This document shows, piece after piece, positions 1-64,000 of a stretch of DNA of 64,000 bases; positions within the stretch are counted from its first letter, which is position 1; every line of letters starts with the position of its first letter. Position numbers and translations under genes: made by a program. Below the pieces are notes generated by a model that saw nothing but the letters and a program-made list of their open reading frames with translations, was not told the origin of the DNA and did not search any database. The stretch is from Micromonospora sp. HM5-17 (GTDB lineage Bacteria; Actinomycetota; Actinomycetes; Mycobacteriales; Micromonosporaceae), in the NCBI RefSeq assembly GCF_003762835.1, contig NZ_RJWA01000010.1, forward strand, positions 1 to 64,000, written 5' to 3'.

Positions 1-44
1 GCACTGTATGTTGTGGCGATATCGCCATGAGGAAGGATGTACCC

Positions 45-2264
45 GTGACTTCACGGCCGCATGGCGGAGACCGGCCGCGCCGTCAGGACGACCGTCCGGA
101 TCGACGGGGTGGTCGTGACGCCGTCGGACGTGAGGACGGTCGCCCGTCGTACCGGGAGAATCGTGAATCGTTCGGTTCGTCGCGCGGGAGCTACCGCGCG
201 GCGGGCGGCTTCCGCGATGGACCGCGACCGGGGCCGAATCGTGGGGATCGGCCGGGATATCGAGACGGCGGTGGTTTTCGGGACCGTGACCACGGCCGTG
301 GCGCCGATCGGCGCGACGGGTGGTTTGGTCGTGAGTCGCGCGGCGACGGCCGCTCCGGTGGGCGAGGCGACCGGTGGGGTGACGCGGGCTCGGGCGCGTG
401 GAGAGCGCGGGCCGACGGGGACCGGCGCCCCTCGGGCGAGGGCGGCGGTGCGCGTCCTGGCTGGGGCGTTCGGGGGAACGGTGCCCTCGGCGACGGTTAC
501 CGCGGCGTGGGCTGGGCCGGTGGCGATCCCCGCGGCGCGGGGAGCGCCGACCGGGGCGGCTACCGGAGCCGCGGCGGCGACGCCCGTGACGCCGCGGGCG
601 GCCGCCGCGGAGACTTCTCCCGGGACGACCGGCGCGGCGCCGGCTTCCGCCGGGACGGGTTTCCCCGGGACGGCCGTCGGGACCGCGATCATCGAGGCGG
701 CCGCGGGGATGGTTCCTCCCGGGACCGTCGGGATGGTGGTTTCCGGGGCGACCGCCGAGCGGACCTCTTCCGGGACGACCGGCGCGCCGGTGACCACCGC
801 GGTGTCCGGGACGGAGCCGGTCGAGCCGGTGACGAGCGCTCCGTCGCGGACCGGGAGCGTGGTTTCGGCCCGGACCGGAGGCGGACCGACCGGGTGGGGG
901 GCCGGGACGACCACCGGCGTGACCGCCCGCGGCACGGTGCTGGTGGGGACGACCGGACGACGGCGCGCCCGCCGAGGGACCACGGCGATCAGGGGCGACC
1001 GGGTCGGACCGGTGCGCGGCGGGACGACGGCGGGCACCCTGATGCCGCCACCCCGCAGCCGCGCGAGGAGGTGCGGCGTGGCCGGGCGGAGTATCCCGGC
1101 CGGGCCCCGGCTGACGCCGCCCAGGGGCGTGAGAGGCGGGAGAAGGTAACCGGCCCCGCCCTGCCCGACGAGATCGTCGCGACGGATTTGGACAGTGCCG
1201 TCCGTGCCGAGCTGCTGTCCCTGACCAAGCCGGTCGCGGACCGGGTTGCCCGGCACCTTGTCGCGACGGGCCGGCTGATCGACGAGGACCCGGCCCTGGC
1301 GCTGGAGCACGCGGTCGCGGCACGACGCCTCGCAGCCAGGATCGCCGCGGTGCGTGAGGCGGTCGGGCTGGCCGCGTACCGGGCGGGCGAGTGGCAGACC
1401 GCCCTTACCGAGTTGCGGACGTACCACCGGATGACGGGACGGCAGCCGCACCTGGCGGTGTTGGCGGACTGCGAGCGGGCGCTGGGCCGGCCGGAGCGGG
1501 CGATCGACCTCTACCGTGGCGCCGACAGCGCGTCCCTGGACAAGGCTGCGGCCATCGAGTTGCTGATCGTGGCTGCCGGGGCCCGCGCAGACCTGGGCCA
1601 GCGGGACGCGGCCGTGGCGATGCTCCAGGTCCGTGAGCTGACGGCGACCTCGGCCGAGCCGTGGGTGGCACGGCTCCGGTACGCCTACGCCGACGCGCTG
1701 CTCGCGACCGGCCGGCAGGAGGAGGCACGGGAGTGGTTCGCCCGCGCCGCGGACGCCGACGAGCTCGGCGATACCGACGCGGCGGAGCGGCTGCTGGAGC
1801 TGGATGGTGTCGTTCTCGAGGAAGACGAGTTCGATGACGAGCCGGATCCTGACGAGGCCGGTGGGGAGGCCACCCCGAACGGCGACGTGAGCAGCGGCCC
1901 CGCCGGCGAGCGGACCGCGCTCGACGGTGACCAGCCCGACGGGGAGGCCCCCGGTAGGCCCGCGGAGCCCGACGCCGACCGATCCGACGGTGAGCCCGAC
2001 GCCGAGGTGCCCGCCGGCGCCGACGACGAGTCCGACAGGGATCTCCGGTCCGACGTCGTCGACCGGGCCGGCGACCCCGCCGACACGGCGATGACGGCAC
2101 CGGACGAGGGCCCGGCCGCGGCGGAGCCGACCGAGACCGCCACCCGGAGCAGCGGACCGAAGGCCGACGCCACCCCCGCCCAGACCGTCGGCGGAGCGGA
2201 GGACCGGAATCCGGGAGGGCAGGGGAGCGAGGACGTCGGGTCGCCGGACCAGGGCGACTCGTGA
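45..2264 (+). CDS. TPR-domain protein with Arg/Gly/Asp-rich N-terminus
   Basis: Three parts are visible. Residues 1 to about 360 are low-complexity, dominated by Arg, Gly and Asp with many RGG/RDG-like repeats, and are probably disordered. Residues about 370-585 are helical and Ala-rich, resembling tetratricopeptide repeats. Residues 590-739 form an acidic Asp/Glu/Pro/Gly tail. I chose GTG at 45 because GAGGAAGG lies 8-15 bases upstream; an in-frame ATG at 27 has no ribosome binding site. RGG-type stretches often bind RNA and TPRs bind proteins, so a scaffold or RNA-associated role is possible but unproven. The stop overlaps the next gene by four bases, suggesting coupling with the HAD phosphatase. 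No function is assigned. Confidence 0.8.
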   Translation: MTSRPHGGDRPRRQDDRPDRRGGRDAVGREDGRPSYRENRESFGSSRGSYRAAGGFRDGPRPGPNRGDRPGYRDGGGFRDRDHGRGADRRDGWFGRESRGDGRSGGRGDRWGDAGSGAWRARADGDRRPSGEGGGARPGWGVRGNGALGDGYRGVGWAGGDPRGAGSADRGGYRSRGGDARDAAGGRRGDFSRDDRRGAGFRRDGFPRDGRRDRDHRGGRGDGSSRDRRDGGFRGDRRADLFRDDRRAGDHRGVRDGAGRAGDERSVADRERGFGPDRRRTDRVGGRDDHRRDRPRHGAGGDDRTTARPPRDHGDQGRPGRTGARRDDGGHPDAATPQPREEVRRGRAEYPGRAPADAAQGRERREKVTGPALPDEIVATDLDSAVRAELLSLTKPVADRVARHLVATGRLIDEDPALALEHAVAARRLAARIAAVREAVGLAAYRAGEWQTALTELRTYHRMTGRQPHLAVLADCERALGRPERAIDLYRGADSASLDKAAAIELLIVAAGARADLGQRDAAVAMLQVRELTATSAEPWVARLRYAYADALLATGRQEEAREWFARAADADELGDTDAAERLLELDGVVLEEDEFDDEPDPDEAGGEATPNGDVSSGPAGERTALDGDQPDGEAPGRPAEPDADRSDGEPDAEVPAGADDESDRDLRSDVVDRAGDPADTAMTAPDEGPAAAEPTETATRSSGPKADATPAQTVGGAEDRNPGGQGSEDVGSPDQGDS

Positions 2265-3316
2265 CCGGCGCTGCGCCGTACGGTCGGCTCGTCGACGCGT
2301 ACGATCTGGTGATCTTCGACCTCGACGGGGTGGTGTACCTGGTCGACCGGCCGATCGAGACCGCCGTCGCGGCGGTCCACCGGCTGTGTGTCGAGGGCAA
2401 GCCGCTGGCGTACGCGACGAACAACGCCTCCCGGCGGTCCGTCGAGGTCGCCGCCCTGCTTTCCGAGATGGGGCTCGACGCCCGGCCCGACCAGGTGCTC
2501 ACGTCGGCGGCCGCGGCGGCGGAGATCCTCGCCGAGCGTTTCCCGGCGGACTCACCCGTGCTGGTGGTCGGTGCGGAGGCATTGCGGGCCGAGGTTCGCG
2601 CCGTCGGGCTCCGACCGGTCGGTCGAGTCGAGGACGAGCCGGTCGCGGTGGTCCAGGGCTACGGGCCGCAGGTCGGGTGGGCGGACCTGGCCGAGGCGGC
2701 GCTGGCGGTACGCCGCGGCGCGGAGTGGATCGTCACGAACACGGACCGGACCCTGCCCACACCACGGGGCCCGGTGCCGGGAAACGGCGCGCTGGTCGCG
2801 GTGCTCCGTACCGCGCTGGACCGGGAGCCGGACCTGGTGATCGGCAAGCCGGGCCCGGCGCTGTTCACGACCGCGGCGCGACGGACCGGTGCCGCCCGGC
2901 CGCTCGTGGTCGGCGACCGGCTGGACACCGACATCGAGGGCGCGGTCCGGGCCGGCATGGACAGCCTGCTTGTCCTGACCGGGGCGAGTACGCCGTGGGA
3001 GCTGCTGCACGCCCCGGTCACCGCCCGGCCGACGTACGTCGCCGAGGATCTGAGGGGCCTGCACGACCCGGCCCGGGTGGCGCGGCTGTCCGGCCCCGCC
3101 CCGGAGCGGGCGCTCCGGGAGCCCGGCTGGCGGATGATCCGGGACGAGGCAGCCTGGGTACTCGCCGGCGCGGGGTCGGCGCTCGAGGCGCTCGGCGTCC
3201 TGTGCGCCGCCGCCTGGTCGAGCGCGGAGCCGCTCGGGTCCGTGCGACCGGCGAACGCGGAGGCCCGCGCCGTGCTCGAGACCCTGGGGCTGCTCGGATC
3301 GGCCGGACCAGGCTGA
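2261..3316 (+). CDS. HAD superfamily hydrolase, NagD-like (subclass IIA)
   Basis: Phosphatase of the haloacid dehalogenase superfamily, 351 residues. Motif I, DLDG at residues 20-23, carries the nucleophile Asp20 and acid/base Asp22. A TNNAS-type motif II follows around residue 64, and the metal-binding GDRLDTD motif lies near residue 218. This layout matches NagD/4-nitrophenylphosphatase relatives that act on small phosphorylated metabolites; the substrate cannot be read from sequence. About 80 residues follow the catalytic core and look like an Ala/Leu-rich appendage. The GTG start overlaps the previous stop (GTGA), so the two genes are probably co-translated. The gene faces the SCP2-like gene tail to tail. 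Confidence 0.85.
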   Translation: MTGAAPYGRLVDAYDLVIFDLDGVVYLVDRPIETAVAAVHRLCVEGKPLAYATNNASRRSVEVAALLSEMGLDARPDQVLTSAAAAAEILAERFPADSPVLVVGAEALRAEVRAVGLRPVGRVEDEPVAVVQGYGPQVGWADLAEAALAVRRGAEWIVTNTDRTLPTPRGPVPGNGALVAVLRTALDREPDLVIGKPGPALFTTAARRTGAARPLVVGDRLDTDIEGAVRAGMDSLLVLTGASTPWELLHAPVTARPTYVAEDLRGLHDPARVARLSGPAPERALREPGWRMIRDEAAWVLAGAGSALEALGVLCAAAWSSAEPLGSVRPANAEARAVLETLGLLGSAGPG

Positions 3317-3423
3317 GGCCGTCCCGCGGCGGCCGGGCTCCGCGTGGGAGTCGACGGACGGGGCCGGCCGATCGGACCCCGGCGGTCGGTCGCGCGGTAC
3401 CCCAGCGGTCCGCCGGCCGTTGA

Positions 3424-3762
3424 TCAGAGCAGTTTGCGCAGTTTCAGCAGATCAAATGGATTGGCACTGATCGATATCTGTCGCGTCGCGAGCGCCCGCG
3501 GGATGTCCAGCTCGCCCCTGACCAGACGGATCAGGTCGTCGCTGGTCGTGCTCAAGGCGATCTTCGCTTTCGGGTCGTCGCCGTCCGCCAGGTCGAACAG
3601 GCGACCGCCGGTCAGCCGCCCGTGGAACGCGACGCCGAGGTCGGTGATCCGGCAGGCGAGGGTGCGGTCCAGGTCGACGCGCTTACGGACCGTCTCGGCG
3701 TTGGCGTCCATCCGGGCCGCCAGTTCGTGCAGCGCCTGCCGGCATTCGTCAACGCTGGCCAT
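3424..3762 (-). CDS. SCP2 sterol-binding-domain-like protein
   Basis: Small protein of 112 residues resembling the SCP2 (sterol carrier protein 2) lipid-binding fold. Recognisable parts are a central stretch with 'LTGGRLFDLADGDDPKAKIA' and the 'DLIRLVRGELDIPRAL' segment that mirrors the D-x-x-x-x-x-x-G core of SCP2 proteins. In actinomycetes such stand-alone domains are thought to bind hydrophobic ligands; no ligand can be inferred here. ATG at 3762 is preferred over an upstream ATG at 3789 because a GAGGAGG ribosome binding site sits about eight bases before it. Transcribed leftward, convergent with the HAD gene and divergent from the phasin-like gene. Confidence 0.65.
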   Translation of the reverse strand: MASVDECRQALHELAARMDANAETVRKRVDLDRTLACRITDLGVAFHGRLTGGRLFDLADGDDPKAKIALSTTSDDLIRLVRGELDIPRALATRQISISANPFDLLKLRKLL

Positions 3763-3881
3763 CGCCCGCCCCTCCTCGCCTCGCGCCACACCCGTCCCCG
3801 GGCACCGTACCGCACGGGACAGCGCTGGGCGCCCGGTAGCGTGACAACCTGTACAGTCGGCACCCGCGAAAGGACGAGGGT

Positions 3882-4625
3882 ATGCAGGATGCGTGGCGGG
3901 CCTATCTCGAGCTGGCCCTCGGGCTGACGGAGGCGTCGCGGAAGCGCGCCCAGGCGGCCGCGCGGAAGCTGGTCGGCTCCAGCGGCGCCACCGCAGCCCA
4001 ACTGCAGACCATGGCGGAGGAGCTGATCTCGACCGGGATGGCCAACCGGGAGGCGCTCACCCGGCTCGTCCGGGCCGAGGTTGACCGGGCCCTTGGTGTC
4101 CTCGGGCTCGCGACCAGCGACGAGGTCGCCGCGTTGAGCGAGCGGGTCCAGCGTCTGGAGCGGGAGCTGGCGGCGGTTCGGGCGGCGGGGGCTGCGACCA
4201 CCCCGGGCGGCAGCGCCACGACCACGGATGACCGGCTCCCCGGCGAGGAGGTGGCCGAGCCGACGCCGGCGACCGACGCCGGGACGGCCCGGCCGAGGAA
4301 GGCCACCACGACGCCGGTGGCCAAGAAGACCGTGGCGAAGAAGGCGGTGGCGAAGAAGCCCGGCGCCGGGAAGACCCTCGCCGAGCAACCGTCGGCCCGG
4401 AAGGCGGTGGCGAAGAAGAGCACCGGTACCACGACGGTGGCGAAGCGGGCCGGTGGCAGGGCGGTGGCGACGAAGGGGGCCGCGCAACGGGCCACCGCGG
4501 GCCGCGGGGCCGCGGCGCCGTCCGGTCCGGACACGACCGGCACCCCGCCCGCGGTGACGAAGACGTCCGCACGGAAGGCTCCGACCGTCCGGCGCCCGTC
4601 TGCCGGGGACGGAGGTGCGGCATGA
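3882..4625 (+). CDS. Phasin-like protein with Lys/Ala-rich histone-H1-like tail
   Basis: 247 residues in two parts. Residues 1-105 form an amphipathic helical domain ending in a coiled coil (ALSERVQRLERELAAVRAAG), the layout of phasin/PhaF-type polyhydroxyalkanoate granule proteins. Residues about 135-240 contain repeated AKK/VAKK units rich in Ala, Lys, Thr and Pro, like the DNA-binding tails of PhaF and histone H1. A granule-surface or nucleoid-associated role is therefore plausible. The ATG follows an AAAGGACGAGGG ribosome binding site, and a TACAGT-like -10 box lies at about 3852-3857. The stop overlaps the next small gene (ATGA). The phasin assignment rests on architecture only. Confidence 0.65.
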   Translation: MQDAWRAYLELALGLTEASRKRAQAAARKLVGSSGATAAQLQTMAEELISTGMANREALTRLVRAEVDRALGVLGLATSDEVAALSERVQRLERELAAVRAAGAATTPGGSATTTDDRLPGEEVAEPTPATDAGTARPRKATTTPVAKKTVAKKAVAKKPGAGKTLAEQPSARKAVAKKSTGTTTVAKRAGGRAVATKGAAQRATAGRGAAAPSGPDTTGTPPAVTKTSARKAPTVRRPSAGDGGAA

Positions 4626-4864
4626 CCCAGCCAGCGTCCGTGCGCGGTCCGTTCCCGCCCGGGACGAGCCGCCCCGGCGCCGCGACCACCGGGTTGGGGG
4701 ACCGGGAGGGCACCGAGACGGCCGGATCGGGCCACCCGGCGGTCGACGCGGTGCTCCAGGCCCTGGCCAACGCGGCGAATCTCCCGCCGGCCGACCAGAT
4801 CGCCCATTACGAGGCCGCGCACCGTACGCTGCGCGAGACCCTCGCCACCATCGACCAGGCGTGA
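4622..4864 (+). CDS. Small conserved-type hypothetical protein
   Basis: 80 residues. The first half is Pro/Gly/Thr-rich and probably disordered. The second half, from about residue 38 (HPAVDAVLQALANAANLPPA), is a compact amphipathic helical pair ending in a Thr/Ile/Asp/Gln-rich helix. It overlaps the phasin-like gene by four bases (ATGA) and ends 26 bases before tlyA, so it is probably translated within the same operon. I do not recognise a family. The position between a phasin-like gene and tlyA, and the helical C-terminus, argue for a real gene rather than a chance frame. Confidence 0.7.
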   Translation: MTQPASVRGPFPPGTSRPGAATTGLGDREGTETAGSGHPAVDAVLQALANAANLPPADQIAHYEAAHRTLRETLATIDQA

Positions 4865-4890
4865 GCCCCGCCCCTCTCGGAGAACCATCG

Positions 4891-5727
4891 ATGGCACGTC
4901 GTACCCGGCTGGACGCCGAACTCGTCCGCCGAGGCCTGGCCCGGTCGCGCGAGCAGGCCGCCGCACTGGTTGAGGCCGGACGGGTCCAGGTCCGTGGGGT
5001 GCCGGCCCGCAAGGTGGCCGCCATGGTCGACCCGGCCGACCCGGTGCGGGTGCTCGGCGACGACCCCGGGGCGGAGTACGTCTCCCGGGGCGGACACAAG
5101 CTCGCCGGCGCGCTGGCCGCGTTCACCCCGGACGGGCTCCGGGTCGCCGGGCGGCGGTGCCTGGACGCCGGGGCGTCGACCGGTGGCTTCACCGACGTTC
5201 TGCTGCGGGCCGGCGCCGCGGAGGTGGTCGCGGTGGACGTCGGGTACGGCCAGCTCGCCTGGTCGCTCCGCGAGGATCCCCGGGTGCGGGTCTTCGAGCG
5301 CACCAACGTGCGGGGCCTCACCCCCGAGGCCGTCGGCGGCACGGTGGCGCTCACCGTCGCCGACCTGTCGTTCATCTCGCTGCGCCTGGTCCTGCCGGCG
5401 CTGCGCGGCTGCACCGACCCGGAGGGGGACCTGGTGCTCATGGTCAAACCACAGTTCGAGGTCGGCCGGGAGCGGGTCGGCAGCGGCGGGGTGGTGCGCG
5501 ATCCCGAACTGCGGACCGAGGCGGTTCTCGCGGTGACCGGCGCCGCCGCCGGGCTGGGGCTCGGCCTGGCCGGTGTGGTGGCCAGCCCGCTGCCCGGGCC
5601 GAGCGGCAACGTGGAGTACTTCGTCTGGCTGCGGACGGGTGCTCCGGCCCCGGACGAGGCACGGATTCGGGCGGCGGTGGCGGCCGGGCCGGCGGGCTCC
5701 GGCGCGATCCGGGAGGAAGCCCGATGA
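4891..5727 (+). CDS. tlyA: 16S/23S rRNA 2'-O-methyltransferase TlyA
   Basis: 278-residue rRNA methyltransferase of the TlyA/FtsJ family, which uses S-adenosylmethionine to methylate ribose 2'-OH groups at helix 44 of 16S and helix 69 of 23S rRNA. In mycobacteria loss of TlyA gives capreomycin and viomycin resistance. Residues 1-65 are an S4 RNA-binding domain (RLDAELVRRGLARSREQAA). The methyltransferase core starts with GGHK near residue 70, followed by the SAM-binding LDAGASTGGFTD near residue 90 and the KPQFE motif near residue 187. ATG at 4891 is chosen because it starts at the S4 domain. The stop overlaps nadK (ATGA). Clustering with nadK and recN is typical of actinobacteria. Confidence 0.95.
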   Translation: MARRTRLDAELVRRGLARSREQAAALVEAGRVQVRGVPARKVAAMVDPADPVRVLGDDPGAEYVSRGGHKLAGALAAFTPDGLRVAGRRCLDAGASTGGFTDVLLRAGAAEVVAVDVGYGQLAWSLREDPRVRVFERTNVRGLTPEAVGGTVALTVADLSFISLRLVLPALRGCTDPEGDLVLMVKPQFEVGRERVGSGGVVRDPELRTEAVLAVTGAAAGLGLGLAGVVASPLPGPSGNVEYFVWLRTGAPAPDEARIRAAVAAGPAGSGAIREEAR

Positions 5728-6608
5728 CCCGGACGGCGTTGTTGGTGACCCACACCGGGCGTCCCCGGAGCACGGAGCACGCCCGTACCGTCGCGGCCGA
5801 CCTGCTGGCCGCCGGCTTCGAGGTACGGGTCGTGGCCGAGGAGGCCGACGACCTGGGCCTGCCCGACGTACGGCCGGTGAGCCTGCTCGGCGCCGCGGAC
5901 GGTGCCGAGATCGTCATCGCGCTGGGTGGCGACGGCACCTTTCTCCGCGCCGCGGACCTGGCGCGGCCGGCGAAGGCACCGTTGCTCGGGATCAATCTCG
6001 GCCGGGTCGGCTTCCTCGCCGAGGCCGAGATCGACGACCTGGACGAGGCCGTCCGGGACGTGGTGAACCGCAACTACACAGTGGACGAGCGGCTCACCCT
6101 CGACGTTCGGGCGGAGTTCGAGGGCGGCCCGGTGATCGAGTCCTGGGCGCTCAACGAGGTGACCGTGGAGAAGGGCGAGCGGGCGCAGATGCTCGAACTT
6201 CTGGTCGACGTCGACGGGCGGCCGCTGTCCCGGTACGGCTGCGACGGCGTCGTCTGCGCCACCCCGACCGGCTCCACGGCGTACGCGTTCTCGGCCGGAG
6301 GTCCCGTGGTCTGGCCGGAGGTGGAGGCGCTGCTGCTGGTGCCGATCAGCGCGCACGCGCTGTTCAGCCGTCCGGTCGTCACCGCGCCGAACTCCAGCTT
6401 CACCATCACCGTGAACCCGTACACCACGCTGGCGGTGCTCTGCTGCGACGGCCGACGGGTCTACGACCTGCCCCCCGGTGCCCGGGTCACGGTGCACCGC
6501 GGCGCGCTCCCGGTCCGGATCGTCCGGCTGCGCGCCCGGCACTTCACCGACCGGCTCGTCGCCAAGTTCGGTCTCCCCGTCCAGGGCTGGCGCGGCAGCC
6601 GCCGGTAG
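5724..6608 (+). CDS. nadK: NAD kinase
   Basis: 294-residue ATP/polyphosphate-NAD kinase making NADP from NAD. The diagnostic GGDGTFLR motif is at about residue 69, the NE motif (ALNEVTVEKGE) near residue 145, and the glycine-rich CATPTGSTAYAFSAGGP stretch, which forms part of the NAD site, near residue 180. The whole family length is present. The ATG lies inside the tlyA stop and follows a GGGAGGAAG ribosome binding site embedded in tlyA, so the two genes are translationally coupled. recN follows after about 80 bases. Confidence 0.95.
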   Translation: MTRTALLVTHTGRPRSTEHARTVAADLLAAGFEVRVVAEEADDLGLPDVRPVSLLGAADGAEIVIALGGDGTFLRAADLARPAKAPLLGINLGRVGFLAEAEIDDLDEAVRDVVNRNYTVDERLTLDVRAEFEGGPVIESWALNEVTVEKGERAQMLELLVDVDGRPLSRYGCDGVVCATPTGSTAYAFSAGGPVVWPEVEALLLVPISAHALFSRPVVTAPNSSFTITVNPYTTLAVLCCDGRRVYDLPPGARVTVHRGALPVRIVRLRARHFTDRLVAKFGLPVQGWRGSRR

Positions 6609-6690
6609 CCCGCCCGCGGCGGTCGCCGGACACACGCGCGGCGGACGCCGGGTGGTCAAGTGTCGGGGACCGCTACTACTGTCGGTGGCT

Positions 6691-8448
6691 GTGCTGGAAG
6701 AGCTGCGCATCACCGGGTTGGGTGTCATCGAGGACACCACGCTGCCGCTGACCAGCGGCATGAACGTCATCACGGGCGAGACGGGCGCGGGTAAGACGAT
6801 GGTGGTCACCGGTCTCGGGCTGCTCTTCGGGGGACGCGCCGACGCCGGGCGCGTCCGGGCCGATCCCGGACGGGCGGTGGTCGAGGGCCGTCTTCGGCTC
6901 ACCGGTCCCGTCGCCACCGCCGTGCACGCCCGGATCGCCGAGGCGGGGGGCGAGCCGGACGACGACGGCTCCATACTGCTCAGCCGTACGGTCACCGTGG
7001 AGGGACGGTCCCGGGCGCACGTGGCGGGCCGGAGCATGCCGGTGGCGATGCTGGCCGAGATCGGTGAGCAGGTGCTGGCGGTGCACGGCCAGTCGGACCA
7101 GCTGCGCCTGCTTCGCCCGGCCGAGCAGCGAGCCGCGCTGGACCGGTTCGGCGGGCCGGAGCACGAGAAGCTGCTGGAGAGCCTGCGCGAGACGTACGCC
7201 CGCTGGCGCCGGGTCTCGGACGATCTCGACGACCGGCGGCGCAACGCCCGGGAGCGTAACCAGGAGGCGGATCTGCTGCGCCTGGGGCTGGACGAGATCA
7301 GCCGGGTCGACCCGCAGCCGGGCGAGGACGAGGAGCTCAGGGCGGAGGCGCAGCGTCTGGAGCACGCCGAGGGGCTGCGGACCGCCGCCCAGACCGCGCA
7401 GCACTGCGTCTCCGGCTCGGCCGAGCCGACCGACGAGGCGGCCGACGTGATCACGCTGCTCGGGCACGCCCGACGGACCCTGGAGGCCCAGGCCGGCGTG
7501 GACCGGACCCTCGGTGACCTGGCCGGGCGGCTGGAGGAGGTCTCGACCCTGGTCGGCGACATCGCCGCGGAACTGTCGCGCTACCTCGCCGGGCTCGACG
7601 CCGACCCGGCCCGGTTGCAGGCGGTCTACGAGCGGCGGGCGGCGCTGCGCGGCCTCACCCGCAAGTACGCCGACGACGTCGACGGGGTGATCGCCTGGGC
7701 GGAGCGGGCCCGTACCCGGCTGTCGGAGCTGGACAGCTCCGACGAGCTCCTCGACGAGCTGGAGCGGGAGCGGGACCGGCTGGCCGGAGAGGTCGCCGAC
7801 CTGGCGTCCCGGCTCTCCGCAGCCCGCCGGGAGGCGGCCACCCGGTTCGCCGAGGCGGTCACCGCCGAGCTCGCCGGGCTGGCGATGCCGCACGCCCGGA
7901 TCGAGGTGGCGGTGCTGCCCCGCCCGGTCGGCCGGGGCGAGCCGACCCTCACCGTCGATGGTGTCGAGGCCGGGATCGGGCCGGACGGCGCGGACGAGAT
8001 CGAGCTGCGGTTGCTGGCCCATCCGGGCGCGCCGTCGTTGCCGCTGCAACGGGGCGCCTCGGGCGGCGAGCTGTCCCGGGTGATGCTCGCCATCGAGGTC
8101 GTCTTCGCCGGTTCCGGCGGTCCCCCGACGCTGGTCTTCGACGAGGTCGACGCCGGCGTCGGTGGGCAGGCCGCGGTGGAGATCGGGCGGCGGCTGGCCC
8201 GGCTGGCCCGCAGCCACCAGGTGCTCGTGGTGACCCACCTGCCGCAGGTTGCCGCGTTCGCCGACCGTCACCTGGTGGTGGCGAAGGACACCGGGGGTGC
8301 GGTGACGACCAGCGGGGTCCGGGTGGTCGAGGACACCGAGCGGGCCCGGGAGCTCGCCCGGATGCTCGCGGGTTTGCCGGACTCCGATCTGGGTATCGCG
8401 CATGCGGAGGAGCTGCTGGCGGTGGCGGCCCGCGAACGCCGCGCGTGA
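6691..8448 (+). CDS. recN: DNA repair protein RecN
   Basis: 585-residue SMC-like ATPase of double-strand-break repair. The N-terminal half-ATPase holds Walker A GETGAGKT at about residues 29-36. A long coiled-coil middle rich in Glu, Arg and Leu spans about residues 150-400. The C-terminal half carries the ABC signature GGELSRVMLA near residue 455 and Walker B TLVFDEVDAGVGG near 478. GTG at 6691 puts the conserved LEELRITGLGVI at the N-terminus; GTG at 6685 is an alternative. No ribosome binding site is visible, but TACTGT (6677-6682) could act as a -10 box for a nearly leaderless transcript. No LexA box was seen. Confidence 0.93.
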   Translation: MLEELRITGLGVIEDTTLPLTSGMNVITGETGAGKTMVVTGLGLLFGGRADAGRVRADPGRAVVEGRLRLTGPVATAVHARIAEAGGEPDDDGSILLSRTVTVEGRSRAHVAGRSMPVAMLAEIGEQVLAVHGQSDQLRLLRPAEQRAALDRFGGPEHEKLLESLRETYARWRRVSDDLDDRRRNARERNQEADLLRLGLDEISRVDPQPGEDEELRAEAQRLEHAEGLRTAAQTAQHCVSGSAEPTDEAADVITLLGHARRTLEAQAGVDRTLGDLAGRLEEVSTLVGDIAAELSRYLAGLDADPARLQAVYERRAALRGLTRKYADDVDGVIAWAERARTRLSELDSSDELLDELERERDRLAGEVADLASRLSAARREAATRFAEAVTAELAGLAMPHARIEVAVLPRPVGRGEPTLTVDGVEAGIGPDGADEIELRLLAHPGAPSLPLQRGASGGELSRVMLAIEVVFAGSGGPPTLVFDEVDAGVGGQAAVEIGRRLARLARSHQVLVVTHLPQVAAFADRHLVVAKDTGGAVTTSGVRVVEDTERARELARMLAGLPDSDLGIAHAEELLAVAARERRA

Positions 8449-8588
8449 GCCGGGGGCGGCCGGCGAGTGGACAGGCAATGTGACGTCGGCCACACCCGGC
8501 CCGGCGTAAGTGTGGTTCCCTTGGGGTGGCGGCCCTGCTCAGGCATGTCGCGACAGAAAGCTCTGCCCCACATGCCAGGATGGTCAGG

Positions 8589-9767
8589 ATGCGTTTACCC
8601 ACGTTGCGCCGGGCCCGGAGCGCGGAACCGGGCGTCATAGTCGGCACCGCGCGCCTCGATCGCCGGACGAAGCGCCTGGTCGGTCGGTTGCGCCCTGGCG
8701 ACATCGCGGTGATCGACCACGTCGACCTCGACCGGGTGGCGGCCGACTCCCTGGTGGCGGTCGGCGTCGCCGCCGTACTCAACGCCAAGCCCTCGGTCTC
8801 CGGCCGCTACCCCAACCTCGGGCCGGAGGTGCTGATCAAGGCCGGCATCCCCCTCATCGACGATCTCGGGGAGAGCATCTTCCAGCAGATCCGGGAGGGG
8901 GACACCGTCCGGATCGACGGCAACACCGTGCTCGTCGGCGACGAGCCGATCGGGCACGGCACCCGACAGGACGCCGAGTCGGTGGCCAAGGCGATGGCCG
9001 ACGCCCGGGAGGGGCTGTCGGTGCAGTTGGAGGCGTTCGCCGCCAACACGATGGAGTACCTCAAGCAGGAACGCGACCTGCTGCTCGACGGCGTCGGTGT
9101 GCCGGACATCGAGACTCCGATCCGGGGGCGGCACTGCCTGATCGTGGTCCGCGGCTACGACTACAAGGCCGACCTCGACGTGCTGCGCCCGTACATCCGG
9201 GAGTTCAAGCCGGTGCTGATCGGGGTTGACGGCGGGGCCGACGCGCTGGTCGAGGCGGGGTACACCCCCGACCTGATCATCGGCGACATGGACTCGGTCA
9301 CCGACGACGTGCTGCGCTGCGGCGCCGAGGTGATCGTGCACGCCTACCCGGACGGGCGCGCCCCCGGGCTGGCCCGGGTGAACAGCCTCGGGGTCAGCGC
9401 CCAGACCTTCCCGGCCGCGGCCACCAGCGAGGACCTGGCGATGTTGCTCGCCGACGGCAAGGGGGCCTCGCTGATCGTGGCGGTCGGCACCCACGCCACG
9501 CTCGTCGAGTTCCTCGACAAGGGCCGGGGCGGGATGGCCTCCACCTTCCTGACCCGGCTCAAGGTGGGCGGCAAGCTCGTCGACGCCAAGGGCGTGAGCC
9601 GGCTCTACCGGCAGAGCATCTCGGGGTCCTCCCTGCTGCTGCTGGTGCTCTCGGCGCTCGCGGCGATGGCCTCCGCCGTGGCGGTCTCCACCGTCGGCAA
9701 GGCGTACCTCGGCGTGGCCTCGGAGTGGTGGAACAATGTGGTGTTCCAACTTGGACAGCTCTTCTAG
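8589..9767 (+). CDS. steA: SteA-like cytokinetic-ring protein
   Basis: 392-residue protein with a thiamin-pyrophosphokinase-like catalytic fold in its centre (IGVDGGADALVEAGYTPDLI and GDMDSVTDDVL, residues about 210-240) and one transmembrane helix near the C-terminus (SGSSLLLLVLSALAAMASAV, about 346-370). This matches SteA, which in Corynebacterium works with SteB in the RipC-FtsEX daughter-cell separation pathway and was found through ethambutol sensitivity. The membrane topology and the adjacent steB support the call. Whether the kinase-like site is active is unknown. ATG at 8589 is chosen; ATG at 8580 is a close alternative. The 140 bases upstream contain a plausible TAAGTG -10 box. Confidence 0.85.
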   Translation: MRLPTLRRARSAEPGVIVGTARLDRRTKRLVGRLRPGDIAVIDHVDLDRVAADSLVAVGVAAVLNAKPSVSGRYPNLGPEVLIKAGIPLIDDLGESIFQQIREGDTVRIDGNTVLVGDEPIGHGTRQDAESVAKAMADAREGLSVQLEAFAANTMEYLKQERDLLLDGVGVPDIETPIRGRHCLIVVRGYDYKADLDVLRPYIREFKPVLIGVDGGADALVEAGYTPDLIIGDMDSVTDDVLRCGAEVIVHAYPDGRAPGLARVNSLGVSAQTFPAAATSEDLAMLLADGKGASLIVAVGTHATLVEFLDKGRGGMASTFLTRLKVGGKLVDAKGVSRLYRQSISGSSLLLLVLSALAAMASAVAVSTVGKAYLGVASEWWNNVVFQLGQLF

Positions 9768-9815
9768 CCCCCGGCCTGCGACGGTCGGGCCCCGATCGAT
9801 CAAGAGGCGCTGGTC

Positions 9816-10751
9816 GTGATCAACTTTCGGTACCACGTGGTGTCGCTCACCGCGGTGTTCCTGGCTCTGGCCATCGGTCTGGTGGTCGGCACCGCGGCCC
9901 TCAACGGGCCGGTCGCCGACTCGCTCAAGGACCGGGTCAACGCGTTGAGCAAGAGCAACGACCAGCTTCGGGACCAGGTCAACAGCATGGAGGCCGAACT
10001 CCAGCGCGAGGAGGACTTCGTCGCCGAGGCCGCGCCACACCTGCTGCGCGGCACGCTCACCGGCCGCCGGGTGCTGCTGCTGGTCCTGCCGAGCGGGCAG
10101 GAGCATGTCGACGGGGTCACCGAGATGATCCGCCAGACCGGTGCCACGATCACCGGACGAATCGACATCCAGGACCGGTTCCTCGAGCCGGCGGCGAACG
10201 TCGACCTGCTCGGCATGGCGGCCCGGGCGGCCCGCCCCACCATCCCGGACACGGAGCTGCCGAGCAGCCACGGGGTGGAGAAGTCCGCGGCGCTGCTCAC
10301 CAGCGCCCTGATCGACCGCCCCGAGGGGGGCTCGCCGGTCACCGACGTGGACCGGCGGGCGGTGCTGGAGGACTACAGCGAGGCGGGCTACCTGACCGTG
10401 CCCGAGCGGGTCACCGCCTCGGCCGAGGCGGTGGTGGTGGTCAGCGGACAGCCGTACGTCGACCGGGACGCGGCCGAGAAGGACGACTCGGTGGTCAAGC
10501 TGACCGAGCAGTTCGACAAGGCCGCGCTGACCGTGGTCGCCGGCAGCGGCAGCAGCGGCGGCAACCTCGTGGCCGAGGTCAGGCGCGACCCCGCGCTGTC
10601 CAAGACGATCTCCACGGTCGACAACGCCAACAACCCCGCCGGTCAGCTCGCCGCCGGTCTGGCGCTGGTGCAGCAGGTCACCCTCAAACGGGCCGGGGCG
10701 TACGGGGTCGGCGAGGGCGCCCAGTCGCTGCTGCCGGAGCTCCCCGAGTGA
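9816..10751 (+). CDS. steB: SteB-like / MctB-family membrane-anchored protein
   Basis: 311 residues. An N-terminal uncleaved signal anchor (residues about 9-28, VVSLTAVFLALAIGLVVGTA) is followed by a coiled coil (about 38-70) and an extracytoplasmic alpha/beta domain ending near residue 310. This is the family annotated as 'copper transporter' in actinobacteria after mycobacterial MctB; SteB of Corynebacterium, partner of SteA, belongs to it. Immediate linkage to steA favours the cell-separation role over metal transport. The GTG start lies 48 bases after steA. The stop overlaps the next gene (GTGA), tying this protein to the envelope-glycan genes downstream. Confidence 0.87.
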   Translation: MINFRYHVVSLTAVFLALAIGLVVGTAALNGPVADSLKDRVNALSKSNDQLRDQVNSMEAELQREEDFVAEAAPHLLRGTLTGRRVLLLVLPSGQEHVDGVTEMIRQTGATITGRIDIQDRFLEPAANVDLLGMAARAARPTIPDTELPSSHGVEKSAALLTSALIDRPEGGSPVTDVDRRAVLEDYSEAGYLTVPERVTASAEAVVVVSGQPYVDRDAAEKDDSVVKLTEQFDKAALTVVAGSGSSGGNLVAEVRRDPALSKTISTVDNANNPAGQLAAGLALVQQVTLKRAGAYGVGEGAQSLLPELPE

Positions 10752-11623
10752 GCGCCCGGGACAGGGCGGCGCGGCGGCGTGCCTTCGGTGTCGGCGCGGC
10801 GGTGGCCGGCGCGGCGCTGCGCGCGGTCTCGGCCGGCCCCTGGGCCCCCGCGCTGGAGCGGACGAACTTCCGGGGCCGTACCGTCACCCTGGCCGCCGGA
10901 CCGGCCCTCTCCGCCGCCGCGGCGGTCGGCGCCGCCGCCGGCGCGCCAAGCCGTCGCACCGCGGCCGCCGCCCTGGTCGCCGGCCTCTCCGCCGGCGCCG
11001 TCGGGCTCTACGACGACGTGGTCGGCGCCCGGCCCGAGCAGAAGGCCGCGAAGGGCTTTGCCGGGCACCTGGCGGCGCTGCGGCGGGGCCGGGTCACCAG
11101 CGGCCTCGTCAAGATCGCCGGTGTTGGCGCGGCCGGGCTCGCCGCCGCCGCGCTGCTGGCCGGTGATCCCGCCGTCCGGGCCCATCCCCGGCGCCGCCGG
11201 GCCGGCCGCGCCGCCGGCCTCGTCGACGTGCTGCTCGGCGCGGGGGTCGTCGCCGGTACCGCGAACCTGGTCAACCTGCTCGACCTGCGCCCGGGCCGGG
11301 CGCTGAAGGCCGGCGCTCTGCTCGGCGCCCCGCTGCTGCCCGGTCCGGCCGGTGGACTCGCCGCCGGGCCCCTCGGCGCCGCCGCCGCGCTCCTCCCCGC
11401 CGACCTCGACGAGCGGGTCATGCTCGGCGACAGCGGGGCCAACGCCCTCGGCGCCCTGCTCGGCGTGGCGCTGGCCGCGCGGACCGGGCCGGTGGGGCGG
11501 GCCGCCCTGCTGACCGGGATCGCCGCGCTCACCGCCGCCAGCGAGAAGGTCAGCTTCACCCAGGTGATCCAGCAGACCCGGGGGCTGCGCGAGCTTGACG
11601 CGCTGGGTCGGCGACACTCCTGA
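10748..11623 (+). CDS. MraY/WecA-type membrane glycosyltransferase (GT4 phosphoglycosyl transferase)
   Basis: 291-residue polytopic membrane protein. Family signatures are a DDVVGA motif after an early membrane helix (about residues 90-95), KGFAGHL and RVTSGLVK in the next cytoplasmic loop, NLVNLLDLRPGRALK near residue 175, and LGDSGANALGALLG near residue 230. These match the Asp and Asn residues of polyprenyl-phosphate:sugar-1-phosphate transferases such as MraY and WecA. It is shorter and more Ala-rich than MraY, so it is probably an accessory relative using undecaprenyl phosphate. The GTG start overlaps steB. Neighbours (MurJ-like flippase, GT4 enzyme) suggest one lipid-linked glycan pathway. 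Confidence 0.8.
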   Translation: MSARDRAARRRAFGVGAAVAGAALRAVSAGPWAPALERTNFRGRTVTLAAGPALSAAAAVGAAAGAPSRRTAAAALVAGLSAGAVGLYDDVVGARPEQKAAKGFAGHLAALRRGRVTSGLVKIAGVGAAGLAAAALLAGDPAVRAHPRRRRAGRAAGLVDVLLGAGVVAGTANLVNLLDLRPGRALKAGALLGAPLLPGPAGGLAAGPLGAAAALLPADLDERVMLGDSGANALGALLGVALAARTGPVGRAALLTGIAALTAASEKVSFTQVIQQTRGLRELDALGRRHS

Positions 11624-11624
11624 C

Positions 11625-13304
11625 GTGACAACGCCGGCCCCCCTCGTCGGCGCCGGTCGGGTCGCCGGCGCCGCGGCGCTGATCGCCGTCCTCACCGTGG
11701 CCAGCCGGTTGGCCGGGTTCGGGCGTACCGCCGTCTTCACCTGGGTGATGGGGGAGAACAGCGACCTCGGCGGCATGTACGTCGTCGCGAACACCGTCCC
11801 GAACATCATCTTCGAGATCGTCGCCGGCGGGGCGCTGGCCAGTCTCGTCGTACCGCTGCTGGCCGGCGCGGTCGCGGCCGGTGACCGGGCGGCGGTCTCG
11901 GCGACCACCGGCGCCCTGCTCGGCTGGACGCTGGCCCTGCTGGTCCCGCTCGCCGTCGTGGTCGCGCTCGGCGCCGAGCCGATCATCGGACTGGTCTCCG
12001 AGGGGCGCTCCGCCGCCGAGGTCGAGGCCGGGGCGCGGATGCTGCGGATCTTCGCACCGCAGCTGCCGCTGTACGGGATCGGCATCGTCCTGACCGGCGT
12101 GCTGCAGTCGTACCGGCGGTTCGCCTGGCCGGTCATCGCCCCGCTGCTCTCCAGCGTCACGGTGATCGGGGTCTACCTCGCGTTCGCCGCCGTCGAGGGG
12201 GTGCATCCGCGGATCGCCGAGGTCGGACGGGGTGGCGAGCTGATCCTCTCCGGCGGCACCACCCTCGGCGTGATGGTGCTCTCGCTGTCGCTGCTCATCC
12301 CGCTGCGCCGGCTCCGGCTGCGGATCCGGCCCGGCTGGCGGTTCCCGGCCGACGCCCGGGCCAGGGTCGGTGGGCTCGCCCTGGCCGGGGCTGCCACGGT
12401 GGGTGCCCAGCAGGTCGCCCTGGTGGTGAGTCTGCACCAGGTCACCGGCGGCCCGACCGGTGCGCCGGTCGTCTTCAACCTGGCCCAGACGGTCTACCTG
12501 CTGCCCTGGGCGGTGCTGGCGGTGCCGCTGGCCGTGGCGGCGTACCCCACCCTCGCCGCCGCGTCCGCCACCGGCGACGTCGACACGTACCGCGACACCC
12601 TGGCCCCGACCGCCCGCCGGGTGCTGCTGTTCAGCTGCCTCGGTGCCGCCGCGCTGGTCGGCACCGCCGGGCCCGTGGCCCGGTTCTTCTGGCCCGGCAG
12701 CGGCCCGACCGCCGCCGCGGCGGTCGCCGGCTTCGCCCCGGGGCTGCTCGGGTACGGCCTGCTCGCGATCCTGACCCGGGCCCTGTACGCCCGCACCGCC
12801 GCCGGCCCGGCGACCCTCGCCACCGTCACCGGTTGGCTCCTCGTACCGCTCGCCGCCGTCGCGCTCGCCACCGTCCTCCCGGTCGAGTACCGGGTCCTCG
12901 CGGTCGGCCTGGCGAACTCGCTCGGCATGCTGGTGACAGGGGTCCTGCTGGTGGTGGCCGTGACCCGCGCCGCGGGCCGCGCCGCGCTGTCCGGACTGGG
13001 CCGGGCGGCGCTGACCGGCCTCCTCGCCGCGTCGGTCGCGGCGGCGGCCGGTGCGGCGCTGGCGCACGGGCTGGCCGGTGTCGTCGACGGCACCCCGGCG
13101 AGAGCCGCCGCGCTGCTTCAGGGCATGCTGTCCGGAGTCGCCGTCGGCGTGGTCTTCGTCGCGATCGCGTATCCGCTGGATCGGTCCGACGTACGCCCGC
13201 TGCTGGCCTCGGTCCGGAGTCGGCTGCTCGGGTCGGCGCGCCGGGGTCGGCCCGGCGCGACGGATCCGGAGGAGGACGAGGAGAGGGAACGGGGGACGCG
13301 GTGA
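11625..13304 (+). CDS. MurJ/MviN-like lipid flippase
   Basis: 559 residues with about fourteen predicted transmembrane helices, typical of the MOP-superfamily MurJ/MviN flippases that move undecaprenyl-linked intermediates outward. Characteristic parts are the first helix with ASRLAGFGRTAVFTWVMG, and Arg/Glu-bearing loops early in the protein. The C-terminal tail is charged and cytoplasmic. GTG at 11625 starts one base after the previous stop; an upstream ATG at 11595 inside the previous gene is unlikely. The genome probably has another MurJ near the replication origin, so this may be a paralogue dedicated to the glycan made by its neighbours; that is inference. The stop overlaps the next glycosyltransferase (GTGA). 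Confidence 0.82.
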   Translation: MTTPAPLVGAGRVAGAAALIAVLTVASRLAGFGRTAVFTWVMGENSDLGGMYVVANTVPNIIFEIVAGGALASLVVPLLAGAVAAGDRAAVSATTGALLGWTLALLVPLAVVVALGAEPIIGLVSEGRSAAEVEAGARMLRIFAPQLPLYGIGIVLTGVLQSYRRFAWPVIAPLLSSVTVIGVYLAFAAVEGVHPRIAEVGRGGELILSGGTTLGVMVLSLSLLIPLRRLRLRIRPGWRFPADARARVGGLALAGAATVGAQQVALVVSLHQVTGGPTGAPVVFNLAQTVYLLPWAVLAVPLAVAAYPTLAAASATGDVDTYRDTLAPTARRVLLFSCLGAAALVGTAGPVARFFWPGSGPTAAAAVAGFAPGLLGYGLLAILTRALYARTAAGPATLATVTGWLLVPLAAVALATVLPVEYRVLAVGLANSLGMLVTGVLLVVAVTRAAGRAALSGLGRAALTGLLAASVAAAAGAALAHGLAGVVDGTPARAAALLQGMLSGVAVGVVFVAIAYPLDRSDVRPLLASVRSRLLGSARRGRPGATDPEEDEERERGTR

Positions 13305-14479
13305 GCACCGGAACAGCCGTTGACTGGGCCGGTTCGGTCGTCCTGCTGACCGGCTCCAGCACCGGTGGCATCGGGCAGCACATCGTCTCGCTGGCCCGGG
13401 GGCTGGTCGCCGGCGGCGCCTCGGTCACCGTCTGCGGCCCGGCCGCCACCGGGGAGCAGTTCGACTTCACCGCCACCGGTGCCCTGTTCGTCCCGGTCGA
13501 GATCCCGGCCAACCCGACCCCGGCCGACGCCCGGGCCGTCGCCGCGCTGCGCCGGGTGCTCGCCGGGCCGGTCGACGTGGTGCACGCGCACGGCCTGCGG
13601 GCGGGGCTGGTGGCGGTGCTGGCCCGACCGGCGCCACCGGTCGTGGTCACCTGGCACAACTCGGTACTCGCCACCGGCCTACGCGGACGGGTCTCCCGAC
13701 TCGTCGAGCGGGTCGTCGCCCGCCGGGCCCGGGTCACCCTGGGGGCCTCGGCCGACCTGGTCGCGCGGGCCCGCGCCGTCGGCGCCCCGGACGCCCGGCT
13801 CGTCCCGGTGGCCGCGCCGGCCCTGCCGCCGCCCCGGCGGAGCCGGGCCGCGGTCCGGGCCGAGTTCGGCGTCGCGCCCGGACAGCCACTGATCCTCTCG
13901 GTCGGCCGCCTGCATCCGCAGAAGCGGTACGACATCCTGGTCGACGCCGCCGCACGCTGGCGGGACCTCGACCCGGTGCCGGTGGTGGTCGTCGCCGGCA
14001 GTGGGCCGAGCTACCGGGAGCTCGCCGCCCGGATCTCCACCGCCCGGGCCCCGGTCACCCTGCTCGGGCACCGCACCGACGTGGCCGACCTGCTCGGCGC
14101 GGCCGATCTCGCGGTGGTGACCAGCGACTGGGAGGCCCGGCAGCTCTTCGCCCAGGAGGCGCTGCGGGCCGGCGTACCGCTGGTCGCGACCGCTGTCGGC
14201 GGGCTTCCCGACCTGGTGGGGGAGGCGGCGGTGCTGGTGCCGCCGGGCGACGCGACCGCGGTCGACGAGGCGGTACGCGCACTCCTCGGTGACGCCGACC
14301 GCCGCGCCGCGCTGGCCCGGCTCGCGGTCGCGCAGGCGGCGCGGTGGCCGACCGAGGCGGACACCGTGGCCGCCGTGGCGGCGCTCTACGCCGAACTCGC
14401 CCCGGCCCGGAAGGGCGGGCCGTCCGGCAACTCCGCCACCCGTGGCGGGACGACCGACCCGGCGGCGGGGCAGGCCTGA
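13301..14479 (+). CDS. GT4-family glycosyltransferase (GT-B fold)
   Basis: 392-residue cytoplasmic glycosyltransferase. The N-terminal Rossmann domain contains a Gly-rich TGSSTGGIGQHI loop (about residues 16-27) and VVHAHGLRAG; the C-terminal domain begins at ILSVGRLHPQKRYDIL (about residue 197), the usual hinge of GT4 enzymes, and includes the Glu-rich nucleotide-sugar site segment DWEARQLFAQEALRAGVPLVAT. Donor and acceptor cannot be told. It overlaps the flippase upstream and the membrane protein downstream by one to four bases, so the four genes from 10748 on are almost certainly one operon with steA and steB. Confidence 0.87.
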   Translation: MSTGTAVDWAGSVVLLTGSSTGGIGQHIVSLARGLVAGGASVTVCGPAATGEQFDFTATGALFVPVEIPANPTPADARAVAALRRVLAGPVDVVHAHGLRAGLVAVLARPAPPVVVTWHNSVLATGLRGRVSRLVERVVARRARVTLGASADLVARARAVGAPDARLVPVAAPALPPPRRSRAAVRAEFGVAPGQPLILSVGRLHPQKRYDILVDAAARWRDLDPVPVVVVAGSGPSYRELAARISTARAPVTLLGHRTDVADLLGAADLAVVTSDWEARQLFAQEALRAGVPLVATAVGGLPDLVGEAAVLVPPGDATAVDEAVRALLGDADRRAALARLAVAQAARWPTEADTVAAVAALYAELAPARKGGPSGNSATRGGTTDPAAGQA

Positions 14480-16893
14480 TGCTGCCCTCCGAACCCGTCC
14501 GGTCCGGCCCGCCGGTGTCGTCCTCCGCACGGGCCGCCGTACCGCTGTCGTCGGCGCCGTCGTCCGCGCCGTTTCCGGTGTCGTCGGCCTGGCCGCCGGT
14601 CGCGGCGCTGGCGTCCGTGCTGCGGCGGTCCGTGCCACGCTGGCTGGCCGGCGTGGCGGTGTCGCCGCACCGGGGGCGCGCGGGGCGCGGCGGGTCCGGC
14701 CCGCCACGCCGGCGTCCCGGACGGTTCCGGCTCGCCACCCTCGGGCCGACGCTGGGCCGGCTGGTCCCGGTGCTGCTGACCGTGGTGGTGGCCGCCCTCG
14801 GGTTCGCCGCCCTGGTCGTCCGACCAGCCGCCGGCGCGCCCGAGAAGACCGCCGACTACGTCGTCCTGGCCGGTGTACCGGGACTGCGCTGGGAGGACGT
14901 GAGCCCGGAGACCACGCCCACGCTGTGGCGGCTGGCCGAGGGCGGCGCGATCGGCTCCCTGTCGGTCCGGTCGGCGCGCCAGCCGACGTGTCCGATCGAC
15001 GGGTGGCAGACCCTCGGCGCCGGCAACTTCGCGGCCTGGGACGGTGAGGCCGTACCGGCCACGTGCCCGCCCCTCGACGTCACCATCGAACGACCGGATT
15101 CGATCAGCGCCAACCTGCCCGATCAGCGGACCACGGTCAGTTACAACCAGGTGACGCTGCGATGGGGGACGGTGCCCGGGGCACTGGCCGAGTCGGTCCG
15201 CTGCACGGTCGCGGTCGGGCCGGGGGCCGCCGTCGCCGCGGCGCGGCCCTTCGGGCGGGTGGACCGGTACGCGGAGGAGCTACCCCCGGACCCCCGCGAC
15301 CTTCTCGCCTCCTGTGTGCTCAGCATCATCGACCTGGGTACCGTCGCCGGCGAAGACCCGGACGTCCGGGCGGCCGCCGCGCGGCGCGCCGACGCCACCC
15401 TCGCCCGGGTGCTGGCGGCCCGGCCCGAGCGGTCCCTGGTGCTGGTCGCCGGGATCGCCGACACCGACCGCTCGTCACGGCTGCACGTCGTGGTGGCGGA
15501 CGGGCCCGGCTGGGAGCGGGGTTGGCTGACCTCGCGCAGCACCGGGCGGGAGGGCTACCTCCAACTGGTCGACCTGGCGCCGACCGCGCTGGCCGCGCTC
15601 GGACGACCGGCGCCGGACCAGCTCTTCACCGGCCGACCGGCCATCGTGGTCGAGGGCCGGCCAGCCGACCTGCCCGAGGCGCTCGCCGTGCCGTCGGACG
15701 CCGACCGGGAGGCCCGGGCGCAGCAGCGGGTGGCCCGCTGGTTCTTCACGCTCCTGGCCGGCCTGCAGGTCCTGCTCGCGGTGGCGGTGGTGCCGCTGCT
15801 GCGCCGGGCGCGTCGCCACGCCGGGCCGGGCGGTCCGGCCCCGGCGCCCCGGCGGGTGGTCGCGACGGTCGAGGTGCTGCTCATCGCGGCGGCGCTCGCG
15901 ATTCCCACCGCCCTGGTGGCCGACGTGGTCCCGTGGTGGCGGGGCGAGCACGCCGGTGTCTACTTCGCGCTGGTCACGGTCGTTCTGCTCGCGGCGGCCA
16001 CCGCCGGGGTCCGGCTGGCCCGGGCGTACGGGCGGACCCTCTGGCCGCTGGGGAGCGTGGCCGCGCTCGCCGCACTCGTCGTCGCCGTCGACGTGATCAC
16101 GGGCGCCCGGCTTCAGCTCAACGGGGTTATCGGCTATTCGGCCCTGGAGGGCGGTCGCTACGCGGGCCTCGGGGTGGTCGCGCTCGGCGTCTTCGTCGCG
16201 GGCAGCCTGCTCACCGCCGGATGGCTCGCCCAGCGGGTGCGTCGGGAGTGGCGTCCGGCGGTGGTCGTGCTGGTCGGTGCCGTCGGGGTGATCATCGTCG
16301 GCAGTCCCTACCTGGGCGGCGATCCGGTGGGCGCGATCGCGTTGACCGCCGGGGTCAGCGTCGCGGCCGCGATCAGCACCGGCGGTTGGCTCACCCCGGG
16401 ACGGCTGGCCTCGGCCACGGTCGCCGGTCTGGCGGTGGCGATCGGGTTCGCCGTACTCGACCTGCGCCAGCCGCCGGACCAGCGGGGCAGCATCGGACGG
16501 TTCCTCGCCGCCTTCGGTGACGGCACCAGCGGCCTTGCCGTGCACCGGTCCAGTGCCGCCAACCTGGCGGCGCTGGTCGGCAGTCCGTTGACCGTGCTGG
16601 CCGTGGTCGGTGCGGTGCTGGTGTGGTTCGCCCTGCTCCGGCCATGGGGCGGGCTGAAGCGCCTCTTCGGGATCTACCCGGCGATCCGGGCCGGGATGGT
16701 CGGGATCACCGTCGCCGCCCTGCTCGGCGGGGTGCTCGGCGGCTCCGCGCTCAACGTGGCCGGAGCGGCGGCCGCCCTGGCGGTGCCGATGGCGGCCCTG
16801 GCCGCCCTGCGGGTCCTCGATCATGCCGCCGACCGGACCATGCCGCCGGCCGTACCGTGGCCGGAGGACCCGGCCGGCATGTCGACCCGCTGA
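14479..16893 (+). CDS. Large multispanning membrane protein with alkaline-phosphatase-like outer domain
   Basis: 804 residues. The first 90 are Pro/Ser/Arg-rich and cytoplasmic. One helix follows (about 94-115), then an extracytoplasmic domain (about 125-415) with features of the alkaline phosphatase/sulfatase fold (VVLAGVPGLRWEDVSPETTPTL near its start, VDLAPTALAALG near its end). The remainder (430-790) holds roughly ten membrane helices. Such fusions occur next to envelope glycosyltransferases in Micromonosporaceae. A role in modifying or cleaving a lipid-linked phosphate is possible, but the classical metal ligands cannot be assigned with confidence. The ATG shares its first base with the preceding stop. 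Confidence 0.8.
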   Translation: MLPSEPVRSGPPVSSSARAAVPLSSAPSSAPFPVSSAWPPVAALASVLRRSVPRWLAGVAVSPHRGRAGRGGSGPPRRRPGRFRLATLGPTLGRLVPVLLTVVVAALGFAALVVRPAAGAPEKTADYVVLAGVPGLRWEDVSPETTPTLWRLAEGGAIGSLSVRSARQPTCPIDGWQTLGAGNFAAWDGEAVPATCPPLDVTIERPDSISANLPDQRTTVSYNQVTLRWGTVPGALAESVRCTVAVGPGAAVAAARPFGRVDRYAEELPPDPRDLLASCVLSIIDLGTVAGEDPDVRAAAARRADATLARVLAARPERSLVLVAGIADTDRSSRLHVVVADGPGWERGWLTSRSTGREGYLQLVDLAPTALAALGRPAPDQLFTGRPAIVVEGRPADLPEALAVPSDADREARAQQRVARWFFTLLAGLQVLLAVAVVPLLRRARRHAGPGGPAPAPRRVVATVEVLLIAAALAIPTALVADVVPWWRGEHAGVYFALVTVVLLAAATAGVRLARAYGRTLWPLGSVAALAALVVAVDVITGARLQLNGVIGYSALEGGRYAGLGVVALGVFVAGSLLTAGWLAQRVRREWRPAVVVLVGAVGVIIVGSPYLGGDPVGAIALTAGVSVAAAISTGGWLTPGRLASATVAGLAVAIGFAVLDLRQPPDQRGSIGRFLAAFGDGTSGLAVHRSSAANLAALVGSPLTVLAVVGAVLVWFALLRPWGGLKRLFGIYPAIRAGMVGITVAALLGGVLGGSALNVAGAAAALAVPMAALAALRVLDHAADRTMPPAVPWPEDPAGMSTR

Positions 16894-19758
<2,865 letters not shown>

Positions 19759-20067
19759 CCGCTGGCCCGCCGGCCGGGGGCGGTGACCCTCCGCTGTCGC
19801 GGCGGCGCCCGGTGGGGACCCGGCTCGGGACACCGCCACCGGGACGGGCCACCCTCCGACAGGGCGGGTTGGGCACCGGGCCATCCGCCGACGGGACACG
19901 TCCACAGCGGCTGACACACCGTCAAGACTGGTGGTTACCCCCTGTCACAATGCGGGCTGCCCGGATCGGGGCCCGGCCCTAGACTTCCGCGCACGGGACG
20001 GTTGGACGGCGGCGGCAACGGGGCCGCCCCGCCGGGCCGGTGATCCCGGAGAGAGGGTGTCTGCATC
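19759..20067. other. Intergenic region upstream of ald
   Basis: About 310 bases with no supportable gene. It probably contains the ald promoter; CCTAGACT at 19978-19985 is a possible -10 region but no matching -35 box is clear. A GAGAGAGGGTG purine run just before the ald start supplies the ribosome binding site. No clear terminator was seen after the Nudix gene. Confidence 0.35.
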
Positions 20068-21183
20068 GTGAAGGTCGGAATTCCGCGCGAGGTCAAGAAC
20101 CGCGAGTACCGGGTGGCGATCACCCCGGCGGGAGTGCACGAGTTCGTCCGGGCCGGCCACGAGGTGTTCGTGGAGACCGGTGCCGGCGCCGGATCGTCGA
20201 TCAGCGACGAGGAGTTCGCCGCGGCCGGAGGCACGATCCTGCCCACCGCCGACGACGTGTGGGGCACCGCCGAGCTGATCCTGAAGGTGAAGGAGCCGGT
20301 GGCCGAGGAGTACCACCGGATGCGCGAGGGGCAGGTGCTCTTCACCTACCTGCACCTGGCCGCCTCCAAGGCCTGCACCGATGCGCTGTTGGACCGGAAG
20401 GTCACCGGCATCGCGTACGAGACCGTCGAACTGCCCGACCGGTCGCTGCCGCTGCTCGCCCCGATGTCCGAGGTCGCCGGCCGGCTCGCCCCGCAGGTCG
20501 GGGCGTACCACCTGATGCGCAGCGGCGGCGGGCGCGGTGTGCTGATGGGCGGCGTCTCCGGGGTCTACGCGGCCAAGACGGTCGTGATCGGCGCCGGTGT
20601 CGCCGGCCGGAACGCGGCGGCGATCGCGCTTGGTCTTCAGGCCGAGGTGCTGCTGCTGGACCGGGCGGTCAGCCAGCTTCGCCAGGCCGACGCCATCTAC
20701 CGGGGACACCTGCAGACCGTGGCGTCGAACACCTACGAGATCGAACGGGCGGTGCTCGACGCCGACCTGGTGATCGGGGCCGTGCTGGTGCCCGGGGCCA
20801 AGGCGCCGACGCTGATCACCAACGAACTCGTCTCCCAGATGAAGCCCGGCAGCGTCCTGGTCGACATCTCGATCGACCAGGGCGGCTGCTTCGAGGACTC
20901 CCGCCCGACCACCCACGACGACCCGGTCTACCCGGTGCACAACTCGCTGTTCTACTGCGTGGCGAACATGCCCGGAGCGGTCCCGCACACCAGCACGTAC
21001 GCCCTGACCAACGTCACCCTCCCCTACGCGCTGGAGCTGGCCAACCACGGCTGGCGCGAGGCGCTGCGGCGGGACCCGGCGCTCGCGCTCGGCCTCAACA
21101 CCTATGCCGGTCACGTCACCTACGGTCCGGTCGCGGAGGCGCACGGGATGTCGACCCTGCCACTGGCCGAGGTCCTGGGATGA
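20068..21183 (+). CDS. ald: Alanine dehydrogenase
   Basis: 371-residue NAD-dependent L-alanine dehydrogenase interconverting alanine and pyruvate plus ammonia. The N-terminus [20 protein letters not shown] (read from GTG) is the family signature, with catalytic Lys and His in [12 protein letters not shown] and LFTYLHLA. The NAD-binding Rossmann motif [13 protein letters not shown] lies near residue 171. The C-terminal segment [23 protein letters not shown] is also diagnostic. GTG at 20068 follows GAGAGAGGGTG. Full length for the family. The gene is followed by xerD but is probably transcribed from its own promoter. Confidence 0.96.
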
Positions 21184-21277
21184 GCCCGGCCGCGGCCTGG
21201 CGAACGGGGGCGGTGCGCTGACCGGGCGGCCGCACCCGGCCGGGAACGGCGGGCCGTCCCCGGCCGCCGCCGCGCCG

Positions 21278-22282
21278 GTGCACGCCCCCGACCCGTCGGC
21301 CCCGCCGGCTGCCGGGCCGTCAGCCGAGCCCTCCGCGGCGCTGCGGCGGGTCGTGCGCGACTACCTCGATCACCTGACCGTCGAGCGTGGGCTGTCGACG
21401 AACACACTCGCGTCGTACCGCCGGGACCTGGAACGCTACCTGGCGAGTCTGGCCGCCGACGGGGTCCAGGACCTCGCCGCGGTCTCGCCGGCGCAGATCG
21501 CCCGCCATGTGGCGCGGTTGCGGGCCGGTGACGCGGAGCATCCGCCGCTGTCGGCCGCCTCCGCCGCCCGGGCCGCCTCCGCGGTGCGCGGCCTGCACCG
21601 GTTTGCCGTGCGGGAGGGCCTGGTCAGGCAGGACGCGAGCCGGGACGTCCGCCCTCCGGTGCCGCCCCGCCGGCTGCCCCGGGCGTTGGAGGTCCCCGAC
21701 GTGCTGCGGCTGTTGGAGACGGCCGGCCCGGTCGGGGCGACCGGTCCGGCCGCGACGCTCCCGCTGCGGGACCGGGCACTGCTGGAGTTCCTGTACGGCA
21801 CCGGCGCGCGGATCTCCGAGGCGGTCGGTACGGCGATCGACGACCTCGACCTGGTCGAGGGGGTGGTCCTGCTGCGGGGCAAGGGTGGTCGGAGTCGGCT
21901 GGTGCCGGTCGGCGGGTACGCGGCGGAGGCGCTGCGGGCGTACCTCGTCCGCTCCCGGCCGACGCTCGCCGCCGGCGGCCGGGGCACCCCGGCCGTCTTC
22001 CTCAACGCCCGCGGCGGGCCGCTGTCCCGGCAGAGCGCCTGGGCCATCCTGCGCCGGGCGGCCCGGCGCGCCGGGCTGCCGGTGGAGGGGCCGGGTGCGG
22101 TCTCGCCGCACACGCTGCGCCACTCGTACGCCACCCACCTGCTCGACGGTGGGGCCGACGTCCGGGTCGTGCAGGAACTGCTCGGACACGCCTCGGTCAC
22201 CACCACCCAGGTCTACACGCTGGTGACAGTGGACCGGCTCCGCGAGGTGTACGTCACGGCGCATCCCCGGGCACTCGGCTGA
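21278..22282 (+). CDS. xerD: Tyrosine recombinase XerD
   Basis: Chromosome-dimer resolving recombinase acting at dif with XerC. From GTG 21278 it has 334 residues: a Pro/Ala-rich leader, a SAM-like core-binding domain starting [19 protein letters not shown], and the catalytic domain. The catalytic set is visible: Arg in [10 protein letters not shown], Lys in RGKGGRSR, His-x-x-Arg in [12 protein letters not shown], His in LLGHASV and the nucleophile Tyr in TTTQVYTLV. The start is uncertain; an ATG at 21104 overlaps ald by 80 bases and would give 392 residues. Location next to parA and scpAB matches the usual chromosome-segregation cluster. Confidence 0.93.
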
Positions 22283-22500
22283 ATCGTCTTGGGTAATCTC
22301 GGCGCGGAGGTTTGGGCCGTGCGCACGGTGCCTCCGCCGAGTCGACACGCCGAGACGGTGCCCACTACGGTGCTGCGACGTGGCGTACAGTCGGCATCGG
22401 CGCGGCCTCGTGAGGCGGCAATCGAGGTTCGCGGCGGCGCCGCACAGGACGCCGTTCGGCTCCGACGCCGGGCAGTCGTCGGGAGGGGGCGTACGAGGAC

Positions 22501-23430
22501 ATGGCTGATAACGGTGACCGGGCCGAGGCGTGGACCTCGACTCTACGCGAGCAGCAGTCCGCCCTGGATCTTGGCGCCGAACTCGGTCCCGCCGACCCGG
22601 CCGCGTACACGATGCGCAAGCCGATCCCCGAGCCGATGCCGCCCGACCAGCACGGCCCGGCGCGGATCATCGCGATGGCCAACCAGAAGGGCGGCGTCGG
22701 CAAGACCACCACGACGATCAACCTGGGTGCGGCCCTGGCCGAGTACGGCCGCAAGGTGTTGCTGGTCGACTTCGACCCGCAGGGCGCGCTCTCGGTGGGG
22801 CTCGGGGTCAATCCGCACAATCTCGACCTCTCAATCTACAACCTCCTCATGCAGGACGACGTCACCCCCGACGACGTCCTGATCAAGACCGACGTGGCCG
22901 GGCTGCACCTGCTTCCCGCCAACATCGACCTCTCCGCCGCCGAGATTCAGCTGGTCAACGAGGTCGCCCGGGAGATGGCCCTGGCCCGGGTGCTGAAGGG
23001 AATCCGCAAGGAGTACGACTTCATCCTCATCGACTGCCAGCCGTCGCTGGGGCTGCTCGCGATCAACGCCCTGACCGTGTCACACGGCGTCCTCATCCCG
23101 CTGGAGTGCGAGTTCTTCAGCCTCCGCGGCGTTGCGCTGCTGCTGGACACCATCGACAAGGTGCGGGAACGGCTCAACTTCGACCTGGAGCTGGAAGGCA
23201 TCCTGGCCACCATGTACGACAGCCGCACCACGCACTGCCGGCAGGTGCTGCAACGGGTGGTCGAGGCGTTCGGGGACAAGGTCTACCAGACGGTGATCAC
23301 CAAGACCGTGAAGTTCCCCGAGTCCACGGTCGCCGGCGCGCCGATCACCACCCTCGACCCGGCCTCCTCCGGGGCCCGGAACTATCGGCAGCTGGCCCGA
23401 GAGGTGATCGCCGCGCAGGCCGAGCGGTAA
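22501..23430 (+). CDS. parA: ParA-family chromosome partitioning ATPase
   Basis: 309 residues. After a 55-residue polar extension comes the deviant Walker A motif MANQKGGVGKTTTTINLG, Walker A' VLLVDFDPQGALSVGLG and Walker B-like FILIDCQPSLGLLAINAL. These define the ParA/Soj family. This copy, adjacent to xerD and scpAB, is the second chromosomal ParA-like ATPase seen in many actinomycetes and has no ParB gene beside it; the classical parAB pair usually lies near oriC. ATG at 22501 follows GGGAGGGGG about eleven bases upstream. It is the first gene of the scpA-scpB segment. Confidence 0.92.
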   Translation: MADNGDRAEAWTSTLREQQSALDLGAELGPADPAAYTMRKPIPEPMPPDQHGPARIIAMANQKGGVGKTTTTINLGAALAEYGRKVLLVDFDPQGALSVGLGVNPHNLDLSIYNLLMQDDVTPDDVLIKTDVAGLHLLPANIDLSAAEIQLVNEVAREMALARVLKGIRKEYDFILIDCQPSLGLLAINALTVSHGVLIPLECEFFSLRGVALLLDTIDKVRERLNFDLELEGILATMYDSRTTHCRQVLQRVVEAFGDKVYQTVITKTVKFPESTVAGAPITTLDPASSGARNYRQLAREVIAAQAER

Positions 23431-23520
23431 CCTGTGCGAGGTCCGGGGCCGGCCGGCGCCGGACGTCTTCTCGTTCCTTTTCGGGCCCGCTCCGGCGCCC
23501 GCCGTGTCGAGGATCATCGG

Positions 23521-24612
23521 GTGAGTGACGGTACCGGCACGAGGCTGCTCGCCGACGGTTCGGAGTCGGTGGACTACGGTCGTCGGGTGAGTTCCCCATC
23601 CGACCCGGTGCCGCCCGACGCCGAGGCCACCCCGACGTCGCCCGATCCGGCCCCGTCCGCGTCGTCGCCCGCGAGCCCGACCGCGGAGGCGTCGAGCGGG
23701 GCGGAGTCGGGCAGCGGCTTCACGGTACGGCTGGCGAACTTCACCGGCCCGTTCGACCTGCTGCTGCAACTCATCGGCAAGCACAAGCTCGACGTCACCG
23801 AGGTCGCCCTGCACCAGGTGACGGACGAGTTCCTCGCCTACATCCGGGCGATGGGCGACGACTGGGACCTCGACGAGGCGAGCGAGTTCCTGGTCGTCGC
23901 CGCCACCCTGCTCGACCTCAAGGCGGCCCGGCTGCTTCCCGCCGCCGAGGTGGAGGACGAGGAGGATCTCGCCCTGCTGGAGGCGCGAGACCTGCTTTTC
24001 GCCCGGTTGCTGCAGTACAAGGCCTTCAAGGAGGCCGCCGCCCACATCGCCGAGCTGGAGGCCGTCGGCTCGCGGCGCTACCCGCGGGCGGTCACCCTCG
24101 AACCCCGGTACGCCGAGGCGCTGCCCGACCTGGTGCTGGGGATCGGCCCCGACCGGCTCGCCGCGTTGGCGGTGAGGGCGATGACGCCGAAGCCGCCCCC
24201 GGTGGTCTCGATCGACCACGTGCACATGGTCCGGGTCAGCGTCCGGGAACACGCCGCGCTGCTGCGGGACCGGCTGCGCCGGGCCGGCAGCGCCACGTTC
24301 CGGGTTCTCTGCGCCGACTGCACGTCCACCCTCGAGGTGGTGGCCCGGTTCCTGGCGCTGCTCGAGTTGTACCGGGAGGGACTGGTCGGCTTCACCCAGG
24401 TGGAGGCGCTCGGGGAGCTGACCGTACGGTGGACCGGTCCGGCCGACGGTGGTGCCGAGCTGGACATCGACGAGTATGCCGGGTCCCCGGCCGCCGGGCG
24501 CCCCGAGGGGGAGCGACCCGCGTCGGGGACGGGCGACGGCGCGCCGGCCGGTGCCGACGAGACCGCGGGCGGACCGACCGATACCGAGCAGACACAGGAG
24601 GAACCACGGTGA
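23521..24612 (+). CDS. scpA: Segregation and condensation protein A
   Basis: Kleisin subunit of the SMC-ScpAB condensin. The 363-residue product has a disordered Pro/Ser/Ala-rich N-terminus to about residue 65, then the family core VRLANFTGPFDLLLQLIGKH with KLDVTEVALHQVTDEFLAYI. The C-terminal winged-helix region (LGELTVRWTG) is followed by an acidic, Pro/Gly-rich tail. GTG at 23521 is chosen for the GAGGA seven bases upstream; GTG at 23587 would also leave the kleisin core intact. The stop overlaps scpB (GTGA), and a strong AGGAGGAACC site for scpB lies in the end of this gene. Confidence 0.92.
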   Translation: MSDGTGTRLLADGSESVDYGRRVSSPSDPVPPDAEATPTSPDPAPSASSPASPTAEASSGAESGSGFTVRLANFTGPFDLLLQLIGKHKLDVTEVALHQVTDEFLAYIRAMGDDWDLDEASEFLVVAATLLDLKAARLLPAAEVEDEEDLALLEARDLLFARLLQYKAFKEAAAHIAELEAVGSRRYPRAVTLEPRYAEALPDLVLGIGPDRLAALAVRAMTPKPPPVVSIDHVHMVRVSVREHAALLRDRLRRAGSATFRVLCADCTSTLEVVARFLALLELYREGLVGFTQVEALGELTVRWTGPADGGAELDIDEYAGSPAAGRPEGERPASGTGDGAPAGADETAGGPTDTEQTQEEPR

Positions 24613-25601
24613 CCAGCGACGGTCGGCCAGAGTCCCTGGCCGAGCAGGCCGCGGCCTGGGTGCCGCCCTGGAAGCGGTCACCCGCCACCGACTCGCCCAC
24701 GCCGCCGGACAACCCGGAACCGCAGCCGCGCGACACCGCCGAACCGCAGCCGCCGCGCGATCCCGAACCGGGTCCGCGCGGTGCCGTCGAACCGGGGTCC
24801 GGCGGTGCCGAGCCGGGACCGTCCGGCGGCGCCGAACCGGCGTTGCCGGTCAGCGCGGATTCGGCCTCGCCGGGCGACTCCGGCGGCGCGTCCGGGGTTC
24901 CGGCGCGGGAGGTGCCGGGAGAGTCCGGCCCCACGCCGTCCGACGTCCGGGCCGAGGAGCGGCCGGGCGAGAGCGGTGGCGCGTCGACCGAGGCGGCGGA
25001 GCCCGCGCCCGCCGCCGACCAGGCGGGGCGGCGGGCCGGAAACCTTGCCCTGATCGACGACGCCGAGCTGCGCGGTGCCCTGGAGGCGATCCTGCTCGTC
25101 GTCGACCAGCCGGTCACGGAGATCGTCCTCGCCCAGGTGTTGGAGCAGCCGACCGAGCGGATCGCCGGCATGCTCGAGCGGCTGGCCCGGGACTACACCG
25201 AGGCCGGGCACGGCTTCGAGCTGCGCCGGGCGGCCGGGGGATGGCGGCTCTACACCCGTCCCGAGTACGCCGCGTACGTCGAGCGGTTCGTCCTGGACGG
25301 GCAGTCGGTACGGCTGACCCAGGCGGCGCTGGAGACGCTCGCCGTGGTCGCCTACAAGCAGCCGGTGACCCGCTCCCGGATCTCGGCCATCCGCGGTGTC
25401 AACTGCGACGGAGTGATCCGTACCCTGGTCTCACGCGGCCTCGTCGAGGAGTGCGGCACCGAACCGGAGACCGGTGCCCACCTCTACCGGACGACGACGC
25501 TGTTCCTCGAGAAGCTCGGGCTGGACAGCGTCGACCAGTTGCCGCCGCTCGCCCCGTTCCTGCCCGACAACGTGGAAGAGATCACCGATGCCCCACGATG
25601 A
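24609..25601 (+). CDS. scpB: Segregation and condensation protein B
   Basis: 330 residues. About 145 N-terminal residues are low-complexity (Pro/Glu/Gly/Ala repeats) and unusual in length for ScpB. The conserved tandem winged-helix domains follow, with LRGALEAILLVVDQPVTE, RPEYAAYVERFV, LTQAALETLAVVAYKQPVTR and the highly conserved IRGVNCDGVIRTLVSRGLVE. It binds ScpA in the SMC condensin complex. The GTG at 24609 follows AGGAGGAACCAC. The end overlaps the pseudouridine synthase gene by 14 bases. Confidence 0.92.
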   Translation: MTSDGRPESLAEQAAAWVPPWKRSPATDSPTPPDNPEPQPRDTAEPQPPRDPEPGPRGAVEPGSGGAEPGPSGGAEPALPVSADSASPGDSGGASGVPAREVPGESGPTPSDVRAEERPGESGGASTEAAEPAPAADQAGRRAGNLALIDDAELRGALEAILLVVDQPVTEIVLAQVLEQPTERIAGMLERLARDYTEAGHGFELRRAAGGWRLYTRPEYAAYVERFVLDGQSVRLTQAALETLAVVAYKQPVTRSRISAIRGVNCDGVIRTLVSRGLVEECGTEPETGAHLYRTTTLFLEKLGLDSVDQLPPLAPFLPDNVEEITDAPR

Positions 25602-26334
25602 CCAGCCACCCCCGCGGGTCGAACGCCTCCAGAAGGTGCTCGCGGCGGCCGGTGTCGGCTCCCGGCGCGCCTGCGAGGACCTGATCGCTCGGCGCCGGGT
25701 CACCGTGGACGGGCGGGTCGCGCAGCTCGGCGACAAGGTCGACCCGACCACCGCCGTCATCCACGTCGACGGTGAGCGGGTGGTGACCGACACCCGCCTG
25801 GTCTACCTGGCGCTGAACAAGCCGCGCGGCGTGGTGTCGACGATGGCCGACGAGAAGGGCCGCACCGCGATCTCGGACTTCCTGGGCCGGGTCGAGGAAC
25901 GGGTCTACCACGTCGGCCGGCTCGACGCGGACAGTGAGGGCCTGCTGCTGCTCACCAACGACGGGACGCTCGCGCACCGGCTGATGCACCCGTCGTACGG
26001 GGTGCCGAAGACGTACCTCTGCGAGGTGGCGGGGCCGTTGCCGCGCAACGTCGGGCGGCGGCTGAAGGCCGGGGTCGAACTGGAGGACGGACCGGCGCGG
26101 GTTGACGCGTTTCGGGTGGTGGACACCCTGGGACGGATTGCCCAGGTGGAACTCGTCCTGCACGAAGGGCGCAAACACATCGTGCGGCGCCTGATGGAGG
26201 AGGTCGGGCACCCGGTCTCCCGGCTGGTCCGTACCGCGATCGGGCCGATCCGCCTGGGCAACCTGCGTCCCGGACGTACCCGGGTGTTGAGCAACGCCGA
26301 GATCGCCGCGCTGTTCAAGGCCGTCGGCGGCTGA
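25588..26334 (+). CDS. rluB: 23S rRNA pseudouridine synthase, RluB family
   Basis: 248 residues. An N-terminal S4 RNA-binding domain (RLQKVLAAAGVGSRRACEDL) precedes the RsuA/RluB-type catalytic domain. The catalytic Asp lies in VGRLDADSEGLLLLTNDG near residue 112. KPRGVVSTMADEKGR and HEGRKHIVRRLMEEVGHPV are further family motifs. It isomerises a uridine in 23S rRNA. The ATG at 25588 lies inside the scpB end, preceded by GGAAGAG, so translation is coupled. The scpA-scpB-rluB-cmk-der order is standard in Gram-positive bacteria. Confidence 0.93.
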   Translation: MPHDDQPPPRVERLQKVLAAAGVGSRRACEDLIARRRVTVDGRVAQLGDKVDPTTAVIHVDGERVVTDTRLVYLALNKPRGVVSTMADEKGRTAISDFLGRVEERVYHVGRLDADSEGLLLLTNDGTLAHRLMHPSYGVPKTYLCEVAGPLPRNVGRRLKAGVELEDGPARVDAFRVVDTLGRIAQVELVLHEGRKHIVRRLMEEVGHPVSRLVRTAIGPIRLGNLRPGRTRVLSNAEIAALFKAVGG

Positions 26335-26482
26335 CCTGGTCGGGGAGCCGCCGCTGTGCGATGACCGTCGGGCGCAGGCCGGGTCGGGGCGCGGGGCATG
26401 ATGGACAGCGAAACGCGGAGGCGCGGTGCGCCGCCGCCGACCGGCCGTGGGCCGACGGTGTCGAGTGGGTGAAGGAGGAACG

Positions 26483-27166
26483 GTGGCGGAAGAGGTACGG
26501 ACCGGGCGATGTGTGGTCGCCGTGGATGGCCCGTCCGGTTCGGGGAAGTCCACCGTCTCCCGACGGCTGGCGAGCGCCCTTGGCGCCCGCTACCTGGACA
26601 CCGGTGCCATGTATCGGGCGGTGACCTGGGCGGTGCTGCGCTCCGGCGTCGATCCGGCCGATGCCGAGTCGGTGACGAAGGTTGCGAGAGAGGTCGAGCT
26701 GAGGATCGGCGTCGACCCGGAGGCCCCGAGCGTGACCGCGGACGGAATCGCCGTCGACCGCGAGATCCGGGGCCCGGAGGTGACCGCGGCCGTCTCCGCG
26801 GTGGCGGCGGTGCCCACCGTCCGGGAGATCCTCGTCGCCCAGCAGCGGGCGATCATCGAGGCGGCTGGCCGGATCGTGGTCGAGGGTCGGGACATCGGCT
26901 CGGTGGTGGCGCCGGATGCCGACCTGAAGGTCTACCTGACCGCGTCACCCGAGGCGCGGGCGCAACGCCGCTCCATGGAGAATGCGGCCGACCTGGCGGC
27001 CACCGCGGCCGACCTGGCGCGGCGGGACCGGCTCGACTCCACCCGCGCCGCCGACCCGCTGCGGCAGGCTCCGGACGCGGTGGTGCTGGACACCACCGAG
27101 CTGGGCGTCGACGAGGTGGTTGCCCAGCTGCGGGAGCTGCTCACCGGACGGCGGTCCGACCGGTGA
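26483..27166 (+). CDS. cmk: Cytidylate kinase
   Basis: 227 residues, phosphorylating CMP and dCMP. The P-loop VAVDGPSGSGKSTVSRRLA is near the N-terminus, followed by LGARYLDTGAMYRAVTW (CMP site) and VEGRDIGSVVAPDADLKVYLTASPE. GTG at 26483 is chosen because GAAGGAGG lies just upstream; longer in-frame extensions would start with an Arg-rich stretch without homology. It ends 67 bases before der. Confidence 0.94.
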   Translation: MAEEVRTGRCVVAVDGPSGSGKSTVSRRLASALGARYLDTGAMYRAVTWAVLRSGVDPADAESVTKVAREVELRIGVDPEAPSVTADGIAVDREIRGPEVTAAVSAVAAVPTVREILVAQQRAIIEAAGRIVVEGRDIGSVVAPDADLKVYLTASPEARAQRRSMENAADLAATAADLARRDRLDSTRAADPLRQAPDAVVLDTTELGVDEVVAQLRELLTGRRSDR

Positions 27167-27233
27167 CGCGCCGGATCGGGCGCACGGGTGGTGAAGCGGG
27201 GCGGGACGGTGCCCGCCGGGGCGAGGAGGCGTC

Positions 27234-28640
27234 GTGAGTACCGGAGACGGTTGGGTCAAGCTGCGGGAGCCGGACGTCGACGACGAGGTGGCGCCGGCCG
27301 GCCCGGTGCCGGTGGTGGCGGTCGTCGGGCGCCCCAACGTCGGCAAGTCGACGCTGGTGAATCGGATCATCGGCCGTCGGCAGGCGGTTGTGGAGGACGT
27401 CCCGGGGGTGACCCGGGACCGGGTGGCCTACGACGCCCAGTGGGCCGGACGGCAGTTCACCGTGGTCGACACCGGCGGGTGGGAGCCGGACGCCCGCGAC
27501 CGGGCGGCGGCGATCGCGGCCCAGGCCGAGCAGGCGGTGGCGACCGCCGACGTCGTGCTGTTCGTGGTCGACGCCATGGTGGGGGCCACCGACGTGGACG
27601 AGGCCGCGGTACGGATGCTGCGGCGTAGCGCCAAGCCGGTGCTGCTGGTCGCGAACAAGGCGGACAACAGCGCCATCGAGCTCGACGCGACGTCGCTGTG
27701 GTCCCTCGGGCTCGGCGAGCCGCATCCCGTCTCCGCGCTGCACGGCCGGGGCTCCGGCGACCTGCTCGACGCGATCCTCGCGGCGCTGCCCGAGGCGCCT
27801 CCGGTCTCGGGGGCGGGCCCGCGAGGCCCGCGCCGGGTCGCGCTGGTGGGCCGCCCCAACGTGGGGAAGTCCAGCCTGTTGAACCGGCTGGCAAAGGAGG
27901 AGCGGGCGGTGGTGGACGCGGTCGCCGGCACCACCGTCGACCCGGTCGACAGCCTCGTCGAGATCGGCGGAGAGGTCTGGCGGTTCGTCGACACCGCCGG
28001 GCTGCGCAAGCGGGTGGGCAGGGCCAGCGGGACGGAGTACTACGCCAGCCTGCGTACGGCCGCGGCCATCGAGGCCGCGGAGGTGGCGGTGGTGCTCCTC
28101 GACGCGAGCGAGCCGATCAGCGAGCAGGACCAGCGGATCCTGACCATGGTCACCGAGGCCGGGCGGGCGCTGGTCATCGCGTTCAACAAGTGGGACCTGG
28201 TCGACGCCGAGCGGCGGTACTACCTGGACCGGGAAATCGACCGGGAGCTGCGGCGAATCCCGTGGGCGATCCGGGTGAACCTCTCGGCGAAGACCGGACG
28301 GGCGGTGGAACGGCTCGCCCCGGCGCTGCGGACCGCCCTGGCGAGCTGGGAGACCCGGGTACCGACCGGGCAGCTCAACCAGTGGCTCAGTGCGCTGGTG
28401 CAGGCGACCCCGCACCCGGTACGCGGTGGTCGGGCACCCCGGGTGCTCTTCGCCACCCAGGCCGGAACCTGCCCACCCCGGTTCGTCCTCTTCACCACCG
28501 GCCCGCTGGACGCCGGCTACCAGCGGTTCATCGAGCGGAAGCTCCGGGAGGAGTTCGGCTTCCAGGGCACCCCGGTGGAGGTCTCCGTCCGTCCCCGGAA
28601 GAGGGCCGGGGCCGGCGGGCGCGGCAAGGCACGCGGCTAG
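27234..28640 (+). CDS. der: Ribosome-assembly GTPase Der (EngA)
   Basis: 468 residues with two tandem GTPase domains and a C-terminal KH-like domain, the defining layout of Der, needed for 50S subunit maturation. Domain 1: [26 protein letters not shown]. Domain 2: [28 protein letters not shown]. The KH-like part ends with a basic Arg/Lys/Gly tail. GTG at 27234 follows GCGAGGAGGC. It is the last gene of the core run and is followed immediately by a strong terminator hairpin. Confidence 0.95.
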
Positions 28641-28645
28641 CGACC

Positions 28646-28687
28646 GCCGACCGGGGTGCGGTCGGCTACTGCCGCACCCCGGTCGGC
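28646..28687 (+). terminator. Strong hairpin terminator after der
   Basis: Perfect 16-bp inverted repeat (28646-28661 with 28672-28687; arms GCCGACCGGGGTGCGG and its complement) with a 10-base loop, six bases after the der stop. No T-run follows, as usual in high-GC actinomycetes. It closes the core operon. Confidence 0.85.
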
Positions 28688-28716
28688 GCGAGCCGCCGGC
28701 GCGGTCGCACATCAAC

Positions 28717-28733
28717 CCATCCTCCTAGGATGG
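28717..28733. promoter_or_regulatory. Short dyad before tRNA-Pro
   Basis: CCATCCT-CCT-AGGATGG, a perfect 7-bp dyad with a 3-base centre, lies between the der terminator and tRNA-Pro. It could be an operator or a weak hairpin; no target gene is clear. Confidence 0.3.
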
Positions 28734-28864
28734 TGTACGGGGTGTGCCGTGGTCGACCGGCACCGACCCCGGACCGCGGCGACAGGGGGAGGGCGTGTGC
28801 GCGTCCGGGATCATCCTGCGCTAAGCTGTATCGGCCACCTCAGGAGAGACCTGCACGGTGGCAA

Positions 28865-28938
<74 letters not shown>

Positions 28939-28946
28939 CAGCACCG

Positions 28947-28992
28947 AGAGAGGCCGTCGACCGGAGCGTACGCCCTGGTCAACGGCCTCTCT
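28947..28992 (+). terminator. Terminator after tRNA-Pro
   Basis: Inverted repeat AGAGAGGCCGTCGACC ... GGTCAACGGCCTCTCT (16 pairs including one G-T type mismatch) with a 14-base loop, followed by TACGTTTCC. Placed directly after tRNA-Pro. Confidence 0.85.
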
Positions 28993-29037
28993 TACGTTTC
29001 CGGGACAGCGGCCGTGGTGGATCTAGACGGCCCGAGG

Positions 29038-29059
29038 GTGGGGACCACGTGGGGACCAC
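29038..29059. repeat. Two tandem copies of GTGGGGACCAC
   Basis: Exact tandem 11-bp repeats, 100 bases downstream of tRNA-Pro and just before the accessory sugar region. Tandem short repeats beside a tRNA 3' end resemble integrase arm sites, so this may be a trace of an old insertion; no integrase gene lies nearby. Confidence 0.5.
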
Positions 29060-29124
29060 GTCGCCGCGCCGAGCCGACGGTCCCGTGCCGACCAGATCTC
29101 CGGGCGTCCACCCGGTACGGCCTA

Positions 29125-30597
29125 CTACAGGTCGTCGAGGTCGAAGGCTGCGGCCATCGCCCGGTAGCCGGCGTCGTTCGGGTGGATGCCGTCACCCGCG
29201 TTGTAGTCCGCGCGCATCCGAGCCGGTTCGCTCGGGTCGGCGACCGCCTGGTCGAGGTCGACGACTGCGTCGAACTCGCCGCTGGTCCGCATCCACTGGT
29301 TGACCGTTACCCGCGTCTGCTCGCCCTGGTCGCTGTGGTAGCCGCCACCCTTGAACGGAAGCAGTGTCGCGCCAATGATCGTGATGCCTCGGGCGTGGGC
29401 GGCCCGGATCAGCGTCCGGTAGCCCTCGATCAGCTGATCGGCGGTGATGACCGGGCGGGGGCCGAGGCACGGGTCGACCCACAGCGGGGCACCGATGTCG
29501 TTGATGCCCTCCAGCACCACCACGGTTCTCACCCCGGACTGGTCCAGAACATCACGGGCGAAGCGGGCCGTCAGCCGTTCGCCGTAGCAGTTGGAGTCGG
29601 TCAGCAGCCGGTTGCCGGCCAGCCCTGCGTTGAGGACCCCAACCGGCCGGTGGGCTGCGGCGAGGCGTTCGGCCAACTCGTCCGGCCACCGGTTGTCGGT
29701 GTCGCTACTCGCGCCCACTCCGTCGGTGATCGAGTCGCCGGCGATGACCACGGCGTGCTCCGCGCGGCCCCGCTGCCGGGCGACGTCGACGCCGGACAGG
29801 TAGTACCAGGACCGGCCGGTCTCCGTGTAGGCGGCGGCGGTCTCGTCGAACAGGTGGTCCCCGGTGGCGCGGTACGTCGTCGCCGCGGCGAACTCGTGGA
29901 ACGTCGCGGGTCCGGTGGGTTCGGCGACGTACAGGGTCACCGTCAGCCGGTCCAGTGGCGCCACCGACAGCGGCACCGCGTCGCTGAACCTCTCGCGCCC
30001 CGGAGGAACGACGGTGGAGGACGTGCGGTCGAACCGGACCCGGCGCAGGGTCCCGGGCTGCACGGCCGCTCCCTGCGCGGCCTTGCCGACCGTCGCACCG
30101 GTCAGCCGGAGCGGCCGTTGACCGTACACGTTGGAAACCCTGATCCGCACCATCGGCCCGCCGACGCTGACCCGTACGACCTGGCGAAGCGAGTGGTTGT
30201 CGAATCCCTCCTGGGACCAGTTCGGTCCCTGCCAGGTCGGTCCCATCGGCGCTTGGGCGGTGGTCTGCCAGGTACCGACCCAGGCCCGCCCACGGTCCGC
30301 CGTACCCGATGGACCCTTCGCCACCTCGCCCTGCGGTCCGGCGGTTCGCCCGGTCGGATGCGTGGCGTGAGTGCCAGGTTCCGGTCGTGCCAGGGTCCCG
30401 GTGTCGGCCCCCGCTGCCGGCGCGTCGACCGGCAGCAGCGCCGCCACCACCGCCGCCGCGACCGCGACGCGCCAGCCCCCCGCCCTCCGGCTGATCGGCG
30501 GTCGCGCGATCAGGGCGCGACCCGGGCGCCGAGGGTGCCCGGGTCGCGGCGACGGACCGGTAAGACGTCGCGGCGACGGGCCGGTACGACGGCTCAT
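29125..30597 (-). CDS. Secreted SGNH/GDSL hydrolase
   Basis: 490 residues. A long basic N-terminus with many Arg/Pro residues leads into a hydrophobic signal segment (WRVAVAAAVVAALLPVDAPA), so the protein is probably exported. A beta-rich domain (about 90-270) precedes the SGNH hydrolase domain: block I VIAGDSITDG with catalytic Ser near residue 287, block II NAGLAGNRLL, block III LEGINDIG and block V DGIHPNDAGYRAM with Asp/His near 475. Such proteins deacylate polysaccharides or lipids. ATG at 30597 follows GGAGAGG and lies two bases after the preceding stop, the last gene of the leftward sugar operon. A role in removing acyl groups from galactan-type substrates is inference. Confidence 0.85.
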   Translation of the reverse strand: MSRRTGPSPRRLTGPSPRPGHPRRPGRALIARPPISRRAGGWRVAVAAAVVAALLPVDAPAAGADTGTLARPEPGTHATHPTGRTAGPQGEVAKGPSGTADRGRAWVGTWQTTAQAPMGPTWQGPNWSQEGFDNHSLRQVVRVSVGGPMVRIRVSNVYGQRPLRLTGATVGKAAQGAAVQPGTLRRVRFDRTSSTVVPPGRERFSDAVPLSVAPLDRLTVTLYVAEPTGPATFHEFAAATTYRATGDHLFDETAAAYTETGRSWYYLSGVDVARQRGRAEHAVVIAGDSITDGVGASSDTDNRWPDELAERLAAAHRPVGVLNAGLAGNRLLTDSNCYGERLTARFARDVLDQSGVRTVVVLEGINDIGAPLWVDPCLGPRPVITADQLIEGYRTLIRAAHARGITIIGATLLPFKGGGYHSDQGEQTRVTVNQWMRTSGEFDAVVDLDQAVADPSEPARMRADYNAGDGIHPNDAGYRAMAAAFDLDDL

Positions 30598-30599
30598 CG

Positions 30600-31964
30600 T
30601 CAGACCTCTCCATTCCCCGTGCCGGGTCCGTCCGCGACCTCCCCGGACGGCGACGCCGCGTGCTGCCCCGGGCCGCCGTTCATCCCCTGGCCGGACCGGA
30701 ACCGGCTGGTCCACCGGCGCTGCCACTCCACGTTGCGCCAGCCGGGGTGGTGCGGCGCCGAGTTGGATCCCAGGACGACCCCCCAGAAGCCGTACTCCAT
30801 GCAGCGCGTCAGGGCGTGCTCGGCCAGGCCCTGACCGACCGGTCCGTCCTCGAACTCCGCGAGGAGCGGGGTGTAGCCGATCCACCCCTCGCCGATGACG
30901 GCCGGCACCCCGTGCCGGTCGGCCCATCGGGCGATGACCGAGAGCCGGTCGTCGAGCGCCTGCGTCATCGCGATCCGGTAGTCACCGTAGTTCTCGTACA
31001 GCCAGCGGTCCCACTTCGCGGTGTCGACCCAGTCGTAGCTGTAGAACATGCTCGCCGAGACGCCGGTCGCCGCCAGCCGCCACGGCTCGATCTGCTTGGC
31101 GTAGGCCTCGAACGGCGGCGCATCCTCCCGGAGCAGCGCCCGTAGCCGCGGGGTGGGGAACTCCGGCGGCGGGACGCGTACCCCCGCCCACCTCTCCAAC
31201 GCGGCCAGGACCCCGTAGACGTAGACGTGGAAGTGCGCGACCTGCCCGTTGTCGGGTACGGCCGCCATGTCGAGGTACGGCGGGATGCCGTAGCACGTCG
31301 TCGCGAGCACGTCGGGGTGCCGCTCCCGCAGCACCGCGACGCCGTCGGCGACGGCCTGCCGCTGCGGCCAGTAGGGGTCCGTGTCCCCGCCGTCGACCTG
31401 GGTCAGCCGGCTCAGGTCGACCTCGTTGTGCAGCTCGGCGTAGGCGATCCGGTCGGCCAGCCCGGCGTCCTTGACGAAACCCACGAGGTCGGCCATCGCC
31501 CGGGCGATGGTGACGTGCCGATCCGACGGCGGGATCGAGATGAGCGCGTCGTACCACTCCCGCCCCTGTAGGAAGGCCGGACTCTGCTGGTACTCCCAGG
31601 AGGACAGGATCACGTAGCAGTCGTGTCGCCGGGCGGCCTCGAAGAGCGCGAGGAGGCGTCGCCGCCCGTCCAGGACGGCGCCGCCCGCCACGTTGTACCA
31701 GCGGGTGCGTCGGCCAACGTCACCACCCATGGACGTGAACCGCAGCGCCGAGGTGTCGATGCCGTGGTCCCCGAAGAGCAGGTACGGCATGGCGCAGATC
31801 CGTACCGTGTTGTAGCCGCGCCCGACGGCCTCGGCGAAGGCCGTGTCGAGGTCGTGGAACGGCTCTCCGGCGGTGGCCTGGGTGTACCAGCTGAAGTCCC
31901 AGAGTGTGATGGTCAGCCGCGGCGGTAGGTGTGCCGGAACCCCGTGGGGGTGGACGATCGTCAC
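30600..31964 (-). CDS. Cellulase-like glycoside hydrolase (GH5-type TIM barrel)
   Basis: 454 residues with no signal peptide. Family-like features are LTITLWDFSWYTQ at the start, an acid/base candidate in AELHNEVDL (Glu near 182) and a nucleophile candidate in VIGEGWIGY (Glu near 360), spaced as in GH5/clan-A enzymes. The lack of an export signal suggests it works on imported oligosaccharides, in contrast to the Tat-secreted GH2 enzyme upstream. Start is GTG at 31964, shortly after GGAAAGGCTCC-like sequence. Exact substrate unknown; the operon context points to galactose-containing glycans. Confidence 0.78.
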   Translation of the reverse strand: MTIVHPHGVPAHLPPRLTITLWDFSWYTQATAGEPFHDLDTAFAEAVGRGYNTVRICAMPYLLFGDHGIDTSALRFTSMGGDVGRRTRWYNVAGGAVLDGRRRLLALFEAARRHDCYVILSSWEYQQSPAFLQGREWYDALISIPPSDRHVTIARAMADLVGFVKDAGLADRIAYAELHNEVDLSRLTQVDGGDTDPYWPQRQAVADGVAVLRERHPDVLATTCYGIPPYLDMAAVPDNGQVAHFHVYVYGVLAALERWAGVRVPPPEFPTPRLRALLREDAPPFEAYAKQIEPWRLAATGVSASMFYSYDWVDTAKWDRWLYENYGDYRIAMTQALDDRLSVIARWADRHGVPAVIGEGWIGYTPLLAEFEDGPVGQGLAEHALTRCMEYGFWGVVLGSNSAPHHPGWRNVEWQRRWTSRFRSGQGMNGGPGQHAASPSGEVADGPGTGNGEV

Positions 31965-31999
31965 GGGTCAGGAGCCTTTCGGAACGGGGTCGGGGGACG

Positions 32000-34033
32000 T
32001 CACCGTGGTGAACGCGCGTTCTCGAACGCGTCGTACACCAGACGGCGGGTGGTGGAGTCGAAGCCCACCATCCCCATCACGGAGATGCCGTTGTACTCCT
32101 CGTTGTAACCGCACCGTTGCTTGTAGTCCTTGAGCACCCAGAACGTGTATCCGGCGACGTAGGCCGCGCGTGCCGACACCTGGTCCCAGTGCGACCGGAA
32201 GCTGGCCGCCTGCCACTCCTCGGTGCCGTGCTCGTCCGCGGGGCCGTGGTGGCCGAGGAACGACCAGGTCCCGTTCTCGGTGATCAGAATGGGCTTGTCC
32301 GGGTACCGGGTGTGTACGTCGTCGATGGCCGGGCCGAGATCGGAGTTCTGGCCGTAGAAGTAGCCGAAGTACTCGTTGAAGCCGATCACGTCGGCGATGT
32401 CGAACGCCGGGTCGAACGTCGTGTTCGATGCCCAGGTCACCGGTCGGTTCTGGAGGTCCACCGCCTTGACGGCGTCCTTCATGTCCGTGAGCCAGGCGCG
32501 GTAGACGGGAGCGCCGTCCGGGTCGATCTCCGACTCGTTCTGCAGGCACCAGAGGATCACCGACGGGTTGTTGTGCTGGTTCCAGGCCATCATCGCCGCG
32601 AGCGCCCTGGAGAGCCCGTAGGTGGTGGTCTGCACGCGCTCCTGGTCGGTGTTCAGCCACATCGTGTCGATGTCGTCCATGACGAAGACGCCGTGCCGGT
32701 CGGCCCACTGGTAGACGTACGGGTGCCGGTTGTAGACCGTGTTGCGGAGCATGGTCGCGCCGGCGTCCCGCGCGAGGCCGAGCTCGTGGTCGTACTCCGC
32801 ACGGGTCATCGACCGACCGCTCGCGGCCGTTTCCTCGTGCCAGTTCATCCCCTTGAGGAACACCGGGGCACCGTTGACCGTCAGGGTCGACCCGACGACC
32901 TCCACCGAGCGCATGCCGTAGTCCGTCCGTAGCTGGTCGATCCGCCGCCCGGCGCCCGGCGGCCCGACGTGCAGTTCCGCGGTTGCGGTCAGCACGGTCG
33001 GCTCGGCCGGGCTCCACGTCGGCGCGTCGGGCAGCGCGACCTGGACCCGTGCCACCGCGACACGGCCGGCGGGAACCGCCACCGGCACCGATGTCCGGCC
33101 GGCCCGCGGGCCCCGGCCGGGCGACACGACGACGTGCCCGGTGAACGGGCGACCGCCGCGGTTCTCCACCACGACCCGGGCCTCGAACCGACCATCCCGG
33201 GCCGAGACGAGGACCTTCGGGATGCTCACCTCGGGAACGGCCTCCAGCCACACCGATCGGGTGATGCCGGCGTACGGCCAGTAGTCGACCGGCTTCCACG
33301 GCACCGCGAGCGGGTCACTGATCGGGCCGGTCCCGGTGCGGTAGTCGGTGTACGAGGGGCGGCGGTGTACCCGTACCGCGATGACCGCCCGCTGCCCCGG
33401 TGCGACCACCTCACCGACCGGAATGGCGAACGGCGTGTGGCCACCCTCGTGCGCGCCGACGAACCTGCCGTTCACCCAGACGTCCGCGCGGTAGTTCACC
33501 GCGAGGAACGTCAGCCGTACCTGCCGTCCCCGCCAGCTGCCGGGGATCGTCGCGGTGGTGCGGTACCAGGCATAGCCGTCCTGGAAGGCGGTTCCCTCGC
33601 CGAAGTGCGTGCCGTCGTAGCCGCCGAAGCCCGGGGTGTCGTGGAGGTCCCAGGACGAGGGGACGTCGATGGTGTCCCAGTCCGTCGTGTCGAAGCCGGG
33701 CAGTGCCCAGCCGTCCCGGAGTCCGCGGTCCTCGGGGTCGAACCGGAAGTGCCAGCGTCCATCCAGCATGCGGTATCCCCGGGTCGGCTCGCGTCGGTCC
33801 CAGCCGTCGAAGGCCGGAACGACCCGACCGTACTGGAAGACCACACCGGTCCCGTCGATGCGTTCGATCCGGGTCCCGGCCGGTTCCCGGTCACCGTGTG
33901 GCGGCACCGACGGGGTGGGCAGGCCGCCGACGGCGGGGGCGGCGGAGGCCACACCGGGTAGCGCGGCGGTCAGCGCGGTGAGCGAGGCGGCGGCCAGAAC
34001 GGTACGGCGGGTGGCGTGCAGGGGTGGGGTCAT
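32000..34033 (-). CDS. Tat-secreted GH2 glycoside hydrolase (beta-galactosidase/glucuronidase type)
   Basis: 677 residues. A twin-arginine signal (HATRRTVLAAASLTALTAAL, cleavage after an ASA motif near residue 32) precedes a sugar-binding jelly roll (WHFRFDPEDRG, VWVNGRFVGAHEGGHTPF), an immunoglobulin-like domain and a TIM barrel (MNWHEETAASGR). The acid/base Glu is in WCLQNESEID (about 500) and the nucleophile Glu in LITENGTW (about 586), both intact. GH2 enzymes cleave terminal beta-galactose, glucuronic acid or mannose; specificity cannot be read. It lies 25 bases after the second permease gene, so it is co-transcribed with the importer. Confidence 0.9.
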   Translation of the reverse strand: MTPPLHATRRTVLAAASLTALTAALPGVASAAPAVGGLPTPSVPPHGDREPAGTRIERIDGTGVVFQYGRVVPAFDGWDRREPTRGYRMLDGRWHFRFDPEDRGLRDGWALPGFDTTDWDTIDVPSSWDLHDTPGFGGYDGTHFGEGTAFQDGYAWYRTTATIPGSWRGRQVRLTFLAVNYRADVWVNGRFVGAHEGGHTPFAIPVGEVVAPGQRAVIAVRVHRRPSYTDYRTGTGPISDPLAVPWKPVDYWPYAGITRSVWLEAVPEVSIPKVLVSARDGRFEARVVVENRGGRPFTGHVVVSPGRGPRAGRTSVPVAVPAGRVAVARVQVALPDAPTWSPAEPTVLTATAELHVGPPGAGRRIDQLRTDYGMRSVEVVGSTLTVNGAPVFLKGMNWHEETAASGRSMTRAEYDHELGLARDAGATMLRNTVYNRHPYVYQWADRHGVFVMDDIDTMWLNTDQERVQTTTYGLSRALAAMMAWNQHNNPSVILWCLQNESEIDPDGAPVYRAWLTDMKDAVKAVDLQNRPVTWASNTTFDPAFDIADVIGFNEYFGYFYGQNSDLGPAIDDVHTRYPDKPILITENGTWSFLGHHGPADEHGTEEWQAASFRSHWDQVSARAAYVAGYTFWVLKDYKQRCGYNEEYNGISVMGMVGFDSTTRRLVYDAFENARSPR

Positions 34034-34058
34034 GCGGGCTCCAGGGGTGTCGGAACGG

Positions 34059-34979
34059 TCATGCCTTGACGCTTCCCTCGGTCAGCCCGCCTCGCCAGAA
34101 CCGTTGGAGCACGACGATGGCGACCATCAGCGGCAGCACCGAGAGGAGCGCACCGCCCACGGTCAACTGGTAGAGCTCGGGCTGACGGTCGGCGAAGGAC
34201 TGCCAGGAGGTGAGGCCGAGGGTGATGGGGTACAGCGCCGGGTCGGAGAGCATGACCAGTGGCAGGAAGTAGTTGTTCCAGATGCCGACGAACTGGAACA
34301 GGAAGACGGTCACCAGGGCCGGGGACATGATGCGCACCGCCAGGGTGGTGAAGATGCGTCGCTCGCTGGCCCCGTCCATCCGCGCCGACTCCAGTATCGA
34401 GTCGGGGACGGCGGTCGCGGCGTACATGCGGCACAGGTAGACGCCGAACGGACTGACCATCGAGGGCAGGAGCACGGCCCAGTAGGTGTTCGCCATGCCG
34501 ACCTTGCTGATCATCAGGTAGAGCGGGAGGGCGAGCGCGGTACCCGGGATCAGCACGCCGGCGAGGATGAGGTTGAACAGCGCCTCCCGGCCCCGGAAGC
34601 GGTACTTTGCCAGCGCGTACCCCGCCATCGCGGAGATGAGGGTCGCCACCGCGCTGCCCACACCGGCGTAGAGGACGCTGTTGACGGCCCACCGCAGGTA
34701 GATCCCGTCGTCGTGGGTGAGGACGTTGCGCAGGTTGTCGATCAGGCGCGGCTCGGAGAACCACAGCCCGAACGATCCGAAGAGCTGATCCGTGCTCTTC
34801 GTCGAGGCGACGACCAGCCAGTAGACCGGCAGCAGGAAGTACACCGCGAAGACCGTGAGCAGGCCGACGACGAGAATCCGCCAGTGCAGCTCCGGCCCGA
34901 GGCGGCGCCTCCGCGCCGCCTCGGCCGGGGCCGGCGATCCGCCGGACCGCGTCGCGTGTGGCTCGACGAGTGTGGTCAC
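34059..34979 (-). CDS. ABC sugar transporter permease (MalG type)
   Basis: 306 residues with six transmembrane helices. The cytoplasmic EAA loop is visible as ESARMDGASERRIFTTLAVRI near residue 200, where it contacts the ATPase. No ATPase gene is in the cluster, which is usual in actinomycetes that share one MsiK-type ATPase. GTG at 34979 overlaps the stop of the first permease gene (GTGA) and has GGGAGG upstream. With the other permease and the lipoprotein it forms a carbohydrate CUT1 importer. Confidence 0.92.
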   Translation of the reverse strand: MTTLVEPHATRSGGSPAPAEAARRRRLGPELHWRILVVGLLTVFAVYFLLPVYWLVVASTKSTDQLFGSFGLWFSEPRLIDNLRNVLTHDDGIYLRWAVNSVLYAGVGSAVATLISAMAGYALAKYRFRGREALFNLILAGVLIPGTALALPLYLMISKVGMANTYWAVLLPSMVSPFGVYLCRMYAATAVPDSILESARMDGASERRIFTTLAVRIMSPALVTVFLFQFVGIWNNYFLPLVMLSDPALYPITLGLTSWQSFADRQPELYQLTVGGALLSVLPLMVAIVVLQRFWRGGLTEGSVKA

Positions 34980-35872
34980 CGGTCGTCCTCCCTGCGTCCG
35001 ACGAGGCGGAGAAAGCCGAACGACAGCACGCACGCGGCCACCGCGAGGATGACCGACTGCGCCGCGGCGAGGCTGTAGTTGTTGTTGACAAACGCCTGGG
35101 TGTACGCGGCCAGGTTGGGTGTGTAGGACGTGTTGATCGCGGTCGAGGTCGGACGCAGCACCAGCGGCTCGGCGAACAGCTGGAGGGTGCCGATGATGGT
35201 GAACACCGTGGTGAGCACGATCGCCGGCCGGATGAGGGGCAGCTTCACGTGGCGAATCACCTGCCAGGCGTCGGCGCCGTCGATGCGGGCCGCCTCGTAC
35301 AGCTCACTGTTGATCGCCTTGAGCTGGGCGACGATGACCAGCATGTTGTAGCCGGCGAACTCCCAGGTCACGATGTTGGCGATGGACCAGAGCACGCTGC
35401 CGGAGTCGAGTAGGTTGACGGTCAGTCCGGCCGCGTCGAGCAGGTCGATGATCGGGCTGACGCCGGGGACGTAGAGGAATCCCCAGAGGATCGAGGCGAT
35501 GACGCCCGGCACGCCGTACGGCAGGAAGTAGGCGCTGCGGAAGAAGGGCACGCCGCGCGCGGCGGCCGCGTCGAGCAGCAGCGCCAGTATCGTGGCCAGG
35601 CCGATCATCAGGGGGACCTGGACCACGGCGTACAGCAGCACGCGGGTGATGCTGTCCAGGAACGCATCGTCGGTGAGGGCGGCCCGGTAGTTCGAGAGAC
35701 CGGCGAAGACTGTCCTGGACCCGCCGAGCCCGAGCGGTCCGATCCGCTCCACGGCAAGCAGGCTCTGGTACACCGCGTAGCCGATCGGCAGGGCGAAGAA
35801 GGCGGTGAACAGGAGGAGGAAGGGAGCCAGGAACCCGGCCGCGGCGGCCCGGTCCGATCGGCGTGAGCGCAT
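34976..35872 (-). CDS. ABC sugar transporter permease (MalF/UgpA type)
   Basis: 298 residues with six membrane helices. The N-terminal helix FLAPFLLLFTAFFALPIGYAV is typical of CUT1 permeases, and the EAA loop reads EAARIDGADAWQVIRHVKLP near residue 205. ATG at 35872 is chosen for the GGGGGGA purine run just upstream; an ATG 42 bases earlier lacks one. It starts 84 bases after the substrate-binding lipoprotein and overlaps the next permease by four bases. Confidence 0.92.
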   Translation of the reverse strand: MRSRRSDRAAAAGFLAPFLLLFTAFFALPIGYAVYQSLLAVERIGPLGLGGSRTVFAGLSNYRAALTDDAFLDSITRVLLYAVVQVPLMIGLATILALLLDAAAARGVPFFRSAYFLPYGVPGVIASILWGFLYVPGVSPIIDLLDAAGLTVNLLDSGSVLWSIANIVTWEFAGYNMLVIVAQLKAINSELYEAARIDGADAWQVIRHVKLPLIRPAIVLTTVFTIIGTLQLFAEPLVLRPTSTAINTSYTPNLAAYTQAFVNNNYSLAAAQSVILAVAACVLSFGFLRLVGRREDDR

Positions 35873-35956
35873 GGGTTCCCCCCGGGGTGGTGATGGGACG
35901 CGTCGGGTGTGCACCGCGGAGCCGGCGCCCGCCCACCGGACGGGCGCCGGCTCCGG

Positions 35957-37297
35957 TCAGCCGGCCTTGACCTTGAGGCCCTTCGCCTTCAGGTCGGCCT
36001 CGGTCTTGACCTGCGCCGCCTCGACGGCGTCGACGAAGGTGCCCTGCCCGGCGATCGCCTTCTGGAAGCCGTCGCCGAGGTGCTGGTAGGTCGCCGCGGT
36101 GGTGGGGATCCACGTCCAGTCCTGGTCGATGGCCTTGTCAGCCTCGGCGAACACGTCGTTGATCTTCTGCCCACCGAAGAAGTCGTACGGCTTGTCCAGC
36201 GCCGAGCCGGACAGCGCGTCCTTCGCGGCGGGCCAGCCGTAGCCGCCCTGGATCAGCAGGTCGACGCTCTCCGGGTCGGTGTTCAGCCAGACGGCGAAGT
36301 CCTTCGCCTCCTTGGGGTACTTCGCTCCCTTGAGGACGGCGGTGGTGGAACCGCCCCAGTTGGCGGAGACGAACGATCCGGTGTCCCACTGCGGAATGGG
36401 CGCGACCCGCCACTTTCCGGCGGTCTGCGGCGCGTTGCCGGCGAGGATCGCGTCACCCCACTGGGCGCTCACCCAGCCGACGATGGCGCCCTCCTGCAGG
36501 TCCTTGTACCACCCGTTCTGGAAGTCGGGATCGGTCTTGACGAGCTTGTCCCGAACCAGGCCGTCCCAGTACTCGGCGACCTTGCGGGTCTCCGGGCTGT
36601 TGATGTTGACGATCCAGGTGTCGCCTTCGACGCCGAACCACTTGGCACCGGCCTGCCAGGCCAGGCCGGCGAACCAGCCGGCGTTGCCCGGTGGGAACGT
36701 CGAGATGTAGGCCTTGGGATCCTTGGCGCGGATGGTCTGCGCCGCCTGTCGGAACTCGTCCCACGTCTTCGGTGGCTCGATTCCCCAGCGGCTGAACAGG
36801 TCCTGGCGGTAGAAGAAGGCCATGGGGCCGGAGGCCTGCGGAATGGCGTACACCCCGTCGCCGAAGGCGACCTGCCGCCACTGCCACTCGACGAACTTGC
36901 CGGCATCGTCCTTGGCGCCGTACTTCGCCAGGTCGACCAGTCCACCCTCGAGGAGGAAGCCGGGGAGCTCCTGGTACTCGATCTGGGCCAGGTCGGGCGC
37001 GCCGGTACCGGCCTCCAGCGCGGAGTACATCTTCGCGTAGCCGCCCGAGTTGCCCGCCGGAATCTTCTCCAGCTTGACCTGGACCTCCGGGTTCTCGGAG
37101 TTCCACAGGTCGACGGCCTTGTCCACGCCGGGCACCCAGGACCAGAAGGTCAGGGTGATCTTCTCACCCGGCTTACGAGCTGATTCTCCAGTGGACGCCG
37201 GGTCCGAGCCCGAGCTGCAGCCGGCGATGACCACGGCGAGCACCAGCCCGAACAACAACGCGGTTCGGCCCCGCCAGCGACCGCGCGTACGTCTCAT
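35957..37297 (-). CDS. Sugar ABC transporter substrate-binding lipoprotein
   Basis: 446 residues. The N-terminus is basic, then hydrophobic, ending in the lipobox VIAGC, so it is a lipoprotein anchored at Cys26. The mature part is a family-1 extracellular solute-binding protein (ITLTFWSWVPGVDKAVDLWN; GAPDLAQIEYQELPGFLL; GYGWPAAKDALSG). Most relatives bind di- or oligosaccharides. It is the first gene of the leftward operon and starts at 37297 after GAGGAGACAGG. The 244-base region to the divergent SDR gene holds the likely operators. Confidence 0.93.
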   Translation of the reverse strand: MRRTRGRWRGRTALLFGLVLAVVIAGCSSGSDPASTGESARKPGEKITLTFWSWVPGVDKAVDLWNSENPEVQVKLEKIPAGNSGGYAKMYSALEAGTGAPDLAQIEYQELPGFLLEGGLVDLAKYGAKDDAGKFVEWQWRQVAFGDGVYAIPQASGPMAFFYRQDLFSRWGIEPPKTWDEFRQAAQTIRAKDPKAYISTFPPGNAGWFAGLAWQAGAKWFGVEGDTWIVNINSPETRKVAEYWDGLVRDKLVKTDPDFQNGWYKDLQEGAIVGWVSAQWGDAILAGNAPQTAGKWRVAPIPQWDTGSFVSANWGGSTTAVLKGAKYPKEAKDFAVWLNTDPESVDLLIQGGYGWPAAKDALSGSALDKPYDFFGGQKINDVFAEADKAIDQDWTWIPTTAATYQHLGDGFQKAIAGQGTFVDAVEAAQVKTEADLKAKGLKVKAG

Positions 37298-37386
37298 CCT
37301 GTCTCCTCACTCGCGGTCCACCCCCCGGTGGCGGGTGGACGTGGTGGGCTTGGCACGCCGCTGAGCCGTCCGGCTCAGCGTTGCCG

Positions 37387-37446
37387 GGCGCCCCTGCCTG
37401 CCCGGCAGGAGCCTCAGGCGCCCCTGCCTGCCTGGCAGGAGGCTCA
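37387..37446. repeat. Two tandem 30-bp repeats, each with a CCTGCC-N-GGCAGG dyad
   Basis: Units 37387-37416 and 37417-37446 are head-to-tail and differ at two positions. Each contains a perfect 6-bp dyad around one base. They sit between the divergent importer and SDR operons, 90-150 bases before the former and about 95 before the latter, where a regulator would bind. The adjacent GntR-family protein is one candidate. Confidence 0.6.
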
Positions 37447-37470
37447 TGTATCGCTATGTCTCTGTCAAGA

Positions 37471-37499
37471 TGTAGTCATAAAAAATGCTTTCATCTACA
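37471..37499. promoter_or_regulatory. AT-rich promoter/operator region with TGTAG...CTACA dyad
   Basis: The most AT-rich stretch of this intergenic region. TGTAG (37471-37475) and CTACA (37495-37499) form an inverted repeat 19 bases apart, and just to the left a TTGACA box (leftward, 37464-37469) could be a -35 for the importer operon. No convincing -10 at 17-18 bases was found. FadR-type regulators bind such short dyads. Confidence 0.4.
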
Positions 37500-37541
37500 G
37501 TGAACGCCGGGTCGGTCGACGGGGGAAGGGGGAGGGTGAGT

Positions 37542-38318
37542 GTGCACGTGAGGTATCCCGGTGCGCGGTTCGCCGGACGGGTGGCGGTGGTGACCGGTGC
37601 CGCCTCCGGGATCGGGGCCGCCACCGCCCGCCGGCTCGCCGCGGAGGGCGCCACGGTGGTGCTGACCGACGTCGACCCCGGGGTCGAGCGGGTGGCCGAC
37701 GACATCCGGTCCGGCGGCGGTCGGGCGGAGGCCCTGCTGGCCGACGCGGCTGACGAGCGGCGCTGGGCCGAGGTCGTCGCCCACGCCGAACGGACCGGCC
37801 CGGTGGACGTGCTGGTGAGCAACGCGTTCACGGTGGAGGTGGCACCGGCCGGCGAGCTCACCCCGGCCTCGTGGGACCGGCAGATCGCGGTCAACCTCTC
37901 CGCGACGTACCTCGGCTTCCGGGCCTGCCTGCCCGGTCTCAGGCGGTCGGCGGCGCCCGGCGGTGGCGCGGTCGTCGTGGTGTCCTCGGTGCACGCGATG
38001 TTCGGAGTTCCCGGCCACCCGGCCTACGCCGCCGCCAAGGGCGGGCTCGCCGCGCTGACCCGGCAGCTTGCCGTCGAGTACGGTCCGGCGGTACGCGTGA
38101 ACAGTGTGCTGCCCGGGCCGGTGATGAGTCGGGCGTGGGACCGCGTCTCCGAGGCCGACCGGTCGCGCAGCGCGGCGGCAACGGTGGTCGGGCGGTTCGG
38201 TGAACCTGCCGAGGTGGCGGCCGGCATCGCGTTCCTCGCCTCCGGCGAGGCGTCCTTCATCACCGGCGCCAGTCTTGTCATCGACGGCGGATGGAGCGTG
38301 GTGAAGGACTCGGCATGA
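37542..38318 (+). CDS. SDR-family NAD(P)-dependent oxidoreductase
   Basis: 258-residue classical short-chain dehydrogenase. The cofactor motif TGAASGIGAATA is near residue 18. The NAG motif appears as VSNAF. The catalytic Ser is in VVVSSVHAMFG and the Tyr-x-x-x-Lys in YAAAKGG. Asp following the second strand (LTDVDP) favours NAD. In this operon a sugar dehydrogenase, such as galactose to galactonolactone oxidation feeding the dehydratase two genes on, is plausible but unproven. Three in-frame GTGs (37536, 37542, 37548) follow a GGGGAAGGGGGAGGG run; the middle one has the best spacing. The stop overlaps the regulator gene. Confidence 0.88.
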   Translation: MHVRYPGARFAGRVAVVTGAASGIGAATARRLAAEGATVVLTDVDPGVERVADDIRSGGGRAEALLADAADERRWAEVVAHAERTGPVDVLVSNAFTVEVAPAGELTPASWDRQIAVNLSATYLGFRACLPGLRRSAAPGGGAVVVVSSVHAMFGVPGHPAYAAAKGGLAALTRQLAVEYGPAVRVNSVLPGPVMSRAWDRVSEADRSRSAAATVVGRFGEPAEVAAGIAFLASGEASFITGASLVIDGGWSVVKDSA

Positions 38319-39076
38319 ACGGGGCGGGAATGATCGGGAGAAGGGCGCCCGGCGCGTACCGTGGCCGCGGCCTGCACGGCGAGGTGGTGGAGCGGCTCGG
38401 CCGGCGCATCCTTACCGGAGATCTTGCCGAGGGCGAGACGCTCGACGTGCCGGGCATCGAGGTCGAGCTGGACGTCAGCCGCACGGTACTGCGCGAGGCG
38501 CTTCGTGTGCTCAAGGCCAAGGGGCTCGTCGACGCCCGACCCAAGCGCGGCACGTTCGTCCAGCCCCGCAGCGAGTGGCGGCTGCTCGACCCGGACGTGG
38601 TGCGCTGGCGGTTCGAGGGCCTGCCCGACAGCCAGTTCCTCGACGACTTCGCGGAGGTGCGCGGCATCCTCGAACCGGCGAGCGCCCGGCTGGCGGCGTT
38701 GCGCCGTACCGACTCCGACATCGCCGCGCTGGAGCGGGCGCTGGAGCTGATGGCGGCCGCGGCGGGCGGCGACGGCGACGCGGTCGAGGCCGACCTCGCG
38801 TTTCACCGCGCCCTCCTCGTCGCCACCCACAACGAGCTGCTGGTCAGCATGGACGTGGTGCTGGAGACCGGGTTGGCCGCCCGGGACCGGATGGTGCATG
38901 GTGCCGTCCAGGACGACGACCCCACCCCCGCCCATGCCGCGGTGTTGAGCGCCATCCGCGCCCGTGACGCGGAGGGTGCGGCCGCCGCCGTCACCGCGCT
39001 GCTCGCCAAGAGCCTGCTCGACATCGAGAGGGCCCGGGCCTCCGGTCCCTCGGCACCGCCTCGGGAGCCGCAGTGA
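38315..39076 (+). CDS. FadR-type GntR-family transcriptional regulator
   Basis: 253 residues. The N-terminal winged helix (GLHGEVVERLGRRILTGDLAEG; VSRTVLREALRVLKAKGLVDARPKRGTFV) binds DNA. The C-terminal FCD helical domain (about 95-240), with metal-site acids and His in FLDDFAEVRGILEPA and ADLAFHRALLVATHN, senses a ligand, often a sugar acid. Location inside a sugar-acid operon fits an autoregulator like DgoR of the galactonate pathway. The ATG at 38315 overlaps the SDR stop, and its own stop overlaps the dehydratase start. Confidence 0.9.
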   Translation: MNGAGMIGRRAPGAYRGRGLHGEVVERLGRRILTGDLAEGETLDVPGIEVELDVSRTVLREALRVLKAKGLVDARPKRGTFVQPRSEWRLLDPDVVRWRFEGLPDSQFLDDFAEVRGILEPASARLAALRRTDSDIAALERALELMAAAAGGDGDAVEADLAFHRALLVATHNELLVSMDVVLETGLAARDRMVHGAVQDDDPTPAHAAVLSAIRARDAEGAAAAVTALLAKSLLDIERARASGPSAPPREPQ

Positions 39077-40218
39077 AGATCACCACCGTCGAGACCTTCC
39101 TCGTGCCGCCGCGCTGGTTGTTCTGCCGGATCGGCACCGACGAGGGGATCGTCGGGTGGGGCGAGCCGATCGTCGAGGGCAGGGCGGCCACGGTCCGGAC
39201 CGCCGTCACCGAGCTGGCCAAACTGCTCGTCGGCACCGACCCGCTGCGCATCGAGGACCACTGGCAGGTACTCAGCAAGGGTGGCTTCTACCGCGGCGGT
39301 CCGGTCCTCTCCAGCGCCGTCGCCGGGCTGGACCAGGCGCTGTGGGACATCGCCGGCAAGGTCCGGGGCGCGCCGGTACACGAGCTGCTGGGCGGCCCGG
39401 TGCGGGACTGGACCCGGGTCTACTCGTGGGTCGGTGGCGACGAGCCGGCCGAGCTGGAGGACGCCGTCCGGGCGCAGGTCGAGGCGGGATTCACCGCGGT
39501 GAAGATGAACGCCTCGGGCCGGCTCGGCCCTATCGCCACCCCGGCCGAGATCGAGGCGGTCGTCCGGCGCGTCGCCGCGGTCCGGGACGTGCTGGGCGAC
39601 TCCCGGGACGTCGCGATCGACTTCCACGGTCGGGTCAGCCTGGCCAACGCCCGTCGGCTGCTGCCGCTGCTGGAGCCGTACCGCCCGCTCTTCGTCGAGG
39701 AGCCGCTGCTGCCCGAGGAGCGGCACCAGCTGCGGCACGTGGTGGCCGCCTCCCCGGTGCCGCTCGCCACCGGCGAGCGGATGTACTCCCGGTGGGACTT
39801 CCGGGAGGTGCTCGACACCGGGCTCGCCGTCGTGCAGCCGGACATCAGCCACGCCGGCGGCATCTCCGAGGTGCGCCGGATCGCGGCCATGGCCGAGGTG
39901 TACGGGGTCAGCGTGGCTCCGCACTGTCCGCTGGGGCCGATCGCCCTCGCCGCGAGCCTGCAGATCGCCTTCGCCACCCCCAACTTCCTGATCCAGGAGC
40001 AGAGCCTGGGCATCCACTACAACGCCGGCAACGAGCTGCTCGACTATCTGGTCGACCCGTCGGTCTTCCGGTTCGTCGACGGCCGGGTGGCCCGCCCGCG
40101 CCGGCCCGGCCTCGGGATCGAGGTCGACGAGAGGGCGGTGCGCAGAGCCGACGAACTCGGCCACGCCTGGCACTCACCGGTGTGGCGGCACGACGACGGC
40201 AGCTTCGCCGAGTGGTGA
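39073..40218 (+). CDS. dgoD: D-galactonate dehydratase (enolase superfamily)
   Basis: 381 residues of the mandelate racemase/muconate cyclase group. The N-terminal capping domain begins MKITTVETFLVPPRWLFCRI (GTG start). The barrel holds metal ligands in VAIDFHGRV, FVEEPLLPEE and LATGERMYSRWDF, with His in the DISHAGGI segment and APHCPLGPIALAASLQIA; this pattern matches galactonate dehydratase, which makes 2-keto-3-deoxygalactonate. An isofunctional relative acting on another aldonate cannot be excluded. No KDGal kinase or aldolase gene is in the window. The GTG overlaps the regulator stop (GTGA). Confidence 0.85.
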   Translation: MKITTVETFLVPPRWLFCRIGTDEGIVGWGEPIVEGRAATVRTAVTELAKLLVGTDPLRIEDHWQVLSKGGFYRGGPVLSSAVAGLDQALWDIAGKVRGAPVHELLGGPVRDWTRVYSWVGGDEPAELEDAVRAQVEAGFTAVKMNASGRLGPIATPAEIEAVVRRVAAVRDVLGDSRDVAIDFHGRVSLANARRLLPLLEPYRPLFVEEPLLPEERHQLRHVVAASPVPLATGERMYSRWDFREVLDTGLAVVQPDISHAGGISEVRRIAAMAEVYGVSVAPHCPLGPIALAASLQIAFATPNFLIQEQSLGIHYNAGNELLDYLVDPSVFRFVDGRVARPRRPGLGIEVDERAVRRADELGHAWHSPVWRHDDGSFAEW

Positions 40219-40275
40219 TACGACGACGGCGGCCTCGCCCAGCGGCGAGCGAACCGATCCGATGAGGAGGTACCG

Positions 40276-43209
40276 GTGCACCTGACCCGGTCGATGGGGA
40301 GTACCACCGGGCTCCGGCTGGTGGCGGGCGCGCTCTCGCTCACCGTGGCGGCACTCCCGCCGGTGGCGCCGACACCGACCGAGGCGTCGACCGCAGACGC
40401 CGCCGTCCACACGATCAGCGTCGACGGTACGGACACCGGTCGGACGTTCGACGGCGTGGGTGGGGTCAGTGCCGGTGGCTCCTCCCGGCTGCTGCTCGAC
40501 TACCCGGCGCCGGAACGGGAGCAGATCCTCGACTACCTCTTCCGACCGAACTATGGTGCCGCCCTCGACATCCTCAAGGTCGAGATCGGCGCCGACGTCG
40601 ACGCCACGGTGGGGGCCGAACCCAGCCACCTTCGGACCCCCGACGAGGTTGACTGCCACCGCGGCTACGAGTGGTGGCTGATGGCCGAGGCACGGGAACG
40701 CAACCCCGCCATCAGGTTCTACGGTCTGCCGTGGGGAGCACCGGGCTGGTTCGACGGTGGCTACTGGTCCACAGACCGGGTCGACTACCTCCTGACATGG
40801 CTGGAATGCGCCCGACAGAACGGCTTCGACATCGACTACCTCGGCGCGGCGAACGAGAGCGGCTTCAACCGCGACGTGTCCGTCGAGCTCCGTCGGGCAC
40901 TGGACGCGGCTGGCTTCGCGGACGTACGGATCGTGGCGACGGACAACCACAGCCCGCCGGACTACTGGTTCGCGGCACCGCAGATCGCCGCCGACCCCGA
41001 ACTCGACGCCGCGATCGACATCCTCGGCGAGCACGACGTGTGCGAGTGGCGGACGCTGCAGCGGACGTGCCACGTGAGCGAGGCGGCGCTGGCCACGGGC
41101 AAGCCACTGTGGGACAGCGAGAACAGTACGCAGGACTACGACGTGGGCGCGCAGCCGCTGGCCCGGGCCATGAACCGGCACTACATCGACGCGCGGATCA
41201 CCGGGAACCTCAACTGGGCGCTGATCTCGGCCTGGTACGACAACTTCCCGATCGGCGGCACCGGCCTGATCCTGGCGGAGCGGCCGTGGTCGGGCTCCTA
41301 CGAGGTGGGGCCGAGCGTCTGGGTCGACGCGCACACCACCCAGTTCACCGATCCGGGTTGGCGATACCTGGACGGGGCGAGCGGGTACAGCGGCGCGGGT
41401 GCGAGCCACGTCGTTCTGAGGGCGCCGGCCAGCGGCGACTACACCGTCGTGATCGAGACTCTTGACTCCGTCGGGCCGGAGACGATGCGGTTCGAGGTGT
41501 CGGGCGGGCTCTCCACCGGCCCGGTGTCGGTCTGGACCACCGACCTGACGACGGCGAGCACCGACGACGACTTCATCCGGCAGGGCAGCATCACACCGGT
41601 CGACGGAGTCTATGAGCTCACCGTCGAGCCCGGTCGTCTCTACACGATCTCGACGACCACCGGCCAGGCCAAGGGGTCGGCCGCGTCGGATGCCGACCCG
41701 GGCACCCAGCTCGCGCTTCCGTACCGCGAGGACTTCGAGCGTACCCGATTCGGCCTCGCGCGCTACGTGGCCGACGTACACGGCGCGTTCGAGGCGGTGC
41801 CGTGCGCCGGCGACCGGGACGGCACCTGTTACGAACAGCAGGTCACCCGGCCGCCACTCGCCTGGCACGACACGAACCTGCCGCCGACGACCATGGTCGG
41901 TGATCCACGGTGGTGGGGCGATTACGAGGTCAGCGTCGACGCCCTCCTCGACCAGCCCGGGCACGTCGAGCTGCTCGGCCGGGTGGACAGCCAGCAGCAC
42001 AACGCCGCCGGCTACCACCTGCGGGTCGCCGACACCGGCACCTGGTCGCTGTTCACCGAGGACGTCCGGAGCCGCACCCGAACGCTGGCCAGCGGCGCGG
42101 TACCCACGCTCGGGACCGGCACCTGGCACCGGCTCGGCCTCCGGTTCAGGGGCGAGCGGATCACGGCGCTGCTGGACGGGACCGTCCTGACCACCGTGGC
42201 GGACGCCGACCACACCACCGGGCAGGTGGGACTGCGGGTGGGCGGCTGGCAGCGCGCCCAGTTCGACAACCTGCGGGTGGTGCCGACCGGGCCGTGGCCG
42301 GTCTTCATCCCGCACTCGACGATGACCGCGACGGCGACCAGCGAACACACGGCGAACGACTTCGGGCACTACTATCCCGCCCGGCACGCGATCGACGACC
42401 ACCTGTGGTCGAGCTGGCGATCGCAGGTGGCGCCGGTCGCGCCGCTGCCGCAGGCGCTCACCCTCGACCTCGGGAAGGTCACCACCGTCGCCGGCCTCGC
42501 TTACACCCCGGCGGTCACCGCGACGGCCGGCGGGATCACCGGATACACCGTGTCCACGAGCCGGGACGGGCGGGAGTTCACGGAGGCGGTGCGTGGGCAC
42601 TGGGCGGACACCCCGGCCACGAAGACGGCACCGCTGCCGGTTCCGGTCCGTGCGAGGTACGTGCGCCTGGAGGCGACCGAGGTCAGCGGCTGCCCGGCGG
42701 CCGCGATGGCGGCCGAGGTCGCCGTGTCGCGGACGCGGCTGCCCTCTCTCGGCGAGGGCGAGCCGCCGGCCAACCCCGTACCGCGTTTCCCGCATCTCGT
42801 GCCGCCGTCGACGATGACCGCGACGGCGACCAGCCAGCAGGCGGGATACGACGCGGGGAAGGCGATCGACGGGGACTGTGCGACGATGTGGCACCAGTCG
42901 TGGAGCCCGTACACGCCTCCGCCGCAGTCGATCACGCTCGACCTCGGCGCGACCTACGACACCCTCGCGTTGCTGTACCAGCCGCGGCAGGACGGCAACG
43001 CCAACGGCATCGTCACCGACTACACGATCGCGGTGAGCACCGACGGCTCCACCTTCACCACCGTCGCCGAGGCGACCTGGGCGGGTGACGACACCACGAA
43101 GGTCGCCGAGTGGGACGCGACGCGGGCACGGTACGTCAGACTGACTGCACGCGCCGGGGTCAACGGTCACGTGTCAGCCGCGGAGATCGCCATCGCGCAC
43201 GCCGGTTGA
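40276..43209 (+). CDS. Secreted GH59 galactocerebrosidase-like beta-galactosidase with two F5/8-type modules
   Basis: 977 residues. A signal peptide (about 1-38) is followed by a barrel whose start FDGVGGVSAGGSSRLLLDYP and LDYLFRPNYGAALDILKVEI closely mirror mammalian galactosylceramidase. Acid/base Glu194 is in GAANESGF and nucleophile Glu282 in WDSENST. A beta-sandwich and a lectin-like domain (about 480-670) follow, as in GALC, then two discoidin-type modules (about 675-820 and 840-977) that share the phrase STMTATATS. These probably bind galactose-containing glycans. GTG at 40276 follows GATGAGGAGG. Substrate may be galactolipid or galactan; sequence alone does not decide. Confidence 0.9.
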   Translation: MHLTRSMGSTTGLRLVAGALSLTVAALPPVAPTPTEASTADAAVHTISVDGTDTGRTFDGVGGVSAGGSSRLLLDYPAPEREQILDYLFRPNYGAALDILKVEIGADVDATVGAEPSHLRTPDEVDCHRGYEWWLMAEARERNPAIRFYGLPWGAPGWFDGGYWSTDRVDYLLTWLECARQNGFDIDYLGAANESGFNRDVSVELRRALDAAGFADVRIVATDNHSPPDYWFAAPQIAADPELDAAIDILGEHDVCEWRTLQRTCHVSEAALATGKPLWDSENSTQDYDVGAQPLARAMNRHYIDARITGNLNWALISAWYDNFPIGGTGLILAERPWSGSYEVGPSVWVDAHTTQFTDPGWRYLDGASGYSGAGASHVVLRAPASGDYTVVIETLDSVGPETMRFEVSGGLSTGPVSVWTTDLTTASTDDDFIRQGSITPVDGVYELTVEPGRLYTISTTTGQAKGSAASDADPGTQLALPYREDFERTRFGLARYVADVHGAFEAVPCAGDRDGTCYEQQVTRPPLAWHDTNLPPTTMVGDPRWWGDYEVSVDALLDQPGHVELLGRVDSQQHNAAGYHLRVADTGTWSLFTEDVRSRTRTLASGAVPTLGTGTWHRLGLRFRGERITALLDGTVLTTVADADHTTGQVGLRVGGWQRAQFDNLRVVPTGPWPVFIPHSTMTATATSEHTANDFGHYYPARHAIDDHLWSSWRSQVAPVAPLPQALTLDLGKVTTVAGLAYTPAVTATAGGITGYTVSTSRDGREFTEAVRGHWADTPATKTAPLPVPVRARYVRLEATEVSGCPAAAMAAEVAVSRTRLPSLGEGEPPANPVPRFPHLVPPSTMTATATSQQAGYDAGKAIDGDCATMWHQSWSPYTPPPQSITLDLGATYDTLALLYQPRQDGNANGIVTDYTIAVSTDGSTFTTVAEATWAGDDTTKVAEWDATRARYVRLTARAGVNGHVSAAEIAIAHAG

Positions 43210-43345
43210 CGCGTTCCCACCGCCACCGACGCCGATCGGGCCCGCAACGGGCGACATGAGAAGGGTGATGCGGAAAGGACGAGGGAAGGGCGCCACAAGG
43301 AGGAAGAAAATCACTCCCCGCCAATCCCAACCTATACCAGAACCC

Positions 43346-43365
43346 GGGGCTTGCGGCAAGGCCAC
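43346..43365 (+). promoter_or_regulatory. Rifamycin-associated element (RAE)
   Basis: GGGGCTTGCGGCAAGGCCAC is a near-perfect copy of the inverted repeat known as RAE (GGGGCTTGCGGCAAGGCCCC as I recall it), found upstream of rifamycin-inactivating genes in actinomycetes and linked to rifamycin-induced expression. One base differs from the remembered form. TTGCGG inside it could act as a -35 box; a -10 is not clear (GAGAAT at 43376-43381 is weak). Confidence 0.75.
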
Positions 43366-43770
43366 GGTCGTGCCGGAGAATCGTCGGCCGAGGCCACGGC
43401 CTGCGGAAACGCGGGCACGATCGGCATGTGTCGTCGTCGATGGAGGGGGCGCGGTGACTCGGGGTGGGATCGGCGGTGTGGGTGCGGGCGATCGGGCCGT
43501 CGATGCGCCCGCCGGCGCAGTCGGACGCGCGGCTTGTCGCGCAGGGTGTGGCGGAACCGGGCGGTCGGCATCCGTGGTGGGACGTGACCTGGCCGGTAGT
43601 CGAGTGATCCCCCGGACGGTGCGACCGGCGCCACGCGGCGGCTGAGGTGGAGGACCCCTACCGTCCTCGCCACGACGTGTCCGGATGGCCGGCATCGGCC
43701 TGCCCCGCGATGACGGACGCCCGGTGTTGTTCCGGTGGGAGCTGACCTCCCGAAGGCGTTCCGATGTTCC

Positions 43771-43790
43771 GGCGTCGGCCAGCCGACGCC
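43771..43790. terminator. Perfect hairpin in the leader of the phosphotransferase gene
   Basis: GGCGTCGGC-CA-GCCGACGCC, 9-bp stem with a 2-base loop, about 145 bases before the start codon. It could be an attenuator or an end for upstream transcription. Confidence 0.4.
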
Positions 43791-43933
43791 TCGGAGGGAT
43801 AGGCGATGCGACTCCTCAGTGAGAGAGGCGATGCGATGCGAATGCGCCCGACCAGCGGTGCGACTCGGCGTGGGAGGTCGGTGCCGCAACCGACCGGTGC
43901 GGTGCGGAGCACCGCCGCCCCGGAGGCGTCGCA

Positions 43934-46531
43934 GTGACCGAGCCGTACGTGCGGAGCCTTCACGAGATCGACAGGACCCAGGTCGCGCTCGTCGGCGGTA
44001 AGGGCGCGAATCTGGGGGAGCTGTGTCGGGTCGAGGGGATTCGCGTCCCGGTCGGCTTCTGCGTGACGACGCACGCCTACCGGCGAATCATGGCGGAGGC
44101 GCCGTCGATCGACGATCGGCTCACCGAGCTGTCGCGCCTGACCACGGATGACCGCGAGGCGGTCCGCACGATCAGCGCGGAGATCCGCCGGACCATCGAG
44201 GGAGTCACCGTCCCCGACGACCTCGCGGCGGCGATCACCCACGCCCTCGCCCAGCTCGGCGAGCACGTCGCCTACGCGGTCCGATCCAGCGCGACGGCGG
44301 AGGACACGCCGACGGCCTCGTTCGCCGGCCAGCAGGACACGTACCTGAACGTCGTGGGGCCGGCATCGATCCTCGACCACGTCCGCCGATGTTGGGGCTC
44401 GCTGTTCACCGAGCGGGCCGTTACCTACCGCCAGCGCAGCGGCATCGACCACCGTACGGTGCAGCTGGCCGTGGTCGTGCAGCAGATGGTCTTTCCAGAG
44501 GCGGCCGGCGTACTCTTCACGGCCGACCCGGTCACGTCCCACCGCAGGACCGCCGTGGTGGAGGCCAGCTTCGGCCTCGGCGAGGCCCTGGTCTCCGGTC
44601 TGGTGAACCCGGACGTGTTCACGGTACGCGACGGCGCGGTCATCGCCAGGACCGTCGTCGCCAAGCAACGTGCCGTGCACGCCCTGCCCGACGGCGGAAC
44701 GCGGGACGTCGTGATCGCCCCGGAACGGCAGGAGCGGCCCGCGCTGACGGATGCGCAGGTCGTGCGGCTCGTGCAGCTGGGCCGGCGGATCGAGGCGCAC
44801 TTCGACCATCCCCAGGACATCGAATGGTGCCTGGTCGACGGTGATTTCCAGATTGTTCAGAGCCGACCGATCACCACGCTGTTTCCGATCCCGGAAGCCG
44901 ACGACCAGGAGAAGCACGTCTACGTCTCCGTCGGTCATCAGCAGATGATGACCGACGCCATGAAGCCCCTGGGGCTCTCCCTCTGGCAGCTGACGACCCC
45001 CGCGCCGATGCGCGAGGCCGGTGGGCGGCTGTTCGTCGACGTCACCGCGATGTTGGCCTCGCCCACGCGCCGCGCGAAACTCCTGGATACCCTGGGACGA
45101 TCCGATCCGCTGATCGGCGACGCGTTGCGGACCGTCCTCGAACGCGACGACGGTGTCCCGTCGCTCCCCGACGACGGTCCCGGCACGCCGGCGGGCGAGG
45201 CTCCGGCCCCGATCGAGACGGATCCGGCCATCGTCGCCGAGTTGGTCGCGCGCAGCCAGGCTTCCCTCGCCGCCCTGGAAGCCACCACCCGGACCATGTC
45301 CGGACCGGCGCTCCTCGACACCATCCGCGCGGACATCGCGGAGCTGAGGCGCATCCTGTTCGATCCGCTGAGTCACCAGGCGGTCATGGCGGGGATAGAG
45401 GCCACCTGGTGGCTCAACGATCACCTGCGGGCGTGGCTGGGCGAGAAGAACCCGGCCGACACCCTCACGCAGTCCGCCCCCCACAACGTCACGTCCGAGA
45501 TGGGGTTGGCGCTGCTGGACGTCGCCGACGCGATCCGTCCGTATCCCGAGGTGGTGGCCTTCCTGGAGCAGGTCGAGGACGATGGCTTCCTCGACGATCT
45601 GCCCAGGCTCCGGGGCGGGCGGGAAGCCCGCGACGCCATCCGGGCCTGGCTCGACCGGTACGGCATGCGCGGCGTCGGTGAGATCGACATCACGCGACCG
45701 CGGTGGAGCGAACGCCCCCGCATGCTCGTACCGACGCTCCTCACCACCATCAGGAGCTTCGAGCCCGGCGCCGGTCAGCGGCTGTTCGCGCAGCGTCGGC
45801 AGGAGGCGTGGACGAAGGAACAGGAGCTCCTGACGCGCGTGCGGGCCCTACCGGACGGCGAGCGGAAGGCCGACGAGACGAAGCGGATGATCGATCGACT
45901 GCGGACCTTCATCGGCTACCGCGAGTATCCGAAGTACCACATGGTCAGCCGGTACTTCGTCTACAAGCGGGCCCTGCTGGGGGAGGCCGAGCGCCTGGTG
46001 CAGGCGGCCGTGCTCCGCGACAGGGAGGACATCTTCTATCTCAGGTTCGATGAGCTCCACGACGTCGTGCGTACCCACCACGTCGACAACCAGCTCATCC
46101 AACGACGCAAGGACGAGTTCAGGTCGTACCAGGCGCTCACGCCGCCCCGGGTGCTCACCTCCGAGGGCGAGGTCATCGTCGGGGCGTACCGACGTGACGG
46201 CGTGCCGGCCGGTGCGCTGATCGGCCTCCCGGTCTCCGCCGGGACCGTCGAGGGGCGGGCCCGGGTCCTCCTGGACATGGCCCAGGCCGATCTCGAACCC
46301 GGTGACATCCTCGTGACGGCGTATACGGACCCCAGCTGGACGCCCGTCTTCGTCACCGCCTCAGGCCTGGTGACGGAGGCCGGAGGGATGATGACCCACG
46401 GGGCGGTGATCGCACGGGAGTACGGCCTGCCGGCCGTCGTCGGCGTGGTGAACGCTACGCGACTGATCTCCGATGGACAGCGGATCCGCGTACACGGCAC
46501 CGACGGGTACGTCGAGATCCTGTCCGACTGA
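43934..46531 (+). CDS. rph: Rifampin phosphotransferase
   Basis: 865 residues, almost the length of Listeria RPH and colinear with it as I remember that sequence. It phosphorylates the C21 hydroxyl of rifampin, using ATP to give AMP and Pi, and so confers resistance. The ATP-grasp domain (about 1-314) has LVGGKGANLGELC, AVRSSATAEDTPTASFAGQQ and IEWCLVDGDFQIVQSRPITT. The rifampin-binding domain (about 325-750) starts near HVYVSVGHQQMMTDAMKPLG. The swivelling His domain ends with GGMMTHGAVIAREYGLPAVV, catalytic His822. These features separate it from PEP synthase, which it resembles at both ends. GTG start follows GGAGGCG; an RAE lies upstream. Confidence 0.93.
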   Translation: MTEPYVRSLHEIDRTQVALVGGKGANLGELCRVEGIRVPVGFCVTTHAYRRIMAEAPSIDDRLTELSRLTTDDREAVRTISAEIRRTIEGVTVPDDLAAAITHALAQLGEHVAYAVRSSATAEDTPTASFAGQQDTYLNVVGPASILDHVRRCWGSLFTERAVTYRQRSGIDHRTVQLAVVVQQMVFPEAAGVLFTADPVTSHRRTAVVEASFGLGEALVSGLVNPDVFTVRDGAVIARTVVAKQRAVHALPDGGTRDVVIAPERQERPALTDAQVVRLVQLGRRIEAHFDHPQDIEWCLVDGDFQIVQSRPITTLFPIPEADDQEKHVYVSVGHQQMMTDAMKPLGLSLWQLTTPAPMREAGGRLFVDVTAMLASPTRRAKLLDTLGRSDPLIGDALRTVLERDDGVPSLPDDGPGTPAGEAPAPIETDPAIVAELVARSQASLAALEATTRTMSGPALLDTIRADIAELRRILFDPLSHQAVMAGIEATWWLNDHLRAWLGEKNPADTLTQSAPHNVTSEMGLALLDVADAIRPYPEVVAFLEQVEDDGFLDDLPRLRGGREARDAIRAWLDRYGMRGVGEIDITRPRWSERPRMLVPTLLTTIRSFEPGAGQRLFAQRRQEAWTKEQELLTRVRALPDGERKADETKRMIDRLRTFIGYREYPKYHMVSRYFVYKRALLGEAERLVQAAVLRDREDIFYLRFDELHDVVRTHHVDNQLIQRRKDEFRSYQALTPPRVLTSEGEVIVGAYRRDGVPAGALIGLPVSAGTVEGRARVLLDMAQADLEPGDILVTAYTDPSWTPVFVTASGLVTEAGGMMTHGAVIAREYGLPAVVGVVNATRLISDGQRIRVHGTDGYVEILSD

Positions 46532-46751
46532 CGGTTCGGCGGAGGGGACGCACGACCACGGTCGCGTCGCGCCCGGCTCCGTGCGGCACGAGAGCCGCTC
46601 GTCGTGGCGGCCGGTTCGGTGACGCCGATCCAGCCGCCGGGAGGGTTTCCTCCATCGTCAGGGTGACCTGAGATATCTGTTACGGTCGATGACGTGGCGA
46701 TCCCCCAACCGTCACCGCCCGAGGCGTCCGCGACGGGGAGGAACCGCAACG

Positions 46752-47897
46752 ATGGGTGCACTGTTCGACGCCCTGCATGAGCGGGTCGAGGTCAACGCGC
46801 GGCACGCGGTCGAGACGTACCGCCACGAGGTCAGCGAGTACCAGGCGATGGCGCCCGGCACCGACGAGCAGATCGGGGTGTACGACTTCGCCGTCCTCAT
46901 CCGGCGCCGATCGCTCGATCTCGCCCTGGCCGGACGGCCGCTGACCGAGAAGGACCTGGCCGACATCGCCGCGGTCGGCCGCCAGCGGGCCGAGGTGGGA
47001 CTGTCGGTCTCCTCCCAGCAGCAGGTGATCGGCCTGCACACCGCCCTGATGGTGCGCGAGGTGCACGATCTGGCCCGTCCCGAGGACGTCACCGACCTGC
47101 TGCGGATCGTCGGCTGGCTCGGTACCCAGGGTGTCCGCGCCCGCAGTGCCTACCTGCGGGGTTACACCTGCGGCGTGGGTGCCGCGCGGGTGTTGCCGAC
47201 GCGGCTGGAGATTCTGGCCCGCGCCCTGCTCGCCGACGAGCCGGTGGCGCCGTTCGTCGCCGACCTGCGCCGTACCGGGCGGTACCGCATCGTCGTGTTG
47301 ACCACGGCACGACCGGTGACTCCGGAGACGCGGTCCGAGGTGGTCGCCGCGCTCGCCGTGGACCGGATCCCGGTGTCCTGGCTCGCCGCCGACGAGGTCG
47401 CCGTGCTCGCGCCCGCCGATGTGGCGGAGGTGGAGATCCTGCGGTGGGTACGGCGTGCGACGGCCCTGATCGGACAGCCCTGCGGCGTCGGCTCGGCGGA
47501 GGGACCGGTGGGCGGGTTGGCCAGGACGCTGACGTGGGCCCGCGAGGCGAGCCGGGTGGCACCGCCGCAGGATCCTCCGGAGCGGTTACCGGCGATCGCG
47601 GACCTGTTCGTGGAGATGGCGGTGGCGCGTACACCGGCGGTCGACGGGTGGTTGCGCAGCTACGCGCGGGCGCTGGCCACCGGTCCCGACCTGGTGGCGA
47701 CGCTGCGGGCCTACTACGCCAACGACATGAACCGCACGAGCACCGCCGCCGCGCTGCACATCCACCCGCGCACGCTGGACTACCGGCTGCGCCGCGTGCG
47801 CGAGGTCACCGGTATCGATCCCGGCTCGACCGTGGGTGTCCGGCTGCTGAGTACGGCCGTCGCGCGGACGCTCGCCGCGGACCGCTACGCAGACTGA
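46752..47897 (+). CDS. PucR/CdaR-type transcriptional regulator
   Basis: 381 residues. The C-terminal helix-turn-helix of the PucR family is clear: LRAYYANDMNRTSTAAALHIHPRTLDYRLRRVREVTG, ending about 25 residues before the C-terminus. The N-terminal half is a helical domain (FDALHERVEVNARHAVETYR) seen in actinobacterial PucR-like regulators, probably sensing or dimerising. ATG at 46752 follows GGGAGGAACC; an upstream in-frame ATG at 46689 lacks a ribosome binding site. TTACGGT at 46680-46686 could be the -10 box. Its target may be the secreted-protein genes 70 bases downstream; that is inference. Confidence 0.85.
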   Translation: MGALFDALHERVEVNARHAVETYRHEVSEYQAMAPGTDEQIGVYDFAVLIRRRSLDLALAGRPLTEKDLADIAAVGRQRAEVGLSVSSQQQVIGLHTALMVREVHDLARPEDVTDLLRIVGWLGTQGVRARSAYLRGYTCGVGAARVLPTRLEILARALLADEPVAPFVADLRRTGRYRIVVLTTARPVTPETRSEVVAALAVDRIPVSWLAADEVAVLAPADVAEVEILRWVRRATALIGQPCGVGSAEGPVGGLARTLTWAREASRVAPPQDPPERLPAIADLFVEMAVARTPAVDGWLRSYARALATGPDLVATLRAYYANDMNRTSTAAALHIHPRTLDYRLRRVREVTGIDPGSTVGVRLLSTAVARTLAADRYAD

Positions 47898-47967
47898 CAA
47901 ACGGCCCGGCAGACTTGCGTCCTCGTCACGAAGACGCGCCTCGTCCGGCCCCGCCACACTGCCCGCC

Positions 47968-48747
47968 ATGGGGAGAAAGCTCGTCCGTGGCATCGCGGCG
48001 GTCGCCGTCGCGTCCGCGATGCTGCTGCCCGGGGCGGCACAGCCGGCGCGGGCCGACACCGACGGCGGCATCAGCGATCCGATCGTGGACGCGGCCCTGA
48101 TCGCCTGGAACGTCTACCGGTCGGGCGGCGCGACGCCGGAGCAGATCGTCGAGTTCGTCCGGATCGTGACCGGGGCGCTCACCGGCCTCGAGAACGAGGT
48201 CATCGCGCACGTGGACGGCATCGAGGCCGCCGAGGTGCTGGGGCAGGCCGCGGCCGTCAGGATCGACATGCTCGACTACCACGCCATCCGGGACAACGAG
48301 ATCCTCCTGGAGACCTTCGCCCTGGACGTCGGTCACTATGCCCAGAACGCGGCCAGCAAGTACGAGGTGGTCGGGAGAAAGGCCAAGGACCAGATCGGCC
48401 TCGCCGCGCAGGTGCTCTACCCGATCACGCTGACCGCGCGTACCGACGCCGGCTGGACCGGCGGCCTCAGCGAGATCGAGGCCAGGTACCGCGATCTCAA
48501 CCGGGCGATCGTGGCCGACCTGGAGCCGACCTGCCGGAGCTTCAGCGACCCCGAACCCATTCCGGGCCAGATCTTCATCCGCTACGAGTGCGAGGCGGCC
48601 AACGGAGAGAAGGCCTACGGCATCGACCACATGGTCGGCAACACCTGGCACAGCGGCCCGGTCAACCTGGAAGAGCTCAAGCTCGAAGCCGCCAGAAACT
48701 CCAGCTGGGCGGCGGCCAGACGCATCCTCGCCGGACAGGGACAGTAG
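47968..48747 (+). CDS. Secreted hypothetical protein, paralogue 1
   Basis: 259 residues. A clear Sec signal peptide (GIAAVAVASAMLLPGAAQPARA, cleavage near residue 30) precedes an all-alpha mature part. Features: a helix rich in Glu/Ile (GLENEVIAHVDGIEAAEVLGQ), two Cys residues (ADLEPTCRSF and YECEAANGEK) that could form a disulfide, and a C-terminal Trp/Ala helix. The Cys-bearing C-terminal half shares its plan with the next gene: TPTC/EPTC, WECVAYNGD/YECEAANGE and a final EHIAT/KLEAARNSS helix. No known family recognised. Confidence 0.75.
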   Translation: MGRKLVRGIAAVAVASAMLLPGAAQPARADTDGGISDPIVDAALIAWNVYRSGGATPEQIVEFVRIVTGALTGLENEVIAHVDGIEAAEVLGQAAAVRIDMLDYHAIRDNEILLETFALDVGHYAQNAASKYEVVGRKAKDQIGLAAQVLYPITLTARTDAGWTGGLSEIEARYRDLNRAIVADLEPTCRSFSDPEPIPGQIFIRYECEAANGEKAYGIDHMVGNTWHSGPVNLEELKLEAARNSSWAAARRILAGQGQ

Positions 48748-48756
48748 GAGAGAGAC

Positions 48757-49533
48757 GTGAGACACCGACTGCGTACCTGCCTGCTCGCCGCCGGACTCGC
48801 CGTCGTGGTCACGGTGGTCCCCACCGCCGCCCAGGCCGCGCCGCGCACCGGCCAGGCGTCGGCGATGGCGTTCGACTGGACCGGCCTCGTGGTCGCGGTC
48901 GCCGGGCACCTGCTGGGCGGCGGCAGTTCCGAGGACCCCTCGCTGCGGGAGGCCGTCCAGCAGGTCGTCGCCGCCGTCGAGGCCGCGAAGGCCGACATCA
49001 TCGCCCACACCGAACTGATCGCCAGCGCCGAGGTGCAGGCCTGCGCCCGCCAGCACACCATCGATGTCGCCGACATCGAGAACATGTCGAACACGGTGCG
49101 GCAGCTCTGGGCGCGGGACGCGACCGGTTGCGCCACACTGGCGACCGCGTACGTCACCACCGTGCAGACGCCACAGGCGGTCGACAACATCGGCCACGTC
49201 CTGCCCGCGCTGTTCGCCATCGTGGTCGCCGCCCGCGGCCGCGCCGGCCTGACCAACGGCATCAACCTGGTCATCCAGGACCAGATCCGCAGCTACGAGG
49301 CGGTCGTCGCCAAACTCACCCCGACGTGTGTGAAGAGGGGCGCCAAGGAACCGGGCTTTCCCCGGGAGAAGTGGTGGGAGTGCGTCGCCTACAACGGGGA
49401 CCGGGGTGAGTCCGCGTGGGTCGTCGCCCCGGCCGAACCCTCCCGTGCCCAGGCCGAGCACATCGCCACCCGCAACACCAGCCGTCCCGCCGCCGTGTCC
49501 GCCCTACCCCGACTCCGCTCGTTGGGGGTCTGA
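48757..49533 (+). CDS. Secreted hypothetical protein, paralogue 2
   Basis: 258 residues from GTG at 48757, nine bases after the previous gene and preceded by GGAGAGAG. Sec signal peptide with cleavage after AQA near residue 29. The mature protein is helical (AVEAAKADIIAHTELIASAE) with four Cys residues, including KLTPTCVKRG and WECVAYNGDRG. Arrangement and C-terminal motifs match paralogue 1, so the pair arose by duplication. Probably co-transcribed. Function unknown; the helical, disulfide-bearing secreted pair could be an envelope or extracellular complex. Confidence 0.75.
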   Translation: MRHRLRTCLLAAGLAVVVTVVPTAAQAAPRTGQASAMAFDWTGLVVAVAGHLLGGGSSEDPSLREAVQQVVAAVEAAKADIIAHTELIASAEVQACARQHTIDVADIENMSNTVRQLWARDATGCATLATAYVTTVQTPQAVDNIGHVLPALFAIVVAARGRAGLTNGINLVIQDQIRSYEAVVAKLTPTCVKRGAKEPGFPREKWWECVAYNGDRGESAWVVAPAEPSRAQAEHIATRNTSRPAAVSALPRLRSLGV

Positions 49534-49602
49534 CCCGTCCGTCCCGGTCGTACGGTCTCGGTCGACGCCGTGCGGCCGGGACGGCCATCCGTGATGCCTC
49601 CC

Positions 49603-49608
49603 TATCAT
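49603..49608 (+). promoter_or_regulatory. Candidate -10 box for leaderless Hsp70-like gene
   Basis: TATCAT ends six bases before GTG 49615, the spacing expected if transcription starts at the start codon. No ribosome binding site precedes that GTG. No -35 box is evident. Confidence 0.35.
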
Positions 49609-49614
49609 GGCCGG

Positions 49615-51408
49615 GTGGTCTCGCGCGGCTTCCGGTTGGGCGTTGACTTCGGCACGTCGAACACCGTGGCGGCGCTCCGCTGGCCGGACGGACGGGTCCG
49701 ACCCCTGCTCTTCGACGGTTCGCCGCTACTGCCCTCGGCCGTGTTCGTCGAGCCCGACGGCCGCATCTCGGTCGGGCAGCCGGCCGTGCACGCGGCCCGG
49801 TCACATCCGGAGCGTTTCGAGCCGCACCCGAAGCGGTGTATCGACGACGCTGCCGTCCTGTTCGGTCCCGCATCCGCCGGAGGTGTGCCGTCGGCCGTGC
49901 CGGTGCCGGAGCTGATCGCCGCGGTGCTCGGCCGGGTGGCGGAGGAGGCGGCGCGGACGGCGGGCGCCCCGATTCCATCCGCCGTGGTGACCTATCCGGC
50001 CGCCTGGGGAACGGCCCGCCGGAACATCCTGCTCGCCGCGGGCAGTGCCGTCTTTCCCGAGGTGTCGCTGGTGCCCGAGCCGGTCGCCGCCGCGAGCCAC
50101 TTCGTGGCGGTACGGGGTGGTGCCGTGCCGGTCGGCGCGTCCCTGATGGTGTACGACCTCGGCGCCGGCACCCTCGACGTCTCGGTGGTACGCCGTACGG
50201 TCGGGGGTTTCGAGGTGCTCGCCACCGGTGGGCTCGCCGACGTCGGAGGACTGGACATCGACGCCGCGATGGTGGCGTACCTCGGGACGATCTACGCCGG
50301 TCGGGATGCGGCGGCCTGGGCCCGGTTGAGCCAGCCCGCGGATCCGGAAGCCCAGCGGCTGAGCCGGATTCTCTGGGACGACGTACGGGCCGGCAAGGAG
50401 ATCCTGTCCCGGTCTACCAGCGTGCTGGTGCACGTGCCGATCGTCAACGACGACGTGCCGTTCGGACGCGAGCTGCTGGAGGAGCTGGCCGAGCCCATCC
50501 TCGCCCGGACCGTCGAGGTCGCCTCCGCCGTCCTGCGCGACGCCGGTGTGCGGGCCGTCGACCTGGTCGGGCTGTACCTGGTCGGCGGAGCGAGCCGAAT
50601 CCCCCTGGTGACCACCCTGTTGCACCGCGGCCTGGGGATCCCGCCGGTCACGGTGGAGCAGCCGCAACTCGTGGTGGCCGAGGGCAGCCTGCACGTTGGT
50701 GAGCCCGACCGGGGTAGGCCGGGGCCGGCACCGGTGCCCCAGAGTCCCAAGCCGTCACCGTCCCCGGCTTCCGCACCGGCGCCGGCGTCCGGACAGACGG
50801 GGCAGACCGGCTCCGCCCGACCCGACATCCGTGTCTGGCGCCGGCGGCTCGCGATCTCCGGTGGGCTGGTTCTGGCTGTCGGCGCGGCGGTCGTGGCGCT
50901 GCCGCTCCTGCGCGACCCGCCCGACGGCCGCTCGGCGGGCGACGAGGGCGACGGCACTGGGACGGTGGCGCGCTCCATCGACACCTGCCTGATCGGCACC
51001 TGGCAGGAGACCCACAGTGTGCTCGAGGGTCGGGGTGAGGGACCGGCTGTCCGGCGGACGGGGCCCGGCGTCGTATACCGGTTCTGGCCAACCGGCAGGG
51101 TGATGCTCGACTACGGCGACAGCACGACCTGGACCGGCGAGGAGTCGGGTCGGGGGTACGAGGTCGTCGTCAGTGGCTGGATCGAGGGCACCGCGACGAC
51201 GGAGAACGGCACACTCACCCTTCGGGATGTCCGTGCCAGCGGCCGTCTGATCGGCCGAGTCGATGGCGAGGTGGTCAACGACGCGTCCCTTCCGGAGACG
51301 GACGGGTCGCTGGACTACCGGTGTTCCGGTGACTCGTTGGCGATCTGGAACTCCGCGCAGATGGTGACGGCGAAGCGGGTGAGCGACGACCCCGACACCG
51401 ACGCGTGA
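49615..51408 (+). CDS. Membrane-anchored Hsp70-like ATPase with extracytoplasmic tail
   Basis: 597 residues. The N-terminal 370 form an actin/Hsp70 ATPase: LGVDFGTSNTVAAL (phosphate 1), VTYPAAWGTARR, MVYDLGAGTLDVSVV (phosphate 2) and LYLVGGASRIPLVTTLL (adenosine motif). The peptide-binding domain of DnaK is absent. Instead there is a Pro/Ser/Ala linker, one transmembrane helix (about 412-435, ISGGLVLAVGAAVVALPLL) and a 150-residue extracytoplasmic beta-rich domain starting CLIGTWQETHSVL, with lipocalin-like strand pattern. Such proteins may sense or signal across the membrane. It follows the two secreted proteins by about 80 bases. Confidence 0.85.
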   Translation: MVSRGFRLGVDFGTSNTVAALRWPDGRVRPLLFDGSPLLPSAVFVEPDGRISVGQPAVHAARSHPERFEPHPKRCIDDAAVLFGPASAGGVPSAVPVPELIAAVLGRVAEEAARTAGAPIPSAVVTYPAAWGTARRNILLAAGSAVFPEVSLVPEPVAAASHFVAVRGGAVPVGASLMVYDLGAGTLDVSVVRRTVGGFEVLATGGLADVGGLDIDAAMVAYLGTIYAGRDAAAWARLSQPADPEAQRLSRILWDDVRAGKEILSRSTSVLVHVPIVNDDVPFGRELLEELAEPILARTVEVASAVLRDAGVRAVDLVGLYLVGGASRIPLVTTLLHRGLGIPPVTVEQPQLVVAEGSLHVGEPDRGRPGPAPVPQSPKPSPSPASAPAPASGQTGQTGSARPDIRVWRRRLAISGGLVLAVGAAVVALPLLRDPPDGRSAGDEGDGTGTVARSIDTCLIGTWQETHSVLEGRGEGPAVRRTGPGVVYRFWPTGRVMLDYGDSTTWTGEESGRGYEVVVSGWIEGTATTENGTLTLRDVRASGRLIGRVDGEVVNDASLPETDGSLDYRCSGDSLAIWNSAQMVTAKRVSDDPDTDA

Positions 51409-51514
51409 GCGGGCTGCTCCGGTATCCGGGACACCGGGCACCGTTCTGTGCGTCGTCCTGTGTGTCGCTCCTCATGAGCGGGACCAGACGGCGGGCCCGG
51501 TGACACCGGATCGC

Positions 51515-51548
51515 GCGGACGCGGGGACCGAGGCGTCCCCGCGTCCGC
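51515..51548. terminator. Bidirectional terminator between convergent genes
   Basis: Perfect 14-bp stem (GCGGACGCGGGGAC at 51515-51528, complement at 51535-51548) with a 6-base loop, centred between the Hsp70-like gene and the leftward secreted gene. Confidence 0.85.
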
Positions 51549-51564
51549 AGCTGCGGTACGCGGG

Positions 51565-52428
51565 TCAGGAGGCGAACCGCTGGGCGAACCGGCTCTGCAG
51601 GGTGGTGCTGCCGGCGAGGCTGGGGCAGGCCCACTCCGGCTGCACGCCCCAGCTGTAGGCGATGTCGAAGACCGGATTGGGCACCAGGGCATCCCACCGG
51701 GCGAAGATCTGGTCCATCTCGGCGGCGGTGGGGAGCCGCCACTTGCGGTTTGTCGTCGGCACGCTCGCGCAGGTCTGACCGAACACCTGGTAGACCGGCA
51801 CGATCGCGGAGCGGGGGATACCGTTGGCGAGCGTCTGCTGGACCGCCTGGTCGATCAGCCCGTACTCGCAGGCCTCACCGATCCGGCACGGGTAGGGGTC
51901 GAGCCCGATCAGGTCCACCCCGGAGCGGGCCGGTGCGAGGGCGGCCGGCGCCGCCTCACCGTCCCCGCCTCCCGACACGACGAACGACTTCTGCGCTCCG
52001 CCCGTCCGGGTACGGATGTAGGCGGCCCGCTTGCTGATCAGCGAGAGCAGCGTCGGGCACCGGGCCAGGTCCGGCTCGTCCCAGAGGTACCAGCCGAAGA
52101 CCTTGGGGTTGTCGGCGAGGCTGTCGACCAGGGCGTTGAACTCGGCGTCGGTGTACTCGGAGGTGCACTGGCTGTAGTCCCCGCCCACCCAGATGAGAGC
52201 GCGGTGACCGGCCGGCAGCGCGTTGACCTCCTCCGGGTACGGGCCCAGGTCCCACAGGTTGAAGCCGACGTCCCGCGGCGCCGGGTCGAACCCGATGTTG
52301 TTCGTGTAGTGCAGTGAGGTCGTGGCCTCCGGCACGGCGTCGGCGGCGACCGCCGGTCTGGCGCCCCCGGTCGGCGCCGCTGCCAGGACGAGTACGGCTG
52401 CCAGAGCCGTGACCAGGATCCGAGGCAT
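51565..52428 (-). CDS. Secreted TIM-barrel-like protein, glycoside-hydrolase-like
   Basis: 287 residues. A Sec signal (ILVTALAAVLVLAAAPTGGA, cleavage near residue 33) precedes a probable TIM barrel: NLWDLGPYPEEVNALP, HRALIWVGGDYSQC, VFGWYLWDEPDLARCP with acid pair, LIGLDPYPCRIG, and IAYSWGVQPEWACPSL. The YLWDEPD and DPYP motifs resemble clan-A glycoside hydrolases, with Glu in DEP as a candidate acid/base; a matching nucleophile Glu is not obvious, so catalytic activity is doubtful. Six Cys residues suggest disulfides. ATG at 52428 follows AGGGGAGGAAAG; longer in-frame extensions upstream look non-coding. Confidence 0.8.
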   Translation of the reverse strand: MPRILVTALAAVLVLAAAPTGGARPAVAADAVPEATTSLHYTNNIGFDPAPRDVGFNLWDLGPYPEEVNALPAGHRALIWVGGDYSQCTSEYTDAEFNALVDSLADNPKVFGWYLWDEPDLARCPTLLSLISKRAAYIRTRTGGAQKSFVVSGGGDGEAAPAALAPARSGVDLIGLDPYPCRIGEACEYGLIDQAVQQTLANGIPRSAIVPVYQVFGQTCASVPTTNRKWRLPTAAEMDQIFARWDALVPNPVFDIAYSWGVQPEWACPSLAGSTTLQSRFAQRFAS

Positions 52429-52633
52429 CTTTCCTCCCCTCCGGTCCACACCGGTCACCGGTGCGGACACGATGATCCCTGTGCCTGGAAGGGTGGGCGG
52501 CGGGCCGTACATTTCTCGCACATGGCCAGCGTCGGGAACGCCGCCTCCCCGGCGCGACCGGTACCGTCCGGGGTCGCGATCCGGGCCGCTCGCTGGGCGA
52601 CCCGTCGGGGGACGTACCCCAGGCCGCCTCGGC

Positions 52634-52756
52634 TCATCGCAGTCGGTAGGCACTGATGGTGGTCTGCCCGGCGGTGGTGCCGGCCGTGTCGGTCGCGGTC
52701 GCGCGTAGTGAGACGTGGTTGCTGGCCGGGTGGTGTCGCACGGCGGTGCCGCGGAG
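52634..52756 (-). pseudogene. Remnant C-terminus of a secreted serine protease-like protein
   Basis: The last 35-40 codons read VSLRATATDTAGTTAGQT followed by ISAYRLR and stop. This is very like the C-terminal end of actinobacterial secreted subtilisin-type proteases. Upstream, no frame continues the family sequence, so the gene is broken and only the tail remains. It lies 290 bases from the island junction, so the loss may date from island insertion or flanking deletion. Confidence 0.5.
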
Positions 52757-53046
52757 GACGCGGCGCGCTGCCGGGTGATGCCGCCGGCGGAAGACGCCTC
52801 CCCGGTCGGGGACGCTACGGTCACCGCCGGCGTGCCAGGGCTGCGGTGCACGGAGACCGGTGGCGGGAACGTCCGACCGCCGGGCGCGGCAGCCATCGCG
52901 CTCGGCCGCCGCCATTCCGCATCGGCGCTGGACAACTCGGGAGTACGCCGCGCGGCCAGCCGCCGGGAGGTCAGGGAGATCAGGACGGTGGGTCAACGCC
53001 CCGTCGTCACCGGCGTGTCACATCGCGCGGATATGCCGGGAAACCG
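52757..53046. other. Non-coding flank of the island junction
   Basis: No supportable gene. Probably decayed coding sequence of the broken secreted protein plus chromosomal DNA adjoining the att site. The 52429-52633 stretch to the left holds the promoter of the leftward secreted gene and nothing else recognisable. Confidence 0.4.
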
Positions 53047-53070
53047 TGTCCGAGGGGGGACTTGAACCCC
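53047..53070 (-). other. tRNA-Leu 3'-end fragment: left attachment site of the integrated element
   Basis: On the minus strand the sequence reads as the 3' end of a tRNA-Leu: T loop TTCAAGT between G4 and C5 arms, then acceptor CTCGGAC and discriminator A at 53047. No matching 5' half (anticodon or D arm) lies to the right, and the T-stem pairing breaks at 53071. This is the displaced 3' tail left when an element integrates into a tRNA gene. Confidence 0.75.
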
Positions 53071-53083
53071 GCGAAACCGGGCC

Positions 53084-53118
53084 GCTGACCTGGGCCGATC
53101 CTACGAGCGCAGGTCAGC
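53084..53118. repeat. GCTGACCT ... AGGTCAGC inverted repeat beside the att site
   Basis: Perfect 8-bp arms 19 bases apart, starting 14 bases inside the junction. Position suggests a recombinase or excisionase binding region. Confidence 0.4.
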
Positions 53119-53130
53119 GTGTGTCCAGTC

Positions 53131-53160
53131 GTGGCCCGTTGTGGCCGCTTGTGGCTCTCT
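53131..53160. repeat. Three tandem 10-bp repeats (GTGGC-type)
   Basis: GTGGCCCGTT, GTGGCCGCTT and GTGGCTCTCT lie head to tail about 60 bases inside the junction. Tandem 10-bp arm-type sites next to the core are typical of attachment regions used by tyrosine integrases. Confidence 0.6.
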
Positions 53161-53171
53161 GTTCCCGCCCG

Positions 53172-53188
53172 TGTTCCCGCCGGGAACA
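53172..53188. promoter_or_regulatory. 17-bp palindrome TGTTCCC-GCC-GGGAACA
   Basis: Perfect 7-bp arms with a 3-base centre; a further half site TGTTCCCGCC lies at 53160-53169. A typical repressor-type operator next to the attachment region. Confidence 0.5.
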
Positions 53189-53211
53189 CCGATGATCTTA
53201 GGCCAAGCGAA

Positions 53212-53236
53212 GGGGCCGGCGCGGCGCGCCGACCCC
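53212..53236 (-). terminator. Hairpin at the end of the leftward element operon
   Basis: Near-perfect inverted repeat (12 positions per arm, one mismatch) just beyond the stop at 53254. It would end leftward transcription before the att site. Confidence 0.55.
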
Positions 53237-53253
53237 CAGCTGTACGGCTACAG

Positions 53254-53841
53254 TCAGCCGCCGCAGGGCGTACCGTCTGCCACGGGGCCGACGACGCCTT
53301 CCAGCGCCCGCTTCGCATCCTCGCCCAGGTCGTTCCAGGAGACCCGCGAGCCGTCGCCGTGGATCACGTCGACGAGGTGCGCGGGGACCTCGGTCCAGCA
53401 CCATACGCCGCCCATGACGACGTACATTCCGCGCTCGTCCGGGGCGATCCGCGTGACCGTGCCGCCGAGCCGTGTTTCGTCGACGACCAGCACCGGGCCG
53501 TCCCACGACAGCACAGCCAGCCCTGCGTCGACACGCGCCTTCGCCGTCTCGGCGGGCATGCCGTCGGCGCGTAGCCGCTCATACTCCGTCCAGTGCATCC
53601 GCTCCTGCTCGCCCAGGATGTCCTGGGCAACGGCCTGGGTGCACTCCCACACTGCCCAGCCGGTCACCCGGCTGACGAGGGTGCCGGCGAACGCCGCCGC
53701 GTACCGGGTGCCGCCGTCGTGGTCGTACGCGAACCAATCGCCGGAGAACACTCCGGCGTCGCCCGGCCGCAGGTCGGCGGGCAGGTCGGCGATGTCGCCC
53801 GGCGGCCGCGGGGGCGCCGGGACGTTGAGAGTCGATTCCAC
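53254..53841 (-). CDS. Hypothetical protein of the integrated element
   Basis: 195 residues, acidic, no signal or membrane segment. Visible stretches are FSGDWFAYDHDGGTRYAAAF, GWAVWECTQAVAQDILGEQE and VVMGGVWCWTEVPAHLVDVI. No known family recognised. GTG at 53841 follows AAGGAG at five bases. It is the last gene of a tightly packed leftward run of eight genes that starts near 55660, so it is probably expressed with them. Confidence 0.7.
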   Translation of the reverse strand: MESTLNVPAPPRPPGDIADLPADLRPGDAGVFSGDWFAYDHDGGTRYAAAFAGTLVSRVTGWAVWECTQAVAQDILGEQERMHWTEYERLRADGMPAETAKARVDAGLAVLSWDGPVLVVDETRLGGTVTRIAPDERGMYVVMGGVWCWTEVPAHLVDVIHGDGSRVSWNDLGEDAKRALEGVVGPVADGTPCGG

Positions 53842-53855
53842 GTGAACTCCTTCGG

Positions 53856-54260
53856 TCAGTCGAACAGGGTCGGGTCGGGTTGCTCGGCCAGCTCCGGGAC
53901 CGCCTCGCCGGTGCGCTCCTGCCACCACTGCGCGAACATCCGCCGGTGGCACCAGCCGTCCGGGGCGGGCGCCGACAGGTCGCAGAAGCAGAGCAGGACC
54001 AGGCGATCGGTGTGGGCCGCGACGGCGATCGCTTTGAGCTGCCGCCGGATCGCGTCGACGCCGGCGGCCTCCAGCCGCTCCCGGTAGATGGCCCGGTACG
54101 GCTCCTCGGCGAGCTTGAGCATCGCGTAGCTCGGCATCAAGAGTCGCGCCTCGCCGGCCAGCTCGTAGTTGAGCTGGAAGCGCGGGGCGCCGACGGTCGT
54201 GCGGACCGGGGCGCCCTGGCTGGGCCGGAACCGCTGGTAGCGGCTCGTGAACAGCTGCAT
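53856..54260 (-). CDS. DUF488-like protein
   Basis: 134 residues. The C-terminal half reads LVLLCFCDLS, then WCHRRMFAQWW and TGEAVPELAEQ, the pattern of DUF488-type proteins (Cys-His-Arg with Trp-Trp and a Thr-Gly-x-x-Val-Pro-Glu-Leu end). The N-terminus MQLFTSRYQRFRP also fits. DUF488 proteins are common in mobile elements and near defence genes; their activity is unknown. ATG at 54260 lies immediately before the end of the upstream gene. Confidence 0.7.
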   Translation of the reverse strand: MQLFTSRYQRFRPSQGAPVRTTVGAPRFQLNYELAGEARLLMPSYAMLKLAEEPYRAIYRERLEAAGVDAIRRQLKAIAVAAHTDRLVLLCFCDLSAPAPDGWCHRRMFAQWWQERTGEAVPELAEQPDPTLFD

Positions 54261-54494
54261 TCACCCTCCTTGGGTGTCGTAGAGCTTGGCGATGGTGGAC
54301 AGCAGGTCTTCGAGGTGGTCGGCCAGCGCATCCATCGCCGCCGCGACGACCCGGGGCGGGGCGGTGATGGTCAGCAGCTCCAGCTGCACCACCTCGTCGG
54401 ATCCGCTGTCGGGCGGCGCCGGCAGGGGCAGATGCGCCTGCGCGGTCACCACCGCGGTGTACAGGCCGTGGCCGATGCGGATCATCGCGCTCAT
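54261..54494 (-). CDS. Small hypothetical protein
   Basis: 77 residues starting MSAMIRIGHGLYTAVVTAQA and ending with a helical DALADHLEDLLSTIAKLYDT segment. ATG at 54494 overlaps the stop of the upstream mini-gene (ATGA), which supports this start. The stop is one base from the DUF488-like start. No family recognised. Confidence 0.6.
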   Translation of the reverse strand: MSAMIRIGHGLYTAVVTAQAHLPLPAPPDSGSDEVVQLELLTITAPPRVVAAAMDALADHLEDLLSTIAKLYDTQGG

Positions 54495-54640
54495 GCCGTC
54501 ACCGCCGTCCCGGCCGCCTCGCGGCGCCGCCGGCCGCACTTTGGACCGATCCGCTCCGCGCGGGACTTCGGTGTCCGCAGTGGACGCCCGCAGTCCTCGC
54601 ACCCGATCGGCTCCTGGTCGGCCGCCACCTCATCGGGCAT
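54491..54640 (-). CDS. 49-residue Cys-rich mini-protein (DUF6011-like zinc ribbon)
   Basis: Sequence includes GCEDCGRPLRTPKSRAERIG followed by PKCGRR, giving C-x2-C ... C with a basic tail, the pattern of the tiny DUF6011 zinc-ribbon-like proteins in actinobacterial elements. The fourth zinc ligand is not obvious. ATG at 54640 shares a base with the upstream stop (TGATG), and its own stop overlaps the next ATG, so it sits in a coupled chain. A nucleic-acid-binding role is a guess. Confidence 0.65.
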   Translation of the reverse strand: MPDEVAADQEPIGCEDCGRPLRTPKSRAERIGPKCGRRRREAAGTAVTA

Positions 54641-54915
54641 CAGTCACCTCCTCCACTGAGCCGGCGGGCGATCCGCCGGCACCATCCGCGGTCGACACCG
54701 AGCCGTTCCGCCACCTCGTCCGGCCGGTAGCCGTCGAGCAGGTAGCGGGTGGCCAGCTTCGCCACGCCGTCATGCACCGGAGCCGGGTCGCGGACCGGGC
54801 CGGTCGGCGCCGGCCGCTCCCGGCTGGGCGGCGCCTCGCCGCCCGACTCGCGCCGGGAGGCGCGGGCCCGGGCCAGAGCCCGCGCCCGCACCTCCTCGCT
54901 GTCCGGGTTGCTCAC
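54640..54915 (-). CDS. Small helix-turn-helix-like protein
   Basis: 91 residues. The first half is Arg/Glu/Ala-rich. The C-terminal half, VAKLATRYLLDGYRPDEVAE then RLGVDRGWCRRIARRL, has the shape of a helix-turn-helix DNA-binding unit of the sigma-70 region 4 or MerR-like kind. GTG at 54915 overlaps the upstream stop (GTGA). It could be a local regulator of the element. Family not identified. Confidence 0.6.
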   Translation of the reverse strand: MSNPDSEEVRARALARARASRRESGGEAPPSRERPAPTGPVRDPAPVHDGVAKLATRYLLDGYRPDEVAERLGVDRGWCRRIARRLSGGGD

Positions 54916-55154
54916 CGGGCACGCCGCCGCCGGTAGTCGACGTGCAGGGCGCGCAGCCGAGCCCGGCGGGCCTCGGCGACCCACCGCGCGACCGCGACGG
55001 CCCGCCGCCAGGCGGTCCGCCGCCGCCGGGCCAGCTCCCGCTCGTACTCCGACAGGTCGCCAGCCTCGGCCAGCATCTCGTCGCAGTCGGCGCAGCAGCC
55101 CGGCCGCGCCTCGAACGCCCGGTCGGCGTCGGTCTCCTCCAGGTCGACGGTCAT
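54912..55154 (-). CDS. Small basic hypothetical protein with CCxxC motif
   Basis: 80 residues from ATG 55154, which overlaps the upstream stop (ATGA). The N-terminus is acidic, then CCADCDEML, then a strongly basic helix (LARRRRTAWRRAVAVARWVA) to the end. The Cys cluster could bind metal; the basic helix could bind nucleic acid. No family recognised. Confidence 0.6.
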   Translation of the reverse strand: MTVDLEETDADRAFEARPGCCADCDEMLAEAGDLSEYERELARRRRTAWRRAVAVARWVAEARRARLRALHVDYRRRRAR

Positions 55155-55660
55155 GCCGCCGCCACCCGGGCTGCGGCCCGCTCGCGGGCCTCGACGGCTC
55201 CGGCCGGGGCGGCCAGCGGCACGACGGGCGGGGCCTCGACGATCGGCGGCTCGGCGCCGAGCCACTGCTTGCCGGCGCGAAGCAGGACGTCGCCGATGCG
55301 GCGGCGCAGTGTCGCCATGCCGCTCACGTACTGCTGGTGTGCGTAGAGAACCGGGGCGTGGTGCGGGTCAGCGGCCGTCTTCGCCGTCGCCGGGGCGATG
55401 AGGTGCCGGTAGGTGTCGTTGACCTCCCGGTCGATGACGCTGTACGCGAACTCGATGCCGCGCAGCTCGGTGCCCTTCTCGATTGCGTCGACTACGGCGA
55501 GCGCCAGCGCCCGCACGTCGTGGTCGGACAAATCCAGGCCGATTTCCTCGGCCGTCGCGGCGACCGCGATGGTCGCCACGTCCCGAGTGCTGAGGAAGGT
55601 CGGCAGCTGCGTCCGCAGCCACCGGACCTGCTCTTCGCGGATGACGTCCTCGCTACTCAT
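55151..55660 (-). CDS. Hypothetical protein, first gene of a leftward element operon
   Basis: 169 residues, starting MSSEDVIREEQVRWLRTQLP, largely helical, ending in an Ala/Arg/Pro-rich tail. No motif recognised. ATG at 55660 follows a GAGAGGGGGCG run and overlaps the stop of a 14-codon upstream frame that begins at the motif-2 site (55699-55715), suggesting translational coupling from a leader. The next seven genes follow without gaps. Confidence 0.7.
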   Translation of the reverse strand: MSSEDVIREEQVRWLRTQLPTFLSTRDVATIAVAATAEEIGLDLSDHDVRALALAVVDAIEKGTELRGIEFAYSVIDREVNDTYRHLIAPATAKTAADPHHAPVLYAHQQYVSGMATLRRRIGDVLLRAGKQWLGAEPPIVEAPPVVPLAAPAGAVEARERAAARVAAA

Positions 55661-55698
55661 CCCACGCCCCCTCTCGCGCGTAGTAGTCCGCAGCATGT

Positions 55699-55715
55699 CA
55701 TTGCGGCCGTACACC
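55699..55715 (-). promoter_or_regulatory. Motif 2, copy a (TACGGCCGCAATG leftward)
   Basis: Plus-strand CATTGCGGCCGTACACC. Leftward it reads GTGTACGGCCGCAATG, and the final ATG opens a short frame overlapping the start at 55660. One of four copies in the element. Confidence 0.5.
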
Positions 55716-55754
55716 TTGCGGGCACTGTTGCCCCCTCCCCGGTCGTTCCGTCTC

Positions 55755-56015
55755 CTACATCGGCAGCAACGCTGCCTGTACTTCCGCGACGAGCGCTGGT
55801 CCGGCGTAGTCGTCGAACACCGCCCGAGAAGCGACCCGGTAGGTCGCCGGCCCGAGCGGGACCGCGTTCGACAGCCGCGCCTGCCAGTACAGCTCGGCCT
55901 GTGCCCGCCGCTTCGCCTCCATCAGTGCCGTCGGCGTGCGCGGGATCGGCCACGTCTAGATGAGCGTGACGACACCGCGCGCCCAGATGGCCGCCAGGAG
56001 ACGCAGGTTGTACAT
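55755..56015 (-). pseudogene. Leaderless small gene interrupted by an in-frame amber codon
   Basis: ATG 56015 lies four bases after the TACAAT -10 box, as for a leaderless message. The frame reads MYNLRLLAAIWARGVVTLI, then TAG (55956-55958), and continues open for 66 codons with sensible composition (AKRRAQAELYWQARLSNAVP ... ALLPM). Without the TAG it would encode 86 residues. Either the gene is inactivated by a nonsense mutation, or a 19-codon leader precedes a 55-residue protein starting at ATG 55922. Confidence 0.45.
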
Positions 56016-56025
56016 AAACATTGTA
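56011..56025 (-). promoter_or_regulatory. TACA-N7-TGTA promoter/operator, copy 1
   Basis: TACATAAACATTGTA. Leftward it contains the -10 box TACAAT (56020-56025). The dyad arms flank the box, as expected for a repressor site. Two further copies lie at 57674 and 62336. Confidence 0.65.
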
Positions 56026-56040
56026 TGCATATCTGCGTCT

Positions 56041-56310
56041 CTATGCAAATGCGACCGTACACACCGAGGTCACGACGAAACCTGTCCGGGCCGGCAGGTA
56101 CGGCTGTGCGCGACGTACGTCCGCCCAGACGTACCACTGCTCAAGCGTCATGACCCGCGCCGTCCAGCCGTCTGGCTCGCGCCGAAGTCGCACGTCTCCC
56201 GTCGGGTGCGGGTCGGCGTCGATGACCAGGCAGCTGTGCGGTCCAGTCCGAACCACCGCGATATCGCCCCCGCACCGCCAGCAGGGTTGTCGCTGCGGCC
56301 ACTCGAACAC
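56041..56310 (-). CDS. Small hypothetical protein with CxxC motif
   Basis: 89 residues starting FEWPQRQPCWRCGGDIAVVR after GTG 56310. One Cys pair near the N-terminus, a beta-rich middle (LVIDADPHPTGDVRLRREPD) and Trp-rich WTARVMTLEQWYVWADVRR. Starts nine bases after the preceding stop, so probably translated with it. The motif-2 copy b lies over its last codons. No family recognised. Confidence 0.6.
   Translation of the reverse strand: MFEWPQRQPCWRCGGDIAVVRTGPHSCLVIDADPHPTGDVRLRREPDGWTARVMTLEQWYVWADVRRAQPYLPARTGFVVTSVCTVAFA
56045..56060 (-). promoter_or_regulatory. Motif 2, copy b (TACGGTCGCATTTG leftward)
   Basis: Leftward GTGTACGGTCGCATTT, 20 bases upstream of the TACAAT box of operator copy 1, so both element motifs occur together here. 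Confidence 0.45.
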
Positions 56311-56319
56311 TCCGGCGGG

Positions 56320-56568
56320 TCACAGATTCAGCGCCCGGCGCTGCCGCTCGCTGAGCTGCGCGCGGGCCTGGTCGACGAGCGGCCCGCCGTCGCACGCCAG
56401 GCACAGCACCACCGGATCCGCCTCGCGTCGGCGTACCCGCACCTTCGCCCGCCGGCACACGCCGCAGGGCGGCAGGTCGATCGGGCCCAACACCGGCATC
56501 AGACCGTCCGCTTCAGACGGCTGGCCGGCTCTTTCGCCACGTGAACAGGCTCCACAGGTCGGGAGCAT
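56320..56568 (-). CDS. Small Cys-rich hypothetical protein
   Basis: 82 residues with three Cys pairs (MLPTCGACSRGE, PPCGVCRRAKVRVR, VVLCLACDGG), a pattern of a small zinc-binding protein. ATG at 56568 is one start; an in-frame GTG at 56580 lies exactly where motif-2 copies a and d have ATG, so a leaderless GTG start is possible. A nucleic-acid-binding role would fit but is not shown. Confidence 0.65.
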   Translation of the reverse strand: MLPTCGACSRGERAGQPSEADGLMPVLGPIDLPPCGVCRRAKVRVRRREADPVVLCLACDGGPLVDQARAQLSERQRRALNL

Positions 56569-56577
56569 ACGCACTAC

Positions 56578-56594
56578 CACTGCGCCCGTACACC
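56578..56594 (-). promoter_or_regulatory. Motif 2, copy c (TACGGGCGCAGTG leftward)
   Basis: Plus-strand CACTGCGCCCGTACACC. Leftward the motif ends in GTG at 56580, in frame with the Cys-rich gene. Confidence 0.5.
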
Positions 56595-56604
56595 CCGCCA
56601 ACAG

Positions 56605-56638
56605 GTGCGCCCCGCGTGCGGTGGCACGCGGGGCGCAC
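56605..56638 (-). terminator. Strong hairpin after parB
   Basis: Perfect 15-bp stem (GTGCGCCCCGCGTGC at 56605-56619, complement at 56624-56638) with a 4-base loop, just past the parB stop. Confidence 0.85.
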
Positions 56639-56653
56639 GGGAGCGGCCGGCGG

Positions 56654-57637
56654 CTACTCGGCTGCGGCCGGCATCGGAGTCAGGTCGATCAGCTCGGCCG
56701 GCATTTCCACCACCACGGCCGGGTCGATCTCCACCGTCGCCGACGCCGCGATCGCCTGGGCCTTGCGCAGCTTCGCCGACACCTTGCCCGCCAGCGTCTT
56801 GAGGTGGTCCACCCGCTGCCGGTAGGCGCCCACTCCGCCGTCGGCGCCCGCGAGCAGCCGCGCCAGGTCCACCGGGTTCAGCTGCGACAGTTCCTGCAGG
56901 ATCTCGCCGGCGGTGGCCAGCCGGTCGATTTTGCTTACGACCTTCTTCCGCTCCGCGACGACCTTCTCCTGCGCCTCCTCGTCGTGCTCCGACTCGTCAA
57001 GCCGAAAGAACCCGCCCTGCTCCTCGGCCGCCTTGCACGCCTTCGCGAACGCCTCGGCGTCTCGCGCCGACGAGAACTCGGCCCGCGCCCACTTCACCAG
57101 GAAGCGCCGCTGCTGGTCGGGCGACAGCTTGCACACGTACCAGGCGACGCCCACCTGCAGCTGGCTCTTCGCCACCAGCTCCTGCGCCTCGTCAACGAGG
57201 CCGAGCAGGTCGATCCGCCACCCGATGTACGGCTGGCTCTTGCCGAACAGCTCGGCGATCGCCTCGACCTCCCAGCCGGCCGCCGCGAGGCGCTGGTACG
57301 CGTTGGCCTCTTCCATCGGCGTCATGTCCTGCCGGTTGACGTTCTCGGCGACCTGCGCGATGAACGCTGCCTCGTCGTCCATCTCCCACACCATGGCGGC
57401 CAACTCGTCGATACCGCCCTGCTGGGCGGCCCGCCAGCGCCGCTCGCCGACGACCAGGCGGTACCGGCCGGGGGTCTTCGTCTTGCGCACCGCGACCGGC
57501 TGGAGCTGGCCGATCTTCTGCATCGACTGCGCCAGCTCGGCCAGCTCCTCCTCGGTGAACTGCTTGCGAGGCTGGTCCGGGTCCGGCTCGATCTTGCTGA
57601 CCGGGATGTTCCTCAGGGCTGGCTTCTTGGCAACCAC
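56654..57637 (-). CDS. ParB/RepB/Spo0J-family protein, orphan
   Basis: 327 residues. The N-terminal ParB/Srx-like CTPase domain has IPVSKIEPDPDQPRKQF, QSMQKIGQLQPVAVR, LVVGERRWRAAQ and AQVAENVNRQDMTPMEEANA, followed by a helix-turn-helix (EVEAIAELFGKSQPYIGWRI). The C-terminal half is helical with an Asp/Glu/Lys-rich coil. No parA gene is adjacent in the window, so this may be a regulator or an element-maintenance protein rather than a classical partition pair. GTG at 57637 follows GGAGGAACGATC. Its promoter is operator copy 2. Confidence 0.88.
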   Translation of the reverse strand: MVAKKPALRNIPVSKIEPDPDQPRKQFTEEELAELAQSMQKIGQLQPVAVRKTKTPGRYRLVVGERRWRAAQQGGIDELAAMVWEMDDEAAFIAQVAENVNRQDMTPMEEANAYQRLAAAGWEVEAIAELFGKSQPYIGWRIDLLGLVDEAQELVAKSQLQVGVAWYVCKLSPDQQRRFLVKWARAEFSSARDAEAFAKACKAAEEQGGFFRLDESEHDEEAQEKVVAERKKVVSKIDRLATAGEILQELSQLNPVDLARLLAGADGGVGAYRQRVDHLKTLAGKVSAKLRKAQAIAASATVEIDPAVVVEMPAELIDLTPMPAAAE

Positions 57638-57673
57638 GATCGTTCCTCCACTGTGAACGGTGTACGTGTGTCG

Positions 57674-57688
57674 TACATGTTCATTGTA
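57674..57688 (-). promoter_or_regulatory. TACA-N7-TGTA promoter/operator, copy 2 (parB promoter)
   Basis: TACATGTTCATTGTA. Leftward -10 TACAAT (57683-57688) and -35 TTGACC (57707-57712) are 18 bases apart. A conserved upstream block TTTTATGTACAGCTTGG starts at 57715, 41 bases from the start of the dyad. Confidence 0.75.
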
Positions 57689-57739
57689 TGCCAGGAACGA
57701 TCTTGCGGTCAATGTTTTATGTACAGCTTGGCGAGTTTG

Positions 57740-58030
57740 TTAGGCCGTGAGCTGGGCACGCTTCCGGTTGACGAGTCGAGATGGGATCCTGAGCTGGGGC
57801 GGCCGGTAGAGGATCGGTGTTCTCGGGGCGAGCATCGCGGCCACGCGGGCCACCGTCTCATCATCCATGTCGACGTCGTCCACCCTTCCGGACTCCAGCT
57901 CCGCTGCAATCCTCTGCGCCAGTCTCAGTACCTCGATCTTCTTGCCGCGATCCACCAGCTCCGCCTCCGATAGATGCGTTAGCGGTCCGACTGTGATCCC
58001 ACAGCCGGACCGGGCTATAACGCGCCCCAA
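57740..58030 (-). CDS. Small hypothetical protein
   Basis: Up to 96 residues. Helical, with SEAELVDRGKKIEVLRLAQR, VDDVDMDDETVARVAAMLAP and a basic C-terminal tail ending RKRAQLTA. Start uncertain: TTG at 58030 gives this length but lacks a clear ribosome binding site. It lies between parB and the broken recombinase in DNA of lower GC than the core. No family recognised. Confidence 0.4.
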   Translation of the reverse strand: MGRVIARSGCGITVGPLTHLSEAELVDRGKKIEVLRLAQRIAAELESGRVDDVDMDDETVARVAAMLAPRTPILYRPPQLRIPSRLVNRKRAQLTA

Positions 58031-58113
58031 GACGTGGCTGATGGTAAACCTGGGACGACTACCCGCGACAGATCAAATCCTCTGGTGGGTCAACGCTGGT
58101 AGTGCTTTCGGTT

Positions 58114-59076
58114 CTATTTCCAGACGAACTCCAACCGGTCAGTGTCCAAACGGGCCACTCCGGCGCGCGTTGCGGGCTTGACGACGATCCGGTCGAGGAC
58201 TAGCGCCAACATGTCCCGCCGCCTCTCGAGCGGAGCATCAACCCACCACGCCGCAAGGGCATCCGGCGTCGTCGCGGGCAGCGACCGCAGCCGCTCCGCC
58301 TGGGCCAGACTCTCCTGCAGGGCTTTCCGCTCGCGCCGAGCCTCAGCCTCGATCGCCTTGAGCGTGTCGATGCTGATCTGCCGCTGCGCGTACGCCTGCC
58401 CCGCCTCCTTCAGCCGCTCTCCGATGGCTTCCACTGCCGCAGTGATGTGCTCCGTGCCGGAGGCCGCGGCGCCAACCGCCGCCTCCAGGCGGGCGCGCAC
58501 CTTCGGCGACGCCAGGCGGGCCAGTGCCCGCACGGTGACCTCCTCCTCAAGGCGTTCCGCCGCGATGCGGATTCGACCACACCCGTAGCTCGGGCTGCCC
58601 GATCGGCACACGTATCCACGCTTGCCACTATTGCTGGGCTGGGTGTAGAGCGTCTTGCCGCACGGGCGTGTGCCTCCCTGTCCGTCAGGCAGGGGGAATC
58701 CGCACACCAGGAATCCGCCCGACAACAGGTACTTGCGCACGTTGGTCGCGTACGGCTGCTTCCGCGCCGGGTCGTCGAGCAGCTCTAGGAGCTTCCTGTG
58801 CGTGGCCTCGTCAATGATCGCTGGCCATTCGCCTGGGCCGACGACGTCCCCGCGGTACGTCTTGAGCCCCGCGAGCCGCGGGTTCTTCAGCAGCCGGCTG
58901 AGCGACTGCTGGGTCCACGGACGCGAGGCTGACGTGGTGACATTGCGCGCACGCAGGTCCGCGACGATGGATCGCATGCTCTCGCCGGCGAGCAGCCGCT
59001 TCACCACTTCCTGGATGATTGCCGCCTCGTGAGGGACGATCTGCCGTCCCGTCTCGTCATACCCGTAGCAACGCAT
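58114..59076 (-). CDS. Large serine recombinase lacking the N-terminal catalytic domain
   Basis: 320 residues. From residue 2 it matches the recombinase domain of phage-type serine integrases (GYDETGRQIVPHEAAIIQEV, then NPRLAGLKTYRG and GPGEWPAIIDEATHRKL), followed by the zinc-ribbon domain (KYLLSGGFLVCGF ... CRSGSPSYGCG) and a coiled coil with ALQESLAQAERLRSL. The resolvase domain holding the catalytic Ser and Arg residues is missing. In frame upstream a TGA occurs about 45 bases before the ATG, and no frame further upstream resembles a resolvase domain. It cannot catalyse recombination alone. Confidence 0.85.
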   Translation of the reverse strand: MRCYGYDETGRQIVPHEAAIIQEVVKRLLAGESMRSIVADLRARNVTTSASRPWTQQSLSRLLKNPRLAGLKTYRGDVVGPGEWPAIIDEATHRKLLELLDDPARKQPYATNVRKYLLSGGFLVCGFPLPDGQGGTRPCGKTLYTQPSNSGKRGYVCRSGSPSYGCGRIRIAAERLEEEVTVRALARLASPKVRARLEAAVGAAASGTEHITAAVEAIGERLKEAGQAYAQRQISIDTLKAIEAEARRERKALQESLAQAERLRSLPATTPDALAAWWVDAPLERRRDMLALVLDRIVVKPATRAGVARLDTDRLEFVWK

Positions 59077-59610
59077 CTCCGACCCCTGGGTCCACGACGG
59101 CAGTGCCTCTGCTTTCGGACAAGCTCAACGACGCCTAGTTCGGCGTCGATCTATGGCGGCCCCGTCCGCCCGGATGATCGACAGCCGACGCGAGTCTGGC
59201 GCAGCAACGGCGCAGTCGCGGACTGTCGCCGTACTACCCGCCCCTCCGCAGAGGCTCCACGTCGCGCTCATCGACGCTCCATCCCTGGTCAACGTGCTCT
59301 GCAACCAACCGCTGCCGGCAACCCCCGGTTGGCAGCAGCCTGTGAGGTTACCGTGCCAAGGCTGGTTGCAGTGCTGCACAGTGTCATACCTTACGCAGTG
59401 TTTACACCACTTAGGGCCATCTATACGGTAGCAGTGGGCGATGGCACCGTGCCACCTACACCTACATGTGACCTGCTCACACAGTGTCCCTCTCACTGTG
59501 CCGTTAGCTCATACGGTAGGTATGAACCCTTCCGGAAACTGGTCGGCAACCTTACAGCTCCTCACCGCCTGTAATCGACTGGCGCAGCACTGTCCCTTAC
59601 CCGCAATGAC
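59077..59610. other. Region between the recombinase remnant and a terminator
   Basis: About 530 bases, AT-richer than its surroundings. Repeated short words include ATACGGTA (59424-59431 and 59511-59518), ACCGTGCCA (59351-59359 and 59456-59464) and several CAGTGT/ACACTG half sites. CATACGGTAGGTATG at 59510-59524 is a dyad. It holds only one doubtful frame. It may be an origin, att or regulatory region, or the scar of the lost catalytic domain. Confidence 0.4.
59125..59496 (-). CDS. Doubtful Cys/His-rich open frame
   Basis: 123 codons. The first 50 residues contain RCRWHGAIAHCYRIDGPKWC followed by KHC, a dense Cys/His pattern that could be a zinc-binding peptide; the rest looks random and Arg-rich. 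No ribosome binding site is clear. It may be a fragment of a real small gene that lost its end. Treat as tentative. Confidence 0.25.
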   Translation of the reverse strand: MRGTLCEQVTCRCRWHGAIAHCYRIDGPKWCKHCVRYDTVQHCNQPWHGNLTGCCQPGVAGSGWLQSTLTRDGASMSATWSLCGGAGSTATVRDCAVAAPDSRRLSIIRADGAAIDRRRTRRR

Positions 59611-59647
59611 ATGAGCCCGGCGTCCCCGTAAGGGGCGCCGGGCTCAT
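59611..59647. terminator. Very strong hairpin terminator
   Basis: ATGAGCCCGGCG and CGCCGGGCTCAT pair perfectly, extended inward by CCCC/GGGG after one unpaired base, with loop GTAA. GTTT follows on the plus strand. It separates the 60-kb leftward genes from the recombinase region. Confidence 0.85.
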
Positions 59648-59757
59648 GTTTCGTCCGGGTTGGCATTCGGGGCGGGCCAGGCGTCCGTCCCCCGACAGCC
59701 ACCAAGCCCGCCCCACGGCCCGACCGGCGCAGGCCGGTCAGTCCGGTCTCATTCAAC

Positions 59758-59773
59758 CATTGCGGCCGTATGG
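59758..59773 (-). promoter_or_regulatory. Motif 2, copy d (TACGGCCGCAATG leftward)
   Basis: Core identical to copy a over 13 bases. Leftward the ATG opens a 3-codon frame and then TGA. It lies just past the stop of the 59781 gene, before the terminator. Confidence 0.45.
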
Positions 59774-59780
59774 TGCGCCA

Positions 59781-60185
59781 CTACAGCGAAACCCACCGGC
59801 CGCGCTCGAGGTACTGAATCGAGACGCATCCGTAGTTCGGCTCCCCGTAGTCACGCAGTGGCCCGAAGTCGGAGTCCGACCCCGGCTCGTCCTGCGTCCA
59901 GATCTGGCCCTCGTACACCACGCCCCGCTCCGCCGGGTCGACAGGCTTCCCGTCGAGGATCGCGCTCTCGTCGATGTCGCCCTCGTCGAGCAGCCGGAAG
60001 CGCCGCCCCTGCGTCCGAGCGCGCTTGACCATCTCCTCGGTCGCCTGCGACGGCCCGCTGATCCCGACCGAGGACTCCGACGTGCCGTGCAGCTCGTGGT
60101 CTCGGTCGCGGGTGATGACCCAGGCGTAGGGGTGCTCGCGGAACCGGGCAGCCCACTCTGCCTGCACCATTGCCATGGACACCAT
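59781..60185 (-). CDS. Hypothetical protein
   Basis: 134 residues, acidic, no signal or membrane segment. Notable stretches: AARFREHPYAWVITRDRDHE, VVYEGQIWTQDEPGSDSDFG and YGCVSIQYLERGRWVSL. No family recognised. ATG at 60185 follows GAGGAGGAGAC and starts nine bases after the SpdA-like gene, so it belongs to that operon. The strong hairpin at 59611-59647 lies beyond its end. Confidence 0.7.
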   Translation of the reverse strand: MVSMAMVQAEWAARFREHPYAWVITRDRDHELHGTSESSVGISGPSQATEEMVKRARTQGRRFRLLDEGDIDESAILDGKPVDPAERGVVYEGQIWTQDEPGSDSDFGPLRDYGEPNYGCVSIQYLERGRWVSL

Positions 60186-60194
60186 GTCTCCTCC

Positions 60195-61205
60195 TCACAT
60201 CCCGCCGGCGGCGGACGCCGCCAGCTCCTTAGCTTCTGCAGCGCGTTGCTGCGCCGCCTTGACTTCCGCGATCCGGTCGCGACCCCACCGCTCCCCGCGA
60301 CCGCAGTGCTGGCCGAGCTTGGCGCCGGTCAAGGGGCTGCCGGCGGCGACCGAGTCGAGGTACCGCCGGTACGCCCGCACGTACAGCTGCCGCGTCGCGG
60401 CATCCAGCCGGGAGAGCACCGGCTCGAAGCCGAACGGCAGCTGGTCGTCGTCCGGCCGGGGCTCCGGCTCCGGCAGCGGCAGCGCCTCTGCCACAGCGGC
60501 GGGCGGCTCCGGGTCCGGCACCGGCAACGGCACGGGTTCGGGCGCCGGCTCCGCCACCGGGTCGGGCGCCGGCAACGGCATCCGGTCCGGCTCCGGCAGC
60601 GGCTCCGGCAACGGCATCGGCACCGGGTCGGCTGGCGGGTCGGCAACGGCAGGCGCGGCCGGGGCGGGCCGATCGGCCCCCGGCGGCGTCGCCACCCGGT
60701 CCGGCACCGGCTCGTCGACCGGCGGCACCGGCGCGCCTGGAGGCGCCGCCTGGAGCGCCAGGGCCTCGGCAGCGATAGCCCGCCGCCGCTCCTGGGCGAG
60801 CGTGAACAGCGCGATCGACGCGACGATGATCAGGCCGTCGGCCGACAGCGGCAGGGTAGCCGCGGTCAGCCAGTCCTCGCCGTACTCCAGAGCCAGGTCC
60901 CGCATGTGCCGGTAGCTCGCCAGCGCGGCGACCCCGGCAACGGCGAGGGTGGCGAGCAGCCGCACCGTCCTCAGGATCCACGACCGCGGTGCCGGCACCC
61001 GCATGACGACCTCGGCACAGAGCAACAGGGCGAGCGGCGCCCAGCCGGCAATCGCCTTGGCGCCGAGGCTGACGTCGGCGTGCGCGATGTTCGCGGCCAG
61101 CGAGGCGGCAATGCCGGCAACGAACGCCACCCAGGCGACGCCCCACTCATCGCTGCCGGGCCGGCTGGGCACCGCCACCTTCCCCACGTGAACCACTGCC
61201 GGCAC
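60195..61205 (-). CDS. DUF2637 membrane protein, SpdA-like
   Basis: 336 residues. Four membrane helices in the first 130 residues (WVAFVAGIAASLAANIAH, GWAPLALLLCAEVVMRV, LLATLAVAGVAALASYRHM, LPLSADGLIIVASIALFTLA) match DUF2637, which in actinobacterial conjugative elements includes SpdA-type spread proteins. A Pro-rich repeat region (PxPEP, PLPAPDP; about 160-235) follows, then a helical C-terminal domain (QLYVRAYRRYLDSV) like a DNA-binding unit. The GTG start follows the previous stop. Its presence supports a conjugative or plasmid-derived origin of the element. Confidence 0.85.
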   Translation of the reverse strand: MPAVVHVGKVAVPSRPGSDEWGVAWVAFVAGIAASLAANIAHADVSLGAKAIAGWAPLALLLCAEVVMRVPAPRSWILRTVRLLATLAVAGVAALASYRHMRDLALEYGEDWLTAATLPLSADGLIIVASIALFTLAQERRRAIAAEALALQAAPPGAPVPPVDEPVPDRVATPPGADRPAPAAPAVADPPADPVPMPLPEPLPEPDRMPLPAPDPVAEPAPEPVPLPVPDPEPPAAVAEALPLPEPEPRPDDDQLPFGFEPVLSRLDAATRQLYVRAYRRYLDSVAAGSPLTGAKLGQHCGRGERWGRDRIAEVKAAQQRAAEAKELAASAAGGM

Positions 61206-61571
61206 CTACCCGGCTGCCGGCGCGGCGTTGCCGCTGTCACGGGCCATCGCCGCCAGCGCCGTCAGCGCCGCCCGCAGCGTCGCCGTGCTGTGCCGCTTCG
61301 GCGATGCCGCCAGGTGCTCGGCGATGACGAGCCAGGCGTCGCGTGGGTAAGCCGGGTCGAGCCGTGTGCGGGCGTAGGCCTCGTGCATCCACCGCCCGGC
61401 CAGCTTCACCGCCCGCTGGCCGCCCATGTCCGCGAGGCAGCCGCGGCACCAGCTGGCGGGCGCGCCCTCGTACTCGCCGCCGTCGTCGACGACCAGGGCG
61501 CGCAGCGCCAGCTTGATCACCACCGTCTCGGCCGCTGCCGGCGCTTCCGGCAGAGCGAACGGGTCCTCCAC
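61206..61571 (-). CDS. Hypothetical protein with WCxxC motif
   Basis: 121 residues. One SWCRGCL motif near residue 42, then KLAGRWMHEAYARTRLDPAY and an Ala-rich helical end. No family recognised. The GTG at 61571 follows AGGAG; the stop is directly before the SpdA-like start, indicating coupled translation. A hairpin terminator stands 23 bases upstream of this gene, so it may have its own promoter. Confidence 0.65.
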   Translation of the reverse strand: MEDPFALPEAPAAAETVVIKLALRALVVDDGGEYEGAPASWCRGCLADMGGQRAVKLAGRWMHEAYARTRLDPAYPRDAWLVIAEHLAASPKRHSTATLRAALTALAAMARDSGNAAPAAG

Positions 61572-61593
61572 AGTTCTCCTCCAATGCGTTGCA

Positions 61594-61618
61594 GGCCGCC
61601 CGGGTGCTCCGGGCGGCC
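61594..61618 (-). terminator. Hairpin after the 61630 gene
   Basis: GGCCGCCCGG-GTGCT-CCGGGCGGCC, perfect 10-bp stem with a 5-base loop, just past the stop. Confidence 0.75.
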
Positions 61619-61629
61619 CCGGTCGGTGG

Positions 61630-61944
61630 TCAGAGCAGGGTGAGCGTTTCGGCCCCGCGCCCCGCGTCGGCGGAGCTGGCGACGACCGCCCGCTCGTACT
61701 CCCACAGGTGTTGGCGGCAGAGCCACTGCTCTTCCGTCCACGGCTCGATGTCCTCGCCGGTCTCCGGGTCGAGGAGGCACAGCCCGTCGTGCCCGCAGCG
61801 GTCGCCGTCGTGCTCGATCGTCAGCTTGGCGACGCCCCGCTCGGTGCACGGGCCGCCGTCCTGCTCGGGCACGAACTCGGCGTTCATGGTCGGGATCTCG
61901 ATGCGCTGGGTGCAGAGCAGGACGGGGGCGGTCGGGGCGGTCAT
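61630..61944 (-). CDS. Hypothetical protein, Cys/His-bearing
   Basis: 104 residues. Middle region GGPCTERGVAKLTIEHDGDR then CGHDGLCLLDPETGED and WLCRQHLWEYERA holds four Cys and several His/Asp, possibly a metal site. Acidic overall. ATG at 61944 follows TGGAGGTACC. Isolated between two hairpins, so a single-gene unit. No family recognised. Confidence 0.65.
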   Translation of the reverse strand: MTAPTAPVLLCTQRIEIPTMNAEFVPEQDGGPCTERGVAKLTIEHDGDRCGHDGLCLLDPETGEDIEPWTEEQWLCRQHLWEYERAVVASSADAGRGAETLTLL

Positions 61945-61991
61945 GGTCGGTACCTCCAGGCAGGGTGGGTGGGTTGAGGTCGGGAAGGGGT

Positions 61992-62020
61992 GGCGGGCGC
62001 GCTCCTCGAGCGCGCCCGCC
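61992..62020 (-). terminator. Hairpin after the 62028 gene
   Basis: GGCGGGCGCGCTC-CTC-GAGCGCGCCCGCC, perfect 13-bp stem with a 3-base loop, eight bases past the stop. Confidence 0.8.
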
Positions 62021-62027
62021 GGGGTGC

Positions 62028-62297
62028 TCAGTGGTTCCAGCCGCCGCGCGGCGCGCGGTACGCCTTGATCTCGACGGTGAACTCGCTGCCGTCGCTCAGC
62101 CGCAGCACGACGCCGCTGTTCGAGGTCATGAAGCCGGCGCTGGAGAGCGTCAGGACCTCGTCGATCTCGACCGGGGCGCCCTCCGCGTCGTGCAGGACCG
62201 CAAGGTGCCCGCCGATCTCGCCGGCGGCCAGCTCCAGGTCGGCCTCCTGCATGGCGCCCAGCAGGGCCTGCTCGATGACGTCCTGGTGGGTGGGCAT
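62028..62297 (-). CDS. Small hypothetical protein under operator copy 3
   Basis: 89 residues, acidic N-terminus (IEQALLGAMQEADLELAAGE) and a beta-rich C-terminus (VVLRLSDGSEFTVEIKAYRA). No family recognised. ATG at 62297 follows AAGGAGGAAG. It is the only gene between operator copy 3 and a perfect hairpin, so it forms a one-gene unit controlled like parB. Confidence 0.7.
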   Translation of the reverse strand: MPTHQDVIEQALLGAMQEADLELAAGEIGGHLAVLHDAEGAPVEIDEVLTLSSAGFMTSNSGVVLRLSDGSEFTVEIKAYRAPRGGWNH

Positions 62298-62335
62298 GAC
62301 TTCCTCCTTGTTAGGGGGAGAAGGGGAGCGGTGCG

Positions 62336-62350
62336 TACATAAACATTGTA
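62336..62350 (-). promoter_or_regulatory. TACA-N7-TGTA promoter/operator, copy 3
   Basis: TACATAAACATTGTA, identical to copy 1. Leftward -10 TACAAT (62345-62350). The upstream block TTTTATGTATATCTTGG starts at 62377, again 41 bases from the start of the dyad as in copy 2. Leftward, ATG-TAC after the box opens a 9-codon frame. Confidence 0.75.
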
Positions 62351-62497
62351 GGCAAAAAGCGATCTTGGCGTACAGGTTTTATGTATATCTTGGGCCGTGT
62401 AGCAGGTCACACAGGCGCCGACACCGCAGGCCCCTCCACGGAGACCGCCGAACGGCCTCGATCGGGTCGGGAAGTGAGGAGGTGCCGGGACGAAGGC

Positions 62498-62830
62498 TTA
62501 GACAGGCTGTGGGCGGGCGAAGCCCTCAGGCGCGTCCCGCTCCGGGAACCGGCGCGCCTCCAGCTCGGCCGCTGCCTCCAGCAACCACGCCGGCTGCGCC
62601 CGGCGCGCGGCCTCCGGCCGGGCCAGCACCCGGCCGCCCGGCGACGTTGTCTCCGCACCGCACGCCTGGCACCAGGTCGTCAGCCACAGCAGACCGCGCC
62701 CCTGCTCCGTCGACCCGGCCAGCAGGCCACCGCAGCCGCACACGCCGACCGGACGGCCGGCGTCGACCGCCGAGACGTACGCCTCGACGTCCACCGTGCC
62801 GTCGCGCAGCAGTGCCGTGCTGATGGCCAC
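62498..62830 (-). CDS. Hypothetical protein with two Cys pairs
   Basis: 110 residues from GTG 62830. GVCGCGGLLAGS and WCQACGAETTSPGG form two CxC/CxxC pairs, suggesting a small zinc-binding domain. The C-terminus is Ala/Glu/Arg-rich and helical. A GGAGAGG site precedes tandem GTGs at 62833 and 62830; the second has better spacing. An ATG at 62896 would add 22 residues. No family recognised. Confidence 0.6.
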   Translation of the reverse strand: MAISTALLRDGTVDVEAYVSAVDAGRPVGVCGCGGLLAGSTEQGRGLLWLTTWCQACGAETTSPGGRVLARPEAARRAQPAWLLEAAAELEARRFPERDAPEGFARPQPV

Positions 62831-62917
62831 CACACACACCTCTCCGCTGGTCGAGGCTTCCTCAGTGTGGGACGGGGCCGGGTCGAAGATCAACATTGTT
62901 CGACCCGGCCCCACCGG

Positions 62918-63460
62918 TCACTCCTCCTCGACGGACGGCAGTGCCAGGAGCTCACCGAGCGCCAGCCGGCCGTCCCGGTACGCCGCCGCCACCTCCTTCC
63001 GTCCGCCGGTCTTCCACGTCAGCCGCGTGGCCGGCGGGGCCGGCTCGGCGACCCGAACGAAGTCGAGTACCCGGCCGGTCTCGCCGTCGACGACCGTGCC
63101 ATCCGGCTCGACCCGCATCCGGGCCAGCAGCGCCTTACGCCACGCCGGCCGGACCGTCTCCACCGGTGCCGGCGTCGTGACCTCCACCTCGGTCGGGTGC
63201 TCCTGCTTGCACCAGGCGAGGAAGCCGGCTTCCTCGACGATGAACCCGGGCTCAGGAGTGCTCAGGCTGAGCTGGGCGACCGCCCGTCCGCAGCCGGGCA
63301 CCCGCACCTCGACCGTCGTCACCCCGAGCTGGTTGTGCAGGTCGATCAGTCCGCTGTCGGCCTCGTGCCGGGCGGCGTCGTACGCCTTCTTCACCTCGTC
63401 GGCGAGGGCCTTGAGCACGGCGGCCCGCATCGCCACCTCGGGGAGCTGCTGCCTGGTCAC
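62918..63460 (-). CDS. Element/phage-type hypothetical protein
   Basis: 180 residues. Features: VLKALADEVKKAYDAARHEA at the N-terminus, then TTVEVRVPGCGRAVAQLSLS and EAGFLAWCKQEHPTEVEV, then a Trp/Arg-rich part RPAWRKALLARMRVEPDG. It resembles proteins that accompany phage-type ATPases in actinophages and integrative elements, but I cannot name the family. GTG at 63460 overlaps the stop of the upstream ATPase gene (GTGA). Confidence 0.7.
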   Translation of the reverse strand: MTRQQLPEVAMRAAVLKALADEVKKAYDAARHEADSGLIDLHNQLGVTTVEVRVPGCGRAVAQLSLSTPEPGFIVEEAGFLAWCKQEHPTEVEVTTPAPVETVRPAWRKALLARMRVEPDGTVVDGETGRVLDFVRVAEPAPPATRLTWKTGGRKEVAAAYRDGRLALGELLALPSVEEE

Positions 63461-64000
63461 CGGGTCACCTCCGCCAGGTCGGCCCGGCCGCTGGCCTCAG
63501 CTGGCGGCTGCTCGGTCACCTGGGCGGCTGGTTCCGTCTTCACATCGCCGCGCGGCTGGCCCGGCGGCTCGTTGGGCGTCGCGCCGGCCATGCGGGCGGC
63601 CCGGCGAGCCATCTCCGCCCCGGCCTCCTCTGAGGCGTCGATGTCGGCGGCCTGGGCGAGCGACGTCTTTCGCGCGGCGGCGATCTCCTGGCCCCGCGCG
63701 TTGAACGCGGGTCGCAGCTTCTGCGTCATGCCGAGCCGCTGTGCTCGCTGCCACAGCACCTCCAGGTCCTCCCGGGAGCTGCACGCGGCGAGCGCCTTCG
63801 GCCAGTCGACGTCGGCCGGCGGCTCGCCGTTCTCCAGCCAGTCAAGCAGCTGGTGCGCCAGGTCGGCGCCCGGCTTGTAGATCACCTGGTCAGCCAGGGC
63901 GTCGCACCGGCTCTTCGTGATCCGCAGGAAGTGCTCCGCGTCGATGTCGCCAACGATGTCGAACTCGTACTCGATCCCATCGCGCTGGTCGGGCTGCATG
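63457..64000 (-). CDS. AAA-type ATP-binding protein, C-terminal part (truncated by window end)
   Basis: At least 180 residues visible. The segment QRDGIEYEFDIVGDIDAEHF then LRITKSRCDALADQVIYKPG is typical of the C-terminal part of the phage/element AAA ATPases that accompany recombination genes. The Walker motifs would lie beyond base 64,000. The C-terminal 60 residues are Pro/Glu/Ala-rich. An ATG at 63999 is probably internal, not the start. Confidence 0.65.
   Translation of the reverse strand, partial: MQPDQRDGIEYEFDIVGDIDAEHFLRITKSRCDALADQVIYKPGADLAHQLLDWLENGEPPADVDWPKALAACSSREDLEVLWQRAQRLGMTQKLRPAFNARGQEIAAARKTSLAQAADIDASEEAGAEMARRAARMAGATPNEPPGQPRGDVKTEPAAQVTEQPPAEASGRADLAEVTR

What the first reader, a model, noticed from the sequence alone, without database searches (positions are those of the whole stretch)
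43346..46531. Rifampin phosphotransferase gene preceded by a rifamycin-associated element
The 865-residue product has the three domains and His822 of RPH, and a 20-base near-perfect RAE dyad lies upstream. This predicts rifampin-inducible inactivation in this strain. The 570-base gap between RAE and start codon is unusually long, hinting at a long leader or a second promoter.
Basis: partly seen in the sequence, partly recalled or inferred. Interest (0 to 1): 0.7.

Follow-up and report, generated by a model that had tools for sequence, protein, structure and literature searches.

The report
Rifampin-inactivation gene behind decayed resistance-gene leader
An actinobacterium carries a normal-looking gene for inactivating the antibiotic rifampin behind a known rifampin-response DNA element; part of the odd gap between them is the leftover start of another rifampin-resistance gene, and comparison with relatives suggests the element is a pair of mirror-image promoters.

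Summary
Window 43934-46531 encodes a rifamycin phosphotransferase (NCBIfam rph 1548 bits, cut-off 999; 20 of 21 RPH-Lm residues compared are identical). The RAE 43346-43364 has one mismatch; the genome's only other such copy precedes helR.

The 569-nt gap is not a typical leader (58 others: 38-330 nt). Bases 43424-43506 are a decayed 5' end of rgt, another RAE-linked rifamycin-resistance gene (E=1.1e-6). Of 59 rph leaders, 25 keep an rgt-like start: 17 end in an overlap with the rph start, 7 are fused in frame, 1 stops just short. helR leaders repeat this (9 of 11); intact RAE-rgt-helR arrangements exist. The window copy is a broken exception with about 220 unexplained bases.

The RAE lies in a rigid module: TTG in each arm and -10-like hexamers at mirrored distances (45 of 46 gene-oriented sites), often with an antisense hairpin. 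I propose divergent promoters with overlapping -35 elements. Antisense transcription, induction here and RNA polymerase as sensor are inferred; sense promoters mapped in M. smegmatis, and a B. subtilis spacing experiment, partly disagree.

The parts
43934..46531 (+). rph, rifamycin phosphotransferase, 865 aa, His822
43346..43364 (+). RAE palindrome (18 of 19)
43351..43353 (+). TTG, proposed sense -35 core inside the RAE
43376..43381 (+). GAGAAT, proposed sense -10 (19-nt spacer); start point predicted near 43386-43387
   Evidence: start point inferred
43357..43359 (-). TTG on the - strand, proposed antisense -35 core inside the RAE
43329..43334 (-). TAGGTT on the - strand, proposed antisense -10 (19-nt spacer); start point predicted near 43322
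   Evidence: start point inferred
43283..43328 (-). weak counterpart of the antisense hairpin seen in relatives (5 of 10 arm pairs)
   Evidence: terminator scan found 0
43365..43423 (+). 5' UTR shared with rgt and many rph leaders
43424..43506 (+). decayed rgt 5' end (fossil), broken by an early stop
   Evidence: nhmmer E=1.1e-6; start ORF ends after 9 codons
43590..43805 (.). unexplained stretch, no convincing relatives; holds perfect inverted repeat 43771-43779/43782-43790
43806..43937 (+). 43-codon ORF, SD GGAGGG 43793-43798, stop overlaps rph GTG (GTGA)
   Evidence: no Pfam match

Best explanation
A chromosomal rifamycin phosphotransferase, transcribed from a RAE promoter module. Shown by sequence: the enzyme, the RAE, and a module in which both arms of the palindrome carry a TTG and each is followed, at the same 19-nt spacing, by a -10-like hexamer, one sense and one antisense. 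Shown by comparison: the module, its 5' UTR and translation start are shared with rgt (rifamycin glycosyltransferase), and many rph and helR leaders are cut-down rgt reading frames whose stop overlaps the start of rph or helR, or that are fused to it. In the window this leader has decayed further (broken rgt start, about 220 extra bases), and a new short ORF with its own SD keeps the GTGA overlap. Inferred: rifamycin raises sense transcription from the RAE; the short ORF feeds ribosomes to rph by coupling; RPH then phosphorylates rifamycin at C21. Inferred and less sure: the antisense promoter fires and competes with the sense one, so RNA polymerase itself could be the sensor.
For: Enzyme: NF041857 1547.7 bits (cut-off 999); full-length match to RPH-Lm; 20 of 21 site residues. 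Module: 46 of 80 named rph loci have an RAE (up to 2 mismatches in 16 scored positions, up to 1.5 kb upstream); antisense TANNNT at one offset in 45 of 46 and sense NANNNT in 46 of 46, next best antisense offset 2 of 46, shuffled flanks at most 3 of 46; 132 of 135 exact sites at rph, helR, rgt, rox and arr-like genes have both. Fossil: nhmmer E<0.1 in 20 of 60 rph and 12 of 31 helR leaders, 0 of 118 reverse-complement and 0 of 118 shuffled controls; window E=1.1e-6 and blastn 8.9e-9 to L026, minus-strand control best 0.10. Coupling: 17 overlap + 7 fused + 1 short of 25; helR 9 of 11. One clade: all 26 fossil rows within 48 rows, 0 of 44 outside. helR follows rgt in 20 of 23 intact loci. No rgt match in this genome (matches in 26 of 61 genomes of the relatives set at a stricter cut-off).
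Against: No expression data. The rgt-derived profile alone hits the window only at E=0.67; the stronger hit comes from a profile of rph leaders and has a high bias term (22.8 for a 23.7-bit score). In M. smegmatis both mapped helD promoters are sense, P1 starting about 20 bp upstream of the RAE (PMC10719064 passages); an antisense start is not reported in the passages I saw. In B. subtilis, moving the two promoters 17 bp closer abolished induction (PMC12802891 section 48), so overlapping promoters do not fit that model directly. NANNNT reads alike on both strands. The hairpin is rare outside rph and rgt (helR 5 of 31, rox 2 of 12, arr-like 0 of 15 with 8 or more pairs) and weak in the window. 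Fossil presence needs 17 changes on the tree, so loss or undetectable decay is frequent. Several older NCBIfam models named PEP synthase also pass their cut-offs.
Confidence: 0.7

Rival explanations
1. The RAE is the operator of an unknown rifamycin-responsive dimeric regulator; the antisense hexamer is incidental or a by-product of the symmetric site.
For: 19-bp palindrome with conserved outer arms that go beyond a -35; proposed in PMC10719064 and PMC12802891 (passages). Deleting the upstream half abolished induction in M. abscessus according to PMC10719064.
Against: Does not by itself explain mirrored hexamers at fixed spacing or the antisense hairpin with a U-rich side. The outer arms' invariance is partly built into my search pattern. 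The module also occurs at rph in Gemmatimonadota, Ktedonobacterales and Nannocystis loci (L029, L046, L011, L066), where a shared regulator would be needed too.
Confidence: 0.4
2. The upstream hexamer belongs to a sense promoter P1, so the module is two tandem sense promoters as mapped for M. smegmatis helD.
For: Sense promoters P1 and P2 were mapped there (PMC10719064); the upstream hexamer can be read in sense as CANNNT/TANNNT.
Against: At -43 (19-nt spacer) a sense TTG occurs in 1 of 135 sites, and in 0-2 of 135 at every offset -48 to -37, whereas the antisense reading has TTG in the palindrome and T as first base in 133 of 135; reading TATAGC as a sense -10 would need T at -8, seen in 0 of 135. 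P1's reported start is not where this hexamer would put it.
Confidence: 0.25
3. The long leader is functional, as an attenuator, regulatory RNA or site of a second promoter.
For: 569 nt is long; a perfect 9-bp inverted repeat lies at 43771-43790, fold z -2.26.
Against: Length not shared by any of 58 other leaders; no Rfam match beyond chance; promoter scan 0; RAE RNA folds no better than shuffles, z 0.39; middle stretch without convincing relatives.
Confidence: 0.12
4. The enzyme is a PEP synthase or PPDK.
For: Shared domains; PRK06241-type NCBIfam models named PEP synthase (NF004877, NF004878, NF004879) pass their cut-offs.
Against: rph equivalog scores highest; PEP_synth TIGR01418 407 bits, cut-off 740; C-terminal His domain order and rifampin-site residues as in RPH-Lm.
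Confidence: 0.02

Closest known systems
RPH (RPH-Lm, Listeria; RPH family of PMC4844700)
   Same: Domain order, His822/His825, Arg663-Glu664/Arg666-Glu667, most rifampin-contact residues
   Different: Tyr351 is Trp (Tyr351Phe was tolerated in RPH-Lm); controlled by an RAE
RAE of Actinobacteria (rph, rgt, rox, arr, helR)
   Same: 19-bp palindrome, gene set
   Different: Read here as the centre of a longer mirrored module; also found at rph loci outside Actinobacteria
B. subtilis helD/pps dual-promoter rifampicin alarm (PMC12802891)
   Same: Rifampicin-resistance genes, proposed sense and antisense promoters, antisense RNA ended by an intrinsic terminator
   Different: Theirs converge with starts 39 bp apart; these would diverge with overlapping -35 elements
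Rgt (NF000354 rifamycin-inactivating glycosyltransferase)
   Same: Source of the shared 5' UTR and start region; 7 intact RAE-linked proteins scanned have it as best family
   Different: All 7 score 463-535 bits, below the curated 800; only a fragment is in the window

Membership tests
Rifamycin phosphotransferase (RPH) | Score above the rph equivalog cut-off | tested here: met
   NF041857 1547.7 vs 999; the narrower NF000283 not met (1288.7 vs 1700)
Rifamycin phosphotransferase (RPH) | ATP-grasp, rifampin-binding, C-terminal His-swivel with catalytic residues | tested here: met
   20 of 21 residues
Rifamycin phosphotransferase (RPH) | Phosphorylates rifamycin at C21 | not testable with these tools
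   needs an assay
RAE regulon | 19-bp palindrome upstream of a rifamycin-resistance gene | tested here: met
   18 of 19
RAE regulon | Induction by rifamycin | not testable with these tools
   no expression data
B. subtilis-type convergent dual-promoter alarm | Convergent, non-overlapping promoters | tested here: not met
   predicted promoters diverge and share the palindrome
Divergent promoter pair at the RAE | Two opposite -35/-10 pairs at fixed spacing | tested here: met
   pattern level only: window AACCTA and GAGAAT at the mirrored places
Divergent promoter pair at the RAE | Transcription starts on both strands | not testable with these tools
   needs 5'-end mapping

The most novel reading that the evidence does not exclude
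The RAE is not a classical operator: its palindrome is the overlapping -35 elements of two mirror-image divergent promoters, the antisense one ending at once in a terminator, and competition of RNA polymerase between them senses rifamycins. This control-and-translation start unit, taken from rgt, spread to rph and helR, where rgt was worn down to a translationally coupled leader.
Probability: 0.3. Interest if true: 0.85.

Novelty: new variant of a known kind. Interest (0 to 1): 0.58.

Why it matters
How the RAE senses rifamycins is stated as unresolved in a 2026 paper (PMC12802891 discussion passage). A mirrored-promoter reading makes definite, cheap predictions (two start points on opposite strands, a very short antisense RNA).

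Tried and rejected
Second promoter or terminator in the gap: 0 and 0 by simple scans. Rfam: one chance hit. RAE as an RNA hairpin: window fold no better than shuffles. Relatives of the 43580-43810 stretch: only short weak hits. Intact rgt directly upstream of rph: tblastn of 3 Rgt proteins against up to 3 kb upstream of 80 named rph loci gave only N-terminal pieces (residues 1-66 at most) in L013, L026, L056, so an rgt-rph operon was not seen. A profile of the Rgt C-terminus found nothing in the leaders, so the idea that the leader's tail is the rgt C-terminus rests on looks alone. PEP synthase reading rejected. A first reading of TATAGC as a sense -10 was dropped.

Literature: searches (open-licence PMC only) showed no paper on rgt remnants in rph leaders or an antisense promoter at the RAE; the primary RAE, Rgt and HelR papers are not held (tried; others not looked up), so this says little about print as a whole. 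Seen: PMC12802891 abstract, passages and sections 45, 48, 49; passages of PMC10719064, PMC8655204, PMC4844700, PMC13246000 and PMC13099321.

Full report
What is there. The ORF 43934-46531 is complete, with third-position GC 0.90. It scores 1547.7 bits against the NCBIfam rph equivalog (cut-off 999); some older models named PEP synthase also pass their cut-offs with lower scores, while PEP_synth TIGR01418 does not (407 vs 740) and the narrow RPH_KJ151292 model does not (1289 vs 1700). It aligns over its whole length with RPH-Lm (5FBS and relatives). Of 21 residues named in the passages of PMC4844700 20 are identical; Tyr351 is Trp (my mapping from the alignment). The only other relatives in this genome are a gene at C34:475221-477659 (44 and 36% identity in two pieces) and a 54-residue match.

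The RAE. 43346-43364 differs at one position from the 19-mer (recalled letters). Only one other 1-mismatch site exists in the genome, before helR; that protein scores 1291 bits with NCBIfam HelR (cut-off 750). At 3 mismatches the reversed control finds more sites than the real pattern, so those hits mean nothing. In the class, 168 of 394 genomes have GGGNCTTGNNNCAAGNCCC.

The module. These 46 are oriented by the gene, not by the module. Sense A-17, T-13, A-12 (antisense TANNNT) occurs in 45 of 46; A31 and T35 in 46 of 46; at any other offset the antisense pattern occurs in at most 2, and in shuffled flanks in at most 3 of 46. The exception is L047. Counted from the TTG of each arm both hexamers lie at the same distance. 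A larger set of 135 exact sites, one per locus after removing identical contexts (rph 53, helR 31, rgt 24, rox 12, and 15 more, of which 14 are arr-like by recalled motifs and L202 is unidentified) shows both in 132. Here the search pattern fixes the palindrome letters, and orientation was chosen by a score that used some of these columns, so the 46 are the fairer test; the window itself is not among the 135. The sites are related by descent, so counts are not independent. The scheme is a proposal: two divergent promoters with overlapping -35 elements.

Antisense hairpin. In 64 of 136 sites (135 plus the window) an inverted repeat with 8 or more of 10 Watson-Crick pairs lies just upstream: rph 36 of 54, rgt 21 of 24, helR 5 of 31, rox 2 of 12, arr-like 0 of 15. 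Own arms pair better than swapped arms (7.26 vs 6.44, highest of 300 swaps 6.68); the same holds within rph, rgt and helR, not within rox or arr-like. On the antisense strand 5.9 of 10 bases after it are U, on the sense strand 2.8. Single folds: L005 z -3.7, L006 z -1.9, window z -1.6. In the window the arms pair at only 5 of 10 and a terminator scan finds none. Swapping does not keep relatedness, so this is support, not proof, for a conserved antisense terminator.

The gap. Streptomyces-group genomes (genus of G077) have intact RAE-linked GT1 genes with the start 57-62 nt after the RAE (22 of 23 intact proteins; L130 49 and L179 48, both from other groups, make 21 and 2). Seven scanned match Rgt NF000354 best, at 463-535 bits, below its cut-off of 800, so I call them Rgt-like. 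A DNA profile of their first 150 bases hits 20 of 60 rph leaders and 12 of 31 helR leaders at E<0.1, 1 of 12 rox, 0 of 15 arr-like, and 0 of 118 in each of two controls. The window leader scores only E=0.67 with it, but with a profile of eight rph leaders, 5' UTR left out, 43424-43506 is the best place in 64 kb at E=1.1e-6 (bias 22.8), the next at 0.31; blastn to L026 8.9e-9, minus-strand control 0.10.

Reading frame. Of 59 rph leaders (window included) 54 have a candidate start in the right interval; 25 match the rgt start with up to 3 of 11 mismatches. Of these 17 end exactly in an NTGA overlap with the rph start, 7 run in frame into rph, L026 stops 5 bases before. Of the other 29, 2 overlap, 9 are fused, 18 do neither. 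rph starts were called by a simple SD rule, and the lengths of these leaders vary from 65 to 330 nt, so frame has survived many length changes. The window is in the second group: its rgt-like start ends after 9 codons, and the overlap is kept by the new ORF 43806-43937 with its own SD.

helR. In 31 helR sites, 22 genes could be located; 11 leaders have the rgt-like start, 9 end in the GTGA overlap, L153 and L164 do not. helR follows an intact rgt in 20 of 23 loci at E<1e-10; in L175 the rgt stop overlaps the helR start, in the others with a found start it lies 7-216 nt downstream (16 of 23 found). So for helR the leader most simply is an rgt gene shortened inside an rgt-helR operon. For rph no such operon was seen in the 80 loci. 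This genome's own helR leader has an nhmmer hit (E=2.9e-6) but out of the usual register and with no protein-level hit. No rgt was found in this genome, while a stricter search hit 26 of 61 genomes in the relatives set.

Tree. In a FastTree of 92 RPH proteins (window included; one partial locus, L048, left out) all 26 rows labelled fossil lie in one set of 48 rows (local support 98), 0 of 44 outside. The label needs 17 changes, so under a single capture there were many losses or decays beyond recognition. The window's fossil label is mine.

Mechanism. Most likely rifamycin induces sense transcription from the RAE, rph is translated from its own SD and by coupling, and RPH inactivates the drug; only the parts list is shown. 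How the RAE senses the drug is open. B. subtilis uses convergent promoters (PMC12802891), where bringing them 17 bp closer abolished induction; overlapping divergent promoters would therefore need a different kinetic scheme, and I have no worked-out one. Mapped sense promoters in M. smegmatis put P1's start about 20 bp upstream of the RAE, which my scheme does not predict.

Host. The window's genome shares its genus with G003, whose rph module is the same as in named Plantactinospora mayteni (L006/L089); genus by inference.

Noticed in passing
window 40276-43209: Secreted-looking galactocerebrosidase-like protein: GH59 plus two F5/8 type C domains.
   Followed up: no
window 46689-47897: PucR-type helix-turn-helix regulator just downstream of rph; no evidence that it acts on rph.
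   Followed up: no
L085 3536-3554 (G000:C49): Second RAE of the genome, before helR; its leader may also hold rgt pieces and a stop overlapping the helR start.
   Followed up: partly
L011, L029, L046, L066: RAE module with both mirrored hexamers at rph in Ktedonobacterales, Gemmatimonadota and Nannocystis, outside Actinobacteria.
   Followed up: partly
L093, L015, L023, L028, L036, L042, L050: rgt-like start codon running in frame into rph, natural fusions by the start rule used.
   Followed up: partly
window 43771-43790: Perfect 9-bp inverted repeat with 2-base loop in the unexplained stretch, just before the SD of the 43806 ORF.
   Followed up: no
G000:C34:475221-477659: Second PPDK_N/PEP-utiliser type gene, 44 and 36% identical to rph in two pieces.
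   Followed up: no
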